NCBI GenBank assembly: GCA_026770025.1
Contig: JAMXDE010000010.1
Location: forward strand, 1,364,001 to 1,428,000
Source: Craspedostauros australis
Lineage: Eukaryota > Bacillariophyta > Bacillariophyceae > Mastogloiales > Achnanthaceae
Direction: 5' to 3'
DNA: 64,000 nucleotides
Shown here: positions 1-64,000 of the stretch, piece by piece
Position numbering within the stretch: position 1 is the stretch's first letter
Layout of the letters: each line of letters begins with the position of its first letter
The notes under the pieces: model-generated
The model's database searches: none
What the model was told of the DNA's origin: nothing
The model's input: only the letters and a program-made list of their open reading frames with translations
Program-made: the position numbers and the translations under genes

Positions 1-726
1 ATTGGCAAGCTGCGGTTCCCTACCAAGTATCCATTCAAACCACCTTCGATCTACATGCTCACGCCCAGCGGCAGGTTCGTCGTCAATGAGAAGATCTGCA
101 TGAGCATGTCGGATTTTCATCCGGAAAGCTGGAATCCTGCGTGGAACGTCGGAACCATCATCAAGGGCATCCAGTCCTTCATGTCGTCGGAAGAGCTCAC
201 GACGGGTGGCATGACGGCATCAACGGCCGCTCGCAAGAAATTCGCGTCAGTATCCATGCAATTCAACACGAAGAACTTCCCCGGCTTGTTCGATGGTGAC
301 ATAGATGGTCATCTCGCCGAAGCGAAGAAGCTGCATGATGAGCTGCTGGAGAAGAAGACGAAGATGGCAGCAGCAGGGATGGAATTGGGTGGTGGCAAGA
401 GCAATGGAACTGGAAAAGGCAAGAAGAAAGGCAGAGGCAAAGGAAAGAGCAACAGCAGCAGCAACAATGGAGATACAAGTACAAATGAAAGTGGGAGTGC
501 GGAGCAATCGGGAACCAAGGCAGAAGGAGAGGCAGAGAATGATGACAGCAAGGTTGAGCTATCAGCTGCCGAGATAGAACGGCGGAGGAAACGGAATGCG
601 AAGAAGCGAGCGAAGCGGAAGGCGGCGAAATCGAAGCAGGAAGATGGAGACGAAGTCAAAGTTGAAGGTTCAGTGGTTGAAGCGGAGGTGGAGACGGAGG
701 AGAAGAAGGATGGGAATGAACGTTGA
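1..726 (+). CDS. E2 ubiquitin-conjugating enzyme, UBE2J/Ubc6 type (5' end outside window)
   Basis: The frame is open from base 1, so the N-terminus is missing. The first residues (IGKLRFPTKYPFKPPSIYM) and the following RFVVNEKICMSMSDFHPE block match the UBE2J/Ubc6 class of E2 enzymes. The likely catalytic Cys is the TGC at 97-99. Family members work in ER-associated degradation and are normally tail-anchored in the ER membrane. Here the E2 core ends near base 340 and is followed by about 125 Gly/Lys/Ser/Glu-rich residues with no hydrophobic segment before the TGA. A soluble or nuclear form is therefore possible, and so is an unrecognised downstream exon. The family call is firm, but the subfamily (J1 or J2) is not. 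Confidence 0.9.
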   Translation: MGKLRFPTKYPFKPPSIYMLTPSGRFVVNEKICMSMSDFHPESWNPAWNVGTIIKGIQSFMSSEELTTGGMTASTAARKKFASVSMQFNTKNFPGLFDGDIDGHLAEAKKLHDELLEKKTKMAAAGMELGGGKSNGTGKGKKKGRGKGKSNSSSNNGDTSTNESGSAEQSGTKAEGEAENDDSKVELSAAEIERRRKRNAKKRAKRKAAKSKQEDGDEVKVEGSVVEAEVETEEKKDGNER

Positions 727-1709
727 ACGCTGAATGCTAAACTTTTGGTTGTGAGGATGGATGTTGATACAATACACTCATAGCAAAGCAAAGCAGATTA
801 GAGCGGAGTAAACGTTTGTAGAATGTGCTTTCTCTGGAGAGAGAGAGTGTATGCGTGTGTGTGCATGCTGTGTTGTGCTAGTAGAGGAGAAGGTATCGCT
901 GCTGAGTTTGAGTTCAACGAGGTTAATTGTATTTCTATAGGGAATGGAGAGCGTAGTTGTGATGGTGCTCTGTATTGGTAGTTGTACGGACATGCCAGTC
1001 GTACCAGAGTATCCATGTGTTGGAGCGTGTTTATCAACGTTTTTTTCTGTTGTGAGATGATTGCTTGTGATGTAGGGGAGTGACGTGTGATGTGTGGAGG
1101 AAAGGTAAGCTGGCAAGATGGTGCATTCAAAAGGACAAGGTCGGGCAAAGCAACAACTGTCGCCGGTCCCAAGTCGTTCGCTTGCCGTTACGAGTTGCCA
1201 CAAGCAATGGTATTGTTCACGGACAATGCAAAGCGCAGGGGATGGGTTAGTCTGTCGATATGATGCACGAGCACAACCAGTTCCCTCGCGTATCACTGGA
1301 TTGATGCATCGTTCATCACTTCATATGTAGGACGACAGGTGGAGGCGCCGTCCATCCATTGTCTGACGCATTTGGCTTGGTTTGGTTGCTTTGTGTGGTT
1401 GAGTAGGAACAAAAGTTCCTTGTTTGTTTGTTTGTTTGTTTGTGTTTGTTGTTTTGTTTCTGTGTTGTTTTGTCTTCGTTTTGGCCGTAAGTTGACTGCA
1501 GTAATCAGTTGCTGATGCCTGTGGTTGGTATTGTTGGTTCAAAGATGGATGGCACACATGTCATGCGCAACAGCCACACGACAAGCTCCGATGAATTCAC
1601 ATCGCTTCTCATCGTGTACTGCTACTTCATGGTTCCACGGTTCACACCCACCTGGTCCTTGCACCATCCAAGTCTCAGTCGATCATACAGCATTGCTTCG
1701 GTACAACGC
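727..1709. other. Intergenic region downstream of E2 and H2B
   Basis: The E2 gene and H2B converge here. I see no convincing coding exon. A small CT/GA hairpin lies near 828-850. The only distinctive element is the 44-nt hairpin-bearing repeat at 1389-1432, annotated separately. Confidence 0.6.
1389..1432 (-). terminator. Hairpin-bearing 44-nt element downstream of H2B
   Basis: Read on the minus strand, in the H2B direction, this contains AGGAACTTTTGTTCCT (1420 down to 1405), a perfect 6-bp stem with a TTTT loop. It is preceded by a CAAA-rich stretch and followed by ACTCAACCACACAAAG. The whole 44 nt is identical to the element at 4067-4110 downstream of H2A in the same transcript sense. There are 289 nt between the H2B stop and the stem. 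I infer a 3'-end or RNA-stability element. The function is not proven. Confidence 0.55.
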
Positions 1710-2063
1710 TTAGCTGGAGCTGAACTTGGTCACAGCCTTGGTTCCCTCAGAGACGGCGTGCTTGGCCAACTCTCCTGGAAGCATCAGGCGGACGGCAGTC
1801 TGGATCTCTCGTGAAGACAGAGTGGCCTTCTTGTTGTATGTGGCGAGCTTTCCTGCCTCGGTGGCGATACGCTCGAAGATATCGTTGATGAAGGAGTTCA
1901 TGATGGACATTCCCTTCTTGGAGATTCCGGTATCTGGGTGGACCTGCTTCAGGACCTTGTAGATGTAAGACGAGTATGTCTCGGTACGCTTCTTGGACTT
2001 GGAGGATCCGGTGGATGCCTTCTTTGGTGTCTTGGCGGATTGCTTGGAGGGAGTCTTGGCCAT
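1710..2063 (-). CDS. H2B: Histone H2B
   Basis: The product is 117 residues. It has a Lys/Ser/Thr-rich tail ([18 protein letters not shown]) and a complete H2B fold: the [30 protein letters not shown] stretch is split across helices 1 and 2, and [30 protein letters not shown] gives helix 3 and the C-terminal helix. It pairs with H2A in the nucleosome. The start is the ATG at 2063 because CAG, a 3' splice acceptor, lies directly before it and no ATG lies in the short upstream leader. The gene is divergent from H2A. There is no intron inside the coding sequence. The identification is essentially certain. Confidence 0.98.
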
Positions 2064-2259
2064 CTGCAAGTGTTATACGTGAATGTGGTGAAATTGGATG
2101 AAGAAGGAAGGGGAGTACAGTATAACAGGGACATGTGAGAAATCGGCGTTGATTCATCATGCATTGTGCACAAGTGGATTTCGATCAATTGTCCAAGGGA
2201 ATTGGGTATCGCTGATGCTTGTATTGTTCCTTTACGTTATCCTTTGTGTCATTGCTTAC
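2064..2259 (-). other. Probable 5'-UTR intron of H2B
   Basis: On the minus strand a strong donor (CAAG|GTAAGC) has its GT at 2259-2258. An acceptor, CAG, ends at 2064, immediately before the H2B ATG. The resulting 196-nt intron is almost the same length as the 194-nt H2A intron. No ATG is present in the short exon just upstream, so the intron would be untranslated. This is inferred from consensus only. Confidence 0.6.
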
Positions 2260-3231
2260 CTTGTCAGTTGTTTGGTTGTTTGGTTGTAGTGGTGGTGATT
2301 GTTGATTTGAAAGTTGTTCAATTCGGTTTTATGTTTGGACAAATGAACTTGTTTGTGTTTGAGGCAAAGACTTGGATGCGATGGAGTGCCAAGAAGGTGT
2401 TTTGTTGTGTTTGTTGTGTTTGTTGGTGGGAGAGATGGTGATAACGATGGAGATGATGATGATGATGATGATCTCAACGGCACGATTGTTGTTGGTGTCG
2501 TGCTTCTTGTCTGTGTCTCCTTGTTGTTGTTGTTCGATGTGGGTTTGGTCTGGTTCTGTTGCTGCTGATCGCTTTGGTTTCGATTTCTCTGTTCGCAGTT
2601 GCGTCCAGTATCGTGGTCTCGAACTCGACCACCACAAACAAGTGACACCAACGACGTGGACGAATTGTGAATCGGCGCGCCATTCTGAAGTGCTCCAAAA
2701 GGGGGTGATGAGATATGGCGCGTGACTGTAATATTGCGGGGTGGGATGTCGACAGGTTGGAATCGGCGAAGCAATGATGTACTGTGATGTGTAGATATAT
2801 ACGTGAGAAAGTGGCGCGCCCATCCCCGAATGATGATATACTACGGGGGTGATATTGTTCAATCACGAACAATCGACCCCGATTTTGTTGTTCTCATTCG
2901 TGACCTGACTGATCACGACGCGCTCGTTTCGAATTTGACCAAGAGAGCGTGTGGGAACGGGCGCTTCTGTTTGCCGTTTGTTGTTGACGTTTCTGTCTCC
3001 TTGTTGTCTCTGTCTTGTTTCGCCTCTCTTGTGATCTCTCGTTCGCTGTGTTTCTTCCTTTTGGTCGCTTCACTCTGTTGCACTCCCACCACTCCACAAC
3101 AGCAACAAACACGACAACAGAGACATCGAACTGTGCTGATCTGTTCATAAAACCAAACAACATCAATTTGCAACAGCAAACGAATTCACAAACACTCACC
3201 CAATCTACAACAACAAACAAACACATCAATC
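2260..3231. promoter_or_regulatory. Bidirectional H2B/H2A promoter and leaders
   Basis: About 970 bp separate the two divergently transcribed histone genes. The central part holds two perfect GGCGCGCC palindromes (2674-2681 and 2813-2820) plus GGCGCG at 2717-2722. These resemble the GC core of E2F sites and would suit S-phase control, but this is inference. The outer parts show CA-rich leaders in the sense of each gene, as in other 5' UTRs of this window. A (GAT)n run lies near 2452-2472. Confidence 0.6.
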
Positions 3232-3800
3232 ATGTCTGGTAAGTGTTGATGAAGTTGGAGTTCTGTGCGTACATGCACGTTTGTGTGTGTGCGATGTCGA
3301 ATGTGTTCTGTTTGCAACGAAAGTGACCGTGACTGCCATCGCTCTTGTGACAACCATTCCACCCTGACTTCTCACACCCATCGCCATTCCTCTTCCATCT
3401 CACACCAACCATTCAACACATGACAACAACAGGAAAAGGAAAAGGAGGCCGTGGCGAAAAGAAGGCCACAAGCGCATCTGCCAAGGCAGGACTTCAGTTC
3501 CCAGTCGGTCGTATCGGACGATACTTGCGTCAAGGAAAGTACGCCACACGAATGGGAGCAGGTGCCCCAGTGTACCTTGCTGCCGTTCTCGAGTACCTTT
3601 GCGCCGAGATTCTTGAGCTTGCAGGCAACGCCGCCCGTGACAACAAGAAGAGCCGTATTGTGCCGCGTCACATCACTCTGGCCGTGAAGAACGATGAGGA
3701 GCTGAACAGACTGCTGGGAGGAGTGACCATTGCTAGCGGTGGTGTGCTGCCCAACATCCACGCAGTGCTTCTGCCAAAGAAGTCTTCTAGCAGCAAATAA
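3232..3800 (+). CDS. H2A: Histone H2A (two exons)
   Basis: The coding exons are 3232-3238 (ATG TCT G) and 3433-3800. The intron has a GTAAGT donor and a CAACAG acceptor and lies in phase 1 after only seven coding bases. The 124-residue product starts [13 protein letters not shown] and contains [15 protein letters not shown], the acidic-patch region ([21 protein letters not shown]) in two parts, and [17 protein letters not shown]. It ends in KKSSSSK. There is no C-terminal SQ[E/D] motif, so this is canonical H2A, not H2A.X. It is divergent to H2B and shares its promoter. The tiny first coding exon means that ORF callers starting at the first internal ATG would mis-call the N-terminus. Confidence 0.97.
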
Positions 3801-4695
3801 GCGCTGGATGTCAACGCTCTCAATTGAAGGACAACGACGGAGAGAAACATGGGGAGACTGATAGATTGATTGATGGCAACTGCGATTGCACTGATGCGTG
3901 GTGTTGAGAAAGGCCATGCACTACCATACTCTACAATGAGATGGCGTGGCATGACTTCACCGATACCACCACCAGCATCACATCCATCTGTCCAACCACT
4001 CATCCCCACAACTCCATGACAATTGCAGACACACAAACAAACAGAAAACAAAAACATACAAACAACAACAAACAAACAAGGAACTTTTGTTCCTACTCAA
4101 CCACACAAAGACACACACACACACACGTCCAAACTACCAGCTGACAACCAACAACATGAATCAATGCACATTGCCCCTCTACTCTCCACCTTCGACTCTT
4201 GTTCGTCCTGACACTTCCAAACCATTATTGTAGACAACCCACGCACACACGCAGATTGGCCTTACAGCACTCTCAATACACCCAATAGACTTAACTTTCA
4301 TCACTTCACACAACTACACTCTCCATATGATTTTACTCGTACCGACACTTGTTATAACCCAGCCACCACAGCAGCACGCTGCAGAAGTCACATGCCCAAC
4401 AATTCAAACAAGAAATCAACACAACAAAAGATACCTGTCGTACTCACGCAATACATCCAGTCCCTCGACACATCACCATCTCGTGTCTCAAACATAATAC
4501 TGTTCACACCCGTGTGACAACCAGACAATCACCACCACACACATCAGCGCCATCCTCAACAAATTCACGAAACACAACAGAACAGAACAGAACGCTCCCA
4601 CCACACTCATCCCCATCATCATCACTCTGCCATCATCGCCTCCACACTAACAACAACAACAATCCCGTCAATTATCAACCCAGACTCCAACCACC
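3801..4695. other. Region between H2A and dihydroorotase
   Basis: I find no gene. The left part is the H2A 3' region with the hairpin element at 4067-4110. From about 4370 the plus strand becomes strongly C/A-rich (ACAACA, CACCACA), which looks like the 5' leader of the dihydroorotase gene, ending in CCAACCACCATG. Confidence 0.6.
4067..4110 (+). terminator. Hairpin-bearing 44-nt element downstream of H2A
   Basis: This is the plus-strand copy of the element at 1389-1432, identical over 44 nt. The hairpin AGGAAC-TTTT-GTTCCT spans 4079-4094, with 278 nt between the H2A stop and the stem. An A/C-rich 5' flank and an ACTCAACC 3' flank recall, in layout only, the metazoan histone stem-loop. Sequence identity stops just outside the 44 nt, so the block looks selectively maintained or recently converted. 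Confidence 0.55.
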
Positions 4696-6086
4696 ATGAC
4701 ATCAACATCGACACCACCACAACGCATCACCATCAGGTTCCCCGATGACTTCCATCACCACACCCGTGATGGACCTGCCACCGCTTCCATCCTCACCCAT
4801 GCAACCAAGCGTTTCTCAAGATGTCTCTGCATGCCAAACCTCAAGCCGCCGGTCGTCAACTCAAAGCTCGCTCTCGAATACAAACAACGCATCTTGGCTT
4901 CCATGCCAACTGCAACTGATGCAGATGGAGATGCAGATGCAGATACAACAACGAGCAACTTCCAACCCCTCATGACCCTCTACCTCACAGACAAGACATC
5001 GCCGGAAGATATCAAGACAGCCAGCGAGCTCAAGAATGACGATGGCACCCCCACCATCATCGGTTGCAAGTACTACCCGGCTGGTGCAACCACCAACTCG
5101 GACTTCGGCGTCACGGACGTCAACAACCTCTATCCCGTGCTGGCCGAGATGGAGAAGGTGGGGATGATGCTGTGCATCCATTCGGAGGTCACCCATGCCG
5201 ACATCTTCGAGAGGGAGCCGGTGTTCATCGAGGAGATCATGAAGCCGTTGGTGCGTGACTTCCCTACCCTCAAGATGACGATGGAGCACATTTCGACGAG
5301 GGAGGCTGTGGAGTATGTGATGTCTGCACCCTCCAACCTGAAAGCGAGCATCACATGCCATCATCTCATCTACAACAGGAATGGTAAGTGGCTGTGGTCG
5401 TGGTTGTGGTTGTGGCTGCAGATGTGGCTGCTATTGATCCACGGAATGGTTGCCGTTGATTCTGTGGATGGTTGGTGAAGTATTGGGACTGCCCATGTGA
5501 TTCTATCCCACCGGTCGGCACGATCATGGCACAGCGTAGTATGCAAACCATTGCAAGCTGTGACTCACACCACCCCATCTCTTTCCACCATCACAACCAA
5601 CACTCCAATACACACTCACGTACACTCTCACACACTCACTCACTCATTCATACACCCTCTATCACTTCAGATATGCTCGTTGGAGGCATCCGACCCCATC
5701 TCTACTGCCTCCCCATCCTCAAGGCGGAAGTGCACCGCCTCGCACTGGTGAAGGCAGCCACCAGCGGCAACCCCAAGTTCTTCCTTGGCACGGACTCCGC
5801 TCCTCACGTGACGGAGACGAAGGAGTCAGCATGTGGATGCGCCGGAGTGTTTTCCGCGCACTGCTGCATCGAGATCTACGCGAGCGTGTTTGAGAAGGAG
5901 GGCAAGCTGGACAGGCTGGAGGACTTCTGCAGCTCGTTCGGTGCTGATCATTACGGCTTGGCTCGCAACACGCACACCTTGACGTTGGAGAAGAAGTCGT
6001 GGACTGTCCCGGAGACGTACGAGTTTGGTGAGAACACGGTGACTCCTTTGAAGGCGGGAGAGGAGATCGAATGGAGCATCGTGTGA
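4696..6086 (+). CDS. pyrC: Dihydroorotase, class II (bacterial PyrC type)
   Basis: The exons are 4696-5383 and 5671-6086, joined across a GTAAGT...TTCAG intron in phase 1. Dihydroorotase cyclises carbamoyl aspartate to dihydroorotate in pyrimidine synthesis. Visible features are the metal-site region FHHHTRDG near residue 19, the carboxylated-Lys motif CKYYPAGATTNSDFG, His ligands in CIHSEVTHADIFEREP and MTMEHISTREAVEYV, then ITCHHLIYNRN joined across the intron to DMLVGGIRPHLYCLPILK, and the catalytic GTDSAPH. The length of 367 residues is a little above bacterial PyrC because of an insert (TATDADGDADADTTTS). It is a stand-alone enzyme, unlike the animal CAD fusion. No targeting sequence is evident. 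The start lies in an optimal CCAACCACCATG context. Confidence 0.95.
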
Positions 6087-6511
6087 TCAAGCGCTTGTGG
6101 CCAAACACTTCCGGGTGGGTTTAAATGCTTCTCTTCCGTATCGCATGTCTAATGGTGCCTGTAAATAATGCATCATCAGAAACGCATCCCTCTCCACTCG
6201 ATATAATCGTAGAGAGAAGCTTCCTTCTGCTCATACAATTACCATCATTGCTTGGGATCTAGATAGTCGTGGCTAGCCTGAAGTGCCATTCGGTCTTTTT
6301 GCGGCCTTTTCGTGACCAGTTCGTAGTACGTGGTTATCACGGTCCGCCAGTTCGGACGACATCACCCCACTTCAACTTTCATTTTCGCGTTGACCTCCGC
6401 AACAACAAAATCACAAACAGAAGCGAAAACTCCACGAACTATTCCGTCCTTGTGCTTCCACAAACACAACACCACATCACATCGCATCATAACACCGACC
6501 TCACCGCCACC
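6087..6511. other. 3' UTR of dihydroorotase and leader of the DUF1569 gene
   Basis: No coding exon is recognisable. An in-frame open stretch from 6269 precedes the DUF1569 start, but its translation is unlike the family and the sequence from about 6390 is a CA-rich leader. I treat it as untranslated. Confidence 0.55.
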
Positions 6512-6970
6512 ATGGAACCTGAACACAGACTGAAGACTTTGGACGAGGCCGTCGCCCGCCTCGAGGCTCTCAAGGGAACCAAGCTGGTTTCGGAATTGGA
6601 ATGGAGCCCATTCAAGGTGCTTTCCCATTGCGCGGAGAGCATCGAATACTCCACGAGCGAGTACCCCGAGTACAAGCCATGGTTGTACCGTGCCACCGTC
6701 GGCAAGCTGGCGTTGGTGGTCTTCAAGCAACGTGGATACCTCAACCACAGCCTCTTGGAATCCGTGGCAGGCGCGCCTGAGATTCCAGATGATGGCGACA
6801 ACGACGAGGCACTCGATCGTTTGCTGACAGCGATCGACAAGTTCCAAAAGTACGACGGCGACGTCGCGGAACACTTCGTGTTTGGAACGGTGACCAAGCC
6901 CGAATACGATTACCTGCATGCCATGCACATCGCCGATCATCTCCTCAAGCTCAAGTCTGCGTCCACCTAG
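6512..6970 (+). CDS. DUF1569 (DinB-like fold) protein
   Basis: The 152-residue single-exon product begins at an optimal CCGCCACCATGG start. The sequence pattern SPFKVLSHCAESIEYSTSEYP, followed by GKLALVVFKQRGYLNHSLLESVAGAPEIP and a C-terminal DYLHAMHIADHLLKL, fits my recollection of DUF1569. That family adopts a DinB-like four-helix bundle with His residues that could bind metal. Conserved candidates here are the His in LSHCAES and the two in HAMHIADH. The family is mostly bacterial and its function is unknown. There is no targeting peptide if the chosen start is right. A longer start at 6269 is open but unlikely. Confidence 0.75.
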   Translation: MEPEHRLKTLDEAVARLEALKGTKLVSELEWSPFKVLSHCAESIEYSTSEYPEYKPWLYRATVGKLALVVFKQRGYLNHSLLESVAGAPEIPDDGDNDEALDRLLTAIDKFQKYDGDVAEHFVFGTVTKPEYDYLHAMHIADHLLKLKSAST

Positions 6971-7954
6971 AGAGACACAAACACACACACAGAGAGAGAC
7001 ACAGAGAGAGAGCGAGGAGTCGCTATCCTCGGTGAACAATGGACGTTCCTGCCTTGGGGGGACAGATTGAAATTAAAAAGCCTCTGCAGGGTGCCAAGCC
7101 AACGAAGAAAATGAATTTCACCTCGGTGGCTTTTGGGGCAAGTTGCGCTGCCTATGGCAACACTGTCCGGAAGTCATGCTCGAACATGAGGATACCGCAA
7201 AAGGTTCAGCACAAGAACAACAATGGCTTGACGGGAAGATGCACGGCAAGGGAGTGTTGCTGTGCTGCGGAACTGCTGCTGTGTCAGAGCATTGGGAGAG
7301 CGAGAAAAAGCAACAAGGTGAAAACCAGATACAGAAGAAAAGTACGCTCATCGTGCAAGGAGCGCAGCAAAGCAAGCAACAGCTGACAGCAGTATCACTC
7401 TGCGAGTACTATTATGATGAAGAGACCAATCATTGCTTGCAGTCTCTTCTTTTCTATAATATGATAATATAATTTATTGACCATGTTGCATTCTTGTTCC
7501 ACGCAGCCTCCGCAAGAGGTACACATGCAAGGACGGCAATGTGTGAATACTTGTCCATTGTTGTCGCAGACTATCTCAGACATTCGTTTCAAAAGCTTGC
7601 AGTGAAGCTGCCCTACGTGCCTCCAGCGATTCCATACCCATGAAGTGGAATGGGAATCAAACGCTGCGCTCTCTTGGAGCCAAATGTACTGCTCTATTAC
7701 AGTCTGTGCGAAACAAGCAAGGAGAGATAATGTGATTGCATGCTCAACCCCCCAGTTGTTCGTGGGTTGCTGCTCTTTCGTATGTTGTATGGTCGAGTTG
7801 GCCCGGTGGACGCAGGGCTCCTTCAGCAACAGCGCACTGCCTCTTTTGAAACTTGGTGCTACGCCATCGCCACGGCCGGTGTGTCACCAGCAGCGTCTGC
7901 AAGACTCTTCCGATTCAATGATCGATAGTAGAATACGTGGCATCTTCCACGTCG
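6971..7954. other. Convergent intergenic region, DUF1569 / bL27m
   Basis: I see no supported gene. A GA/CA microsatellite follows the DUF1569 stop at about 6971-7015. A 115-residue open frame at 7039-7386 is Lys/Arg-rich and resembles nothing known, and its composition does not look coding. GAGTAC occurs near 7406. Confidence 0.5.
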
Positions 7955-8308
7955 TTACTCGGCCATGGGCTGCACATGAACGACGTTGCGTTTCTTGTTG
8001 GTGGGCAAGCGCGTCATCATGACGACACCAGGTTGCTTGGCGAAGAGGGTATGATCGTTGCCCATCCCGACGTTATCACCAGCGCGGAACTTCTGGCCAC
8101 GTTGCCGCACGAGGATCGATCCTGCCTTGGCGCGCTGGCCAGGGAATATCTTGATTCCCAATCGGCGTCCGATGGAATCGCGGCCGTTCGACGTGGAGCC
8201 GCCGGCCTTCTTGGTGGCCATGCCGCGCACGGCAGTGTGAGTGCTCTGCAAAGGAGCAGCCGCTATCCGGCCGAACAGTCTCTGCGTGGTTCCAACCGCC
8301 GCGTTCAT
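7955..8308 (-). CDS. MRPL27: Mitochondrial ribosomal protein bL27m
   Basis: The 117-residue product starts [19 protein letters not shown], an Arg/Ala-rich mitochondrial-type presequence. It continues into the bL27 core: [40 protein letters not shown], then [17 protein letters not shown]. bL27 sits near the peptidyl-transferase centre of bacterial-type large subunits. An in-frame ATG at 8437 would add 43 residues of unconvincing sequence ([11 protein letters not shown]...), so I prefer 8308. A plastid location is not favoured because there is no signal peptide. Confidence 0.93.
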
Positions 8309-9735
8309 TGTACCTTGCTGCGAATAATATCTGTGGAGTATCGTACTCTCGTTGACTTCTTTGCTGCGCCGTGTGGGCTTTGAGTGAAATGCTTGATTGC
8401 TGCAGGAACGTTCTCGACAAGCACTCTGCTCGTACATGTACTGCTACTCGCGCACCATCGATGAATGAATGCGAGGATGATGCTCATTGATGTCATCTTG
8501 GTATTGCTGCGTCATCGTCCATGGCGGTGTTGATTTGATGTCTTCGCGTGCGAGCCATGTGGTCTTTGTGTGCGTTGGCGCAAGCATCGATCCTTTCATT
8601 GCGGACACATGTACGGACGGTTTATGTGACTATTATATGTGACTCGATCGATCAGAATGCTCCGGAACAGCTTTCCAAAAGGACGTTCTGCCATCTGCTT
8701 GAAGCAGACACAGAAAAGACATGGATGGTTAACGCATCGTGTTCTGTTTGAGATGTGAACAGAAGCCACACAAGATTGCTGGTGTCAAGCGAAGAGAGAT
8801 TTGGGCGCACCAAAGAACAAGGGCCGGGTTTCGGTTCTGATGGGTGCTTCTCTTCTCTTTGTTCGTATCTTCGCCTCGTTCTCTGTCTGCTCCACTCACG
8901 GAGAGAGTGGCGGTTGTGGCCTTGTGGTGTCCGCATCGAGATGTCATGGTTGTGTCTTGTCCCCCTCGCGTGTTGTTGCCTTGCATAGTGTGAGATCTCA
9001 TCGCTTCTCCGCGATCCGCTTCTGATTCCACAGAACAACAACAGGCACCGAATGGTACCGACTGGTATCAACAGCCCACTGCGACGGCAACAGCAACAAC
9101 AACAAGGGAGGAGGCGCGAGTCAAGGGACCTCACAAACACAGCCACCAACCGTACCGAGAACACACAAGATTGACATCAGCGCGACTGTCGCTGCTACTG
9201 CCGACACCAACACATCATCAACACAGCATCAACACAGCATCAACACAAACGTGTTCGCGAACGTACTCGCAGACGGAAGCTCACGCAGAACAACAAACGA
9301 GAAGAAAACCAGAAGCCGTCCAGAAAGGGCCTCCCACAAAATCAAAGGTATCACCACCAACACAACATCAGCGACACCACAACAGGAGATCTCCGTTCCG
9401 TGCTCCGTCGAATCCGCCGTTCGGTTTTGCATCCATCAGACTTCTGCTTGACACCCACATCTCCGACAGAACCCAACGACTGCTGGATCGCCACATTCAA
9501 GCAGCTCAAGGCGACAGAGAAAGACGAGCAAACGAGATCATAATCGATCATAGGCCAAAGCAGCAGGGCATCCCCACACAATCAAACCGCGCCAGCATCA
9601 GCAACCATACCAGCGACAGCATTAGCAACCTTATCAGCAACAAGCCACAACAGCATCATCGTCTACTAATACAACGGCAGCATTCGCAAGCAATACCCAC
9701 GACCATCGCCAAGCGTCAACCATCAAGCATCAAGC
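8309..9735. promoter_or_regulatory. Divergent promoter region bL27m / F-box gene
   Basis: About 1.4 kb holds both upstream regions. The right half (9030-9735) is CA-rich on the plus strand and contains a short tandem repeat CATCAACACAG about 9208-9245. It is probably the F-box gene leader. An open frame at 9171-9866 overlaps the F-box start in another frame and looks like translated leader. No gene is called. Confidence 0.5.
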
Positions 9736-11667
9736 ATGAGAAGAGTATCCTCCCGTCAGCGGCTGGTGTCATGGGACGCCTTCGATGCGACCCGCCGTTC
9801 CAACACGCACCGCGACGAAGAGATTTCCAGCAGCGATTCGGATTCAGCAGACGAGCATACCGATAATCATGTCTCGCCTTCACAGACACAGAATGTCATC
9901 ACATCCGCGGACCACGCCAGCGGGGCAGTCTCGTCTCCTGTCTCACCCACAGACCTCCTCGTCCACAGAAGCGAACACAGTCACAAGAATGACGACGACG
10001 GCGGCGGCGGCGGCTGCTGTACCTCCGTGCTCCATCTCCTCAAGCACCCATCGCTCAGAAGAGACCAGCGACGCAGCGGAAAACGAAGCCGGGCGCTAAA
10101 ATCAAAGTCAACAGCTTCCAAGGGAATCAGCAACAGCAATAGCAAGGCCAAGTCGCCAGAATCGCCTACCTTCGTCCCTGCCTTCTCCTGGGAGCTATCG
10201 CAGGCACCACCTCTGGTCATCCCAGCGCCTCCGTTGACGCTTGCCCAACCATCGCTCCTCGATGCGCTCAACGATGATGTGCAGCTGCACGTCTTCACCT
10301 TTCTGGACCTGGAATCGCTCCGAAAGATGCTCTCCGTCAACAAGAAGCTGCGTCAGTTCGTTCTCCATCCAGACAACAAGGCCTTCTTGTGGGATGCGCT
10401 GTGCTCATCGAAGAGTTGGTGGTCAGAATTCATGCACACCAATGCCAAGCGCCTTCGCCAGTCTTCGAATGACGACCATGCACCAGGAAGCCAAGGCAGC
10501 ACTCAGATCAACCTCCAGGACAATGTCCACGTTCCAATCGCGGCCATGAAGCGGAGCAAGAGACACAAGGATCATCAAGAGATCATCAACCTCCCGCTGT
10601 ACTGCAGCTGGATCCCTCAGCGTGTGCCGACCTCCGTCCACAAAATATTCGAAAGAGGCTGCCAGCGATGGCGATCCATGTTCTCTCTCAAAGCGTCCGT
10701 CGACAACAACACGGGCAGAGAATGGATTCAGTACACCGGGGTGGTCGGGACAGGAGACAGGTGCGTTCGTGGCAACCATCCACTCCCACGCCCAATCGCC
10801 AGAGGTCACAAGCATCATTCCTTCCTCGAGAGATTTTGCCGTAACAACCGAGCGGTCATCACAGAGCCGCTCAGCGAATGGCGTCCATTCTGCGCACCAC
10901 ATCGCATCGATGACAACACGCTTGACCTTTCCCCACGATTGGTGTCGTACTACGAGGTGACGATCCAGGCACACCAAGATCAACCAGCAGGTGAAAACGA
11001 CGTTGACGATGACGGAAGTGTGAGACCACTCTTGGGACGCAGACATACGCGAAGCGACTGCGTCGCAGTCGGATTGGCAACCGAATCCTTCCCCCTGTAC
11101 TCGAGGATGCCTGGCTGGGACCGCATGTCGTACGGCTACCACGGCGACGATGGTGGCATCTTCCACTCTGCCGGTGGCATGATTGAGAAGTTCGGCCCCT
11201 CCTTCGGTCCCGGCGACACCGTCGGCTGCGGATTGGACTACGTCTCACAGAGCATCTTCTACACGCTCAATGGCGAATTCCTTGGCCACGCATGGAGACA
11301 GCTGGATTGGGACTTCCTCCAGAACAAGTTGTACCCCGTTGTCGGCATCGACACCAACTCGCCCATCTCGATCAACTTCGGTCAATCCAAGTTCGAATTT
11401 GACCTATCGGCCTACATCGAACCGCACAATGCGCTGATCCGTGAAGCGTACTCCCTGACCGGCAAGGACGCTCTGCGACCGCACCATTCCCGCAAACATC
11501 ACCGCTTCAGCCCCGGCGCAGCATCGCCAAAGAAGGCCGTCGGAGGTGGTGAGCATCACAACGAACAACGTCGTGCGAGTACTAGACTCACAAGCGTGAC
11601 GACGCACCACGGCTTCAATGCATTCCCCATCGTGCGGTCCCCAGTTGCAGAGAACCGCAGATGGTAG
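9736..11667 (+). CDS. F-box and SPRY domain protein
   Basis: The single-exon product is 643 residues. The first 165 residues are low complexity (Ser/Asp-rich, with a Gly run). An F-box-like segment follows at about residues 170-225 (LLDALNDDVQLHVFTFLDLE ... LWDALC), which in other proteins binds SKP1 in SCF ubiquitin ligases. A SPRY/B30.2 domain covers about residues 400-560. It shows SYYEVTIQ, CVAVGLATESFPL, MPGWDRMSYGYHGDDGGIF, GDTVGCGLDY, IFYTLNGEFLGHA and ISINFGQSKFEFD. SPRY domains recognise substrates, so the likely role is a substrate adaptor of an SCF ligase. The C-terminal 80 residues are basic and His-rich. Domain calls are firm, and the substrate is unknown. Confidence 0.9.
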   Translation: MRRVSSRQRLVSWDAFDATRRSNTHRDEEISSSDSDSADEHTDNHVSPSQTQNVITSADHASGAVSSPVSPTDLLVHRSEHSHKNDDDGGGGGCCTSVLHLLKHPSLRRDQRRSGKRSRALKSKSTASKGISNSNSKAKSPESPTFVPAFSWELSQAPPLVIPAPPLTLAQPSLLDALNDDVQLHVFTFLDLESLRKMLSVNKKLRQFVLHPDNKAFLWDALCSSKSWWSEFMHTNAKRLRQSSNDDHAPGSQGSTQINLQDNVHVPIAAMKRSKRHKDHQEIINLPLYCSWIPQRVPTSVHKIFERGCQRWRSMFSLKASVDNNTGREWIQYTGVVGTGDRCVRGNHPLPRPIARGHKHHSFLERFCRNNRAVITEPLSEWRPFCAPHRIDDNTLDLSPRLVSYYEVTIQAHQDQPAGENDVDDDGSVRPLLGRRHTRSDCVAVGLATESFPLYSRMPGWDRMSYGYHGDDGGIFHSAGGMIEKFGPSFGPGDTVGCGLDYVSQSIFYTLNGEFLGHAWRQLDWDFLQNKLYPVVGIDTNSPISINFGQSKFEFDLSAYIEPHNALIREAYSLTGKDALRPHHSRKHHRFSPGAASPKKAVGGGEHHNEQRRASTRLTSVTTHHGFNAFPIVRSPVAENRRW

Positions 11668-12028
11668 ACAACAAGCAATGGCCTCTCAACGAGTAGAGAG
11701 AGGCGAACCAACAGGCAAGCTAGCCGGCCAACCGGCATTGACGCACCAGGCAGACATCTCAGTTTCCCTCATTGTCCAGCAGAGGCATGGGGCTTTCTAC
11801 TAATCACTTCGCTTCACACCATGGCATTTCTCCACGAACATGATAAGACTAATTGTATAATACCAATAGTGACAAGAACAAAACCTTTTCGATGAGCAAG
11901 TGTGTGGTAGCTTTGTGGCGCTTTTTGCTTGGTGCCCATCGAGAGCGTAGTGCTCCGCCCCAACCTGGCGCACAGCGTGTGCTTCAGATTGCAACATGGC
12001 ATTGACCGCAAACTTGAATGGAGCGCAC
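11668..12028. other. Convergent intergenic gap, F-box gene / RlmH
   Basis: About 360 bp between two 3' ends. AT-rich stretches around 11840-11875 may carry polyadenylation signals. Nothing else is recognised. Confidence 0.5.
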
Positions 12029-12688
12029 TCATTTGTGATACCCAGACCCCTTTCGGATCTCTGATGCTCTGTAGACTTGCTCCATCAACAGAAGCCGCGC
12101 AAATTGGTGCGTGAATGTCAAAGCGCTGAGACTGAGCAACACCGGCTTGCTGTTCTTGCCACCCTTGGCTGGGTACTTCAAGGACGGTGGCAACCCTTCA
12201 GCACCGCCAATCACGAAGCTAAGGCGGCTCCCACCGCGGTCGATCCATTCGTACATGGATTCGGAGAACCGTTCGCTGGTCATGGTCTGGCCCAGCGGAT
12301 CCATAAGCACGACGGTGTGGCCCCTGGCCGTGTCGGCATTCACGGCCTTGACGAGGGCGTCGTCATCCTTGTGCCACACCGTCTCCACCTCCAACGTCGA
12401 CGGGCGCAGTCGTTTTTCGTAGATAGCATACGCATCCTCCAACCATTGCTCGCCGCCTGATTTGCGTCCGACGATCCGAATGTTGACTTTCATGGCATGC
12501 AGCCGCGTGCCATGACGAGCGCATGATGGAGAATGGTGTCGTTGATATCGTTGTTGCTGCCCTTGTTGCTGTTTCCGATGCTGCTGTGACGGAACAAATG
12601 CATTGGCATCACGTTGGAGAACGAGAATCGTTGACAGTATCCATGTGAACAGGAGCACGAGCGATGTAACCGTGTGTGCCATCGCCAA
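12029..12688 (-). CDS. rlmH: RlmH-type rRNA pseudouridine methyltransferase, plastid-targeted
   Basis: The product is 219 residues. Residues from about 69 (MKVNIRIVGRKSGGEQWLED) to the C-terminus match RlmH/YbeA, a SPOUT methyltransferase that methylates Psi1915 of bacterial 23S rRNA. Visible motifs are VVLMDPLGQTMTSERF, LSFVIGGAEGLPPSLK (the knotted SAM-binding loop) and LSLSALTFTHQFARLLLMEQ followed by VYRASEIRKGSGYHK. The N-terminus is a signal peptide (VTSLVLLFTWILSTILVLQR) with probable cleavage at DANA|FVPS. The Phe after the cleavage site is the hallmark of plastid import in diatoms. The extension then becomes Gln/Arg-rich, like a transit peptide. The expected substrate is plastid 23S rRNA. 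Confidence 0.92.
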   Translation of the reverse strand: MAMAHTVTSLVLLFTWILSTILVLQRDANAFVPSQQHRKQQQGQQQRYQRHHSPSCARHGTRLHAMKVNIRIVGRKSGGEQWLEDAYAIYEKRLRPSTLEVETVWHKDDDALVKAVNADTARGHTVVLMDPLGQTMTSERFSESMYEWIDRGGSRLSFVIGGAEGLPPSLKYPAKGGKNSKPVLLSLSALTFTHQFARLLLMEQVYRASEIRKGSGYHK

Positions 12689-13599
12689 ACCTTGGGAGCC
12701 ACAGCGTATAGTGTTGCTTTGGAGAGATTTGTATCATATAATAGATCACAGTTGCAATTCTTTGCACCAAGTCACCGCAATGGGGGAGGGTGTTCCTATG
12801 CGCCGTTGATGCGCCAGTGTGGTGATGGTTGTGGTCGTTGTTGAACAATACGATATGTCCAAGGATAGTCCTGTCACGCTGCAGACGCATCCAGTGCTCT
12901 ACCAACTTATTGATAGCTTCCGGAACTGTTGCCGACATGGATGTATCTTGCCGCCATGCCGGGCACCATGCGAACACGGACAAGGTCGCCGCTCTGGCAC
13001 CATGGTCGACAGGATGTGCTTCCTGGAATGGGTTGTGTGGCGGTGGCCTCGATCCTTCCTGATTGCCCTGGTTGCTTTTGACTGTTGATGGATTTTCCGA
13101 TTCTCATTTGTGGTTGGCGTTCGCGCTTCTCCCTGTGTGTGGCTCAGAGACAGAAGGGTTCTGGTTGATTGTTTTGTCGGCATCAAATCGATTTCAAATG
13201 AAGCACAGGCGCCGATTTCTGTACTTGAAGTAACAGAGCGGAAAGCGATCTTCAATAATCGTCTATCACAATAGTTCCGCAATGCAACTTTAAGGCAATT
13301 TTCCGATCCCTGCGGAGGTATCCGTTACAAGTGGAACACAACCGCACAAACCAAGATCCGTCGAGTCGAAGTTGAACTTGTGGCGAAAACACGCACTGAC
13401 CGCAAAAAAGCAAAGCGCAGAACGCAGAAACCAAAACCAAAAGACAACACCAACAACTGTTGTAGCCACACACAATCAACAAGAAGCACCATTCATCGCA
13501 ACAACCACAACAAATCCAACACCCGACGCACCCATACATCCATCAATCCACATCATCAAAGCTCAACCAACCTACCAACCAACACGCTTGCCATCCACC
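12689..13599. promoter_or_regulatory. Divergent promoter region RlmH / HMBS
   Basis: About 900 bp serves two plastid-directed genes on opposite strands. From 13380 the plus strand is CA-rich and forms the likely HMBS leader, ending CCATCCACCATG. I see no reliable TATA box or named element. Confidence 0.5.
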
Positions 13600-15187
13600 A
13601 TGAAGTTCACTGTCGCTACCTTCGCTCTCCTTGCCGCGTCTGCCAACGCATTCGCACCAGCTTCCATCAATGCCCGAAATGCCCAAACTGTGAGTCGTCG
13701 TCATGACCGTCATCTTTGGGATTCTCGAAGGAGCGTCTATTCACGACGCACCGCAATGCACTGAATGGGTCGGATCGCACAACATGCTTATATCATGCTG
13801 AGACTACAATTGCATCCAGCATGCCCCATTCCCAAAGCCGTGAATCCATGGCAAATTGGAGGGAACGCATGGCGATTGCAATGGCGGTGGTAGCCAACCC
13901 AAGCAAACCCAAGGAATCAAAGCCTGCAATTCGATGCGCACCGGTGGCAAAGTTGGATACTCGCCGGTCATCATGCATTGGAAGGAGTTGGCAGAAATCT
14001 TTCGCATTCATCGCCTGACCATTTCATTTGCTTGCGTTTGCTCTGATTTTTCTCACTCGAATTGCGACCTCATGCATGATTGCAAACCGTGTCATTCGAT
14101 GGCGCTGTTGTATTTGCTATTGTACATTCGATGCGCATGATTCAAAACCACTGATGCGGCCGTACCATTCGTACCGCAGGCTTTGTTCGCAGAGGAGGGT
14201 GACAGTGAGGCCGTCAAGCCACTCCGCATCGGAACCCGTGGCTCCCCATTGGCCATGGCACAGGCATTCGAGACCCGCAAGAGACTGCGCGAGCTGTTCC
14301 CAGAATTGTGCGAGGACGGTGCTTTGGAAATTTGCGTCTTGAAGACCCAGGGTGACATGATCCTCGACAAGTCCCTCATGGAGCTCGGAGGCAAGGGATT
14401 GTTCACCAAGGAGCTGGACACGGCCCTGCTTGGTGACGAGGTCGATATCTGCGTGCATTCCATGAAGGACGTCCCAACCTGGTTGCCAGACGGTACCATC
14501 CTCCCATGCACCCTCCCACGTGAGGACACCAACGACGCCTTCATTTCCAAGGGCGGCGAGGTCAAGAGAGTCGAGGACCTGCCAGACGGCTCCGTCATCG
14601 GAACCGCCTCCCTGCGAAGACAGTCCCAGCTCCTGGCCAAGAACCCAACCTTCAAGTGCGTCAACTTCCGCGGCAACGTGCAGACCCGCCTGCGCAAGCT
14701 CGAGGACGGCGTCGTCGATGCCACCCTTCTCGCCATCGCCGGCCTCAAGCGCATGGACATGGACAGCCACGCCACCGCCGTCCTGGATTGGGAGGAGATG
14801 CTGCCAGCCGTCGCACAGGGTGCCATCGGCATCCAGTGCCGAACGAACGACGAGCGCAGCCTCAAGTACATCGAAGCCCTGAACCACGCGGAGACCAAGT
14901 CCTGCGTCGACTGTGAGCGTGCCTTCCTCGAGGCCCTGGACGGAAACTGCAAGACCCCCATCGCCGGGCAGGCCCGCATCGTCGACGACAAGATCAAGTT
15001 CCGCGGACTCATCGCCATGCCAGACGGTAGCGAGAAGTACGAGACCGAGGTCGAGGGTGCCATCGAGGATGCCTACACCATCGGAAAGTCGGCAGGAGAG
15101 GAGCTGAAGGCCAGAGCGGGAGACAAGTTCTTTGACATGATGGTCGAGATGTCGCCACAGCAGGTGTTGGGACAGATCACCAAGTAA
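13600..15187 (+). CDS. hemC: Hydroxymethylbilane synthase (porphobilinogen deaminase), plastid-targeted
   Basis: The exons are 13600-13689 and 14180-15187 (phase 0, GTGAGT...CGCAG). Exon 1 encodes only the targeting signal: MKFTVATFALLAASANA|FAPA, a textbook ASAFAP-type bipartite leader. Exon 2 carries the enzyme, which condenses four porphobilinogens into hydroxymethylbilane in chlorophyll and haem synthesis. Motifs are LRIGTRGSPLAMAQA, LKTQGDMILDKSL, LGGKGLFTKELD-type GGKGLFTKELD, VHSMKDVPTWLPDG, GTASLRRQSQLLAKNP, NFRGNVQTRLRKL and ALDGNCKTPIAG. Cys287 is the dipyrromethane-cofactor attachment site. The predicted precursor is 365 residues, normal for an algal enzyme. A separate targeting exon suggests the leader was acquired by exon addition. 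Confidence 0.97.
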
Positions 15188-15988
15188 ATCGCATTGGGAG
15201 ATCTATCCACGCTTGCACGATACCAAATCGTGCAACATACCACACTTCATTACCCACGACGGGTACTCGAGGAAATGACGGAAGTATACCTACGGAACGA
15301 TATGAGGAAGGAGTGAACGAGTCTGTGCGACATTGATCGACTGCCTGATGGCTGGTGAACCAATGACTTTCCGAACAGGCAGGAGGCATACGTGTATTCC
15401 AACACACACGTCGTTGGTGTGAGAGGAATGAACCGAAAGGATGACTTCGCCGACAAAAATGAAAATGAAGGTGACGATAATGCTTGCAAAACCGTACCAA
15501 CGCAACAGAAACATCACATTGCTCCGCTCGAATTCACACATACATACAGTTGTAAATAATAAACAGAAACAATTCAGCCACCAACAACAACGGAAGTATT
15601 GACCAGTCCTCTCTCCAGGTGGAGCAGAGTGGATTAGAGTGAAGTGTTTGGACGATTCTTGTGATTGTAGGTGAACACCTGCATGTCCGAAGTTGCGCAT
15701 CGTCCAAGCATGACATCACATGACTGATTTCATTGGAACACTCGCACACAGCACAACACCGTACAGTTGCAGTCGCACCCGCACTCGAGCCCTCTGCCAA
15801 GATTGTTCACCTTTGGTGTTGCATCGACATGACCAACAGCCTTCATGAACTTTCGATTCCACAAAATAATCTGTAATAATCCATGGTCAAAGTTTGGACT
15901 GTAGTAGAGCATACTATTATTGCGAGAGTAGAGGAGGGGACCTTTGTGAATGCACTCGAGCATACACACCAGAGTACTGCAGAGCTCT
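15188..15988. other. Convergent intergenic region, HMBS / PT-repeat protein
   Basis: No gene is recognised in 800 bp. GTACTC occurs at about 15259 (70 nt past the HMBS stop) and GAGTAC at about 15972 (just past the stop of the PT-repeat gene). An A-rich AATAATAAACAG at about 15553-15564 could serve polyadenylation. Confidence 0.45.
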
Positions 15989-16855
15989 TCAGATATCCTC
16001 TTGCAGCAGCAGACCTTCTTGCATGTCGTCGAAGATGATTTCATTGAGCGATTCCGACGAGCCGGTGCCGACGAATCGTTGCAAATGCAACTTGCGAATG
16101 ACCCACTGCACGTATCTGAGTCGCAGGAAGCTGTAGTAGGCCGCCCGAAGGTAGTAGTAGATGCGGTAGCGATTGGACATGCAGGCGCCGAATCCCAGTA
16201 CCGACAGCATGATGATGATGAGCCATGCGATGGTCTTGCCCACGATGGTCCAGAATGAGATCTTGTGATGGTGATGGTGGTGACTGCCGTTGTCGATGGT
16301 GGGACTGAGAGATGGCGCGGCCATTGGTGCCATGGTCGGCGAATCCGTGATGGCGTCAACCGGTGCTGTCGTGGGAGCCGGCGACGGCACGGATGAATTG
16401 GCCACGGTCGGTGCCACGGTCGGTGCCATGGTCGGCATGGAGGTGTTCGTGCTGTTGCCATGGTCGTCCGTCGAATTCGCGGTCGGTGCCATGGTTGGGA
16501 CGGAGGAGAGCTGCGTCGTGTTCGACGTCGGTGCCTGTGTAGGAGAGACGGTCGTCACGTTCGGCGACGTGGAGTTGGTGGTTGGTGCCATCGTTGGAGA
16601 GTCCGTACCTGCAGTAGCATTCGTGTGGTTGGTTGGGGACATGGTCGGCACGTCCGTTGCATTGTCGTCTTCAACGTACGGATGCAGGTGAAGGATCGCC
16701 GCGGATCCATCTCTGAGATTGGCACTCTTCTGGTGAAAGGCAGCGTTGCTATTGCCACTGCCATCATCATGGTCGTTGGCAGTTGATAGTGCGCAGATGC
16801 TCAAGAGCAAAGCCGCGACCAAGATGAGATTCGGTCCGGTGGAACGTGGGAACAT
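15989..16855 (-). CDS. PT-repeat type I membrane or cell-wall protein
   Basis: The product is 288 residues. A signal peptide covers about residues 1-26 (NLILVAALLLSICALSTA). Residues about 70-190 are rich in Thr, Pro, Ser and Ala with repeated TMAPT, SPTMAPT and TVSPTQAPT units and many N-x-S/T sites, so heavy glycosylation is likely. A six-His run (about 192-197) leads into a transmembrane segment at about 199-227 (FWTIVGKTIAWLIIIMLSVL). It is followed by a basic, Tyr-rich tail of about 60 residues. The topology is a mucin-like extracellular stalk with a cytosolic tail. Similar Pro/Thr repeats are common in diatom surface and frustule-associated proteins. The exact function is unknown. Confidence 0.8.
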   Translation of the reverse strand: MFPRSTGPNLILVAALLLSICALSTANDHDDGSGNSNAAFHQKSANLRDGSAAILHLHPYVEDDNATDVPTMSPTNHTNATAGTDSPTMAPTTNSTSPNVTTVSPTQAPTSNTTQLSSVPTMAPTANSTDDHGNSTNTSMPTMAPTVAPTVANSSVPSPAPTTAPVDAITDSPTMAPMAAPSLSPTIDNGSHHHHHHKISFWTIVGKTIAWLIIIMLSVLGFGACMSNRYRIYYYLRAAYYSFLRLRYVQWVIRKLHLQRFVGTGSSESLNEIIFDDMQEGLLLQEDI

Positions 16856-18024
16856 GGTTGCTGTGTCTTTTTTGAGAACAGAAGATGGTGATCTCTTCGT
16901 TGTTTCTCACTGCGGCTCTCGTCTGAATTCACTGCCACAACAGCACGAAGAATGAAAAAGAGGAATACTTGGATGCTGGATGCTGGATGCCTTGACGGTG
17001 TAGCACTCCCTGAAGTCAGAGGTCGTGCCTGTTGCCTGGTTTGTTGCGAATGCGGACAAGGGAATCAGTCGTAGTCCACGAAGGCGAATACAAAGGCGGA
17101 AACGTTGTTTGGTGTCGTTGTTGTGGCCGTCGGTGCGCCATGGTCGATGAGTTGCACGTTTTTGTCCACGTCGCCGAAATGGCGAAGGACGACTCAATGC
17201 GATCACTTCGAATGCTTTCGATCTTTGTTCGATTCACTTCTCAGGATTGACCCGCTGGATCAAACACAAGAAAGAGAGAACAGCATTGTCGACTCATCAG
17301 AATCAGTTGTTCGACAATTGACACCGACAAACGAATTTGTCAAACATTCCGTGTTTGTCAACCATGTCACTCATGTCACTCATGTCGCAGCAGTTTCCGT
17401 TGGATTGCGATGAGTGTCCAGTCAACAAAAGGGACATCGTTCAGGTGGTGTTGCGTCAGACATCGCCTGGCGGAGAAGCGCGACGGCGGCGATGTGACGC
17501 GGAATGGTGTGGCGAAAACCGTGTTCTGGCCGTCGAACTTCATTTTTGAAATCGACACGCGCAACAACAACACACACAAGGAAGAGAAAACAGACGCATC
17601 TCTCGACGCGGATTGAAAAGTGGAAGACACACAGGGAACGAGCACCATCCGTATCCATACGAATTGATCGCGAACATCACATCTCCACTGCGGCCAACAA
17701 CTTCCGCAAAAGCACAATCACTTGTCTTGTGTCTCCACCTCTGCCTCGTCATCTTCACCTCCGTCTCCATCGATATCTCTCATTGCCAGTCCATCCGCTA
17801 TCCGCATCTGTTTTTGCATCTCCCACCACAGGAAACAAAGCACACACGCACACACACAAGAACAACAGAATAGAACAATCGCTCCAACACACACAACAGC
17901 ACAGTAGCACAACTCCACAACAGCACAAACATCAAGTGCAGCTCCATCCAACAAGACATAGGATCCATCAAGGTCCCTTTCCACCTCCCTACCAACATCT
18001 CTCTGCCTCTATCAAGCCGCAACC
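16856..18024. promoter_or_regulatory. Divergent promoter region PT-repeat gene / Rab18
   Basis: About 1.2 kb with no recognisable exon. A short tandem CATGTCACT is present near 17363-17390. The sequence from 17560 to 18024 is CA-rich on the plus strand and ends GCAACCATG, the Rab leader. Confidence 0.5.
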
Positions 18025-19160
18025 ATGGTCTCTGCTCCATCTGGTCCACCGCCACAGGCGCTCCCATACGACTACCTCTTCAAGGTCCTCATCATTGGAG
18101 ACGCATCCGTCGGAAAGGTACGGAAACAGAAGATACTACTGTATGGTCGGACGGGATTGGACTACTCTACTCCGCTCTGCAATACTCGAATGCGCGTCGA
18201 CAGGATCCTCATCATCCTAATCCATTCATTCAATCAATCATTGAATGATTGAATGACCAAGCCGAAGCATGCTATATGTTGCTTGAAGATGAGCCTCCAT
18301 GCAGAGTCAACATACGTCGTCTTGTTGACGATTCAAGGAAGCAATGTGTCATGGTGTGGTGCTTTCTCATTGATAAAACAACGGCAAGAGCAACAATGTT
18401 GAAGTTTGAAGGTCATTCACGCATTCATGCATGGCACCCAATTCTGACACCTTTTACGAACGACCATTGATTTCATTCCGCTTCATTTATTTCTCTTCGC
18501 CATCTTTCTTTCATCCATCTATCCATCATTCGTCCATGCAATCAACTATTCATCCAATCAATGTATCCATACATCATCCGTCCATGATTCCAACTCTGAC
18601 TGCAGTCGTCGATGCTGCTCCGTTTCACAGACGACAGCTTCGATGAGCACATCCAGTCCACCATCGGCGTCGATTTCAAAGTCAAGCACATCGATATGGA
18701 CGGCAAGCGCGTCAAGCTCACAATCTGGGACACTGCCGGCCAGGAACGTTTCCGCACGCTCACCAGCAGCTACTACCGCGGTGCTCACGGCGTCGTTCTG
18801 GTCTACGACGTCACCCGCACGGACTCCTTCGAGAATTTGGAACAGTGGCTCAAGGAGGTGCAGCTGTATTCACCGAACAATGGGGAATCCGTCATCAAGC
18901 TCTTGGTTGGAAACAAGATCGATCTCGATCGCAAGGTGGGACGTGAACGCGCGGAGGCATGGGCACGATCGCACGGCATGCTCTTCCTGGAGGCATCGGC
19001 CAAGACCAAGATGGGAATCCGCCAGGTCTTCATGGAGGTCGTGCAAAAGATCCTTGACAATCCAGATGCATTGGCCAACGCCACGCCCGGAAGGCCCAAG
19101 ATGCAAATCAAGCGCCCCACGCCGGGACCCTCGGATGATGACGATGGCGGATGCTGCTGA
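18025..19160 (+). CDS. RAB18: Rab18/RabC-family small GTPase
   Basis: The exons are 18025-18117 and 18606-19160 (phase 0), with the intron splitting the P-loop between GDASVGK and SSMLLRF. The product is 215 residues. GTPase motifs are GDASVGKSS (G1), TIGVDFKVK (switch I), WDTAGQERFRTLTSSYYRG (G3 and switch II), GNKIDLD (G4) and EASAKT (G5). The C-terminus GGCC should be doubly geranylgeranylated. The sequence around switch I and FRTLTSSYYRGA fits Rab18/RabC, which acts at the ER and lipid droplets. The start is the ATG in a GCAACCATGG context. All nucleotide-binding motifs are intact. Confidence 0.93.
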
Positions 19161-20006
19161 TCGCACTCTTTCGTTTGCTTTGCGCTTGTCTACCATGCAT
19201 GCGGGCGGGCGGGCGTGTCCACATGACGACAAGGCCAACTCAACCAATATCTATGTACCTGTGAAGTGATGTGGTCGTGAGGGCACAGGATGCACGTACG
19301 AACATATGTACATTCTCCGCAAAGCGAACAAATATTCATGCACGCATACATTTGCGTACGTGAATACCAACATGTGAGAATACCCGCACGATCACCATCA
19401 GAGAGCCGTGTGGTGGAAGTAACAACGGCAGGCACTCACGCGCATACGCACATCACATTGCAAACAATACAGTGGAGTGGGAGGTGTGCATGCGGCGCCG
19501 TGGCAATGGTGTCGGTGTTGACAATGACAAGCACCATGGCCTTTGTGCTTGGGTGTTGGTCTCCAGAATGTGTTCCCAGACGATGCAGCACTTCACCAAC
19601 ATTCCAACAACCGTACTCTGATGAAACAACCAAGAAGATACAAACATCACATCAACAGACGCAACAAACAATATGAAATGAAATCCAACAAAACCAATAG
19701 ACAAAAACAGTGCCATCCATCAATGTGTTGGATGGCTGTACAAAAAGTACGAACACAGGAAGACAAACGCAGACGATGATGTGTTGAATTGCGAGTACTC
19801 CACAAGCAAACTATGCAGACGTTCATCTTCTGCAAACATCATAGCATACATTGTCGAGGAACATAGCAAACAACAAGACCAATAGCAAAACGTGTAGAAC
19901 AGGAATTCAAAACTGATGCAAAAACTATGCGCTCTGCCGACGTGTGCAACTAATACACGAGTTCTCAAACCCAAATGATGATTGATCTTTGATTCGCTGT
20001 TTGAAC
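19161..20006. other. Convergent intergenic region, Rab18 / RWDD1-like
   Basis: About 850 bp with no coding exon recognised. GAGTAC lies at about 19794. Sequence is A-rich from 19620 to 19720. Confidence 0.5.
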
Positions 20007-21521
20007 TTAGATATCCGGATCCTCCTCTTCATCATCGTCATCGAAATCAAGGTCGTCCAGATCATCGTCATCTACATCGAATAGACCCTCGTCCACATTC
20101 TCCAAATTCTCCTCTTCATCTTCGTCCACCTGCGCATCATCCGCCGCGGCCTCGATCGCTTCCAAATTTAGCGTGCCGGCCTTGCCATTGAACTGCAAAA
20201 ACCCAGACACCCGCCCGCTCTTATCGACGACCTTCTCCTTCTTGGACGCCTTCTTGTTGCTGTTCTCGCTGGCATTCTCCTTATCGCGCTGCCATTGCTC
20301 CTCCATCTCCTTCTCAAATTTGGCCTTCCAGATTTCGAAGGTGTCACGGTTCACAGGTGTGCCCTCGGCACGCCGTTTGCGCACGGCCAATTCCTCGGCC
20401 TCGGCTTCCGTCATCTGTTCGACATGCTTTTGCGATTCGAACTGTTGACTTGCTTTTTGCTGCAATCGTAGGAACATTGTGCGGTGTTGCGTTGCGTTGT
20501 GGCAGAGCCGATCAGCGCAGCAGATTGGAGCGCAACAGCACAGTTGATCATGACGTGAAGTGGAAAAGCGGTGCAACGAAATGGTTGGGTGCAATGAGCG
20601 TGTGAGATGGCATTCCAACAAAAGTGAATTGGCATACTATTAACAGCGTGGCAAGACGGCAAGGATGTAGCTCCAGAGATTATCCCACAAACACCGTAAA
20701 CGTTTCCCCCCATCGCCTTGTCGGCAATGAACAAGAGGAACCCATTGACCGTGAAGATCGAAGCGCGTGGGATCTTGTCTGCGCTTGTATCAATGTTGCA
20801 AGATGATCTCTCTGTGAAGAAGAAGACTGGACGATCCATCGCAGAATGGCAGGCACGTATCCAGAAAAGGGGATTGCATGTGTCTGTGATGGATCGTTGG
20901 GACTTGCGTTGGCATCATGAATACTCTGCAGCAAAGTAGGACGTATTGTTATTGAAGTGATCTTCCAAAAGAGCATGACTTGACTTGACACGACGCCACA
21001 CAGCATTCCACCAAACAAACACGCCATCCTTGTGACAGCACCAATAGGTACTCTGCATAAGATGCTGATGGGCATAGACGTACCGTCGCCTTCTCCGATT
21101 CCAGCTCTCTTCGCTTCATCTGCGCGAACATGGAGGTATCATCCAGACCCTTGACGTTGTTCTCTATCAACCATTCCCGCAACCTCTCGCTGATCGCAAA
21201 TATCGAGGGCAGACCCAGATTGGCCTCGGCTTCTTCGTTGGCAAGCTGCAGCAGGGTGTCCTGATGCTCCGACACCAGACCCTTCAGGATTTCAATTTCG
21301 AGCTCCGGCAGCGCCTCGGGATACGTCAGCGGAATCGTGGCCGTGAGCTTGATGCCCACGTGGTTGGGGTCTTCGGCATCGTCGTCGTCGACGTGCTGCT
21401 CGGGGTACAGCGTGACGGCCCATCGGAATGGCTGGGCGGATTGGATGACCTCCAGGCATTCGTCGAAGATGGCCGTCAGGGCCTCGGCCTCCATCTCCTG
21501 TTCTTCGCAGTGGTCCGCCAT
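20007..21521 (-). CDS. RWDD1: RWD domain protein, RWDD1/DFRP2 (Gir2) type
   Basis: The exons are 21521-21084 and 20459-20007 (phase 0; GTACGT donor, TTGCAG acceptor), giving 296 residues. Exon 1 is an RWD domain: EAEALTAIFDECLEVI, then an acidic loop, LTATIPLTYPEALPELEIEI and the long helix LREWLIENNVKGLDD. Exon 2 adds GTPVNRDTFEIWKAKFEKEM, the conserved block of RWDD1/Gir2, and an extremely acidic C-terminus (DVDDDDLDDLDFDDDDEEED). Family members bind and stabilise the DRG2 GTPase and also contact GCN1. The 624-nt intron is the longest placed in the window and contains an opposite-strand open frame at 20727-20939. Confidence 0.9.
20727..20939 (+). CDS. Possible small antisense ORF nested in the RWDD1 intron
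   Basis: A 70-residue frame from ATG to TAG lies wholly inside the RWDD1-like intron on the opposite strand. The translation (MNKRNPLTVKIEARGILSAL ... WHHEYSAAK) has a balanced, globular-looking composition with charged and aromatic residues, unlike most chance frames here. I do not recognise a family. It may be a real small gene, an exon of one, or chance. Confidence 0.2.
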   Translation: MNKRNPLTVKIEARGILSALVSMLQDDLSVKKKTGRSIAEWQARIQKRGLHVSVMDRWDLRWHHEYSAAK

Positions 21522-22142
21522 GGTGCTTGGATGTACGAGTGGGCAGTTTCCCCGCTGGTTTTGCCTTGCTCAGACTTGGTCTTGCTCTTGCTCTTGCTCT
21601 TGGGCTCGAGTGTATGGTATTCACACGATAACCGTGCTAGATGATGATCTGTGGATGGTATGTGCGAGTGCAGATGTGGGTGGGGCGGATGTGGCGGTTG
21701 GCTCTTGATCTGTTCTTGTTGTGTCCTCAGCTCTCGCCTGTTCCCTCTTGACGCCGCCAACCACAACAAGAGGACGGATCGCTGTTGCGGTTGGTGTCAC
21801 AAAATCAATAGCGGCGGACGACGGACGGATCATCCCCACAAGAGCACGACTCGTGAATGACACATCAATTCACGAACATCTCCCGCCAAACACGTCCACA
21901 AGGATCCAAATCAACAGAAGCCAGCGACAGTCGTGCGTCGCACACACCAAACACGCAACACACCCATCCACCATCACGGTGCGATCAATCTCGATCTCAA
22001 TCTCAATCTCGACCACGTCTTCACCATCAACATCAGCATCAGCCTTGTCATTGCCATCCTCATCGTCGTCATCACCACAAGACAACAGCTCCAAGAGCGC
22101 ACTTGACCCGTCGAGCCAGCCAACAAGTTAGCAAGCCCAACC
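21522..22142. promoter_or_regulatory. Divergent promoter region RWDD1-like / MetRS
   Basis: About 620 bp. The right half is a CA-rich leader ending CCCAACCATGAG. A repeated CTTGCTCTTGCTCTTGCTCTT tract lies near 21580-21600. No named elements were found. Confidence 0.5.
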
Positions 22143-25100
22143 ATGAGTGAAAGCGACACCACCAAGCTCGCCGCCGACCTGAAGGACAAGGCCTCCATCA
22201 GCGGAGGATACGACCGCTGGACCTTGAGGGACGAGGAATCCATCAACTACGGCTACATCCACAAGACCGGTGGCGCACCGGCCCCATCCGCGGACGACTC
22301 CGCATCGCCGTTCTACATCACGACGGCCATCAACTACACCAACGGACCAGCGCATATGGGGCATGCCTACGAGGCCGCCACTTCCGATGTCATCGCCCGC
22401 TTCGTGCGGCTGGAGGGCAAGCGATCTGCCTACTTCGTCACCGGAGCGGATGAGCACGGTCAGAAGATTGCCAACACGGCCGCCGATCAAGGCAAGGAGC
22501 CGATCGACATCTGCAACAAGGTGGGTCGTTCATGCAAATCTGATGATTGTCGTCGCCACTTGTAGAAGAGACTGTCATTGCTTGAAGTCTCTTGTCGGCG
22601 GTTCATCTCTTATTCTGCTCTTGCATTCTTCTCTATGTATGCATGGTATGGTAGGGTTTGGCATTGATGCGAAAGAGTGGCAGTGATCCTGAAGCAGCAT
22701 ATTCGGCGTTCTGTGCCTATTCTCCATATGCCATACAACCATCTCATTACGAGTATCTTGCATGTCCTCCATTTCATCTCAAACCTATCCTTCCAATACA
22801 AACCAACCAACAAACAAACAAACAAACGATATCCACCATCGCTCGATCAATTAATCAACCAATGAATCAATCCACGTCGCGCAATGTACATATTGCAGTA
22901 CGTCACTGGCTTCAAGTGCCTCAACCAGCGGATCCTCATCTCCAACGACGACTACATCCGCACGACCAGCGAGCGCCACAAAAAGACCGCCCGCGAATTG
23001 TGGAAGAAATGCCACGCCAACGGCGACATCTACCTCGACTCTTACGAGGGATGGTACAATATCCGCGAGGAGACCTTCGTCACCGACAACGATGCCGCAC
23101 TGAGCGACTACAAGGACCCCACTTCCGGACAGCCGCTCAAGCAGGTCAAGGAGGAGTCGTACTTCTTCAAGATGAGCGCGTACCACAAGCGCCTCGTCCA
23201 GCACATCAATGACAACCCCGCCTTCATCCAACCGGAGCAGCACCGCAACCAAATCTTGGCCCGTCTCAACGCCGACGAGCTCCGAGATCTCAGCGTCTCG
23301 CGCACCACGTTCTCGTGGGGCATCGGCGTCCCAGAAGGCTTCGACGAGAAGCACGTCATGTACGTCTGGGTGGATGCGCTCTCCAATTACCTCACGGGCG
23401 TCAACGGTCTTGGTGTCACAGGAGAGGATCACAAGCAGCACCTCCAATCCTCCTGGCCAGCAAGCGTCCACATCATCGGCAAGGACATCCTTTGGTTCCA
23501 CACCGTCATCTGGCCCTGCCTGCTCATGTCTGCGGGAGTCGCCTTGCCCACAACCGTCTTCGCTCACGGTTTCGTCAACGACAAGGAGGGAAAAAAGATG
23601 TCCAAGAGTCTTGGCAACGTCGTTGATCCACACGACATCTTGGAGCGATTCACAGTCGACACCTTCCGTTGGTAAGTCCACCAATGCTGCGTCCAATATC
23701 TTTGGTTACCCTGTTGTTCTGCCACTGCAGAGAGTACTCTGGTCTCTTCTGCGGATCATGATCATACATTGGCCGTCGTCGTCGTCGTCTTGAGAGAGTA
23801 ACACAGTTGATGGGAGAGAGAACGAGACACAGGGCAACGCAACACAGCACAACACAGCACAGCACAGCACAGTCCTTGACTCACCACCTATGCCCTGCCC
23901 AACGCCGCACCATTTTGCCTGCACCGCAAATCCATGACATCATATCGCCTCGTCTCATTCCCTTGGTTTCAACGACGTTTCTTCGTACAAATGACTTTCC
24001 CACCCACAACAGGTATCTCTCCAAGGAGGCACCGTATGGTGGCGAACTCGCCTTCAGCGAGGAGTCCATGAGAGACATGCACAACGCCGATCTTTGCGAT
24101 ACTTTGGGCAACTTGTTGCACCGTGCCACCAATCTTTGCAAGAAGTACTGCGGCGGGGTCATCCCAGATGTCGCCGTCTCCCCCAAGCTCCCCATCGACT
24201 TGAACAAGGTCATTCCCGAATTCGTCACCAAGATGTACAATTTCGATTTGCAAGGTGGTGCCAACACCGTCATCCAAGGCTTCCGCGACGTCAACGGCTA
24301 CCTTCAGGAAGAAGCGCCTTGGCTCAAGAAGGGCGATGAGCACGCGGAAGCACGCCAAGTCTCTGTCCGCACCACGCTGGAGGCCATCTACGCCCTGGCG
24401 CACATGCTCCTGCCCTTCCTCCCAATCGGTGGCGCCAAGATCTTCAAGAAGTTGAATACCGAACCAAAATCGAGCCTCCAGGACATTGACGTGACTTGCA
24501 ACAACTTGGCAGTCGGCACGAAGATCGAAATCGGTGAGGTGCTGTACACCAAGGTAAGCCCAAGCTGTGACGCAGCTTCGTGGATTTGGGGACTGATTGA
24601 TGTTCGTGGAGTGGTTGAGATGCCGACAGGTTGAGCCTTGATCAATCCGAAACATCCTTACAGTAGATGCATGTCATCTACTGCACTGCTTTGCGAAAGA
24701 AGAAATCCACACATGTGCAAAAAACCCTTCTCACGAACTACTCCTGTGGCACCATGCGTTTCCGCAACGCATCGAGTGGAATGTGTGCGAAATTCCCTTT
24801 TCCTTGTCTCCAATCCCGACGATGACAACACTATCAATTTCAACGTCAATGGAAACCATGAATGCGAAAAACAGAGCCTTGAAGAGAAAGACAATGCCGA
24901 CGACAAGAAGAGCAACAAGGAATCCCATGCCGATGCTCAAAAGCGCAAGAAGCAACAGAAGGCGGCTGCCATCGCCGCAAGCCAGAAAGGAAGCCAAACA
25001 GGAAATGCCAACCAGCCAGAATTCACCAAGATGGACATCCGCGTTGGCAAGATTGTCAAGGTGTGGAACCACGCGGAGGCTGACAAACTATTTTGTGAAC

Positions 25101-25784
25101 AAATTGATGTCGGCGAAGAGAGTGGGCCACGCGAGATAGCATCTGGGTTGCGAAACCATTATTCGTTGGAAGACATGCAAGATCGGTTGGTCCTGGTGGC
25201 GTGCAATATGAAGCCCTCGAAGATTGTTGGCTTCGTCAGCAACGGCATGGTGCTCGCAGCAAAGGTAAGGCGCAACTGCAAGCGATTGAAGTTGGCACAA
25301 CAGCGCGGACGAGAAGCAACAGTTCGTTTTTGGTTGCAAAGTGTGTCGTTGGTGTATGCGCAACAAGGGATACTGTGCTATTGTGCAACCATTGCACGAT
25401 GTTCTGTTCTACTCTGTCTGCACGCCTTCCATGATTTTACTGTGATATGGCCGTACTTCGTGACGATCATTCGATTCTCAAAAGGATGTTGGTGTCTCTC
25501 CTTGCATTTGAATCATGTGGCGTCGACAACAGAGCACGGACGGCGCGAAAGTAGAGCTTGTGACACCCCCTGAGGGATCAAAAATTGGGGAACGTGCAGT
25601 CATCGATGGTCTCGCCGGCGAACCCACCTCATCGGCCCAAGTCAAGAAGAAGAAGACATGGGACAAGGTGGCGAAGGAGCTGAAGACAGCAGACGGCTGT
25701 GTGGCAACATGGGAGGGCAAGGAGATCAAGACATCTGCAGGTGTGTGTAAGGTCCTCTCTCTTGTGGGGGCACCGATTTCGTAG
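22143..25784 (+). CDS. MARS1: Methionyl-tRNA synthetase with C-terminal EMAPII-like domain
   Basis: The five exons are 22143-22520, 22899-23671, 24013-24553, 24875-25264 and 25533-25784, giving 777 residues. The catalytic domain shows the class I HIGH variant HMGH (residues 71-74), VTGADEHGQKI, WVDALSNYLTG, GKDILWFHTVIWP and the KMSKS loop (359-363). The anticodon-binding helical domain follows (LCDTLGNLLHRATNLCKKYC). A Lys/Gln-rich linker leads to a tRNA-binding OB fold: FTKMDIRVGKIVKVWNHAEADKL ends just before exon 5, and VELVTPPEGSKIGER and CVATWEGKEIKTSAGVC are in exon 5. This tail is the EMAPII/Arc1p type found in plant and some protist enzymes. The exon 4 acceptor is the least certain boundary. 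There is no organelle signal, so it is probably cytosolic. Confidence 0.93.
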
Positions 25785-26084
25785 ACAGCCATCCTAGTAC
25801 TACGATAGCTTGATGCTCTGCTCCGACGTGTTACAGACACGGTAACCGTGTTTCATCTCCATTCTTAACAGTATAATTCTACTCTCGAGTATTCGGCTCG
25901 AATCGGCTGTATCCTATCCTATCACCGCAGTACTCGGTGCAATGAATGTATCTATGTGCCGGGTGTAATCAGCACAAGCATTGCTCTATCGTGGTGGTGC
26001 GGATAGCTCTCGTGCAGAGTGGCATCTGGTAATCTTTCGGCATTCGCACCTTTGCCCATATCATTGTCACATGGATGATGCGCT
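25785..26084. other. Convergent gap, MetRS / methyltransferase
   Basis: 300 bp between two 3' ends. It contains CGAGTATTCGG near 25877 and AGTACTCGG near 25928. No gene was found. Confidence 0.5.
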
Positions 26085-27439
26085 CTACCTCTTTGTCGCA
26101 GTGACAACATACATCGGATCTCCGATGATGCGACGATCCCTGCCTTGTCGGGCCGACAGATCAGTGGCCTTAATGGTAGTCAGCTCGTTGGTGCCAAAGT
26201 GAATGTATGAGCCAACGATGTATGCATGATCGATGTCATCGGCACCCGTCCACAGCCCAACAGCCTACAAATGGGAGAATGTGGATCATCACGCAATTCA
26301 TGATCGAGTGCAGTGTAGTGGAGTAGAGGAAGTGCGGGAATAATACGAACAGCGCAATGGCAACAACAAAAACGTGAGGAAGTATGCCATGAGTACAGTC
26401 ACGACCACTTTCGCAATCTTCGTTGTCTTTTCTTGCTCCCTTTCAGGCTCCCGGCTATTCCTCCGTCTTGAACCATCACCATGCAGACTGCGTTGCACCA
26501 ATCAATGAAACCTACCTTACTCAAAAACAGCCGGTTCGAAAATAGAATGTGGACAGTTCCGTTCGAATTCAAAACCCGCGCAATCTCCTGAACGACCTCC
26601 TTGGGCTTCGTCAAATAATCTATGCTTAGTTGACACAGCACGGTGTCGAATGACCCATCTGCGTACGGAAGCTTGGGATTTTGGTTCAAGTCTTGAACGG
26701 CGTAATCTGTGAGCACCTTGTTGGCTTGCAACTCTTTTTCGTTCATGCCCAGCCCTGAAAACCTTCGCAAGGCTGCTTTCGAAACAGTGCTTGGGTCTGC
26801 ATGCGATGTCCAGCTGGAGCAAAGATCCAGCACGCTGCCGCGCCCTTCCGAGACGACCTTGTTGACATAGTTCGTCATCAATTGCACAGCCTGCTCATCG
26901 ACATGTTCCACGAACCGTGGGTCCTCGTAGAAGATGCTGTCTGGTTTGGAATCCAACCGCGTGAACTTCCTTGCATCCTTGAACGGGTTGTCATCGTCGT
27001 CGTCATCATCTTTGCGAATGTCGTTGCTGTGGCCCACCACACTCCAATACGATGGAATGGCAGCTTCAATTTCGCCGGGACTTGGAAGCGATATCCCAGT
27101 TTTGGGATCCTTCATCATCGCATTCATGATGGAAGGATTGGATGTGGACGCAATGAAAGGTGCGATGGATCCACATCGCGTCAGGAATCTTCGTCTGTCT
27201 GCCTCAATCGTTCGACTATCGTTGTTGCTGTCATTGTAGCTCGCGGTTGCCGATAGAATAGTCGTCCTTGTTGTCGCTTTTGGTGTAGCTGCTATTGATG
27301 CTGCTCGCGGACCGTGTTCTTCGCCCTTGATGCTGCCCGTGCGTCCTTGTTTGATTTCCGTCGCCGTCCACGCATGCGATGTGAACGAAGCAAATACTAA
27401 CGTGAGCCAAAGTGGTGCATTCCATTTTGCAGCCCTCAT
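26085..27439 (-). CDS. Plastid-targeted SAM-dependent methyltransferase-like protein
   Basis: The exons are 27439-26516 and 26264-26085 (phase 0, AAG|GTAGGT...TTGTAG), giving 367 residues. The N-terminus is a signal peptide (MRAAKWNAPLWLTLVFASFT) with probable cleavage SHA|WT; an aromatic at +1 fits plastid import. Residues about 100-308 contain a Rossmann methyltransferase core: VLDLCSSWTSHAD (SAM site), a GLGMNEKELQAN segment, LPYADGSFDTVLCQLSIDYL and VVQEIARVLNSNGTVHILFSNRLF. Exon 2 supplies AVGLWTGADDIDHAYIVGSY and GRDRRIIGDPMYVVTATKR. The arrangement resembles uncharacterised methyltransferase-11 proteins of algae. The substrate is unknown. An upstream in-frame start at 27502 is possible but would bury the signal peptide. 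Confidence 0.82.
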
Positions 27440-28028
27440 GATCTCAAAAGTCGTCGGTATGGTACGAGCTACAATAGCGGAACGACTCTGGCTCTTGCGC
27501 ACTGGAAGTCGACAAGGACTATGGGGAAGTCACGATGGGGCGAAGGTGGTTGGTCGGAGGCCTGCGTCGGTTGCGATCCTCTGCTTTCCCGAGGGGATGT
27601 GTCGTCGTCAGCAACTCTCTGCGTCACATCACATCACATCACATCGCGTGTGGGATCACCATGGTTGTTGACTTCGGAGTACCAGTCGTGGATAATAAAT
27701 GTACTCCATGGAGTCGATAAAATCTAAGCTTCTGTGTTAGCGCACTCCTAATTTCCGAAACCAGAAGAGGCTTCCTGGCCTTGGACATGAAGAGTCCACC
27801 GATACCCTGCTCCTCATAGCAAATTACATCACTCCTCGACATTCTATTCAGACGAGGTTTACAATTTTTATATAATACATCAAAGTCATTCTCTCTTGTC
27901 TCGTCGGGAACAGCTCAGACGTCCGCCAGGGCCAGAACAGGTGCCCCCGCAGCAACGCCAACCAAATACGTTGGCCGAGCTTCAGAGAAATCCAGCGAGC
28001 ATCGCGCCCAAGACTGCGCCCCTCATAC
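27440..28028. other. Region between ankyrin gene 3' end and methyltransferase start
   Basis: Both neighbours read on the minus strand. About 590 bp holds the methyltransferase promoter and the ankyrin 3' UTR. A CATCACATCACATCACATCG repeat lies near 27627-27647. No gene is recognised. Confidence 0.5.
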
Positions 28029-31000
28029 TCAGTTCTGCTGTTGCAAGTCTGCTGCTTCTGCTTGATCTCGTTGCTGTTGGAATGGCGCGAGGAACTGGAC
28101 CAGGTCGGCGTGCCCTTGCGCCGCAGCAGCATCTATCGGCCTCATTCCGAGTTGGTTGCGAGCATTCGTATCTGCCTCCACACCGTCTGTCACCATCAAA
28201 TAACGAACCATTTTGAGGCATCCAAACCAGCACAGTATGTGCAATGGTCCATTGCCATCAACATTCCCGATGTTCACATCTGCGTGAGCACCTTCCACTA
28301 ATTCCTTAATCACATCGTCGTATTGATTGGCGCCGTCTGCGAATGCTCTGCATGCGATGAACAGCGGCGTTTCGTTTCTCGAGTTGGCCAGGTCGGGATT
28401 AACACGATCGATGTCAGCCAAGATCCGAACAATGCTCCAATGCCTGGCGCTGTCTGCGCCGTAGTGTTGGCATGTGAGATGCAGTGGCGTGTTGCCTTCG
28501 TCATCTTGAAGATTAGGATCAACGCTTTCCACACCAGTCATGTACTCCACCACCTCAGGGTTCCCGCTCATACAGGCGGCATGCAATGGTGTCTGCCCTG
28601 TAGTGTCGGTGGCGTTGGTCTCAACACTGGCTGTCCCAACCAAATACTCCACGATAGCGAGGTTCCCGCTCAGGCAGGCCACATGCAATGGTGTCTGCCC
28701 CAAAATGTTGGCGGCGTTAATGTCAGCGCGGCCTGTTCCGACTAAAAGCTGCACCATCTGAGGGTTCCCGCTCATACAGGCGGCATGCAAGGGTGTCTGC
28801 CCAGTAGTGTCGGTGGCGTTGGTCTCAACACGGTCTATCCCAACCAAATACTCCACGACATCGAGGTTCCCCTTCATGCAGGCGGCATGCAAGGGTGTCT
28901 GCCCTGTAGTGTCGGTGGCGTTGATATCAGCGCGGCATGTTCCGACTAACAGCTGCACCATCTGAGAGTTCCCGCTCATACAGGCGGCATGCAATGGTGT
29001 CTGCCCTGTAGTGTCGGTGGCGTTGATGTCAGCGTGGCCTGTTCCGACTAAAAGCTGCACCATCTGAGAGTTCCCGCTCATACAGGCGACATGCAATGGT
29101 GTCTGCCCTGTAGTGTCGGTGGCATTGATCTCAACACGGTCTATCCCAACCAAATACTCCACGACATCGAGGTTCCCCTTCATGCAGGCGACATGCAATG
29201 GTGTCTGCCCCAAGGTGTTGGGGGCGTTGACATCGGCGTGCCCAGTCTCCACAAGATATCTAACGCCGTCCAAGTAAGCGTATGCACCACCGCATTGTAG
29301 GTGCAGCGAAGTATTGCCCTCATTGTCAGAGTCGTCAATTCCGAGGTTCCTCTGGGTCAAAAGATATTCGATAATTGCGTGATACTGGTAGTCATAGTCG
29401 TCGTCTTCGAATTCTTGTTCCTTGCACGCAATGTGCAACGGCGTTTGACCAATTCCGTTTCGGGCATTGACGCTGACGCCGTCTCTTTCGGCCAAATCAA
29501 CGAGCATGCCAAAGCACCCGCTCTTGCTTATGAAGTGCAATGGCGCATTCCCCTCGATGTCCGGGATATTGATATCAGCATTTGCCTGGATCAGCCGATG
29601 TATCAGATCGCCGTGGAAATTGTCCGGACTGTACAGTTTGCACGCTTCGACCAGGGGCGTAGCGCGCTGTCGATTGACAGCATTGATGTTGATTTGTTCA
29701 TGTTGAAGCAACGCCTCCACGACTTGCGGATAGCCGTCGACAAATCCAGGATCGTACTCTCTACAAGCAATGTGGAGTGGAGTGTTGCCTTGAGAGTCTT
29801 GTGGATTTATCTCGATAGAGTCCGCGCCAAGCAGAATCCCTACCGTCTCCGGTTGCGCGAATTCAGCGGCGAGATGGAGAGCTGTTTGGCCCTCAGCATT
29901 CCGTATGTTCACATTGGTACGAAGAGCATCCACGAGCCACCTCACTACATCCGTCCGTGTCGTGGAAGCCACGCGATGAAGCATCGTGTCGCCTTTGGTG
30001 TCCTGGACGTCGGCATTGATGGTGATTCGATCCGATTCGAGCAAGCACTCAATCACCGGCAAATGGTCATTCCGGTACGCGAGGAAGGGCGGTGTATTGT
30101 CGTCGGCATCAGGGATGTTGACGTCGATGGTGATATCATCGAATTGCAGGAAGAGCCGCAGGAGGTGCGTGAATCCACGCTCGCAAATGATATGAATCGA
30201 CGTATCGCCGTCTATATTCTGAATGTTGACATTGATGCTCTGCGGATATGCCTCAATCAGTGTCCGAACCCAGTATGACTCTCCTGATCGACAGGCATAG
30301 TGAAGAGCCGTCTCGCCTCTTTCACCTTGAGCGTTGACATCGAGAGTCTCTTGTCCTGCTGTGACGAGGCATTCAACAATATCCCTGTGCCTATGGCGAG
30401 ACGCGAGAAGTAGCGGAGTGTCGCCATTTGCATCCCGTTCATTGATAATGGCACCGATTTGCTCCGATCTCACCAACTCGCGGACCTCTCGCAATTGGCC
30501 AGATCGGCAAGCGTTGTGAAGACGTTCGATCGTGGTACCGCCGCGACCATCTGCGCTGATGTTGCATTGCTCCGGGTCTGATGTCTCGCGCAAGGCACCT
30601 AAACTTGTGCGCATCTCCATTTGGCGTGGAGAAGTGTCTATCGGTGTGTTTTGGACATTGTCTTGACCGCCGCTGCTTGCTCGAAGTGCCGTCAAGTACT
30701 TGATCACGTCAGCTTGCGAATTATGCGCAGCTTCATCGTACGGTGTGTAACCGCTGCTGTTCTCGATGTCAAGGTCCACACGGACATATCCGGACTCGAC
30801 CATACACTTCACTGCGTTGATGTGGCCCTCACGGCAGGCAAGATGAAGTGGCGTGTCGCCATCGTGGTCTTGGACATTGGCATCAATGTCGGTGTGATGC
30901 GATTCCAATAGGTAGCTGACCACGTCGCAGCGCCCGAACCAACACGCCAGATGCAGCGGCGTATCGTCGTCATCGTTTCTGGCGTTGGCATCCACGGTCA

Positions 31001-34000
31001 TCTCGTCAGCCTCAAGCAGGATCTGCACGATGTCTCTATGCCCATACCTACATGCGAAATGCAGCGGTGTATAGCCGTCATTGTTCTGGATACTGGTGCA
31101 ATCGCTGGGATCGACACTCGTCGAATGAAGCCTCAGAAGGAGCCTGACCAAAGCTGTGTGGCCGTGTTGGCAGGCTGTATGCAAGGGCGCGTTGCCGTGT
31201 TGGCCTTTGTTGTTGGACAGACCCAACCTCACGAAGTATCTGACCATATTCTCGTGCCCACATCGATAGGCATGATACAAGGGGGTCTCGCCTGCGTTGT
31301 TCGTGAGTTGGGTCGTGGTCTTGGTCGCTCGTTTGATCATGTCGGTGACGTCAGAGGAATCCAACAGAAGCGCCAACATTGGCACATTCGCACTCGAACA
31401 AGCGCAATGGAGTGGTGTGTTTCCTTGACTGTTTTGAATGTGAACACTGCGTTCGATTGAGTTGGATTGGAGCAAGTGTTTCACCACGGATACATGGCCA
31501 TGCAAGCACGAAAGATGCAATGCTGTGTCGCCGTTGGCATTCTGAGCGTTGCAGTCAACGTCGAATCGATCAGATTTGAGAAGAGCCTGCACCCACCCCA
31601 GAAGCCCTGACTGAGAAGCCATGTGCAACAAGGTGTTGCTGCCATCATCATCTGGCGAGTTGCCGTCAAGACTTGCTTGGTCCGGTTTGATCCAGTGGTG
31701 GATCCACTCACTGTCACCTGATTGACAGGCACAATCGAGTGGCGTGTCGCCTTTCTCGTTCGTGATACTCATATCGAAGATGCTTCTTTCTGACTGCACC
31801 AAGTCTTCGATCAAAGCTGTGTGTCTTGATCGAAACGCAAGGTGGAGCGGTGTATCACCGTCATGGTTCTTCATGCCGAAATGATTTTTGACTTGGTTAG
31901 ATTCCACCAACTGCTTGGCGATGCCTCTTTGCCCATGCAAGCAGGCTAAATGGAAGGGCGTGTTGCCATTTTTGTCTCTGATGTCGGCATCGATGCTCGC
32001 TCGCTCCTTCTCCAGCAGGTATGTGCCAATAGTGGGACTGTCTTCCTTACCCGAACAAGCAAGATGCAGCGCTGTTTCGCCATCGTCGTTTTGGGCGTTG
32101 ATGTCAACGACGATGCCATCGGTTTCGACCAAAGCCCGTACCCATCCGAGAAGACCCGAACGGCAGGCCGCGTGCAACAGTGTGTCGCCATCGTTGTCGG
32201 TGTCTGGCGTGTTGCCATCTCGCCTTGCTTGATCTGCTTTGATCCATCCATGGATCCAGACCATGTTGCCCGACTGGCAAGCGGAGTGCATGAATGTCTT
32301 GCCGTTGCTGTGGATGTTGGTGTCTATCCTGATACGGTGTGTTTGGAGAAAGATATCCATGGCCTCCTTGTGCCCACTTTGGCACGCGAGGTCGAGGGCT
32401 GTCTGGCGAGAGTTGTTTTCGATGCTGGCAATCGTCCTGATTCCATCGAACTCAAGCAAGCGCTCGATTGTCTCCTTGTCTCCATTCCGACTGGCAGCGT
32501 GAAGTGCTGTGTTGCCATCCCTATTCTTGATACCCAAATCAAAATTCAGATTTTCATGTCGAAGAAGTTGCTCAACGGTGGCTTGGTGACCATTCCAACA
32601 GGCACAGTGGAGCGGCGTGTCTCCGGCTTGATTCTGAGCGTTGACCTCGATGCTGCCGCCGTGTGAGCGCAGCAAGTCTAACACGATCTCGACATGTCCG
32701 TGGGAGCATGCAAGATGAAGGGCCGTGTCCTTGTGGCTGTTTGGGATGTTGAGCTTGATTCCGCGTGGGCCAGACCGAAAAATACACCCAACGATGTCTC
32801 GGCGACCTTTCCGGCAAGCGATGTGGAGCGGGGTGTCACCTTTGCCATCTTGCACATTGATATTGATCTGCATTGGTTGCGCTCCGAGAAGAGTCTCTAC
32901 AACTCTTGCGTGGCCATGGAGGCAAGCGCTGTGAAGTGGTGTCTGTCCTTCTTTGTTCTTGGTGTTGATATCGATGCGCGGTTGGATAGGTTCGTGCTTC
33001 AAGAGATACCTAGCGATATCTTCGTGACCCCCGGAACAAGCGCAGTGAAGAGCTGTGTCGCCCTTGGCATTTTGTGCATTCACTTGCATCCCTGCGCCGT
33101 CCGATTCAACCAGCGCCTGTGCCATCTCTAAATTGCCAGATCGACATGCCCGGTGCAACCATGTGTTGCCACCTGCGTGATCCGGGGATTCGTCATAAGA
33201 TTCCGGGAAAGCCATCTTCATCCAGTGACGGATCCAGTCCATGTCACCCGACTGACAAACAAGGTGTGATGGTGTGTGGCCCTCATTGTTTTGGGTGTGG
33301 AGGCTAATGCGTTGGTCATCGAGTGGCAATAGACAATCCACAATATCCTTGTACCTGAATCGGCAGGCGAGATGGAGAGGAGTGTTACCGTCGGCGCCTT
33401 GCGCTATCATCGAATCTATCTTCGTATCGCCGTGCTCATGCAGTAGTTCGATGATATCTTTGTGGCCAAATTTGCAAGCACAATGGAGGGGCGTATAGCG
33501 TAGCGTGTCTTTGATGCGGGCATCGACGCTCATCTTGTTTGACTGTAGCATCCACTTGACCACATCCTTGCGTCCAAGGGAGCATGCAACATGAAGGGGA
33601 GTTTGACCCAAGTGATTTTGGATGTCAGCGTTGATTTTCGTTGGGGAATTTTCGACCAAGCACTCCAGCACTTGAATCTTCTCTCTCGAGCAAGCTCGGT
33701 GGAGCGGCGTGTTCCCATGCTTGTTCTTCGCGTTGAACTCGACTTTGAATCGCTTGGGTGTCATCAAACAAGCGATGACATCGGTTTTGCCATGCTCGCA
33801 GGCGAGATGGAGCAGGCTGTCGCCTTCGGCGTTTTCGATGTTGATCGCGGTGCTTGCGTTCCTCATTCGCAGCAAATACATCACGATTTCGCTGCGCTCG
33901 AGCTTGCAGGCAATATGAAGTGCCGTGTTGCCGTCCATATCCTTCTCACCAAAGCTGTTTTTTGCCAGGCCAAACCGGGTGATGCTTTGCACCTTCTTCA

Positions 34001-34049
34001 AGTTTCCGGAACGGCAAGCGTCGTGGAGCGATGTTGCCCGTTCGCGCAT
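28029..34049 (-). CDS. Giant ankyrin-repeat protein
   Basis: The intronless product is 2006 residues and consists almost wholly of ankyrin repeats (roughly 50 or more units of 33-38 residues, typically G-x-TPLH-x-AC-x-x-G). It runs from MRERATSLHDACRSGNLKKV to near the C-terminus. No signal peptide, membrane segment, kinase, DHHC or other catalytic domain is visible, and the last residues are LQQQN. Some units carry MVWIHGWIK- or WVRTLIEAY-type variants that recur and break the array into blocks. Between about 28530 and 29220 seven 102-bp units are nearly identical at DNA level. A scaffold or protein-binding role is likely; nothing more specific can be claimed. The long antisense frames across this gene are composition shadows. 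Confidence 0.93.
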   Translation of the reverse strand: MRERATSLHDACRSGNLKKVQSITRFGLAKNSFGEKDMDGNTALHIACKLERSEIVMYLLRMRNASTAINIENAEGDSLLHLACEHGKTDVIACLMTPKRFKVEFNAKNKHGNTPLHRACSREKIQVLECLVENSPTKINADIQNHLGQTPLHVACSLGRKDVVKWMLQSNKMSVDARIKDTLRYTPLHCACKFGHKDIIELLHEHGDTKIDSMIAQGADGNTPLHLACRFRYKDIVDCLLPLDDQRISLHTQNNEGHTPSHLVCQSGDMDWIRHWMKMAFPESYDESPDHAGGNTWLHRACRSGNLEMAQALVESDGAGMQVNAQNAKGDTALHCACSGGHEDIARYLLKHEPIQPRIDINTKNKEGQTPLHSACLHGHARVVETLLGAQPMQININVQDGKGDTPLHIACRKGRRDIVGCIFRSGPRGIKLNIPNSHKDTALHLACSHGHVEIVLDLLRSHGGSIEVNAQNQAGDTPLHCACWNGHQATVEQLLRHENLNFDLGIKNRDGNTALHAASRNGDKETIERLLEFDGIRTIASIENNSRQTALDLACQSGHKEAMDIFLQTHRIRIDTNIHSNGKTFMHSACQSGNMVWIHGWIKADQARRDGNTPDTDNDGDTLLHAACRSGLLGWVRALVETDGIVVDINAQNDDGETALHLACSGKEDSPTIGTYLLEKERASIDADIRDKNGNTPFHLACLHGQRGIAKQLVESNQVKNHFGMKNHDGDTPLHLAFRSRHTALIEDLVQSERSIFDMSITNEKGDTPLDCACQSGDSEWIHHWIKPDQASLDGNSPDDDGSNTLLHMASQSGLLGWVQALLKSDRFDVDCNAQNANGDTALHLSCLHGHVSVVKHLLQSNSIERSVHIQNSQGNTPLHCACSSANVPMLALLLDSSDVTDMIKRATKTTTQLTNNAGETPLYHAYRCGHENMVRYFVRLGLSNNKGQHGNAPLHTACQHGHTALVRLLLRLHSTSVDPSDCTSIQNNDGYTPLHFACRYGHRDIVQILLEADEMTVDANARNDDDDTPLHLACWFGRCDVVSYLLESHHTDIDANVQDHDGDTPLHLACREGHINAVKCMVESGYVRVDLDIENSSGYTPYDEAAHNSQADVIKYLTALRASSGGQDNVQNTPIDTSPRQMEMRTSLGALRETSDPEQCNISADGRGGTTIERLHNACRSGQLREVRELVRSEQIGAIINERDANGDTPLLLASRHRHRDIVECLVTAGQETLDVNAQGERGETALHYACRSGESYWVRTLIEAYPQSINVNIQNIDGDTSIHIICERGFTHLLRLFLQFDDITIDVNIPDADDNTPPFLAYRNDHLPVIECLLESDRITINADVQDTKGDTMLHRVASTTRTDVVRWLVDALRTNVNIRNAEGQTALHLAAEFAQPETVGILLGADSIEINPQDSQGNTPLHIACREYDPGFVDGYPQVVEALLQHEQININAVNRQRATPLVEACKLYSPDNFHGDLIHRLIQANADINIPDIEGNAPLHFISKSGCFGMLVDLAERDGVSVNARNGIGQTPLHIACKEQEFEDDDYDYQYHAIIEYLLTQRNLGIDDSDNEGNTSLHLQCGGAYAYLDGVRYLVETGHADVNAPNTLGQTPLHVACMKGNLDVVEYLVGIDRVEINATDTTGQTPLHVACMSGNSQMVQLLVGTGHADINATDTTGQTPLHAACMSGNSQMVQLLVGTCRADINATDTTGQTPLHAACMKGNLDVVEYLVGIDRVETNATDTTGQTPLHAACMSGNPQMVQLLVGTGRADINAANILGQTPLHVACLSGNLAIVEYLVGTASVETNATDTTGQTPLHAACMSGNPEVVEYMTGVESVDPNLQDDEGNTPLHLTCQHYGADSARHWSIVRILADIDRVNPDLANSRNETPLFIACRAFADGANQYDDVIKELVEGAHADVNIGNVDGNGPLHILCWFGCLKMVRYLMVTDGVEADTNARNQLGMRPIDAAAAQGHADLVQFLAPFQQQRDQAEAADLQQQN
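28530..29220 (-). repeat. Near-identical 102-bp tandem repeats inside the ankyrin gene
   Basis: Seven consecutive ankyrin units share long identical DNA stretches, including a recurring block encoding NATDTTGQTPLHAACMSGN. Two unit types alternate: A (KGNLDVVEYLVGIDRVE) and B (SGNSQMVQLLVGTGHAD), in the order A-B-B-A-B-A'-C. The other repeats of the protein are far more diverged, so this block expanded or was homogenised recently. Confidence 0.85.
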
Positions 34050-35083
34050 GTTTGTTGCTTGTGATCGGTTCTGTTTGTTGGTTGGCGTCTTTGGTTAGTT
34101 TCGGTGAGGAGCACGAGTGGCATGCGAACCGAGCACATACGTGCAGAGTAGCAGAAAAAGGGTATTGCTGGACAAGTGAGCATCAGCTCTCGGGGGGCGA
34201 CTATGGGCACGAGCACGGGCATGAACACGAGCGCCTCACATCGCGTGCAGGTCTTCGTGAGCTCACACTGCGCTCATGAAGTTCGACGAAGCGATGTGAT
34301 CTTGTTCCTGCGGTCATCTGCACTGCCTTGTTGCCTCACTTCTCACCAACACCGCACCAGCACAATGGTGTTCATGTTGGCGAGAGACACGCGCCAACGG
34401 ATGAACATACTCGTTAGATCGCATGCAGTTTTCATACCTGTGATGGTCTTGTGAGCTTCTTCGCGAGAAGGTGTCAGAGTTCGATGGTATGGCACGATCT
34501 CCTCAGGTCGCACAGAGATGTGCAAGTATGGCAAAAGATTGTGTTTGGCGTTGTGGGGAGAAGGGTGCCGCGCATGTTTGCTCCGCCCATGGCGTCGGTT
34601 GTGAGGGGGTGGGAATGCCCTCAAAGATTTGAGGGAGTGGCATCGTCGTCGAGTATCTTTGTTGTGTTCGCCATAGATGGTTGCGGTGTCCCCCATAATC
34701 GCTCCCATAATCGCACCCCCTCGAGCCCAACTGTTCTTTTTCGCTTCTCTTCGTCTCAACGCTTCTCATCGAAGGTTCTTCCAGAACTTTCCCAACAACG
34801 ACAACAGACGGATAGGCGGGCAGACGTAATGACATTGATCGCACCCGAAATTGGAGATACGAATGCGACCGACATCCACAAACAAAGACAACGCGAGGAG
34901 GAGTGCGAGGACACGTTGTCGTATGAGAACGGGACGGCTGCTGTCTGGTCTGCGATCAACCCTGTTACTATGACCACCAGTACAATAGTCATACCATGCG
35001 ACCTGTGAGGGACGAGAACGCTGACCACGAATCCAAAACTGCGGGGTGTGGTGCCGTTGCCATTCTGCGCCCTACCTGTGAAC
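34050..35083. promoter_or_regulatory. Divergent region, ankyrin gene / RBM5-like gene
   Basis: About 1 kb. It has a GGGCACGAGCACGGGCATG-type short repeat near 34204-34232 and a direct repeat CCCATAATCGC at about 34691-34713. Open frames here (for example 34451-35008) are unconvincing. No named promoter element is visible. Confidence 0.45.
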
Positions 35084-36361
35084 ATGATGGAAGAAGGAGA
35101 GCTGCCAAACGATGCCGAAAGCAGCCATGCGATCAACGCTGGCGATGGTAATGATGACCATTGCAGTGCCAGTGCCAGTGCCAATAGCAACTGCGGTGAC
35201 GACGATATCGATGGCAACATCGGTCAGCTGAAAAGAACATTGGCGAAGAAGCGGAAGTACTCCTGCGACAGCACGGGGGACAGCAAGAGGGCTGCCAGGA
35301 AACGAGACAGGGGGCTGGACTTCGCCTGGCCGCCTCGCTTCGAGTCACGTGGATCCGAGTACATATTTGACACGCGATCCGAGATGTTTTACGAGGCCGG
35401 TAGTGACTTTTTCTACGACCCCAAAAGCAAGCTGTACTACGGCAACAAGCAGCGTGCGTATTTTCGATACGAAACCAAAGACGACAAGAGCGACGATGAT
35501 GAAGGCTGTGACGAAGGCTACGGCGATGCTGAACCATTGTTGGTGGAAGTCGAAAAGGTCTCCAAGGACTACATGAGCACGTGCTTGGAGGTGACGCCAC
35601 ACTCGACCGCCGAACAATTAGCTGGCGGCGCCGCAAGCAATGACGGTCGCAAACGAATCGCCATCAATTTGAAGACCAAGAAACTGGCGAGGACCAATAA
35701 TAGCATCAGCAACAACGGCGCTGGCAGCGGAAAAAACAATCCGCAACAACAACAGCAGCAGCAGCAGCAGCAACCCGCAGACAGATCCTTTGCGACGAAA
35801 TCGAGACAAGCGCAGATGGCGAATATCCAAAAGTGGAACACGCAGGGAAAGAGCAAACGCAGAGAGGCGAAGCTCCGAAAGATCGTGCGGACCGTCAAGG
35901 GCGATCCTGTCTGCTTGCTGTGCCGGCGCAAGTTCAAATCCGATTGGAAGCTGGAACGACACGAGGATCTGTCCCAGATGCACAAGAGCAACCTCGCGAA
36001 GCACAACAGCAAAGGCGACAAGTACGTCGACCGAGCGCAGAAGCGGAGAAACTTGCACTTTGGTATGGACAGTTCCTTCGTGCCGGCGGTGACAGCGACT
36101 GCGCAAGCCGCACCGGTTGCCTCGCACCAGCAGAGAAGGCCACAGCATGAGTTGAGTATCGTTGAGCAGGAGGAAACGGCATGGAGGGCCTCCCAACCCC
36201 AACACGAGGATCAGGACGGCGTCAGCAGCAGCAGCAGCGCCAACCTTGGAATGAAGATGCTTGAGAAGCTGGGGTGGAAGAAGGAGGCAAGCACGGATCC
36301 ATCGCACGACAAACTCCGCAAAGATTGGGATCGCATCGAATCCATGTCAAGAAAACGATGA
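35084..36361 (+). CDS. RBM5/RBM10-like protein: OCRE, C2H2 finger, degenerate G-patch, no RRM
   Basis: The product is 425 residues from the ATG at 35084, the first ATG of the frame. An OCRE-type aromatic repeat lies near residues 90-130 (YIFDTRSEMFYEAGSDFFYD, then PKSKLYYGNKQRAYFRY). A Gln run at about 222-231 is encoded by a CAA/CAG tract. A C2H2 finger follows (CLLCRRKFKSDWKLERHEDL...H), then KYVDRAQKRR, which matches the YRDRAAERR block of RBM5/10, and a partial G-patch (LGMKMLEKLGWKKE) that lacks the GxGLG half. Order and motifs point to the RBM5/6/10 splicing-factor family. The RRMs and RanBP2 finger of animal members are absent. A role in alternative splicing is inferred. Confidence 0.85.
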   Translation: MMEEGELPNDAESSHAINAGDGNDDHCSASASANSNCGDDDIDGNIGQLKRTLAKKRKYSCDSTGDSKRAARKRDRGLDFAWPPRFESRGSEYIFDTRSEMFYEAGSDFFYDPKSKLYYGNKQRAYFRYETKDDKSDDDEGCDEGYGDAEPLLVEVEKVSKDYMSTCLEVTPHSTAEQLAGGAASNDGRKRIAINLKTKKLARTNNSISNNGAGSGKNNPQQQQQQQQQQPADRSFATKSRQAQMANIQKWNTQGKSKRREAKLRKIVRTVKGDPVCLLCRRKFKSDWKLERHEDLSQMHKSNLAKHNSKGDKYVDRAQKRRNLHFGMDSSFVPAVTATAQAAPVASHQQRRPQHELSIVEQEETAWRASQPQHEDQDGVSSSSSANLGMKMLEKLGWKKEASTDPSHDKLRKDWDRIESMSRKR

Positions 36362-36834
36362 AGACTGCACCAGGCCCAGATCCAAACTAGTAAATATCAT
36401 GTGGATGTGATGACTTAGCTTAACTGTACTGTACTTTCCACAGTGACGACAAGCTGCAGAACCATATCAGGTAATGGAAGGCCGTGTTCGTACCTGTATG
36501 CAGGTGGTGGAGATGCTGTGCTGTGCACAGAGACCAGAGAGATGGGCACCTGTGTCGATTCGTCACCCGCCAGTGGCAAAAGAGAGAAGGTCCGCGATTC
36601 GACAACTTCGACTGAAAAATACACGATTGGGGCAACACGAAGCTGTGCGTTGCAGGACACCAGACACAATCACCCACAACAAACCCAACAAGAGAGAGCA
36701 CACGAACCGCGCCGCCACTCACACACTGCAATTCAGTCCGAACAACGGCGCGCCAAGAGGCCACATGTCATAGAATACAATCTCTCTCTCTCTCTCTCTC
36801 CAGAGCATTCAACAGCAGATCAGGATAGAGCAAC
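36362..36834. promoter_or_regulatory. DPM1 upstream region with (TC)n tract
   Basis: About 470 bp. It contains a GGCGCGCC palindrome near 36749 and a (TC)n run at about 36781-36801 ending CCAG, followed by an ATG about 34 nt downstream. The tract looks like a 3' splice site, so a 5'-UTR intron is possible. No coding sequence was found. Confidence 0.45.
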
Positions 36835-37548
36835 ATGCTGTACTCCATCATCCTCCCAACATACAATGAACGCGAGAATCTGCCGATCATCTACTACCTG
36901 ATCGATGACACGTTCAAGAAGGCCGGATTGAATTACGAGGTTGTGGTCGTGGATGACTCTTCACCCGACAACACCCTGGAGGTCGCGCAAGCGCTGCAGA
37001 AATCGTACGGCAAAGAGCACGTCACGATCGTCTCGCGGAAGGGAAAGCTGGGATTGGGCACGGCGTACATCGCCGGTCTCAAGGTCGCGAAGGGACAGCG
37101 CATCGTCATCATGGACGCCGACTTGTCGCACCATCCCAAATTCATTCCGCAGATGGTCAAGCTGATGGATATCCCCGAGTCACCGCAGATTGTCACGGGC
37201 ACGCGGTATCATCCCGACGGCGGCGTCAGCGGATGGGATCTGCGACGCAAATTGACCTCGAAGGGTGCCAATTTCTTGGCCGATTTTCTGCTGAATCCTG
37301 GTGTCAGCGACCTGACAGGGTCCTTCCGGTTGTACGAACGCGAAGTGCTGGAACGCATCCTGCCTGAGATCCAGTGCACGGGGTATGCCTTTCAGATGGA
37401 GATCGTGGTGCGAGCCAGGAAGGCAGGATATCAGATCGCGGAGGTGCCCATCACGTTCGTCGATAGAATTTACGGCGAATCCAAGCTGGGGACGAAGGAG
37501 GTCATCATGTATCTGAAAGGATTGGCGCAGTTGTTCTTCACGACATGA
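36835..37548 (+). CDS. DPM1: Dolichol-phosphate mannosyltransferase catalytic subunit
   Basis: The 237-residue single-exon product is a GT2-family enzyme that transfers mannose from GDP-mannose to dolichol phosphate. It feeds N-glycosylation, GPI anchors and O-mannosylation at the ER. Motifs are [25 protein letters not shown], the DAD metal motif in [43 protein letters not shown] and [20 protein letters not shown], followed by [12 protein letters not shown]. There is no C-terminal membrane segment, so it is the short form that in animals needs DPM2 and DPM3. The length matches that form. Confidence 0.97.
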
Positions 37549-38246
37549 GGTCGGCTTGGTCGCATGATGGGTGTTTGAGAGTGTCGCAGTCGAACAAGTG
37601 AGTAGCGAGTCGCAAGTGGTGGGACGAGCATGGCTGTCTCAAGAGATCACCCCGCTGTCGGAATACATGGAGAGTGCCTCCACATTGATGGAAGGAATGT
37701 TGCTATGGTTGGACCGTCGGTCATGCGGAGGTGTGGTAGATCCACTTTGATTGCAAGAATAGTATTATACTCCACGAACTTACTACATTCGTGTTACCAT
37801 GACTCGCACACGCACCGGCGCGCAGTCCCGACCCAGCTGGTTGGGAAGGTGCCAGGAACCAAGAAGAGGCGGAAGGGTGATGACTTTACGTTGGGATCCT
37901 TGGGAGGGGACTCTATAAGTACCTTCTTTGCGGAGTTCTTTCCCACCTGGTTTACCGACTGACGTATCTCCCGCCAATGCGACAGATGATGGGCTCCAAC
38001 GTCCGTCCCAACAAAACAACCACGATGACGACGACGACGACAACAACAACACACAAAGGAGAGTGAATTGGTGAATCCAATTGTTGTCATGTACTATTTC
38101 CGGTGAATGCGACTACAACTCCGCATACCTGCATTGTTGGCTGCACTGCGCGACAATAGCACATCGTAATTAGCATATGCGATCTTCCCGATCCATTGCA
38201 CTCACAGCATTTATTCCTGCCACCATCAATAGCAGCGCCATCAACA
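37549..38246. other. Region between DPM1 and the hydrolase
   Basis: About 700 bp holding the DPM1 3' UTR and the hydrolase promoter. No coding exon is recognised. GATGACGACGACGACGAC (about 38023-38040) is a small microsatellite. Confidence 0.5.
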
Positions 38247-39510
38247 ATGATCCAACCAACAGGATCGACGTTGCCGATGCGGCTGCAGTTCCTGCTGATC
38301 GCCATCGCAATCTACGTGCTCCTCCCACAAGGAGCAACAGCATTCTTTGCACAACAGCCTGCACCCGGCAACAAGGGCAAGTCCCAAATCCCATCCAACT
38401 ACAAGGTCCTCATCCTGCCAGGGTTCGGCAATGATTCCGCCGACTACACCGCACCGTCGGAGAAGTGCTTGATCCAAAGCCTGGAGCAGAAGGGCTGGTC
38501 ACAAGAACAGATCGACGTGCTGCCTGTCGAACGCTCCGACTGGTTGCAGGTGTTCACCAACGGCATCTTCGATTTGAAATTTTGGCAATCTGATGCGCCA
38601 CCCACACGTCCGGCCTTTCGTTGGTATTTGGATCGCGTCGCGACACACATCGACGAGCACGTCGGACCGGATGAGAAAGTTCTGCTTCTGGGGCATTCCG
38701 CCGGCGGGTGGTTGGGCCGCGCCGCCGTGGGGTACGGCAATCAAATGTCGGGCGAGGCGGAACCTGTGGATCTGGACAAGGTGGCGGGTTTCGTGACACT
38801 GGGCGCGCCGCATTTGCCGCCGCCGGAAGGTGTCATGGACATGACGCGGGGTGCGTTGCGGTTGACCAATGAGGAATTCCCTGGATGCTACCATGCGCCG
38901 TCGGCATTTTACATCACGGTGTGCGGATTGGCAATCCGTGGGGAAGAGCAACAGCGGAAGGCTCCGTGGGAGCCAACCACCGTCAAGGGCTTTGCCTACA
39001 ACTCCTACGAGGGCGTTTGCGGCAATGGCACGGCCATTGGCGATGGCGTTGTGCCACTCCCTTCTGCTCATCTGGAAGGCGCTGAGCAGGTACGTCGTTG
39101 GTTGCCAATATGATTTTCTGCCACGCACGGAACAATGGGCACGTCTCCATTGTTCGGCACATCTGAGATTCGTCTCTGCTCGGTCTTGTTGGCCGTCTGC
39201 TGCGAGTGCATGAGTGTTCGACTCATACATAGTACTCGTGGGTATACACTTTCGTTTTCCACACCCAATCCTCACTCATGTATTCATGCGCTCATGCGTT
39301 GATGCACTCGCTCATTTCGCCACGCTCACGGCAATTCGTTGTATCCTGTACGAATAATTGTAGATCGATTTGGAAGGTGTTCTGCACTCCATCAACTCTC
39401 CTGACAATTGGTACGGATCCATCGACATCATCGATCAATGGCACGATGAGATGCTTTCGCAAGTGGCATCCCAAATCAGACCCAAACGGCCCACGTTGAA
39501 GTTCTTCTGA
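38247..39510 (+). CDS. Plastid-targeted alpha/beta hydrolase (lipase-like)
   Basis: The exons are 38247-39089 and 39364-39510 (phase 0, GAGCAG|GTACGT...TTGTAG), giving 329 residues. A signal peptide (MRLQFLLIAIAIYVLLPQ from the second Met) with probable cleavage ATA|FFAQ indicates plastid import. The hydrolase core starts at YKVLILPGFGND. It has the nucleophile elbow LLGHSAGGWLGR (Ser), FVTLGAPHLPPPEG, an acid region GDGVVPLPSAHLEGAEQ and, in exon 2, LEGVLHSINSPDNWYG with the probable catalytic His. It resembles plant plastid alpha/beta hydrolases of unknown substrate. The start could be 38247 or 38277. Confidence 0.85.
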
Positions 39511-40166
39511 GTACAAGCTACGAGTACACAGGATTGCTAAATGGAGCAAAGCAGAGCAGAGTATTGGTACGGAGAGTCCTTTACTCCCCATGTGGAGTAG
39601 GACTCGTGCAACACCGTGATGCGATTGACAAACCGAAAAGATCCGAATGTACTGGTGCTCGTACGAGTACGAGTACGAGTACGAAGATGCGCCAGCAGCC
39701 CGTCGGCAACAGTCACGCTCGTACTGTACAAAAACAAACTCAAATTCACTCTCTTTTTCTCTCGTCCGGAAGCTGAAGTCGTGATGAGAATGTTCATGTT
39801 CAGGTGATAACAGTTGGATCAGTCCTATACTAATACGTGTGGTGGTTGTGGTAGCAAGAAACTGTACATGGTTATTTGCGGTGGTATTCATTATGAAGAA
39901 GCATGAACGGAATCAGCCGAATCGGCGATGCCTGTCTCTCCCTGTTCATTTATCGCTTTGGTCTGGCCTGGTGTGGTCTATGCTGTAGTGTGATGTGGCT
40001 GGTTGGCTGTTGCAGTTTCTGATGAAGTGTTCCGAATTGCACAAAAGTCAAAGGCATGGCATTCGTCTTGGAATGACTTGCCTTCTAGTGTTGGCACGGG
40101 ATGGGAATGGAACGCTGTGCCCTCCGAGGCCATGACCATATTTCTTCACAAGTTTATGTGGAGCAC
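39511..40166. other. Convergent intergenic region, hydrolase / CxxC-module protein
   Basis: About 650 bp. GAGTAC occurs twice within 25 nt of the hydrolase stop, and four GTACGA units lie at 39661-39684. No gene was found. Confidence 0.5.
39661..39684. repeat. (GTACGA)4 microsatellite
   Basis: Four exact 6-bp units. The preceding CTC makes the palindrome CTCGTACGAG at the left edge. It lies between two convergent 3' ends. Confidence 0.85.
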
Positions 40167-43100
40167 CTAAATTGCAGCTGCCTCTGGTTTCGCAGCCTTC
40201 TGGTCTCGATCGTCGTTGGAGAGGTTGGTGTCAGATCCCTTGCGCTTGCCAAGTGACGACGTTGATCCTGGTGTTGAGGCGTCGCTGATGGGATTGGCAG
40301 GAAGAGCCACTTGAGCAGAAGCAGGAGGATAAGATGATGGTCGAGGATGATGGGATTTTTCGGTTCGGAGGTGCGCATCGGACAGCGGGTGTCTTTCGGC
40401 GAAAGAGCGGATCGCCTTTGGCCCGAGCTCGATCGGTTTGGCACCAGCACGAATGCCATCTTTCGTGTCCTTCAGTCCAAGCGCTTGTGCGGCGAATGTG
40501 TAATACCGACGCAACACAGAGCTCAACGACGACGATCCTTTCAGGTTGTTCAATCGCTTTTGCGTTGCCTCAGGGACGTTGTCGCAGCTATCCAGATGCA
40601 ATCGCTGGAACTCGCGCACGGCTTCGTAGATGCTGTTGATGGAGAATGGATACGACACAGCATGCCCGACGACGGTGCCCTGCTTGCGCAAAGAGCAGTG
40701 AATGCAACGAATGCCCACCTGCCCGAATTGCACAGGCTGCTTCTTGTCGACCTTCGCCATCTTCACATCTTGCTCGATCGCGCAGAACACTTCCAGTTGC
40801 TTGCGAACGAAGCAGTCCACATCTGACAACCAATCCTTGTCTTCAGGAATGGCCAGCAATGTACGTGACGACGGCGATGGTGGTTCCTGCGACACTTGCG
40901 ATAGCTCTGATGCAGAGGCCAACACCTTGGCCGCCTCGAGGTACGAACGCTGCACGACGACGTTGCTCTCTTCGCTGTCTTTGGTGGATGGGGAATCATG
41001 CTTGCCTTGCTGTGATGATGGCTGCGATCCGTCCTTCAGAGATTGCGTGTCCTCCGTTTTCACAGTGAGCGAATTAGCCCGGCGCGATGCGGATCGCTGC
41101 GCTTCGTCAGACGATGATGCTGCTGCTGATGGCTGCGCTCCCTCATTCCCGCCCGTCAGCTGCTGACCGGAATCAGGCTGCACTGGATCTTCCTTGTGAA
41201 GCCTGCGCCACATGCGACGGAAGAAGACCTTTTGCGATCCACGTGGGAGCCGCGCCATCTGCTCGGGGTGGAACTGCTTGAGCTGTCGCAAGGCGTCCTT
41301 CGTTTGCTGCGAGCAGCGTCGGCACTTGAGGATGTGACCTGGGATCTCGGCGAAGCTGTTCGCCAAGCGATCCACGTTGCTCCAGAAGAACTTTCGTGAG
41401 TTGTGCACATCTGCGCAGTGAACGCATTGCAGACCGCCGTACCCGATCTTGATCTTTTCTCTCTTCCCTCCTCTCGTCTTGCGGTCGGATTCGGAGAAGC
41501 GACACACCCGCAGTTGCTTCATCAGGTGGAAGAAGTAATCAGTGAGCAACAACCGGTCCTCGTCGAACACCAGCTTGGGGAGAGGCACGCCGTTGTCATC
41601 GTAATTGTGTTCATCCTTTTCGTTGGCGATGAGGTAGTTGCGCATCTGGGCGAGAGTATCTCCGGCATTTTCAAGGTGCGCGGCATGCCGTTCGTTGGGT
41701 GCAGATGCGAATGGAGGACCGCTTTGTTGTGGATGGTGTGGCGGTTGCTGCGATTGGTGTTGCTGAGCGGATTGGGCTTGCTGTGAGAGCGGATGCGAGT
41801 GCGGCGACTGCGATGGGTGGTGCTGAGAGGACTGCGAGTGAGGACCTGCCGGGTGCATCTGTCCCCCGCCCGACATCTCCGGATATCGCATCCCGTGCGG
41901 ACCCGACTCCATCTGGTGTCCTGGGTATTGCATGTAAGGCGACATCTGGTCCTGGCCACCAGGATACCCGGGCATGGATGGGTGTTGGTTGTGCGGATCC
42001 CAACCGCCGTAACCAGGCGGTCCACCGTAAGGTGAACCGTAGTGAGGCGGACCGCCCTGATACATGGCGGAAGGTGAGGCGGCGCTTTGGTGGTACGAGC
42101 GGCAGATGGTGAGATGCTGATCGATGAAGCTGCCGGGGGGCGGGGCGCCACCCGAGGTGGACCATATCGATTGCGGTTCGCGGTATTGAGGATGGACATG
42201 GGCGCAGTACTTGCACTGCCATGAACCGCTGGCATCCTGATAGTAGGGGAAGTTGGAGGGGGAATCAGGCTGCTGAGGTTGTCCGTAGTAGGCTCCGTGC
42301 CGACCAGGAGCACCGGCCGGGCCCGCAGCAGAGGGGTCGCATCCGTCCCCACCCTGCTCGGCGCCTGGTGGCATCTGCGATGGCGGACCGCCCATGCCAT
42401 CAGCCGAAGGCGGGTACTGGCCGTCACCTCCCATTGGACCCTGCGCTGCGTACGGCGGATATCCTGGTGACCCGTGGGCCCCGGATGGTGGTGACGTGTC
42501 GGAGGAGTCGCCTGGCCTTTCTCTCCGTGTTTGGAGCGGAGTTGGCTGCAACGCACCCTCCTGAGGAATGCTGCCTGGGTAATGGGCCCGCGTGGAGTAG
42601 CTTGGTTGGGTTGGCGTGGGATACGACATCCTTTCCGACGACATGCCGTAGCCCGGGCGCTCTGCCGACATGGGAACGTAGCCGCCCCCCCGTGGCCCTG
42701 GCGTTTCCATGGCGCCGCCGTGATGCCTCTTCGTGTCGCTGAATTCGATCCCCATCTTCGGTGGTTGCTTGTCGACGACCCCCAGCCGTCGGCTCAGGGA
42801 CATGCAGAAGTCCATGAGCAACATCATGCAACGTTCATGTTCCTCCACAGCAGCGCTCTTGGGTCCCCTCGGCGACAGATCAGCCTTGCGTTTCGCCGCC
42901 GCACGTTCGCACGCCTCCTGTATTTCATTCGGAACCATGCCGCACGTGGTGAGATGCTGATCGGCGACCATCCTGACATTGGCAGCTATTGACCCCAAGC
43001 TGCCTGGGAAGACCATGTTGTAGACGGCGGATGGCAACGGTCGCTGCGCGCAGTGGGCACAGCGCAGACCGACCTGACCAGGTACGACGGGGACCCCGCC

Positions 43101-43700
43101 CGTCCGCCTGGCATCTGATTCTGCCGCCTGTTCTGGAGTGGCCTCGAAGAACTCGATGTTGGAACATGCGAATGCGTCCTCCGGGGCCAGGTTCGATGTC
43201 TCCCTCGGCCCCAGCAGCGTTATTGATCGCGACACGAGCTTCCGTTGTCCATGCTCATCCATGGTGTATCGTGGATCTGCGGGCGATTTGCTGCGTGAGG
43301 AGAATGATGTCATGGAGGCCGGGGCTGGCGGCTGCGGTGGCATCCCAGGTGGTGGCATCCCCGACGGAGTATGCGTCATCCCTGAAGGCGGCATGTGATG
43401 CTCCATTCCCGGTTGTGGCGGTGGGTGATGCTGGAAGTAGGGGGAGACCTGCGGTGGCGGAGCGCCCATGGTGGAGTGGGGATGCTGTGGATAGTGCTGC
43501 TGTTGGTGTTGGTGTTGTTGTTGCTGCTGTTGCTGGTTCGAATGTTGCTGCTGCTGCTGCTGCTGCTGCTGATAGTGATGATGCGGATGCTGAGATCGGT
43601 GCGGACACTGCGTGAGCTCGTGCTCCTTGGCCTCCTCAAAGGTATCACAGGGCTGCCTGCAATAGTCGCAAGTCCAGAAGCCCCTTGATTGCGTAGGCAT
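40167..43700 (-). CDS. Large Gln/Pro-rich protein with repeated CxxC...HxxxC modules
   Basis: The product is 1177 residues from the ATG at 43700, in a single exon. A first C2HC-like finger is FWTCDYCRQP ... HELTQCPH (about 6-32), followed by a poly-Gln/His stretch. Four more modules share C-x2-C, a 20-30 residue spacer, then H-x3-C. They are VGLRCAHC...DQHLTTC (about 207-265), WQCKYC...DQHLTIC (about 490-537), GLQCVHC...PGHILKC (about 713-810) and VGIRCIHC...RLHLDSC (about 957-1055). The last two follow a helical segment (LTDYFFHLMKQL, LSDVDCFVRKQLEVF). Spacers are Pro/Gly/Ser/Gln-rich. I recall similar unnamed modules in diatom proteins. Zinc binding is inferred from the cysteine spacing. 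The cellular role is unknown. Confidence 0.85.
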   Translation of the reverse strand: MPTQSRGFWTCDYCRQPCDTFEEAKEHELTQCPHRSQHPHHHYQQQQQQQQQHSNQQQQQQQHQHQQQHYPQHPHSTMGAPPPQVSPYFQHHPPPQPGMEHHMPPSGMTHTPSGMPPPGMPPQPPAPASMTSFSSRSKSPADPRYTMDEHGQRKLVSRSITLLGPRETSNLAPEDAFACSNIEFFEATPEQAAESDARRTGGVPVVPGQVGLRCAHCAQRPLPSAVYNMVFPGSLGSIAANVRMVADQHLTTCGMVPNEIQEACERAAAKRKADLSPRGPKSAAVEEHERCMMLLMDFCMSLSRRLGVVDKQPPKMGIEFSDTKRHHGGAMETPGPRGGGYVPMSAERPGYGMSSERMSYPTPTQPSYSTRAHYPGSIPQEGALQPTPLQTRRERPGDSSDTSPPSGAHGSPGYPPYAAQGPMGGDGQYPPSADGMGGPPSQMPPGAEQGGDGCDPSAAGPAGAPGRHGAYYGQPQQPDSPSNFPYYQDASGSWQCKYCAHVHPQYREPQSIWSTSGGAPPPGSFIDQHLTICRSYHQSAASPSAMYQGGPPHYGSPYGGPPGYGGWDPHNQHPSMPGYPGGQDQMSPYMQYPGHQMESGPHGMRYPEMSGGGQMHPAGPHSQSSQHHPSQSPHSHPLSQQAQSAQQHQSQQPPHHPQQSGPPFASAPNERHAAHLENAGDTLAQMRNYLIANEKDEHNYDDNGVPLPKLVFDEDRLLLTDYFFHLMKQLRVCRFSESDRKTRGGKREKIKIGYGGLQCVHCADVHNSRKFFWSNVDRLANSFAEIPGHILKCRRCSQQTKDALRQLKQFHPEQMARLPRGSQKVFFRRMWRRLHKEDPVQPDSGQQLTGGNEGAQPSAAASSSDEAQRSASRRANSLTVKTEDTQSLKDGSQPSSQQGKHDSPSTKDSEESNVVVQRSYLEAAKVLASASELSQVSQEPPSPSSRTLLAIPEDKDWLSDVDCFVRKQLEVFCAIEQDVKMAKVDKKQPVQFGQVGIRCIHCSLRKQGTVVGHAVSYPFSINSIYEAVREFQRLHLDSCDNVPEATQKRLNNLKGSSSLSSVLRRYYTFAAQALGLKDTKDGIRAGAKPIELGPKAIRSFAERHPLSDAHLRTEKSHHPRPSSYPPASAQVALPANPISDASTPGSTSSLGKRKGSDTNLSNDDRDQKAAKPEAAAI

Positions 43701-46700
43701 AACAGACAACGCTCCCCCTGACGAGCAGTCCGATCAATAGATCTGTGAATGGATGGTTGGATGATCGGATGGTCTTTCCCAATACGTGCCTTCTGTTGCG
43801 CGCTCTTTGTTCGGTGCGCGTGTGGATGTGATTGGTGAAGGGCCCAGCTAGCGAGTTGTATTGATGTCTCACGGCGAGGGATGATGGTCGCGACTACTAC
43901 TGCGATTGTGATGCCAATGAGATCTTGAGATTCCCTCAGTTGTTGGCGTCAGGACTTTTGGTGCTGTCGATAGTGCTGTCGGTAGTGATGACGGTAGTGA
44001 TGACGGCTGTGACAATGAAGCTGACGGTGACGGTGACGATTTGACCTTTGCTTTGGTTTCTGGTGGTACTGGTTCTGCCGACTTGATCATGTGTTGATGT
44101 TTGGTACGATCGAAATTGCTGGAGTGAGGCGGCTATGTCTCTTGAACTGGATTTTGCGCTCGGCTGGGGCTTAGGTGGCGAGTTGATGGCTGATTGGTTC
44201 TTTCTTGGTCCACTGTTGCCGTTGCTGTTATTGCTGTCAATAGTGATGCTGATGTTGATGCTGAAAGGACTTGTTCCGGCAGAGGCGGTTGCGTGTACTC
44301 GTATGTGACAATTGCACAACGCTCGTGTTAGTGGTCGCCTATTGCTGAATTGGCAAGGAAGGTCGTTGTTGACGCACTCGGAGTATCCGCACTTGTGGCG
44401 TGATGTTGGAGACTTCTGTGCGGTGCGGTACTGTGCCTGTCGTTGTTACTGGGGGCGATGAGAATGGCGGGATTGTTTGCGTTCTTATCTCCGCCGCGTT
44501 CTATCCGTTGATGGCCGCTGCGTCTGCCTGTGTGCGTTATGATGCTGATTGTTGATGTTGGTCTTGGCGCCACAGCTTTTGGCTGTTCTTGCTCCGATCC
44601 TTTCTTGGTTGTGCCTGATACAGCGGTGTTCGCCTTGTTCGCTGTTGCTGCCGCTGTCAGGCGTGGCTGCGCTGCTGTTCCTGTTTGTGCGGTCGTTGTC
44701 GCTGGCTGGGACACGTGTGAAGTGTTCCCAAACTGTCTCCGCTCTCCGGAGTGCTCGCAAGAGCTGCGTTCCAATGATGGGCGCGCTGCCGTTCCTGGTC
44801 GGTTGGCGAATCGGTGTTTTTGTGTCAACTGAGCAAGAGAGACAAAGTGGTCTGATGGCACTTCTCGTAACTTGCTTCTTGTGGCGCTCCGCTTGTTCGC
44901 CCTCGACGGTTCACTTTATTCTTCGTGTGCCTGCCCACTACGATCACTCAACGAATCAAATGAAGCCACTCGACGGAACCACTCGATGGAACCACTGGAT
45001 GAATCAATCAGAAGCTCTGTGTTGTGTTGTGTTGTGTTGTGTTGTGGGCACTGCAATGCATTCGCGTCTGGCCAACTTTTTGTGTGGTTTCGACTTCAAA
45101 AACGCGGACAACAGGTTCCGACGTGATTTCTTGCGTCCTTGGTTTGAAAGATGAGCGCGAGAACACCGAAAGAGTCTCCCTTGTTGTTGTCGTTGTTGTT
45201 GTTGCTGCTTCTGCTGGTGTGGATGCTGTTAGTGTGGATGCTGATGCTGTTAGTGTGGATGCTGATGCTGTTGCTGTTGCTGATGCTGATGGCAAGACCG
45301 TACACCAACAATGACAGTCAATCACGACAGCGAACAATGCTGCTGGTTGCTGTCTTGCTCGGCTTTTGCTTTTGCTCGAACCAGGCGGAAAGTTTGTGAT
45401 CCTCGTCGTTCCTGATGGCTGTTTGTGATCTCCGCGACAGCACAGACCGGCGATCCCCTGCAAACAATCGATGGTATCGTCCGGTTACAGTTCTGCTGTT
45501 GTACTCTCTGCAGGAACGGTGTGGTCTGGTGTGTGTGTTCCACACGAAGCGCAAGTGATGTGTTTGCTCAAAAAGTATGGTCCACAAATAAAAAGAGACG
45601 CAACCAGACCCTCCAAAACGCCGATGGATACACACACATTGCCACACATTACCGCTTTGGTTGCCCCCCATGTGCAAGACCGCATGTGTGTGCGCAGCTG
45701 CAGGGCACCCTTTTTTGTGCGGTGCCCGCATCGTGCACGTCGCGCGGCGCTGTGTGTGTCATCCGTTGCTGATGCTTGATTGGCCCAAATTCCTGGCGCA
45801 GACTGCTGACAATGCACACGCACAAGCCAGCCCACTCAGACACGACTATTTCTATTCGTTCGACTCCGCACGCGCACTGCGACGCGTTGCATCGCGCTAC
45901 GCGGAACGCACCTGGAGCGGTTGAGGAATTCTTCACACATGTTTGGCGGACAAGATCTGCGCCCTTCACTCCTTGCATTCACAACCTCGGGTTTCAGTAC
46001 CGTTCAGTCCTGGCGGTTTCAAAACGTTATAATACGTATCCTGTCCCATGTGTCACGAATGAAGAGGTTTCCGGTGGCATTCCGTGTGTCACACATTTTT
46101 CAAAGAAGTGTCGTCGCGAAGTTTCCGAAAGCAAATTCAAACGAGAACGTTTCTAACTGTGGCATCTGGTCTGCCCAAACGGTCACAAACGTTGTGTCAG
46201 AGGACACACGACGTTCCTCCATGTGCTTGGCAATCCAACTAACAGACCGTCACGAGACACACACGGAAGAGAGACGGGCGATGCTCCATCTTGGGTCTCT
46301 CGTGTTTGTGAATTTCGGTTCTGCGTGCGATCATGGTTCGTACCGATACTTGCATCGCAGGGGGAGCGTTGGCGATCGCAATCGTTGCGGCTCGCAGGAA
46401 ACGATCACCCATCATCCCCAAACCGACAGGACCCAAAAATTGCCTGGCGGACGGAACCCTTGGCTCACCCATCTGATTCAATCTTGTTGCAAGTGAAGCA
46501 CGGCGATGTCTCATCCGACGGGCATTGGGAATCCCGTCACCACAGCAATGTCATTTCACTCAAGTCGTACCACCGATCACATTCATCCGAACGCCGCCAC
46601 TATCCTACCGGCTCTCCAATTCAAATTGCCATGGCACCGCATCGCAATCAAGTCAGGTCGAGCCATGCTCGTGCCACGCCGCTTCATGCGGTGCCATCAC

Positions 46701-48075
46701 AGGTCAAGAGCTTGCGGCTCACACAATCGACAGCATACAACATCGCATCAGCTGCCACTGCCCAAACTATACTGGTACTGATATCCGTTTGATAAGAATA
46801 CTTCATTCGCGTGGCACGGCACGGTATGGCGCTCATTGAGTCAAGCTTCAGTCTGGGTTCTCCATTACCCCCAACGCTGTTGTAATTCGAATGGCAAGAA
46901 AGCAGCGTCACAAGAATGGATGTAACAGTCGAGTGCGGTTCACCATTTGCGATCCGTCTCATTCAAACAGGACGAATGGATGAATGAGATCGCGGAAGCT
47001 GGATTTTTCTTGGACTTCGTTGATTTCGTCACGAGAACGGGGAGGCAGTCTGGGATTGAGTGGAGTTGCGCCGTGGCGTGATTCGCATTGGACGCACGAA
47101 TCGGGCGCCCATGGGATGATGGGAAGAGGGCGGTGACGCACACGAATTCTGCGGGTTTGAGCATGACCGACGGCAATCAATTCGAATCCAAATCTAAACC
47201 AAATCGAGCCGCATCGAATTGGCGGGTCCTGGTTCTGGATGCTGTCGGCGACAAGATCCCTTGTGGGAATTGGATTCTGCTCTGTCAACCGTGTTGATGA
47301 CATCTTGGCGAAGGACTTTCGGCATGCCTCAATCAATGTACCAGAACGAATCGGGGAACTGAATGTGCGGGCACGGCTGCGCATGCATGCAGCAGACGAA
47401 TGAGGGTCCGCCGCGGAGCTGGTGATGTGCGCTGCTGTAAAGTACGCGTACCAAGATACAAGTTACGACTGTCGTTCTGTTGCGAGTTTCCTTCATTCGT
47501 ACCAGTCGTATACTATAATAGTGTTCAGCGCGGACGTCACCTTCGGTTCCTTCCTGACCATCAACGCACTTCACATGTCATCGAAGATTGCGACTGCGAG
47601 ATTCAAAGCGACGGATACTCTATCCAACGAAAGGATACACGAAAAGGATTCTGGTCAAGCGATGCTCGAAGCATCTCTCCAGTCGTTCTCTCAAAATCTC
47701 TTTGGACCCTCCATCTCACTGGTTTACTTTGACTCCGCCAATGACGACGACGCACCTCAACACATGAATGAGAGAACACACTCGGCGACAGCCGGTGCCT
47801 TTGGTATGCACGAGTAGGTACGAGTATGTGTGTCTCGGCATCTAGCCCATGTCTCGACAGCATTTCATCCATGTGTCCACCGCAGCGTCATGCTCCCAAA
47901 TCTAGAGAAACAACCAAGCAAGCAAGCGGCCTACCGCGCTTCCTTGGCAAGTGGCATACTCTTACGTCCATTCACTCACTCATGCGCTCATGTGCAAATG
48001 TGTGTGCACATCTTTGTTTGAATGGCATGGCACAGCGACACAGCAGCACGAGTGCTCAGTCCATTATTGGCATGT
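43701..48075. other. 4.4 kb without a recognisable gene
   Basis: This is the longest gene-free stretch. From 43701 to about 45400 the minus strand is rich in CAACAG/CATCAG, which looks like a long leader or promoter of the CxxC-module gene. From 45400 to 48075 the sequence has mixed composition with several chance open frames (for example 45921-46496, 46223-46792, 47422-47817) whose translations look random. Codon-like bias is absent. I see no tRNA, snRNA or transposon signature. A (TGTGT)n tract lies near 45017-45047. Confidence 0.45.
45216..45290. repeat. Imperfect 21-bp tandem repeat
   Basis: Units of GTGTGGATGCTGATGCTGTTA and shortened versions recur about three times, embedded in a longer GTT/GCT-rich region. 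Confidence 0.7.
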
Positions 48076-49332
48076 TTAGTAGTTCAATCCCAACGGCCGC
48101 TCTGTTGTCAAGTCCTTGTCACCCTTCACCATCTGTCCTCTCACATTCTTGGCGACAAAGCTGAAGGATTGACCAGGCTGCGAAATGAGAATAATTCGAT
48201 TAGAAGAGAGTGGAGCACATTGGAAGAGGCAAGGACGAAAGCATCATGTGTTCACAACGTTCGAGTACAAGTATGTGTGAGAATGCGTGAGTGTGGATAT
48301 CAATGATGCGTCAGAACTGATATTCACTGCATGGTTGGTCTTGCAATTGCACTCGTATTGGGAAGCAGTTGCAAGCAGCACAAACACACGCACGCATACA
48401 CATGAAGAGCATCAAGAGATCTGCATTGTTAATTCTCGCAAACGCACCTTCCATCCAGCATCGATGGCTTCCTGCATTGTGTCAAACGTTCTCCATTGTG
48501 GCACAACTTCCACGGCTGGTTCCGGCTCTGCTTCTCTCGTGATCCCATCCAGCTGATCCGAAACAGCGTCAAAGCCAGAAAACTCCGGGGTCGCAACCTT
48601 CTTGTTCTTCTTCCCACCCTTGTTCTTGCGACCGCCCTTCTTTCTGCCTTTCTTCGCCGCGAGAGGTGGAATGCTGACGCTTTCCACGGTCATATCGGTA
48701 CGTGCATCCGTAAAGGTACGAACATTGTTCTGTGCCATTGCCTCCATGACGGTTTCGCGAGCACATTCATCCATGGTGAAGGCGCGGTAGGTTGGCTGCA
48801 GGTGCGGTGGGATTGTGCCTGGACGGAATCCCTGAAATCGCTGTTGTTTGGCATCGCTGGTGATCTTCTTGTAAATGACTTCGCTGAAACCTCCCAAGTC
48901 GGCTTCCACTCTGTTTTTGGAAATGTTGTGTTGTATTTGTTCATGAAATGGTCGATTTGTTGGTCAGAGTGTGAGTAGTTGCGCAGATGAAAATGAAGAC
49001 AAATGAGCTCTGATGCAAAGTGGCGAAACCACATCGTTCAACATTGCCTGCGACAACCATGCCTGTACACAAAACGATGTGCCTCACCCGTCAATCTTGA
49101 CGATCCATTCTGTGATTGGCTGTTCTCCCACAGCCTGGAGGGAACATCCACGGATGTCACCACCCTGCACAACGTCACCACTCCATGCATCGCCGGGGCT
49201 GCTGGATAGACTGGTGATGTGGGCGGCATTCCTTGGGACAACGGCGGGTGCGAAACCGTGCACCAACTGCAAGGAGGCACACAGGATAGCGGTGGCGACA
49301 ATCGCCGATGCTGCTGCTGTTGTCGTCTTCAT
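48076..49332 (-). CDS. Plastid-targeted trigger-factor ribosome-binding-domain protein
   Basis: The exons are 49332-49088, 48910-48448 and 48177-48076, giving 269 residues. Splice phases are 2 and 0, and every junction keeps the frame. The N-terminus is a signal peptide (MKTTTAAASAIVATAILCAS...) with cleavage HG|FAPAVVP, the plastid motif. The mature part holds a trigger-factor-like N-domain: WIVKIDGVEADLGGFSEVIY, FQGFRPGTIPPHLQPTYRAF (the ribosome-docking signature region) and DECARETVMEAMAQNNVRTF. A Lys-rich linker and WKPGQSFSFVAKNVRGQ follow. The PPIase and C-terminal chaperone domains of bacterial trigger factor are absent. A role at plastid ribosomes is inferred. Confidence 0.85.
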
Positions 49333-49799
49333 CGTTTCTTGGTTGTGTTGGGGCGCTCGAATGGAAGTGTGGCCTGTCGGAACGATGCAGAGCGCTGGTT
49401 TTGTGAGGGAGTCTGATGAATGAATGAATGTGACGCAGTGTTGAGGTGTGTTGCGTTGTCAGCAAGGAAGAGAAACCTTGTTGGCATTTCGTTTCCAGGT
49501 GGAAGAATCAGGTACACACAAAGTCTCTTCAATGAAAAAATGTGTCGAAAGATACGAATGTCCACAGACGCGAAATGAAACAAGGGAGAAAACACATGGA
49601 GGAATGAAGCGCGTGCGCGTGGCAACAGAGACAGCGACGCGCTACTTCTCCATTCTGTACTCAACTATAATGGCATATTGGTATGTATGGTAACACAGTA
49701 CGAGAGTAGCACGCATACATATTGATATTCCCATCCAACTCCATGTCATTGTCATTGTTGCTGGTGTTGATTTCAATTTATATCGCCATTCGGTAATTT
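49333..49799. other. Region between AP-4 mu 3' end and trigger-factor-like gene
   Basis: About 470 bp, with both neighbours on the minus strand. GTACTC lies at about 49669. It contains the trigger-factor-like gene promoter; no gene is seen. Confidence 0.5.
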
Positions 49800-51781
49800 C
49801 TACAATCTGCAAACGTAAGAGTTGCTCTGCGTGACGTATCGGACCCATCGGTAGGGGGTGTATCCGGCCATGTGCTCCGCGATACGCAGGTATCGGACCT
49901 GGAGGTTGGAGACGTTGAACATTGGGATTTCGAAATTCATGTTGGTGGGTCCAACCTCCCGTCTTATTTGGGAAGTGCAAGGCTGGCTGAGGGTGACTTT
50001 GGCTTTCATGGTCTGTTCCGATCCGCCTGGCAATTTCTTCATCGTCCACAAGATCTTGCCGTCCCGCTGGACGAACTCGGCGTTCGTGTGGCCCGTTCCT
50101 GGGCTGGAGATGACGCTGCATTGGGCTGACACTGTGCATTTGGGGAGCGGCATTTCTATGGAGACATTGGCGCCGAAGTGGTTGCTTGGCATGTCCGCTC
50201 GGATGAGGATGGTGATTTCCAGCTTCTTCGGCTCGACCTCCTCGATGGACGGGAAGATGCGGAATGGAGTGGCGAAGTCGCCGGTGACGCGGTAGTTGAG
50301 AACAACGAATTCTCCGTCCGGTGGTATGAAGGAAAGGGTGCGCGTGGTTTCGAATTCGGAAAGATTGACGCAGTCGTTGAAGTTGATGTCGTCGATGGTG
50401 ACGGATCCGTACGATCCTGTGTTCCTGCCGATACTGAGATCTTCGTTGAGGGCCATGCGTAGTTCTGGGTTGCCGGCCAGGTAGGACTTCATCTGGATGC
50501 ATCCGTCGATGGTGCTGTTGAGGACGTATCCGTTGTTGGAGAAGAGGACATTGAGCCGTTCGAGGATGTCGACGAAGATCTCGTTCTTTTGCGTTCCCTT
50601 GGCGTCCGTCTTTCTGCCGCTCGCGTTGACCGAGGAGATGACCGGCTTGTGGACGGCGTTGGCAGAGGCCGTCTTGGGGTTGACGAGGTTGCCCGTGGAT
50701 GTGACCGGATCGACCACGATGGGTTCGTTGTAGACGCAGAGCTTGAGATTCTGCGTCCGCGTGATTTGTGGATAGCCGTAGTCGAGCATCTCATCGAGGA
50801 GTTCGTAGAGAAGGATGAAGTTTTTCCGAATGGCCTCCTCCGATAGCGTCCCGCAGTAGTCTTTGAATACTCTCGCGATGGTGGAAAGGAACTGTCAAGT
50901 CGATGGACAGGTCGATGGACAAGCCGATGAGCAAATCAGCAAATAATCAAGCGAGTATTTACACGGTATCATTGCAAGATACAATATGGGCATCGCAAAG
51001 TAGACGGAACATGAGGTATGGAGCATGGGACATGGTCATCAATTCATGTTGTCGTCGTAGTTGTCGTCGTCGAGATTGCCGTTGTAGTTGTGCGAGGCAT
51101 GTGGTATGATATGAGTACAATGTCATGGTGCGTGTGTACGTTGTAGTTATATGTGTCGCAATTGGAGGGCGAGAGTGTGTGGTGTATGGTGGCAACAGAA
51201 TAGAACAGAAGAGAGCAGTAGAGAGAGTGAAGTAGAGCAGACGGATTTTGTGTGAGGGAACGATCCAGGGATTGCGGTATTTGAGCAGCGAAGAGGACGA
51301 CTACAGGAATTGTGCGTTGGAATAGGGAATTGGTAGTTTCTGAAAAAGTGGAACGTTGGGGTCATCTCTTCCGATGTTTGCGTCTCGCGACCAGAAAACA
51401 ACCGTGAGCTGCGGCGCTCCATGAGTATCTTCCTGCGATGCTGCTCCTCGGGTTTCGGCTTTGGCTTACCTCGATGATCGTGGTCGGACTGGCGTTCCTG
51501 GCCGTGGCGCAGCAAAAGATGAGACCGTTCCTCTTGACGTGGATATAGCTGAGCCCATCGGGCATGATGAAGACCGGCGGCGCATCGCCCTTCTTCTTGT
51601 CGGTCTTGGCGCCTTCGCTCCTGCCTCCCTCGACATCGTCGCTGTTCCAGAATTTTATTTTTCGGAAGAAGGCCTCCGTGTGGCTGCGCTCGTGCGCTCC
51701 CTCATTCCCTCTGTCGTTGCGGTAGGTCTTGGCGATGATGGTGTCGCCCCTCGGGGACAGGACGAAGAAGTTGGATATCAT
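49800..51781 (-). CDS. AP4M1: Adaptor complex AP-4 mu subunit
   Basis: The exons are 51781-51470 and 50891-49800 (phase 0, GAG|GTAAGC...GACAG), giving 467 residues. The N-terminal longin-type domain starts MISNFFVLSPRGDTIIAKTY and includes KNGLIFCCATARNASPTTI. Exon 2 begins FLSTIARVFKDYCGTLSEEA and continues YELLDEMLDYGYPQ and YNEPIVVD. The mu-homology domain follows (NEIFVDILERLNVLF ... CVNLSEFETTRTLSFIPPDG) and ends RWVRYVTQSNSYVCRL. The MIS start, the CVNLSEFE block and the C-terminus match AP-4 rather than AP-1, AP-2 or AP-3. AP-4 sorts cargo at the trans-Golgi and recognises tyrosine-based signals. The start sets the family-typical first residues. Confidence 0.93.
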
Positions 51782-52620
51782 CTTGCTTTGGATCTCCTGT
51801 TGTGTTTTGCCCTGTTTGTGTCGGGCTGGTGCTGCGCCGTGCTGAGCTGTGTCGTGTTGCGCTGTGTTGTGTCGTGTTGTGTTTCTTGTTGCTTCGCCGC
51901 TGCTGTTGATTGTTACGGAGTTTCTGCGTACAAAATGTTGCCGTCGCGCACCACAACAGCGAAGACCGAGCGACCAATGCACTCGCGACGCTGGTCGCCT
52001 CGTACCAAAAACTAACGCCAACACAGAGCAGCAGTAACGGCAACAGCAACATCACGAAGCGAATGAAACACGAATCAGCTGCGCAATGTTCCACAAGATC
52101 TGCGTGGACACAACGCGCAAAACAACACAAGATTTTGCAGATTGCGATCGTGGTGGTCGTTTTGTGTGTTGGCCTTGGAGTGTACTCCTGTCTGTGTAAA
52201 TATGCGTGAAGTGACCGAATTAACCTCCAAACTATGGCTGTTCCATTGAAACATAGTCGAATCAGTCGCTCATCCAACAACAACGACAAGCACAACAACG
52301 ACACACGACACAAGGCGGAATGAACAAAAGGCCAAAAATGGAGGAACCGCGGCGTTGGGTGACGCCAACACTGATCACCACCAACCAACACCAACTTCAC
52401 TGATTCGCCGCAATCCAAGTGAAATTTGCGCGCGTGGATTGGAGATACCCTGCACGAACACTAATAGGAAGAGGGGTACTCTGCCTGGACTGGCGACAGC
52501 GTGCATCCCATCCGACAACGTGACGCACCACACAGTACGGCACTACTCTCCTCTATTGTATTGTACAATACAAACAATACAATACACAACACCTGACTGT
52601 ATTCCACAACGCATCCCGCC
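51782..52620. promoter_or_regulatory. Divergent region AP-4 mu / DDT-WHIM gene
   Basis: About 840 bp. A GTGTTGTGTCGTGTTGTGTT-like repeat on the plus strand (about 51845-51885) is the CA-rich leader of AP-4 mu in its own sense. The right end is GC-poorer with ATACAATACAC repeats just before the next start. No gene was found. Confidence 0.5.
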
Positions 52621-55600
52621 ATGGCCGATCAGGATGCGAAAGAAAAGAAGAGGCGGAAGCATCAGAAACGGCTGTCGAAGATTCTGGCGAATGCTTGGGG
52701 ATTGTCAGGCTCCAAGCCATTTCAGGACGTCAAGCCGTCCTCTGCAACGTCCATCATCGGCTTGTCGCAGATCGGGGAGAAGATTGACAACGCTCAGTAC
52801 CGATTGGGACGTCATGGCTGGGAGGACTTTGCCAGGGACATCGGAGGAGTCTACAATCGGCACATTCATCGGTGCGTCTCTTGCGTTGCTCTCGCTGCTA
52901 CTGCGGAGGCTGATGGCCGTTCTCTCATTGTTGAGTTTGAGCGAACTGGATGCCATGTCGGCAACATTCCCAACTACGAGTACAGCGTTGGATGGTGCTA
53001 ATCTCCGGAGGGACGTTCGAGGGGGCTATTAGATGGTGAACCCATCGTGTTCACGCTCTTCAAACATCTCATCATGAACGCATTTGAAGATTCGTCTCAT
53101 TTTTTGGTTGAAAACTCTCTTGTCCTCTGCAAATCATGTTATGCCAACATCTTTCTCACCAATGCATTGCATTGCGCTGCACCATCCAATCCATTATCCA
53201 ATCAAACACACAAACAAACTTACCCTCGACACGAACAGAAAGCTCAAGAATGCCAAGCTGGCCGTAGATCACCTCAAGCAGGTTTCGGAATGGTTGGGAA
53301 AGATCGATGAGTCGCTGTCGAAGCTCTGCAACGAGCACATACCCGCCGACGATTCTGCCAAGAGCGTCGGGAAGAAGCGGAAGGCCGCGAGCGACAACGC
53401 GGCTGCCAGGAACAAGAGACGTTCGACATCTTCCGAAAGCGCCGCAAAGCAAGGCGATCTCACCTTGGGACAGCGAGAGGAGAATGCGTTGCAGGCCTTG
53501 TCCAATTTCATCACAGAGAATGGCGGCACGCCGGAGATGGTGCAAAGCTTCCGATGCCGCGTCACGCGCAAACCATCCGATGGACGCTACGACACCAACT
53601 TTTACAACGAGCAGAACCGACGCTTCCGATCCATGCTGGAGGTTGGGCGCTTCTTCACCCTCATCAAGGATAAAGACAGCACCATCCGACGCAGGACCAT
53701 CAAAACGAAAAAGATCACCTCCAGAGAGATCGAGGCAGAGAAGAAGCGACTGCGCAAAGACTTGGATCGTCTGCGCAAGCAACACACCAGAGCAACCAAG
53801 AACCTCAATGATTACATGGAGGGCGAAAAGGATGCCACGCATCCTGTGGAAGATACGTTGCTCATTGCAGACGTGCAGCCACATCAGCGGCAGCAGAAGC
53901 AGGCGGATACGACGTCATCTTCAACAACAGAAGCAGCAGCAACAGTGTCAACAACGTCCAAAACGCTCAAGCGATGTGCTGGGCACAGGCAACCTGACTT
54001 TGTGGGTTTGGAGAATATCCCCAAGGGTTGCGTGCCGGATGTATTGATGGCGTGGGACTTTCTGTGCACATTCTCGAGGCTGCTGCATCTGCAACCGATA
54101 TCATTGGTGGATTTCGTTCAAGCATTGACCTATCGACCTGCCGCGCAGCTGGCGGATGCCGATGCTTTGAACACGCCCCCGGTATACCTCGCGGAGGCAC
54201 ACATTGGCTTGCTCCGCATTCTCATCGATGATCCATCCAGCGACGATTGGTGGTGGAGCATCCTCGAGACGGTGGAAGAGGCGGAGATGGGCATGGGGGC
54301 GAAGGCGGAAAAAGATGAGACGGAGACGGACCTTCCAGTCATCAAGGTAGACTTTGATGCATTGCTTGCGGAAAATGAAGATCCCCTGCTCACCACCAGC
54401 TGGATGCAGAACCTGAGCCAAGTCCGACAAGAATCGAAGGACCTCAAGAGCGTCCAGCAATCCATCAAGTTGGCCATTTCCGTCATGGACAACAAGTACG
54501 TCAAGGCGTACCTGCGAAAGGCATTGAAGCTTGCCAAGTCCAGTGATGCCGGTGCCATGCGCAGGGCGGTCCTCTGGTTGGTTGATCATGTCCGCGAGGC
54601 GCGTCCCGATCTCTTCAACCGTGGTGTTACCAAGAGTGCGGCTCTCAAGCAGCGTGCCAAGACCGTCGAGGAAGTCACGGCGAAGATGGAGAAACTCAGC
54701 AAAGCCACCATCGCTGTGACCGAGGATGACCTTGGCTCAGACTTGGAGAGCGACGACGATGACGACAGCGACGACGAATCCGATGAGGAAGAAAATGCGA
54801 CCAAGACCACGGAAAAGACGGCGCTCCATCTCCAGTCGGAGGATCGTCCCGCATCCGCCATCCCCGAACCGCCGCTCCCAACGCTCGTCGATCTGCTCCT
54901 CCCGCCCGCCAAACCATTGTTCGAGCTCCTCAATCCCTTCAGTTGGCCGCACATGGCCGGCGCCACCGCTCATCGCATACTGCATCGCTACAAACGGCTA
55001 CGGAACGAAGTGGATGACAGTCTGCGCCAGTACCACGATCTGCCGCAGGTAACGATCAGCCAGCGGAACCAAAGAGAAAAGATGGCGGCAGCACGCACGC
55101 TTTCGGAATGCTTCTGCGCGGCGGATGGCGAAGAGACGAGCGTGCACCATGCGATCGATTTCCTCTGCAAGGGTGGGAATTACTTGGAGCTGTCCACGGA
55201 AGCCCGGCTGTGCATCCTGAGGATATTGATCGATGCTGCCTACGACACCGTGCAGGTCTTCCGCGTCGTCGATTCCAACCACAACCAGCGCATTAGCGCC
55301 ACGAAGGCCCTGGACACAGAGCAGCGCAGAACCAAGAAGCAGGTGAAGGAGAAGGCAGCCTCTGACGAAGCAGCGGCACGGCAGGACTTGGCGGACGAGA
55401 TCCGTTCCAAGTTTATCGAGGAGAAGCGCGAAGAGATTCGGCAAGCCAACGCATCCAGCCAAGAATTGACGGAGGAGGATATCGACGCTCTCACCGACGA
55501 AGACATCATCGGATTTGATGAGGACATCAAGACCGACTACGACGCTCTGCCCGGACCGGAGAGCTTCAAAAAGACGGAGGTGACTGGTCGCGTGGAAAGG

Positions 55601-57881
55601 ATCCAGGAGGCTGCCGCCTTCGATGCCGATTCCGTGGAGATTTTGACCATGACAGATATTTTGGACCGAGAGGAGCAGGATCTGCAGGCACTGAAACAAG
55701 ATCTGGAACACCTCGGCGGTGAAGAGGCTTTGGATGACCCGGCCACAGAGCGGGCGACGGCACGATCGATCGACAAGCTCCGACGAGAGATCAATCGTGT
55801 GAAGAAGTCCAAGAATGGCTTGCAATACGAGAGAGACGTGGCGATCGAAACTTTGAAGGATTCCATCGCAGATGGCACAGTGAAGAGTCTCCGCAATGCA
55901 ATCCGCCTGGCCAAGGCAGCCAAATTGTTTGCCGTGGATCCGGGGACGCGCACCGCCTGGGCCCTCGACACTGTCAAGGATGCTCACGTGGAGCTGGAAC
56001 GCGCGAAGCAACAAAAACGCGTGGCGGATGCGCAAAAGGATCTCATCACCAAACTCAACCGGTGCTTCACCAGGACGCTGCCTGTTGGGATGGATCGTGT
56101 TCGGAATCGTTTCTGGCACTTCGAGCATGGCGATCAAGGCCATGTCTGGGTTGAGGCGGATTATGATGTCAGCAACAACAGAGACAACGGCAGCAGCAGC
56201 AACGGCAACGGCACATCGACGAAATCCGAAGGCTTCCTCAGTCTCACGGCCGACCCAGCATCCATCTCGATCGGTCCTCAGGACATGGAAGAAGACTTCT
56301 TCCCATCACTCGAGAATCCAGCGGTCGAGATCGCGGACACGCAAAAGATGGTGAACAGACAGGAGTACCATCCATCTAGCCAGCTTTCGACGTTAGCCAG
56401 CCGGCACTGGGGCTGCCACACCACAGAAGAATCGCTGAGATCCGTCATCAAGGAGCTCGACGCGAGAGGACTGCGAGAAGGCAGCTTGAAGCAGCGGTTG
56501 AAGGAAACCGTGGAAACGACGACCGCGCACCACGACCCTCACCATGAAGAAGAGAATCATCATCAACAGCAGCAGGAACATGAACAGGAGCAGCAGCAAC
56601 AGTCGGAGGAGGCAGGTGAGCCTGAAGCAGCCGATTCTGCCAAATCCAAAACGAGCGAGATGCCAAGCGGTGATGAAGAGGAGTTTCAGAAACTGAAGAG
56701 GGGCATCGACGAAGAGGAACAGCGTTCTCATCCCTCCAACATCGTGAGTACCAAGCATGTTGCGAACATGACAACGGCAATCGGACAAAAGGTGCGAACT
56801 CGGACCATTGCGCAAACCACGAAGGATGGAGAGGTCGCGCAGTACGAAAACGGAACCGTGGTGGGTTGGAAGTACCGTCCCGAGATGATCCCAATCCAAC
56901 CGGATGGCGATGAGTTCGAACCCACCATGCGGAGCGTCATGGTTCCGCTGTGGAAGATGAAATGCGACCGAGGCAAGATTGCTTGGCTGAAGGGAACTGA
57001 ACTGCTGGAAAGCATCTGCCGGTATGCCAAGATGCAAAGAACGGACGCGGATTACTTCGAGAACGATGCGAGTTACCTTGCCTACCGCAATTCGATGGGT
57101 CGGTTTTGCGGTCGCGCCGCGGACGCCATGCAGGCCATGACGCCGTACCGATTCGCGCAGATGATGGTCAAGAAGGAGGCAGAGATGTACTCGAAGCTGA
57201 AGCAGCGGCTCCTGGACAGTACCTGGGGTGGTCGCGGTGCCAACCGCAATGCGTGGATATCCTCAATGAAAGATTTCACATTCGAATTCCATAGCGTACG
57301 GGAAGGATTGCTCACGCTGGAGAACGCCTTCTTCGAATTGACGGGTGGTCTGATAGGAGGCCCGGCAGAGACTCTGTCGGCACAAGAAATGTTAGCGAAT
57401 GCGGACACGCGCCGTGACATCGAATTGGAGTCGCTGGAAAAGACGGTGTCGGGGATTTGGAACTCTCACGCATCGCGAGCGATCTTCATTGATATCATGA
57501 AGAGTAGGTGATGCCGTCGCTGCTGCTGCTGCTACTGACGATGATGATGTGAGCAAGAATGGTGACAATTACGATGATGCTGTGGCTAACTCGATGCTTC
57601 CCTCCTTCATCTCCTTCATCTCTCTCTCCCTTTCGTTCATTGGATATTTGTTCAATCGTCATGAACGCACTTACATACACGCTCAAACGACTGCAGATGC
57701 AACCTCGTTGGGCTTCCTTTGGCTTGGCTTGGAGTTGTTGGTCAGAAATACGAGAGCGTACTTGGATGCAACAAAGCCAGCAAAGGCGACGCAGCAGGAA
57801 TCGTATTACGAACAGGCACCCATGCGCGTGACCAGACGGATGAATGCATGGCAGCAGGCCAACCAGAATAGTTGGAGTTGA
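52621..57881 (+). CDS. DDT/WHIM chromatin-remodelling accessory protein with MBD-like domain
   Basis: The exons are 52621-52871, 53239-57503 and 57697-57881 (phases 2 and 1), giving about 1566 residues. An N-terminal basic region precedes an MBD/TAM-like segment at about 190-230 (FRCRVTRKPSDGRYDTNFYN, FRSMLEVGRFF). A DDT domain follows at about 345-400 (PDVLMAWDFLCTFSRLLHLQ then PISLVDFVQALTY). Later come an acidic tract, WHIM-type segments (DGTVKSLRNAIRLAKAAKLF; VGMDRVRNRFWHFE...HVWVEADY near 1034) and a C-terminal RAIFIDIMK|NATSLGFLWLGLELL. The family comprises BAZ/ACF1-like partners of ISWI ATPases. I extend past the in-frame TGA at 57509 because an AAGA|GTAGGT donor and CTGCAG acceptor restore a family-like C-terminus. 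Confidence 0.85.
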
Positions 57882-58507
57882 GAGAAGCATTGGACAAGAA
57901 CAGATCGAAGCCTGCGACTGATCGCTATTTATGTAGAGTACTCGTCATGCGGAATGTGGCGTACGTATGTACTACGCATGGTAGATAGACTCCATTTCCT
58001 GTTTCCATTGGGTAGCTCGTAGTGCGCAGGAACTCCACACATCGCAGTATGCCTTGCAACAAACAACTGGACGGATATTAGAGCGCGATCGGCTAACTTT
58101 GTATAGTAAGTATGGCTCGGAGGTTAGAAGGTGCGTGAGGTGTAGTAGTCGTATGTACACGTATGGTGTCACGCATGATGCGGAACTACTCTCTCTCTCT
58201 CTCTGTGGAGAGAGAATGGGGTGATGTGAGGACTTCTAGTTACACGCGTCACTCATTTCTGCACAAATGACAGCTTCCACAGTGTTCGACATCGTTCGAA
58301 AATGAAAGAGATGACTGACCACCACTTCCGACCGTCACTTCGCGCCGATCGAGATCTTCTCACAGGAAACTCATCCATCCATCCGCCCAAACCAACACAG
58401 AGAACAAGATCCTGATTCGTTCCACCCATCAAATCGCATCGAATCACACACACACATCAACTGCGCCGTGTGCTCACCCACCAACAGGCATTTGAGTACA
58501 GCCGACC
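57882..58507. promoter_or_regulatory. Region between DDT/WHIM gene and GAPN-like gene
   Basis: About 625 bp. GAGTACTC lies about 55 nt past the stop. A CT/GA hairpin (about 58188-58213: CTCTCTC-TGTG-GAGAGAG) marks the middle. A short leader precedes GCCGACCATGAAG. Confidence 0.5.
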
Positions 58508-60835
58508 ATGAAGTTCAGAGCCACCGCATTGCTGATCGCGTGCTTGCAAAGCGCAGCGACTGTCGTGACGGCAGGAATTGCCGATGACCAAGGCTCCTGC
58601 GTCAACACCAATGCCGATATCGACGCACCTTACGTGGATGCCAGATACGTTCTCGATGGACAGGTCCGCACCGCCATCGACGATGATTTCATCATCTCCA
58701 AGGTCTACGGTTGCGCCAGCGGCATGGAGACCAGGACCTGTTCGCAGCGTGATGGCGAGGATGCCATCGACCCGAAGATCATCGGCGCCATCCCCCAAAT
58801 GAGCAAGGCCCAGACCTTGCGGGTCCTGCAGAATGCCAAGTTCGGCTGGAAGGGCGGCGCCGGTGTTTGGCCCCAGCTCTCCCTCGCCCAGCGCATCGAA
58901 CTCATCCAGAAGCTCATGCAGGAATTGAAGACGACGAAGCGCGAAGAGATCGTCACCACGTTGATGTGGGAGATCGGCAAGAACCGAAAGGACGCCGAAT
59001 CAGAATTCGATCGCACCGTCACCTTTGCCGAGAAGGTCATCCAGACGATTCAGAGCGACGACGAGTTCATGGGGGAGTGGAAGACGATCGGTTCCACCCA
59101 CGCCTTCGTGCGTCGCGCGGCGATTGGAATTCTGCTGTGTTTGGGTCCGTACAATTATCCGTTGAATGAGACCTACGCGACGTTAATCCCGGCCCTTTTG
59201 ATGGGCAACATCGTCATCATGAAGGTGCCAACGGTTGGTGGATTGTCGCATTTGCTGACGAGTAAGTGCGGTGAAGAGTGATGCGGTGTAGAGTGGGGCG
59301 AGGCAGGGTCGTTCGAGATCGCCGTGGACCACAGCCGTTGTTGTCTGTATTCTCGAACGACGGATCAACTGCTGCAATGGTAAAGTGAAGCCTATGAATA
59401 CCTATTGATATCCCCAGGCACGCTCTCTCACGTATCTCACCTTGCATCTCCTCCTTCCTCAATTGCAGTGCAAGCCTTTGCCGACATCCTGCCTCCCAAC
59501 ACCATGAACTTCGTCTCGGGACGCGGACGCGATACCATGCCCGTGTTGATGGAAACCGGCGACGTGGACGGATTGGCATTCATCGGTGGTTCCAGCGCGG
59601 CGGACAAGCTCATCAAGCAGCACCCGCACCCGCACCGCCTCAAGGTCTTCTTGCAGCTGGAGGCCAAGAACATGGCGGTGAGTGACTGCGATCATTTCAT
59701 GCCTCTGTTGTTATGTGTCACGATGTGTCCTGGTGTGACATGGTGTGCTTTGGTGTGCTTTGATATTCATTTTGCTGTGGTCTGCTCCATTTACATTCAC
59801 ATTTACATTTACAGATAGGGCACGTGTGCATTTGGAGGTTTGGTGGGACCTTGAGATGCCAATTGCAGGCCATGGTGATCTACCCGTACGATGTTCAAGT
59901 ACTCTCCGTCTCACATGTTTGCCACGTACCATCCATTGATTCTCACGAATCTCAAATCTTGACCCAAATACGCACCCTTCCATCTATCCTATCCCACTCA
60001 ATGCAAAACTGCACAACGCATCCAATTGCAACAGGTGTTCCTTCCAACTATGTTCGGAGACGACCACGATGACGAGCTGGAATCAGCGCTTGATCAATCC
60101 GTTGTCGGCAGCTTGAGTTACAACGGGCAACGCTGCACGGCACTGAAGCTGTTCTTTATTCCCAAAGGACACGGTGAAAGCTTCGCCACGAAGCTCGCCA
60201 AGAAGGTGGAGGCCCTGTCCGTGGGTCTTCCATGGGAGTCAACAGCGTCCGACAGCGACAGTGCCCCCGTGTACTCCAAGGTCACGCCACTTCCCAACAT
60301 GAAACGGATCGAGTACATGAAGGAGCTCATGGCGGATGCGCTGGAGAAGGGCGCCAAGGTCATGAACAAGGACGGTGGCAGCATCATCGGCGGTGCCAAA
60401 TCCACCCTGATGGTCCCCGCCGTCATTTTCCCCATCACGCCCGACATGAAGCTGTACTCCGAGGAGCAGTTCGGACCCCTGATCCCCGTGACAGAGTACG
60501 ACGATATCGGCACCATCCTCGACTACGGACTGAACGGAGAGTACGGACAGCAGGTCAGCATCTTCTCGACCATCGACGATGCCGAAACGGCGACCATGCT
60601 GGTGGACAAGTTCTCTTCCGTCTTCGGCAAGATCAACATCAACAGCCAGTGCGGGCGATCGCCGGACGTGCTGCCATTCTCGGGTCGTCGATCATCCGCC
60701 ATGGGTGTCATGTCGGTGAAGGATGCGCTGAAGGAATTCTCCATCCCGACGGTGGTATCTTACAAGGACGGTGGTGCCAATGCCGACATTGCTTCCGCGG
60801 TGGGCAGCAACTCCGTCTTCATGAAGAGCATCTAG
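58508..60835 (+). CDS. GAPN: GAPN-like aldehyde dehydrogenase with signal peptide
   Basis: The exons are 58508-59261, 59469-59677 and 60035-60835 (phases 1 and 0), giving 587 residues. The ALDH core begins near residue 80 and resembles NADP-dependent non-phosphorylating glyceraldehyde-3-phosphate dehydrogenase. Motifs include GILLCLGPYNYPLNETYATL, the AFIGGSSAADKLI cofactor loop, LEAKN with Glu316, and SYNGQRCTALKLFF with catalytic Cys355. FPITPDMKLYSEEQFGPLIP and CGRSPDVLPFSGRRSSAMG follow. The first 22 residues (MKFRATALLIACLQSAATVV TA) form a signal peptide, but the next residue is Gly, not Phe, so plastid import is uncertain. About 60 extra residues with several Cys separate it from the ALDH core. 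The E-to-C spacing is slightly longer than usual. Confidence 0.88.
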
Positions 60836-61442
60836 AGGCAGTACGAGCATGCTTAGGCATGCGTTGTTGCAATGCAATATAGTACTCACGAATCTAAAGT
60901 ATAGCAGAGAGTGAATGATATTAGATGCAAACAAGACTCAAACGCAGAGTACGACGGATGGTATCGAATACAATAGCTCGTGCAGTAGGTGTCTGAGATG
61001 AAAAGAAAATCAACTTGGAAGTTGATATGTGTTGGGAGTGCCGGTGTTTAATGTATTATTTGAAGTATATGCACGAAAAGCATTATCGAACAACGTGAAC
61101 CATGTGTTCGTCAAGTTGTGTTCTTTAGGTCGAGAACTCGTTCGTCAAAGGTACCGTTCGTGTATTTGTGGAGGGAGAAGGAACAAAACAAGACAAGGCA
61201 AAGAAAGTGAAACGGAAAGCCGGCAGAGACGATGACCATGGCGACGACGCCGCGCAAATGAGCGGCACCCACAATGCAACCGTTGACGATCACAAACAGC
61301 AGAAGCGTTGCTCTGGAAGCACACGCACATACGAACACGAAGACACGCATGCCCCGACGAGTGCCCATAGCAGAAAGGAGAAGGAGCTGAGCAGCCTCGC
61401 ATTGTACAATAGCACATCGGTACAGCAGTGCCGCACGCAACC
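60836..61442. other. Region between GAPN-like gene and IWS1
   Basis: About 600 bp. GCATGC-TTAG-GCATGC (about 60848-60863) forms a perfect 6-bp-stem hairpin 12 nt past the stop, and GTACTC occurs near 60882. The right part is the IWS1 leader and promoter. No gene was found. Confidence 0.5.
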
Positions 61443-63288
61443 ATGTCCGACGATGAAGATCTGTTTGATAGCGGTGGCGACACCGACGATCTGATCGCCG
61501 AGAGCAAGACCAAGCCCATCGCGAAACCCAAGAAGCTGAAGAAGAAGACCCTGAAGAAACGAAAACGTCCCGACGTGCCAGGTGAGTGTGGCAGCGCCAG
61601 CATCGATGCTTCCACATGTGCTGTATCCAACAAGTACGGCACTGCATTGCATTGCCACATTTTGGCGACTGAATGCTCTCTCTCTCTCTCTCTCTATGTA
61701 GATATATATATGTCTGTCTGCCTATCTACCTATATATCTGCCTATATATCTATCTGCCTATCTGTCGCTCACACAAATTGCACTTGTCATCTTCATCCTG
61801 GGTTGCATTGCATGGCGGTGTTCATACCAAACTGCACTACTCGTACCATGCACATATATGCACTCGTGTTCGAACTCACGTTCGCACGTGGCGCGATACA
61901 TGAATGTCGCCACATCTCATCTCATCTCACCCTTCCAAACAGACGCCGACAATGACAGCGACGACGGCGGCGGGTTGTTCGATTCGGACGACGAGGATGC
62001 GGGAGCATCGAAGAAATCGTCGGCCAAGCCCATGTCCAAGCGAGAGCGCATGGAGGCCCTGTCCAAAAAGAAGCGGGCCGAAGCAGCCTCCAACGCCCCC
62101 AAACCAAAGCGAAAGAAGGGCGGTGGCGACTCCGCCAACGACGGCCAATCGGGATACGAATCGGCCGCGTCCTACGATTCCGCCACCTACGTGCGCACGC
62201 AGGAGGATAACGACTTCATCGACACGGAGGGCGATGATCAGGATGCCCTGCAGGAGCTGTACGCGGACCAGCACTTCGATGATCACGGCGAAGCCTTGGA
62301 AGAGATGGAAGTCAAGAAGAAGATCCGCGGTGCCGGCTCCTCCTCGTCATCGCGCCGGTCGGAGCGGGCCGAGCTGGAGGCCATCGCGGATGCCGACAAT
62401 CCAATCATGAAGGCCGTCAACAAGATGAAGCGCAAGAAGAAGCAGCAGAAGAAGTACAGCGAGCTCGAGGAAGAGGCGAAGACCTTCATCGACAGGATGG
62501 AGCGTTGCGCGGACTTGGACGACGAGGCCATCGCGCAGAAACGCCCGGCGCTCAAGAAGCTCACTATGCTCACGGAGGTTTGCGAGGTGCTGGGACGCCG
62601 TGACATGTTCCGCCCCTTGCTCGATTCGGACGTCCTGTCCGTGTGCAAACGATGGATCCAACCCTTGCGCAATGGCACGTTGGGCAATGTCACCGTGCGC
62701 CAGCGCGTCATCCACGTCATCAGCATGATGAACGGCGAGGGCGGCATCACATCCAACGACCTCAAGCGGTCCGAATTCGGCAAGGTCGTCATGAGCCTCT
62801 ACATGCACAGGAGCGAAACGCCCAACATGAAGCGCGAGCTCAAGAAGCTCATCGAGCAATGGAGCCGCCCCATCTTCCAGAAGTCCGGCAACATGCGTGA
62901 TCTGGAACGCGTCCAGCACTCGCGTGGCACCGCCGGATTGTCAGCCATCTCAAGGCAGAAACGAGTCATGCAGTCGCGTCCCGTCGCTGCCGCAGCCTCG
63001 GGACATCGCGGTGGCAAGGATCAGGACCTCAACTCCCTCATCCAGTCCGGCGTCAAGGGCAAGAACGAATCCGGCATCAACCGCGTGCGCGTGCCCTACA
63101 GCAAGGGCTTCCAGTACAGCGTGCGTCCCACGAACCGCATGACGGGCGACGTCGACAAACGCCGCACGCAGCAAGTCGCCAAGGACAATCGGGGACATTT
63201 GGCAAAGAGGATGCTGGAGAAGAGCCGAACCGCGTCCAAGAATCAACGCAGCGCCAACATCAGCGTGGAAGGTCGCGCCACCAAGTAA
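61443..63288 (+). CDS. IWS1: Transcription elongation factor IWS1/Spn1
   Basis: The exons are 61443-61581 and 61943-63288 (phase 1, GTGAGT...AAACAG), giving 494 residues. The N-terminal half is acidic and Lys-rich (MSDDEDLFDSGGDTDDLI; GLFDSDDEDAGASKK), as in other Spn1 proteins, whose disordered N-terminus binds Spt6 and histones. The conserved TFIIS N-terminal-like domain covers about residues 200-330: KLTMLTEVCEVLGRRDMFRP, LLDSDVLSVCKRWIQPL, LPNGT-type LRNGTLGNVTVRQRVI, GKVVMSLYMHRSETPNMKRE and WSRPIFQK. The basic C-terminus includes RVPYSKGFQYSVRP, another Spn1 hallmark. It acts with Spt6 on elongating RNA polymerase II. Confidence 0.95.
61677..61760 (+). repeat. (CT)n and TATC-type microsatellite in the IWS1 intron
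   Basis: A CT run of about ten units passes into TATATA and then repeats of CTATCTGCC/CTATATAT. It is entirely intronic. Confidence 0.85.
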
Positions 63289-63722
63289 ACCAACAACGGA
63301 GCAGAGTATGCTGCTGTATATGGTACTCATATGGGATGCCGCGGCAGAGAAAGAATGAGGAGGAGGAAGAAAAGAAAGGAGAGACAGATGCACCGGCGAT
63401 CCACAAATCAAATCATCACATAATACATCCACAAAACAGCTGTTCTGTTCTACACACTCTTGACTCGGCATGGAGCAACATTTGTGCGCAAGTTGAATTG
63501 TACAGTTGATCGTCTTGCGTTGGCTGCAACAATGCAAAGTCCCATGCCATCATCACGCTGTCTGCTATCATCGATCTCACACGAACGGGATACGAGTACA
63601 AGTGTTGGATGAGAGCACTACACGTACGACCCACACACACACAAACACGCACATACATCCAATGTGTGTTTTGTTTTCGTCTTGAATTTCTACAAACAAA
63701 TCAATCTTATGAATTGACCAGT
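63289..63722. other. Convergent gap, IWS1 / HOOK-like
   Basis: About 430 bp. GTACTC lies at about 63321. A purine-rich stretch (GAGGAGGAGGAAGAAAAG) spans about 63355-63385. No gene was found. Confidence 0.5.
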
Positions 63723-64000
63723 TTACCTCTCCTTGAGTCGCTGCTGCATTATCGCCAGACCAAGCTCGTAGATGGTCGAGGAGAGCAATCGCTCTTCGCG
63801 CTTTTGGGCGGTCTTCTCGGTTGCGCTGCGGCTCTCCAGGATCTCGATCTTGTCCTGCTTCTCCTTCAACTTGGCCTTGCATTCCTGGAGCGCCACGAGG
63901 TACTTGTCCTGGAATTTGGCCAAGGTTCGCTTCGTGTATGCCTCCAGCTTGTCCTTGTCGCTTCCGATCTTCTTGTTGATGGCCTCCTTCTTGGCCAGCA
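63723..64000 (-). CDS. HOOK-like protein, C-terminus (5' part outside window)
   Basis: The frame is open from the right edge to TAA at 63723. About 90 residues are visible, all Lys/Glu-rich coiled coil: LAKKEAINKKIGSDKDKLEA, KFQDKYLVALQECKAKLKEK, then QDKIEILESR and a final EERLLSSTIYELGLAIMQQR. The KIEILES plus EERLLSS...YELGLA pattern matches my recollection of the HOOK C-terminus (RIEILES...EEKLIVSAWYN), which binds cargo while the N-terminus contacts dynein. The N-terminal Hook domain is out of view, so the assignment rests on the tail only. Confidence 0.6.
   Translation of the reverse strand, partial: LAKKEAINKKIGSDKDKLEAYTKRTLAKFQDKYLVALQECKAKLKEKQDKIEILESRSATEKTAQKREERLLSSTIYELGLAIMQQRLKER

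Follow-up and report, generated by a model that had tools for sequence, protein, structure and literature searches.

The stretch of DNA analysed here (the window; 64,000 nucleotides from Craspedostauros australis) carries two histone genes on opposite strands, each followed by the same short hairpin and its flanks:

1389 to 1404, minus strand: conserved 3' flank ACTCAACCACACAAAG behind H2B, made up of the presumed cleavage region and the downstream-element-like ACAAAG
1405 to 1420, minus strand: histone stem-loop AGGAAC-TTTT-GTTCCT 3' of H2B, exact match, one of nine genome copies
1421 to 1432, minus strand: A/C-rich 5' flank of the H2B hairpin with AACA at its end, columns -4 to -1 invariant in 9/9 copies
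1710 to 2060, minus strand: histone H2B coding sequence, 116 amino acids, intronless (PF00125, E 5.9e-20)
3232 to 3800, plus strand: histone H2A gene, coding sequence with an inferred 194-nt intron at 3239-3432 (PF16211 and PF00125 on the frame of the second exon)
4067 to 4078, plus strand: A/C-rich 5' flank of the H2A hairpin with AACA at its end, columns -4 to -1 invariant in 9/9 copies
4079 to 4094, plus strand: the same stem-loop 3' of H2A, exact match, one of nine genome copies
4095 to 4110, plus strand: conserved 3' flank ACTCAACCACACAAAG behind H2A, with the downstream-element-like ACAAAG

The splice that defines the H2A intron was inferred by a script, and an alternative acceptor would give an intron of 200 nt. 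As a preliminary description of this DNA had claimed, 1389-1432, read as its reverse complement, and 4067-4110 agree at every letter and the surroundings are unconserved between the two genes, identity stopping exactly at the limits of the block. These 44 nt consist of 12 nt upstream, the 16-nt hairpin and 16 nt downstream. The 6-bp stem and 4-nt loop of the histone element are present both in sequence and in fold, and the H2A copy folds by itself at -7.9 kcal/mol (z -3.16). The distances of 289 and 278 nt that had been assigned to the start of the block are correct from stop codon to hairpin; the block itself begins 12 nt earlier.

Within the window, a search allowing up to three mismatches returned two matches, 1405-1420 on the minus strand and 4079-4094 on the plus strand. 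Shuffled sequences gave a mean of 0.42 matches, with two or more in 10 of 100 shuffles, and this control of the loose search does not by itself provide strong support. The window also holds 23 perfect 6-4-6 hairpins, so that the mere presence of a hairpin means little.

Across the 74.8-Mb genome, the exact 16-mer occurs nine times, against none for the backwards control and about 0.04 copies predicted by an order-2 Markov model of the window. All nine copies lie on the sense strand 3' of histone genes, namely two each of H3, H4, H2A and H2B and one linker H1. The element is thus not confined to the window pair: it follows all eight clustered core histone genes that were found (including 2/2 H4 genes and 2/2 full-length single-exon H3 genes) as well as H1, and five histone types carry it. 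We infer from the clustering that the hairpin-bearing genes are replication dependent. In the nine genes, 107 to 289 nt separate the stop codon from the hairpin, and the matching distances remarked on for H2B and H2A are therefore not general. In animals this distance is usually shorter.

Looser patterns behaved differently from the exact one. At up to two mismatches there were 31 sites genome-wide against 32 for the backwards pattern, and only the exact class therefore exceeds chance. The relaxed pattern GGAACNNNNGTTCC gave 78 sites against 154 in its backwards control, and the flank pattern CCTACYCAAMCNMACAAAG gave 46 against 72 at up to two mismatches, the exact ones among the sites listed being the nine histone copies only. 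A tenth site (C56), whose single mismatch gives the loop TTTC and which is located inside a 700-codon open frame that reaches the end of the examined locus, was attributed to chance, as were 21 two-mismatch sites, none of which lies near a histone match by its coordinates. PF00125 matched at 15 places, six of them in hairpin-bearing clusters; by coordinate comparison, the other nine have none of the 31 sites within 60 kb. Among virus sequences, the 18-mer AGGAACTTTTGTTCCTAC was present in 14 IMG/VR stretches, in none of which it is followed by YCAA, unlike the histone copies, and AGGAACTTTTGTTCCTACYCAA had no occurrence in prokaryote genome contigs.

The conserved unit consists of AACA, the stem-loop and ACYCAAMCNMACAAAG, with a sharp end 16 nt past the stem. 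In this 16-nt 3' flank, 12 columns are invariant in 9/9 copies, one is kept in 8/9 and three are variable. Over 32 cross-type histone pairs, the mean ungapped identity was 1.00 in the hairpin and 0.86 in the next 16 nt, compared with 0.30 and 0.26 further downstream and 0.26 at 60-150 nt upstream. For the lengths examined, every word of 9 to 20 nt common to the nine 700-nt tails overlaps the element. Since the nine stems are identical, selection on structure and selection on primary sequence are not told apart.

A DNA-level repeat spread among the histone genes by gene conversion or duplication, with no function in RNA, would also place identical copies behind several genes. In its favour, positions 483-6098 of the window are a 93% inverted duplicate of C8:1345284-1350928, another H2A/H2B pair on the same contig, and because of this the copies behind H2A and H2B do not count as independent of those in the twin pair. 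The independent evidence is the five histone types together with the diverged H3 and H4 pairs. Between the duplicates of H3 and of H4, identity around an unchanged hairpin has fallen to 51-70% of alignment columns with gaps counted, exact copies occur only at histone 3' ends, always in sense and behind five types, and the genome contains SLBP genes. Against this evidence we regard a functionless repeat as highly improbable.

The search for an SLBP homologue, which the preliminary description had recommended, identified two paralogues. They match PF15247 with E-values of 9e-24 and 2.2e-23 (83.8 and 82.5 bits against a curated cut-off of 27) over positions 3-70 and 2-70 of 70, nearly the entire RNA-binding domain, and share 60 of 78 residues in this domain. 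They also match SLBP chains in the PDB, namely 4l8r, 4qoz, 4tv0, 4tux and 4tuw, from human and Drosophila. The GKNT, VPK, TP and W-R-ALH-YDP motifs of known SLBPs are retained, whereas TPNK is changed to TPDH. The base known as G7 in the human histone stem-loop is presumably the second base of the stem, and G occupies this position in 9/9 hairpin copies. A study of human SLBP identifies G7 as the base that is read (PMC10388802). In the alignment, the residue equivalent to human Arg181 is a lysine in both paralogues, with the charge retained; a lysine in place of the G7-reading arginine counts against the interpretation that SLBP binds this hairpin.

The element resembles the metazoan histone stem-loop (RF00032, Histone3) in several respects: it lies 3' of H1, H2A, H2B, H3 and H4, has a 6-bp stem, a 4-nt U-rich loop and a G at stem position 2, and is flanked by an A-rich 5' sequence and a 3' ACYCA (ACCCA 3' of H1). 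Again as in metazoans, the intron-split H3 variant and the CenH3-like gene have no copy nearby, even at up to two mismatches. Next to the stem, A occupies -1 and +1 and C occupies -2 in 9/9 copies, compared with two unpaired A residues 5' and one A 3' in the known element. The human stem is GGCUCU/AGAGCC. Here, five of the six pairs are changed (AGGAAC/GTTCCT) and the 5' arm is purine-rich; a further difference is that intron-bearing H2A genes also carry the element. RF00032 gave no match near the element at E <= 10 and none over its cut-off of 34 genome-wide (75 of 6752 first-look candidates scored). Three places scored 15.8-17.7 bits, none at histone clusters, at an E-value at which 14/14 control genomes also match.

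The five altered stem pairs and the missing RF00032 match would be compatible with a transcription terminator, or with an RNA site for another protein unrelated to SLBP. We consider this improbable, given that a 6-bp, 4-nt-loop hairpin 3' of histone genes is the known SLBP target class and that this hairpin retains the G at position 2, the U-rich loop and the ACYCA flank. Moreover, because no other animal-type hairpin exceeds the RF00032 cut-off among the 75 candidates scored, the two SLBP genes would be left without an evident target.

Beyond the presumed cleavage region, all nine copies carry a conserved downstream element, ACAAAG, at positions +11 to +16 counted from the stem. Animal histone genes have their U7-binding downstream element where the conserved unit ends here, 16 nt past the stem. 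Searches of the genome with RF00066, with an Sm-site pattern and with a looser pattern established no U7 snRNA. Among the 65 of 4424 candidates that were scored, RF00066 gave one match (E 0.87; 21.3 bits, cut-off 34), in a search that also gives matches in 12/14 control prokaryotes; this candidate, below the cut-off and a strong hairpin with no visible Sm site, was rejected. The single place combining CTTTGT with a U7-type Sm site (C57) folds weakly and was likewise set aside. The looser U7-like pattern matched nine places (4 + 5; control 1 + 1) with eight distinct strings, two of which pair over most of the 16-nt histone flank by duplex energy. The string at C32:493999-494035, identical at C37:17926-17962, carries an Sm-like AATTTCTGG; its pairing was equalled by 11/400 shuffled and 13/400 random spacers, and that of the string at C7:1272941 by 26/400 and 10/400, respectively. 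With eight strings tried, these are a lead and not a finding.

The hairpin could instead act as an SLBP-bound stability or translation element within a longer, polyadenylated histone mRNA, with no hairpin-directed cleavage. This alternative, which we judge unlikely, shares the SLBP step with the cleavage reading, and the odds of the two overlap. It draws on the failure of the genome searches to establish a U7 and on C. elegans, where the histone 3' UTR has a hairpin followed by a conserved AATCC at the position of the HDE, where this hairpin has an HDE-like element and AATAAA close by, and where it took experiments to settle the mRNA ends (PMC1924863). The C. elegans element resembles ours in having a hairpin within a 32-36-nt conserved region and a second short downstream block at a putative U7-site position. 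It differs in that the block here is ACAAAG and that AATAAA/ATTAAA is missing within 400 nt downstream in 8/9 genes. These signals occur between stop codon and hairpin in 0/9 genes and within 400 nt downstream in 1/9, counts that speak against a polyadenylated message to the extent that this lineage uses them, as its real poly(A) signal may be another one; weaker variants lie downstream in 5/9 genes. Conservation that reaches 16 nt beyond the stem before it ends also fits a cleavage signal. A Phaeodactylum study used histone H4 mRNA as a qRT-PCR reference (PMC4247016), and this use does not suggest an unusual mRNA.

Built on the observed element, the way it is distributed over histone genes, its constant sense orientation, its sharp conservation limits and the two SLBP genes, the reading we prefer is that of a divergent, SLBP-bound 3'-end signal of replication-dependent histone mRNAs, which we hold to be very probable. 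The earlier proposal of a signal for histone 3' processing or stability that is specific to the lineage, made by analogy with the SLBP stem-loop, gains support from the histone-wide distribution and the two SLBPs. With every exact hairpin 3' of a histone gene and two SLBP genes in the same genome, animal-style message ends with an almost entirely rewritten hairpin are very probable. In the RNA, the 6-bp stem and UUUU loop would form within an otherwise unstructured A/C-rich stretch, and one or both SLBP paralogues would bind the hairpin. Cleavage of the pre-mRNA would probably fall near ACYCA, a few nt beyond the stem, leaving a message that ends with the hairpin in place of a poly(A) tail. 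The strictly conserved ACAAAG would be a probable docking site for the cleavage machinery, placed 11-16 nt after the stem as the animal histone downstream element is, and the system may place histone messages under S-phase control.

A more specific proposal, which we put at somewhat below an even chance, is that the SLBP-RNA pair was recoded, with five of six stem pairs exchanged across the histone set, the base-read position kept and lysine substituted for the reading arginine in both paralogues. In this proposal, ACAAAG would be a new downstream code, read either by a very divergent U7 (the C32/C37 twin strings being one lead) or through a U7-free mechanism.

Histone messages that lack poly(A) are usually described as typical of animals, with some examples among protists. 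A report on histone stem-loops in the protist Perkinsus marinus indicates that hairpin-ended histone mRNAs are not animal-only (PMC6723414); that organism belongs to a lineage separate from Craspedostauros australis. Our literature search returned no account of SLBP with histones for diatoms or Phaeodactylum, nor of SLBP with U7 snRNA and histones for algae, and such stems, this one included, may already be described in the 2008 survey of Davila Lopez and Samuelsson (RNA 14:1-10). The Thalassiosira passages covered contained nothing on a histone stem-loop, and what came up for SLBP with stramenopiles was unrelated by its listing. An alga with two SLBPs and a wholly different stem behind the full set of H1 and core histone genes would point to an ancient system whose RNA code is open to rewriting with the fold and one contact preserved, and would put the model of shape recognition by SLBP to a natural test. 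Should these messages indeed lack poly(A), RNA-seq on poly(A)-selected RNA would give too low a count for the histone genes that carry the hairpin.

The 16-mer AGGAACTTTTGTTCCT, which forms the hairpin 3′ of the H2B and H2A genes in the window, occurs in nine exact copies in the 74.8-Mb genome, against none for the reversed pattern searched likewise and about 0.04 expected. All nine copies lie in the sense orientation behind histone genes, as assigned from the reading frames around each site:

Contig 7: exact copies behind H3 and H4, sense
Contig 8: exact copies behind H3, H4, an H1-like gene, H2A and H2B, plus the H2B and H2A of the window, sense

The preliminary description proposed a search of other histone genes and held that absence from all of them would count against the element; the hairpin is present behind the H1-like, H3 and H4 genes and the second H2A/H2B pair. 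The H1-like protein matches the linker histone family PF00538 (E 9.9e-14). An H4 query retrieved just two H4 genes and an H3 query two full-length genes, all with the hairpin. The H3 query further matched contig 12, where a 92%-identical H3 lies in two separate pieces, and contig 41, where a CenH3-like fragment (75% identical) has no N-terminal part; neither of these has a hairpin site at ≤2 mismatches within 200 kb. PF00125 gave 15 genome matches, six inside hairpin-bearing clusters and nine elsewhere, the latter about 64 kb or more from any of the 31 sites with ≤2 mismatches to this hairpin sequence; hairpins of another sequence may occur beside those nine.

The exact hairpin class alone stands out; the loose classes do not. 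At ≤2 mismatches, the 31 genome sites compare with 32 for the control, and GGAACNNNNGTTCC has at least 78 sites versus at least 154 for its control, with no excess in either case. Among the two-mismatch matches of the flank-pattern search, CCCACCCGAACCAACAAAG is found at eight places on eight contigs and is perhaps an interspersed repeat. Outside the genome, six IMG/VR contigs (L060, L063, L064, L065, L067 and L070) have the 18-mer in surroundings that are identical among the six and do not resemble the histone flank.

Within the window, the paired blocks are identical as described, and their identity ends at the limits of the two 44-nt entries listed here; the third entry gives the longer segment around them:

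1389-1432, minus: 44-nt block 3′ of the H2B gene; hairpin 289 nt past the stop codon
4067-4110, plus: 44-nt block 3′ of the H2A gene; hairpin 278 nt past the stop codon
483-6098: end of a ubiquitin-conjugating-enzyme-like gene, H2B, H2A and start of a dihydroorotase-like gene (both neighbours named by eye)

The two distances are real, although they measure the start of the hairpin and not, as claimed, that of the block. The H2A gene is identical to its twin on contig 8 over the compared stretches and H2B is 83-93% identical, because the whole segment 483-6098 is an inverted duplicate of C8:1345284-1350928 (93% identical); the twin copies therefore contribute little independent weight. An intron is predicted at 3239-3432 in the H2A gene that carries the hairpin, directly after ATGTCTG, and the twin of this gene starts with the same ATGTCTGGTAAG, whereas mammalian replication-coupled H2A genes are reported as intronless in the portion of PMC12459048 used here.

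We aligned the nine copies on the hairpin and, for the 32 pairs drawn from two different histone types, averaged identity without gaps. The nine copies do not differ at any of the 16 hairpin positions, in the AACA at columns -4 to -1 or at column -11. The 3′ flank ACYCAAMCNMACAAAG has 12 of 16 columns invariant, one further column kept in 8/9 (ACTCA; ACCCA behind H1) and three variable. Mean identity rises from 0.26 (150-60 nt upstream) through 0.38 (60-20) to 0.68 in the last 20 nt, reaches 1.00 in the hairpin and 0.86 in the next 16 nt, and then falls to 0.30 and 0.26. Around the hairpin, agreement within the H3 pair and within the H4 pair is down to 51-70% of alignment columns (gaps included), so the element has stayed constant as the neighbouring sequence changed. 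A and C make up most of the 60 nt upstream. The hairpin is the sole fold of the H2A-copy RNA (-7.9 kcal/mol, z -3.16; equalled by 1 of 200 shuffles).

By Rfam's model, the element is not a member of the histone stem-loop family: neither a 30-kb region nor an isolated 61-nt stretch matched the model at E ≤ 10, and the genome gave nothing above cut-off. Two 5′ adenines are described in binding of the human stem-loop, whereas the C. australis element has C-A there. Judged by anatomy, position and partner protein, the element works like a histone stem-loop, and on the evidence of this one genome it is a putative divergent homologue. Its reading as an SLBP-bound histone mRNA 3′-end signal overlaps with that of an SLBP-bound stability or translation element inside polyadenylated mRNA, and confidences in the two need not sum to one.

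The SLBP homologue that the preliminary description suggested looking for exists as two genes, both found on contig 1 with PF15247 (near 2914157 and near 3508507). Both have an inferred intron at the same position within the domain; the joined exons match SLBP_RNA_bind (E 9e-24 and 2.2e-23), and both paralogues match SLBP chains in PDB. The reading frame of the second stops shortly past the domain in the inferred splice. Where the alignment with 4l8r runs without gaps, TPNK stands opposite TPDH, and YSRRSW has its second R, which is Arg181 when counted from Thr171 of TPNK, opposite K in both paralogues. G7 of the animal RNA is the second stem base, and the second stem base of the C. australis hairpin is likewise G. 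In the sections of PMC10388802 drawn on here, Arg181 makes two hydrogen bonds to G7, the only base-specific ones, and Thr171 phosphorylation increases affinity. The G7 contact could persist via lysine in the C. australis proteins.

Among the papers listed by our literature search, which did not extend to the most nearly related survey (Davila Lopez and Samuelsson 2008), none was seen to treat SLBP or a histone stem-loop in diatoms. Histone stem-loops are reported for Perkinsus and not for dinoflagellates in the part of PMC6723414 consulted; algal H2A is treated in PMC12459048, from whose main text the term "stem-loop" is absent; and in Phaeodactylum the mRNA of histone H4 has served as the reference for qRT-PCR (PMC4247016). 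Any novelty would accordingly lie in the variant sequence and the partner protein, since histone stem-loops in protists are already reported.

Where animals have a U7-binding element at the corresponding downstream position, the C. australis 3′ flank has an invariant ACAAAG. C. elegans has AATCC there, according to the relevant part of PMC1924863. The searches established no U7 snRNA: a family search and a strict pattern gave no usable candidate. A looser pattern matched nine places with eight distinct strings, two of which could pair, leaving a small bulge, with most of the histone 3′ flank. One of the two is identical at two places:

C32:493999-494035, minus: 37-nt string
C37:17926-17962, minus: the same 37-nt string

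This string consists of CTTTGT, a stretch that could pair with the histone 3′ flank and then AATTTCTGG; a canonical-looking Sm site follows the pairing part. Equally good pairing arose in 11 of 400 shuffles for this string and in 26 of 400 for the other, which is near chance after eight tries; the string on C32 and C37 is possibly a U7-like RNA or a mere repeat.
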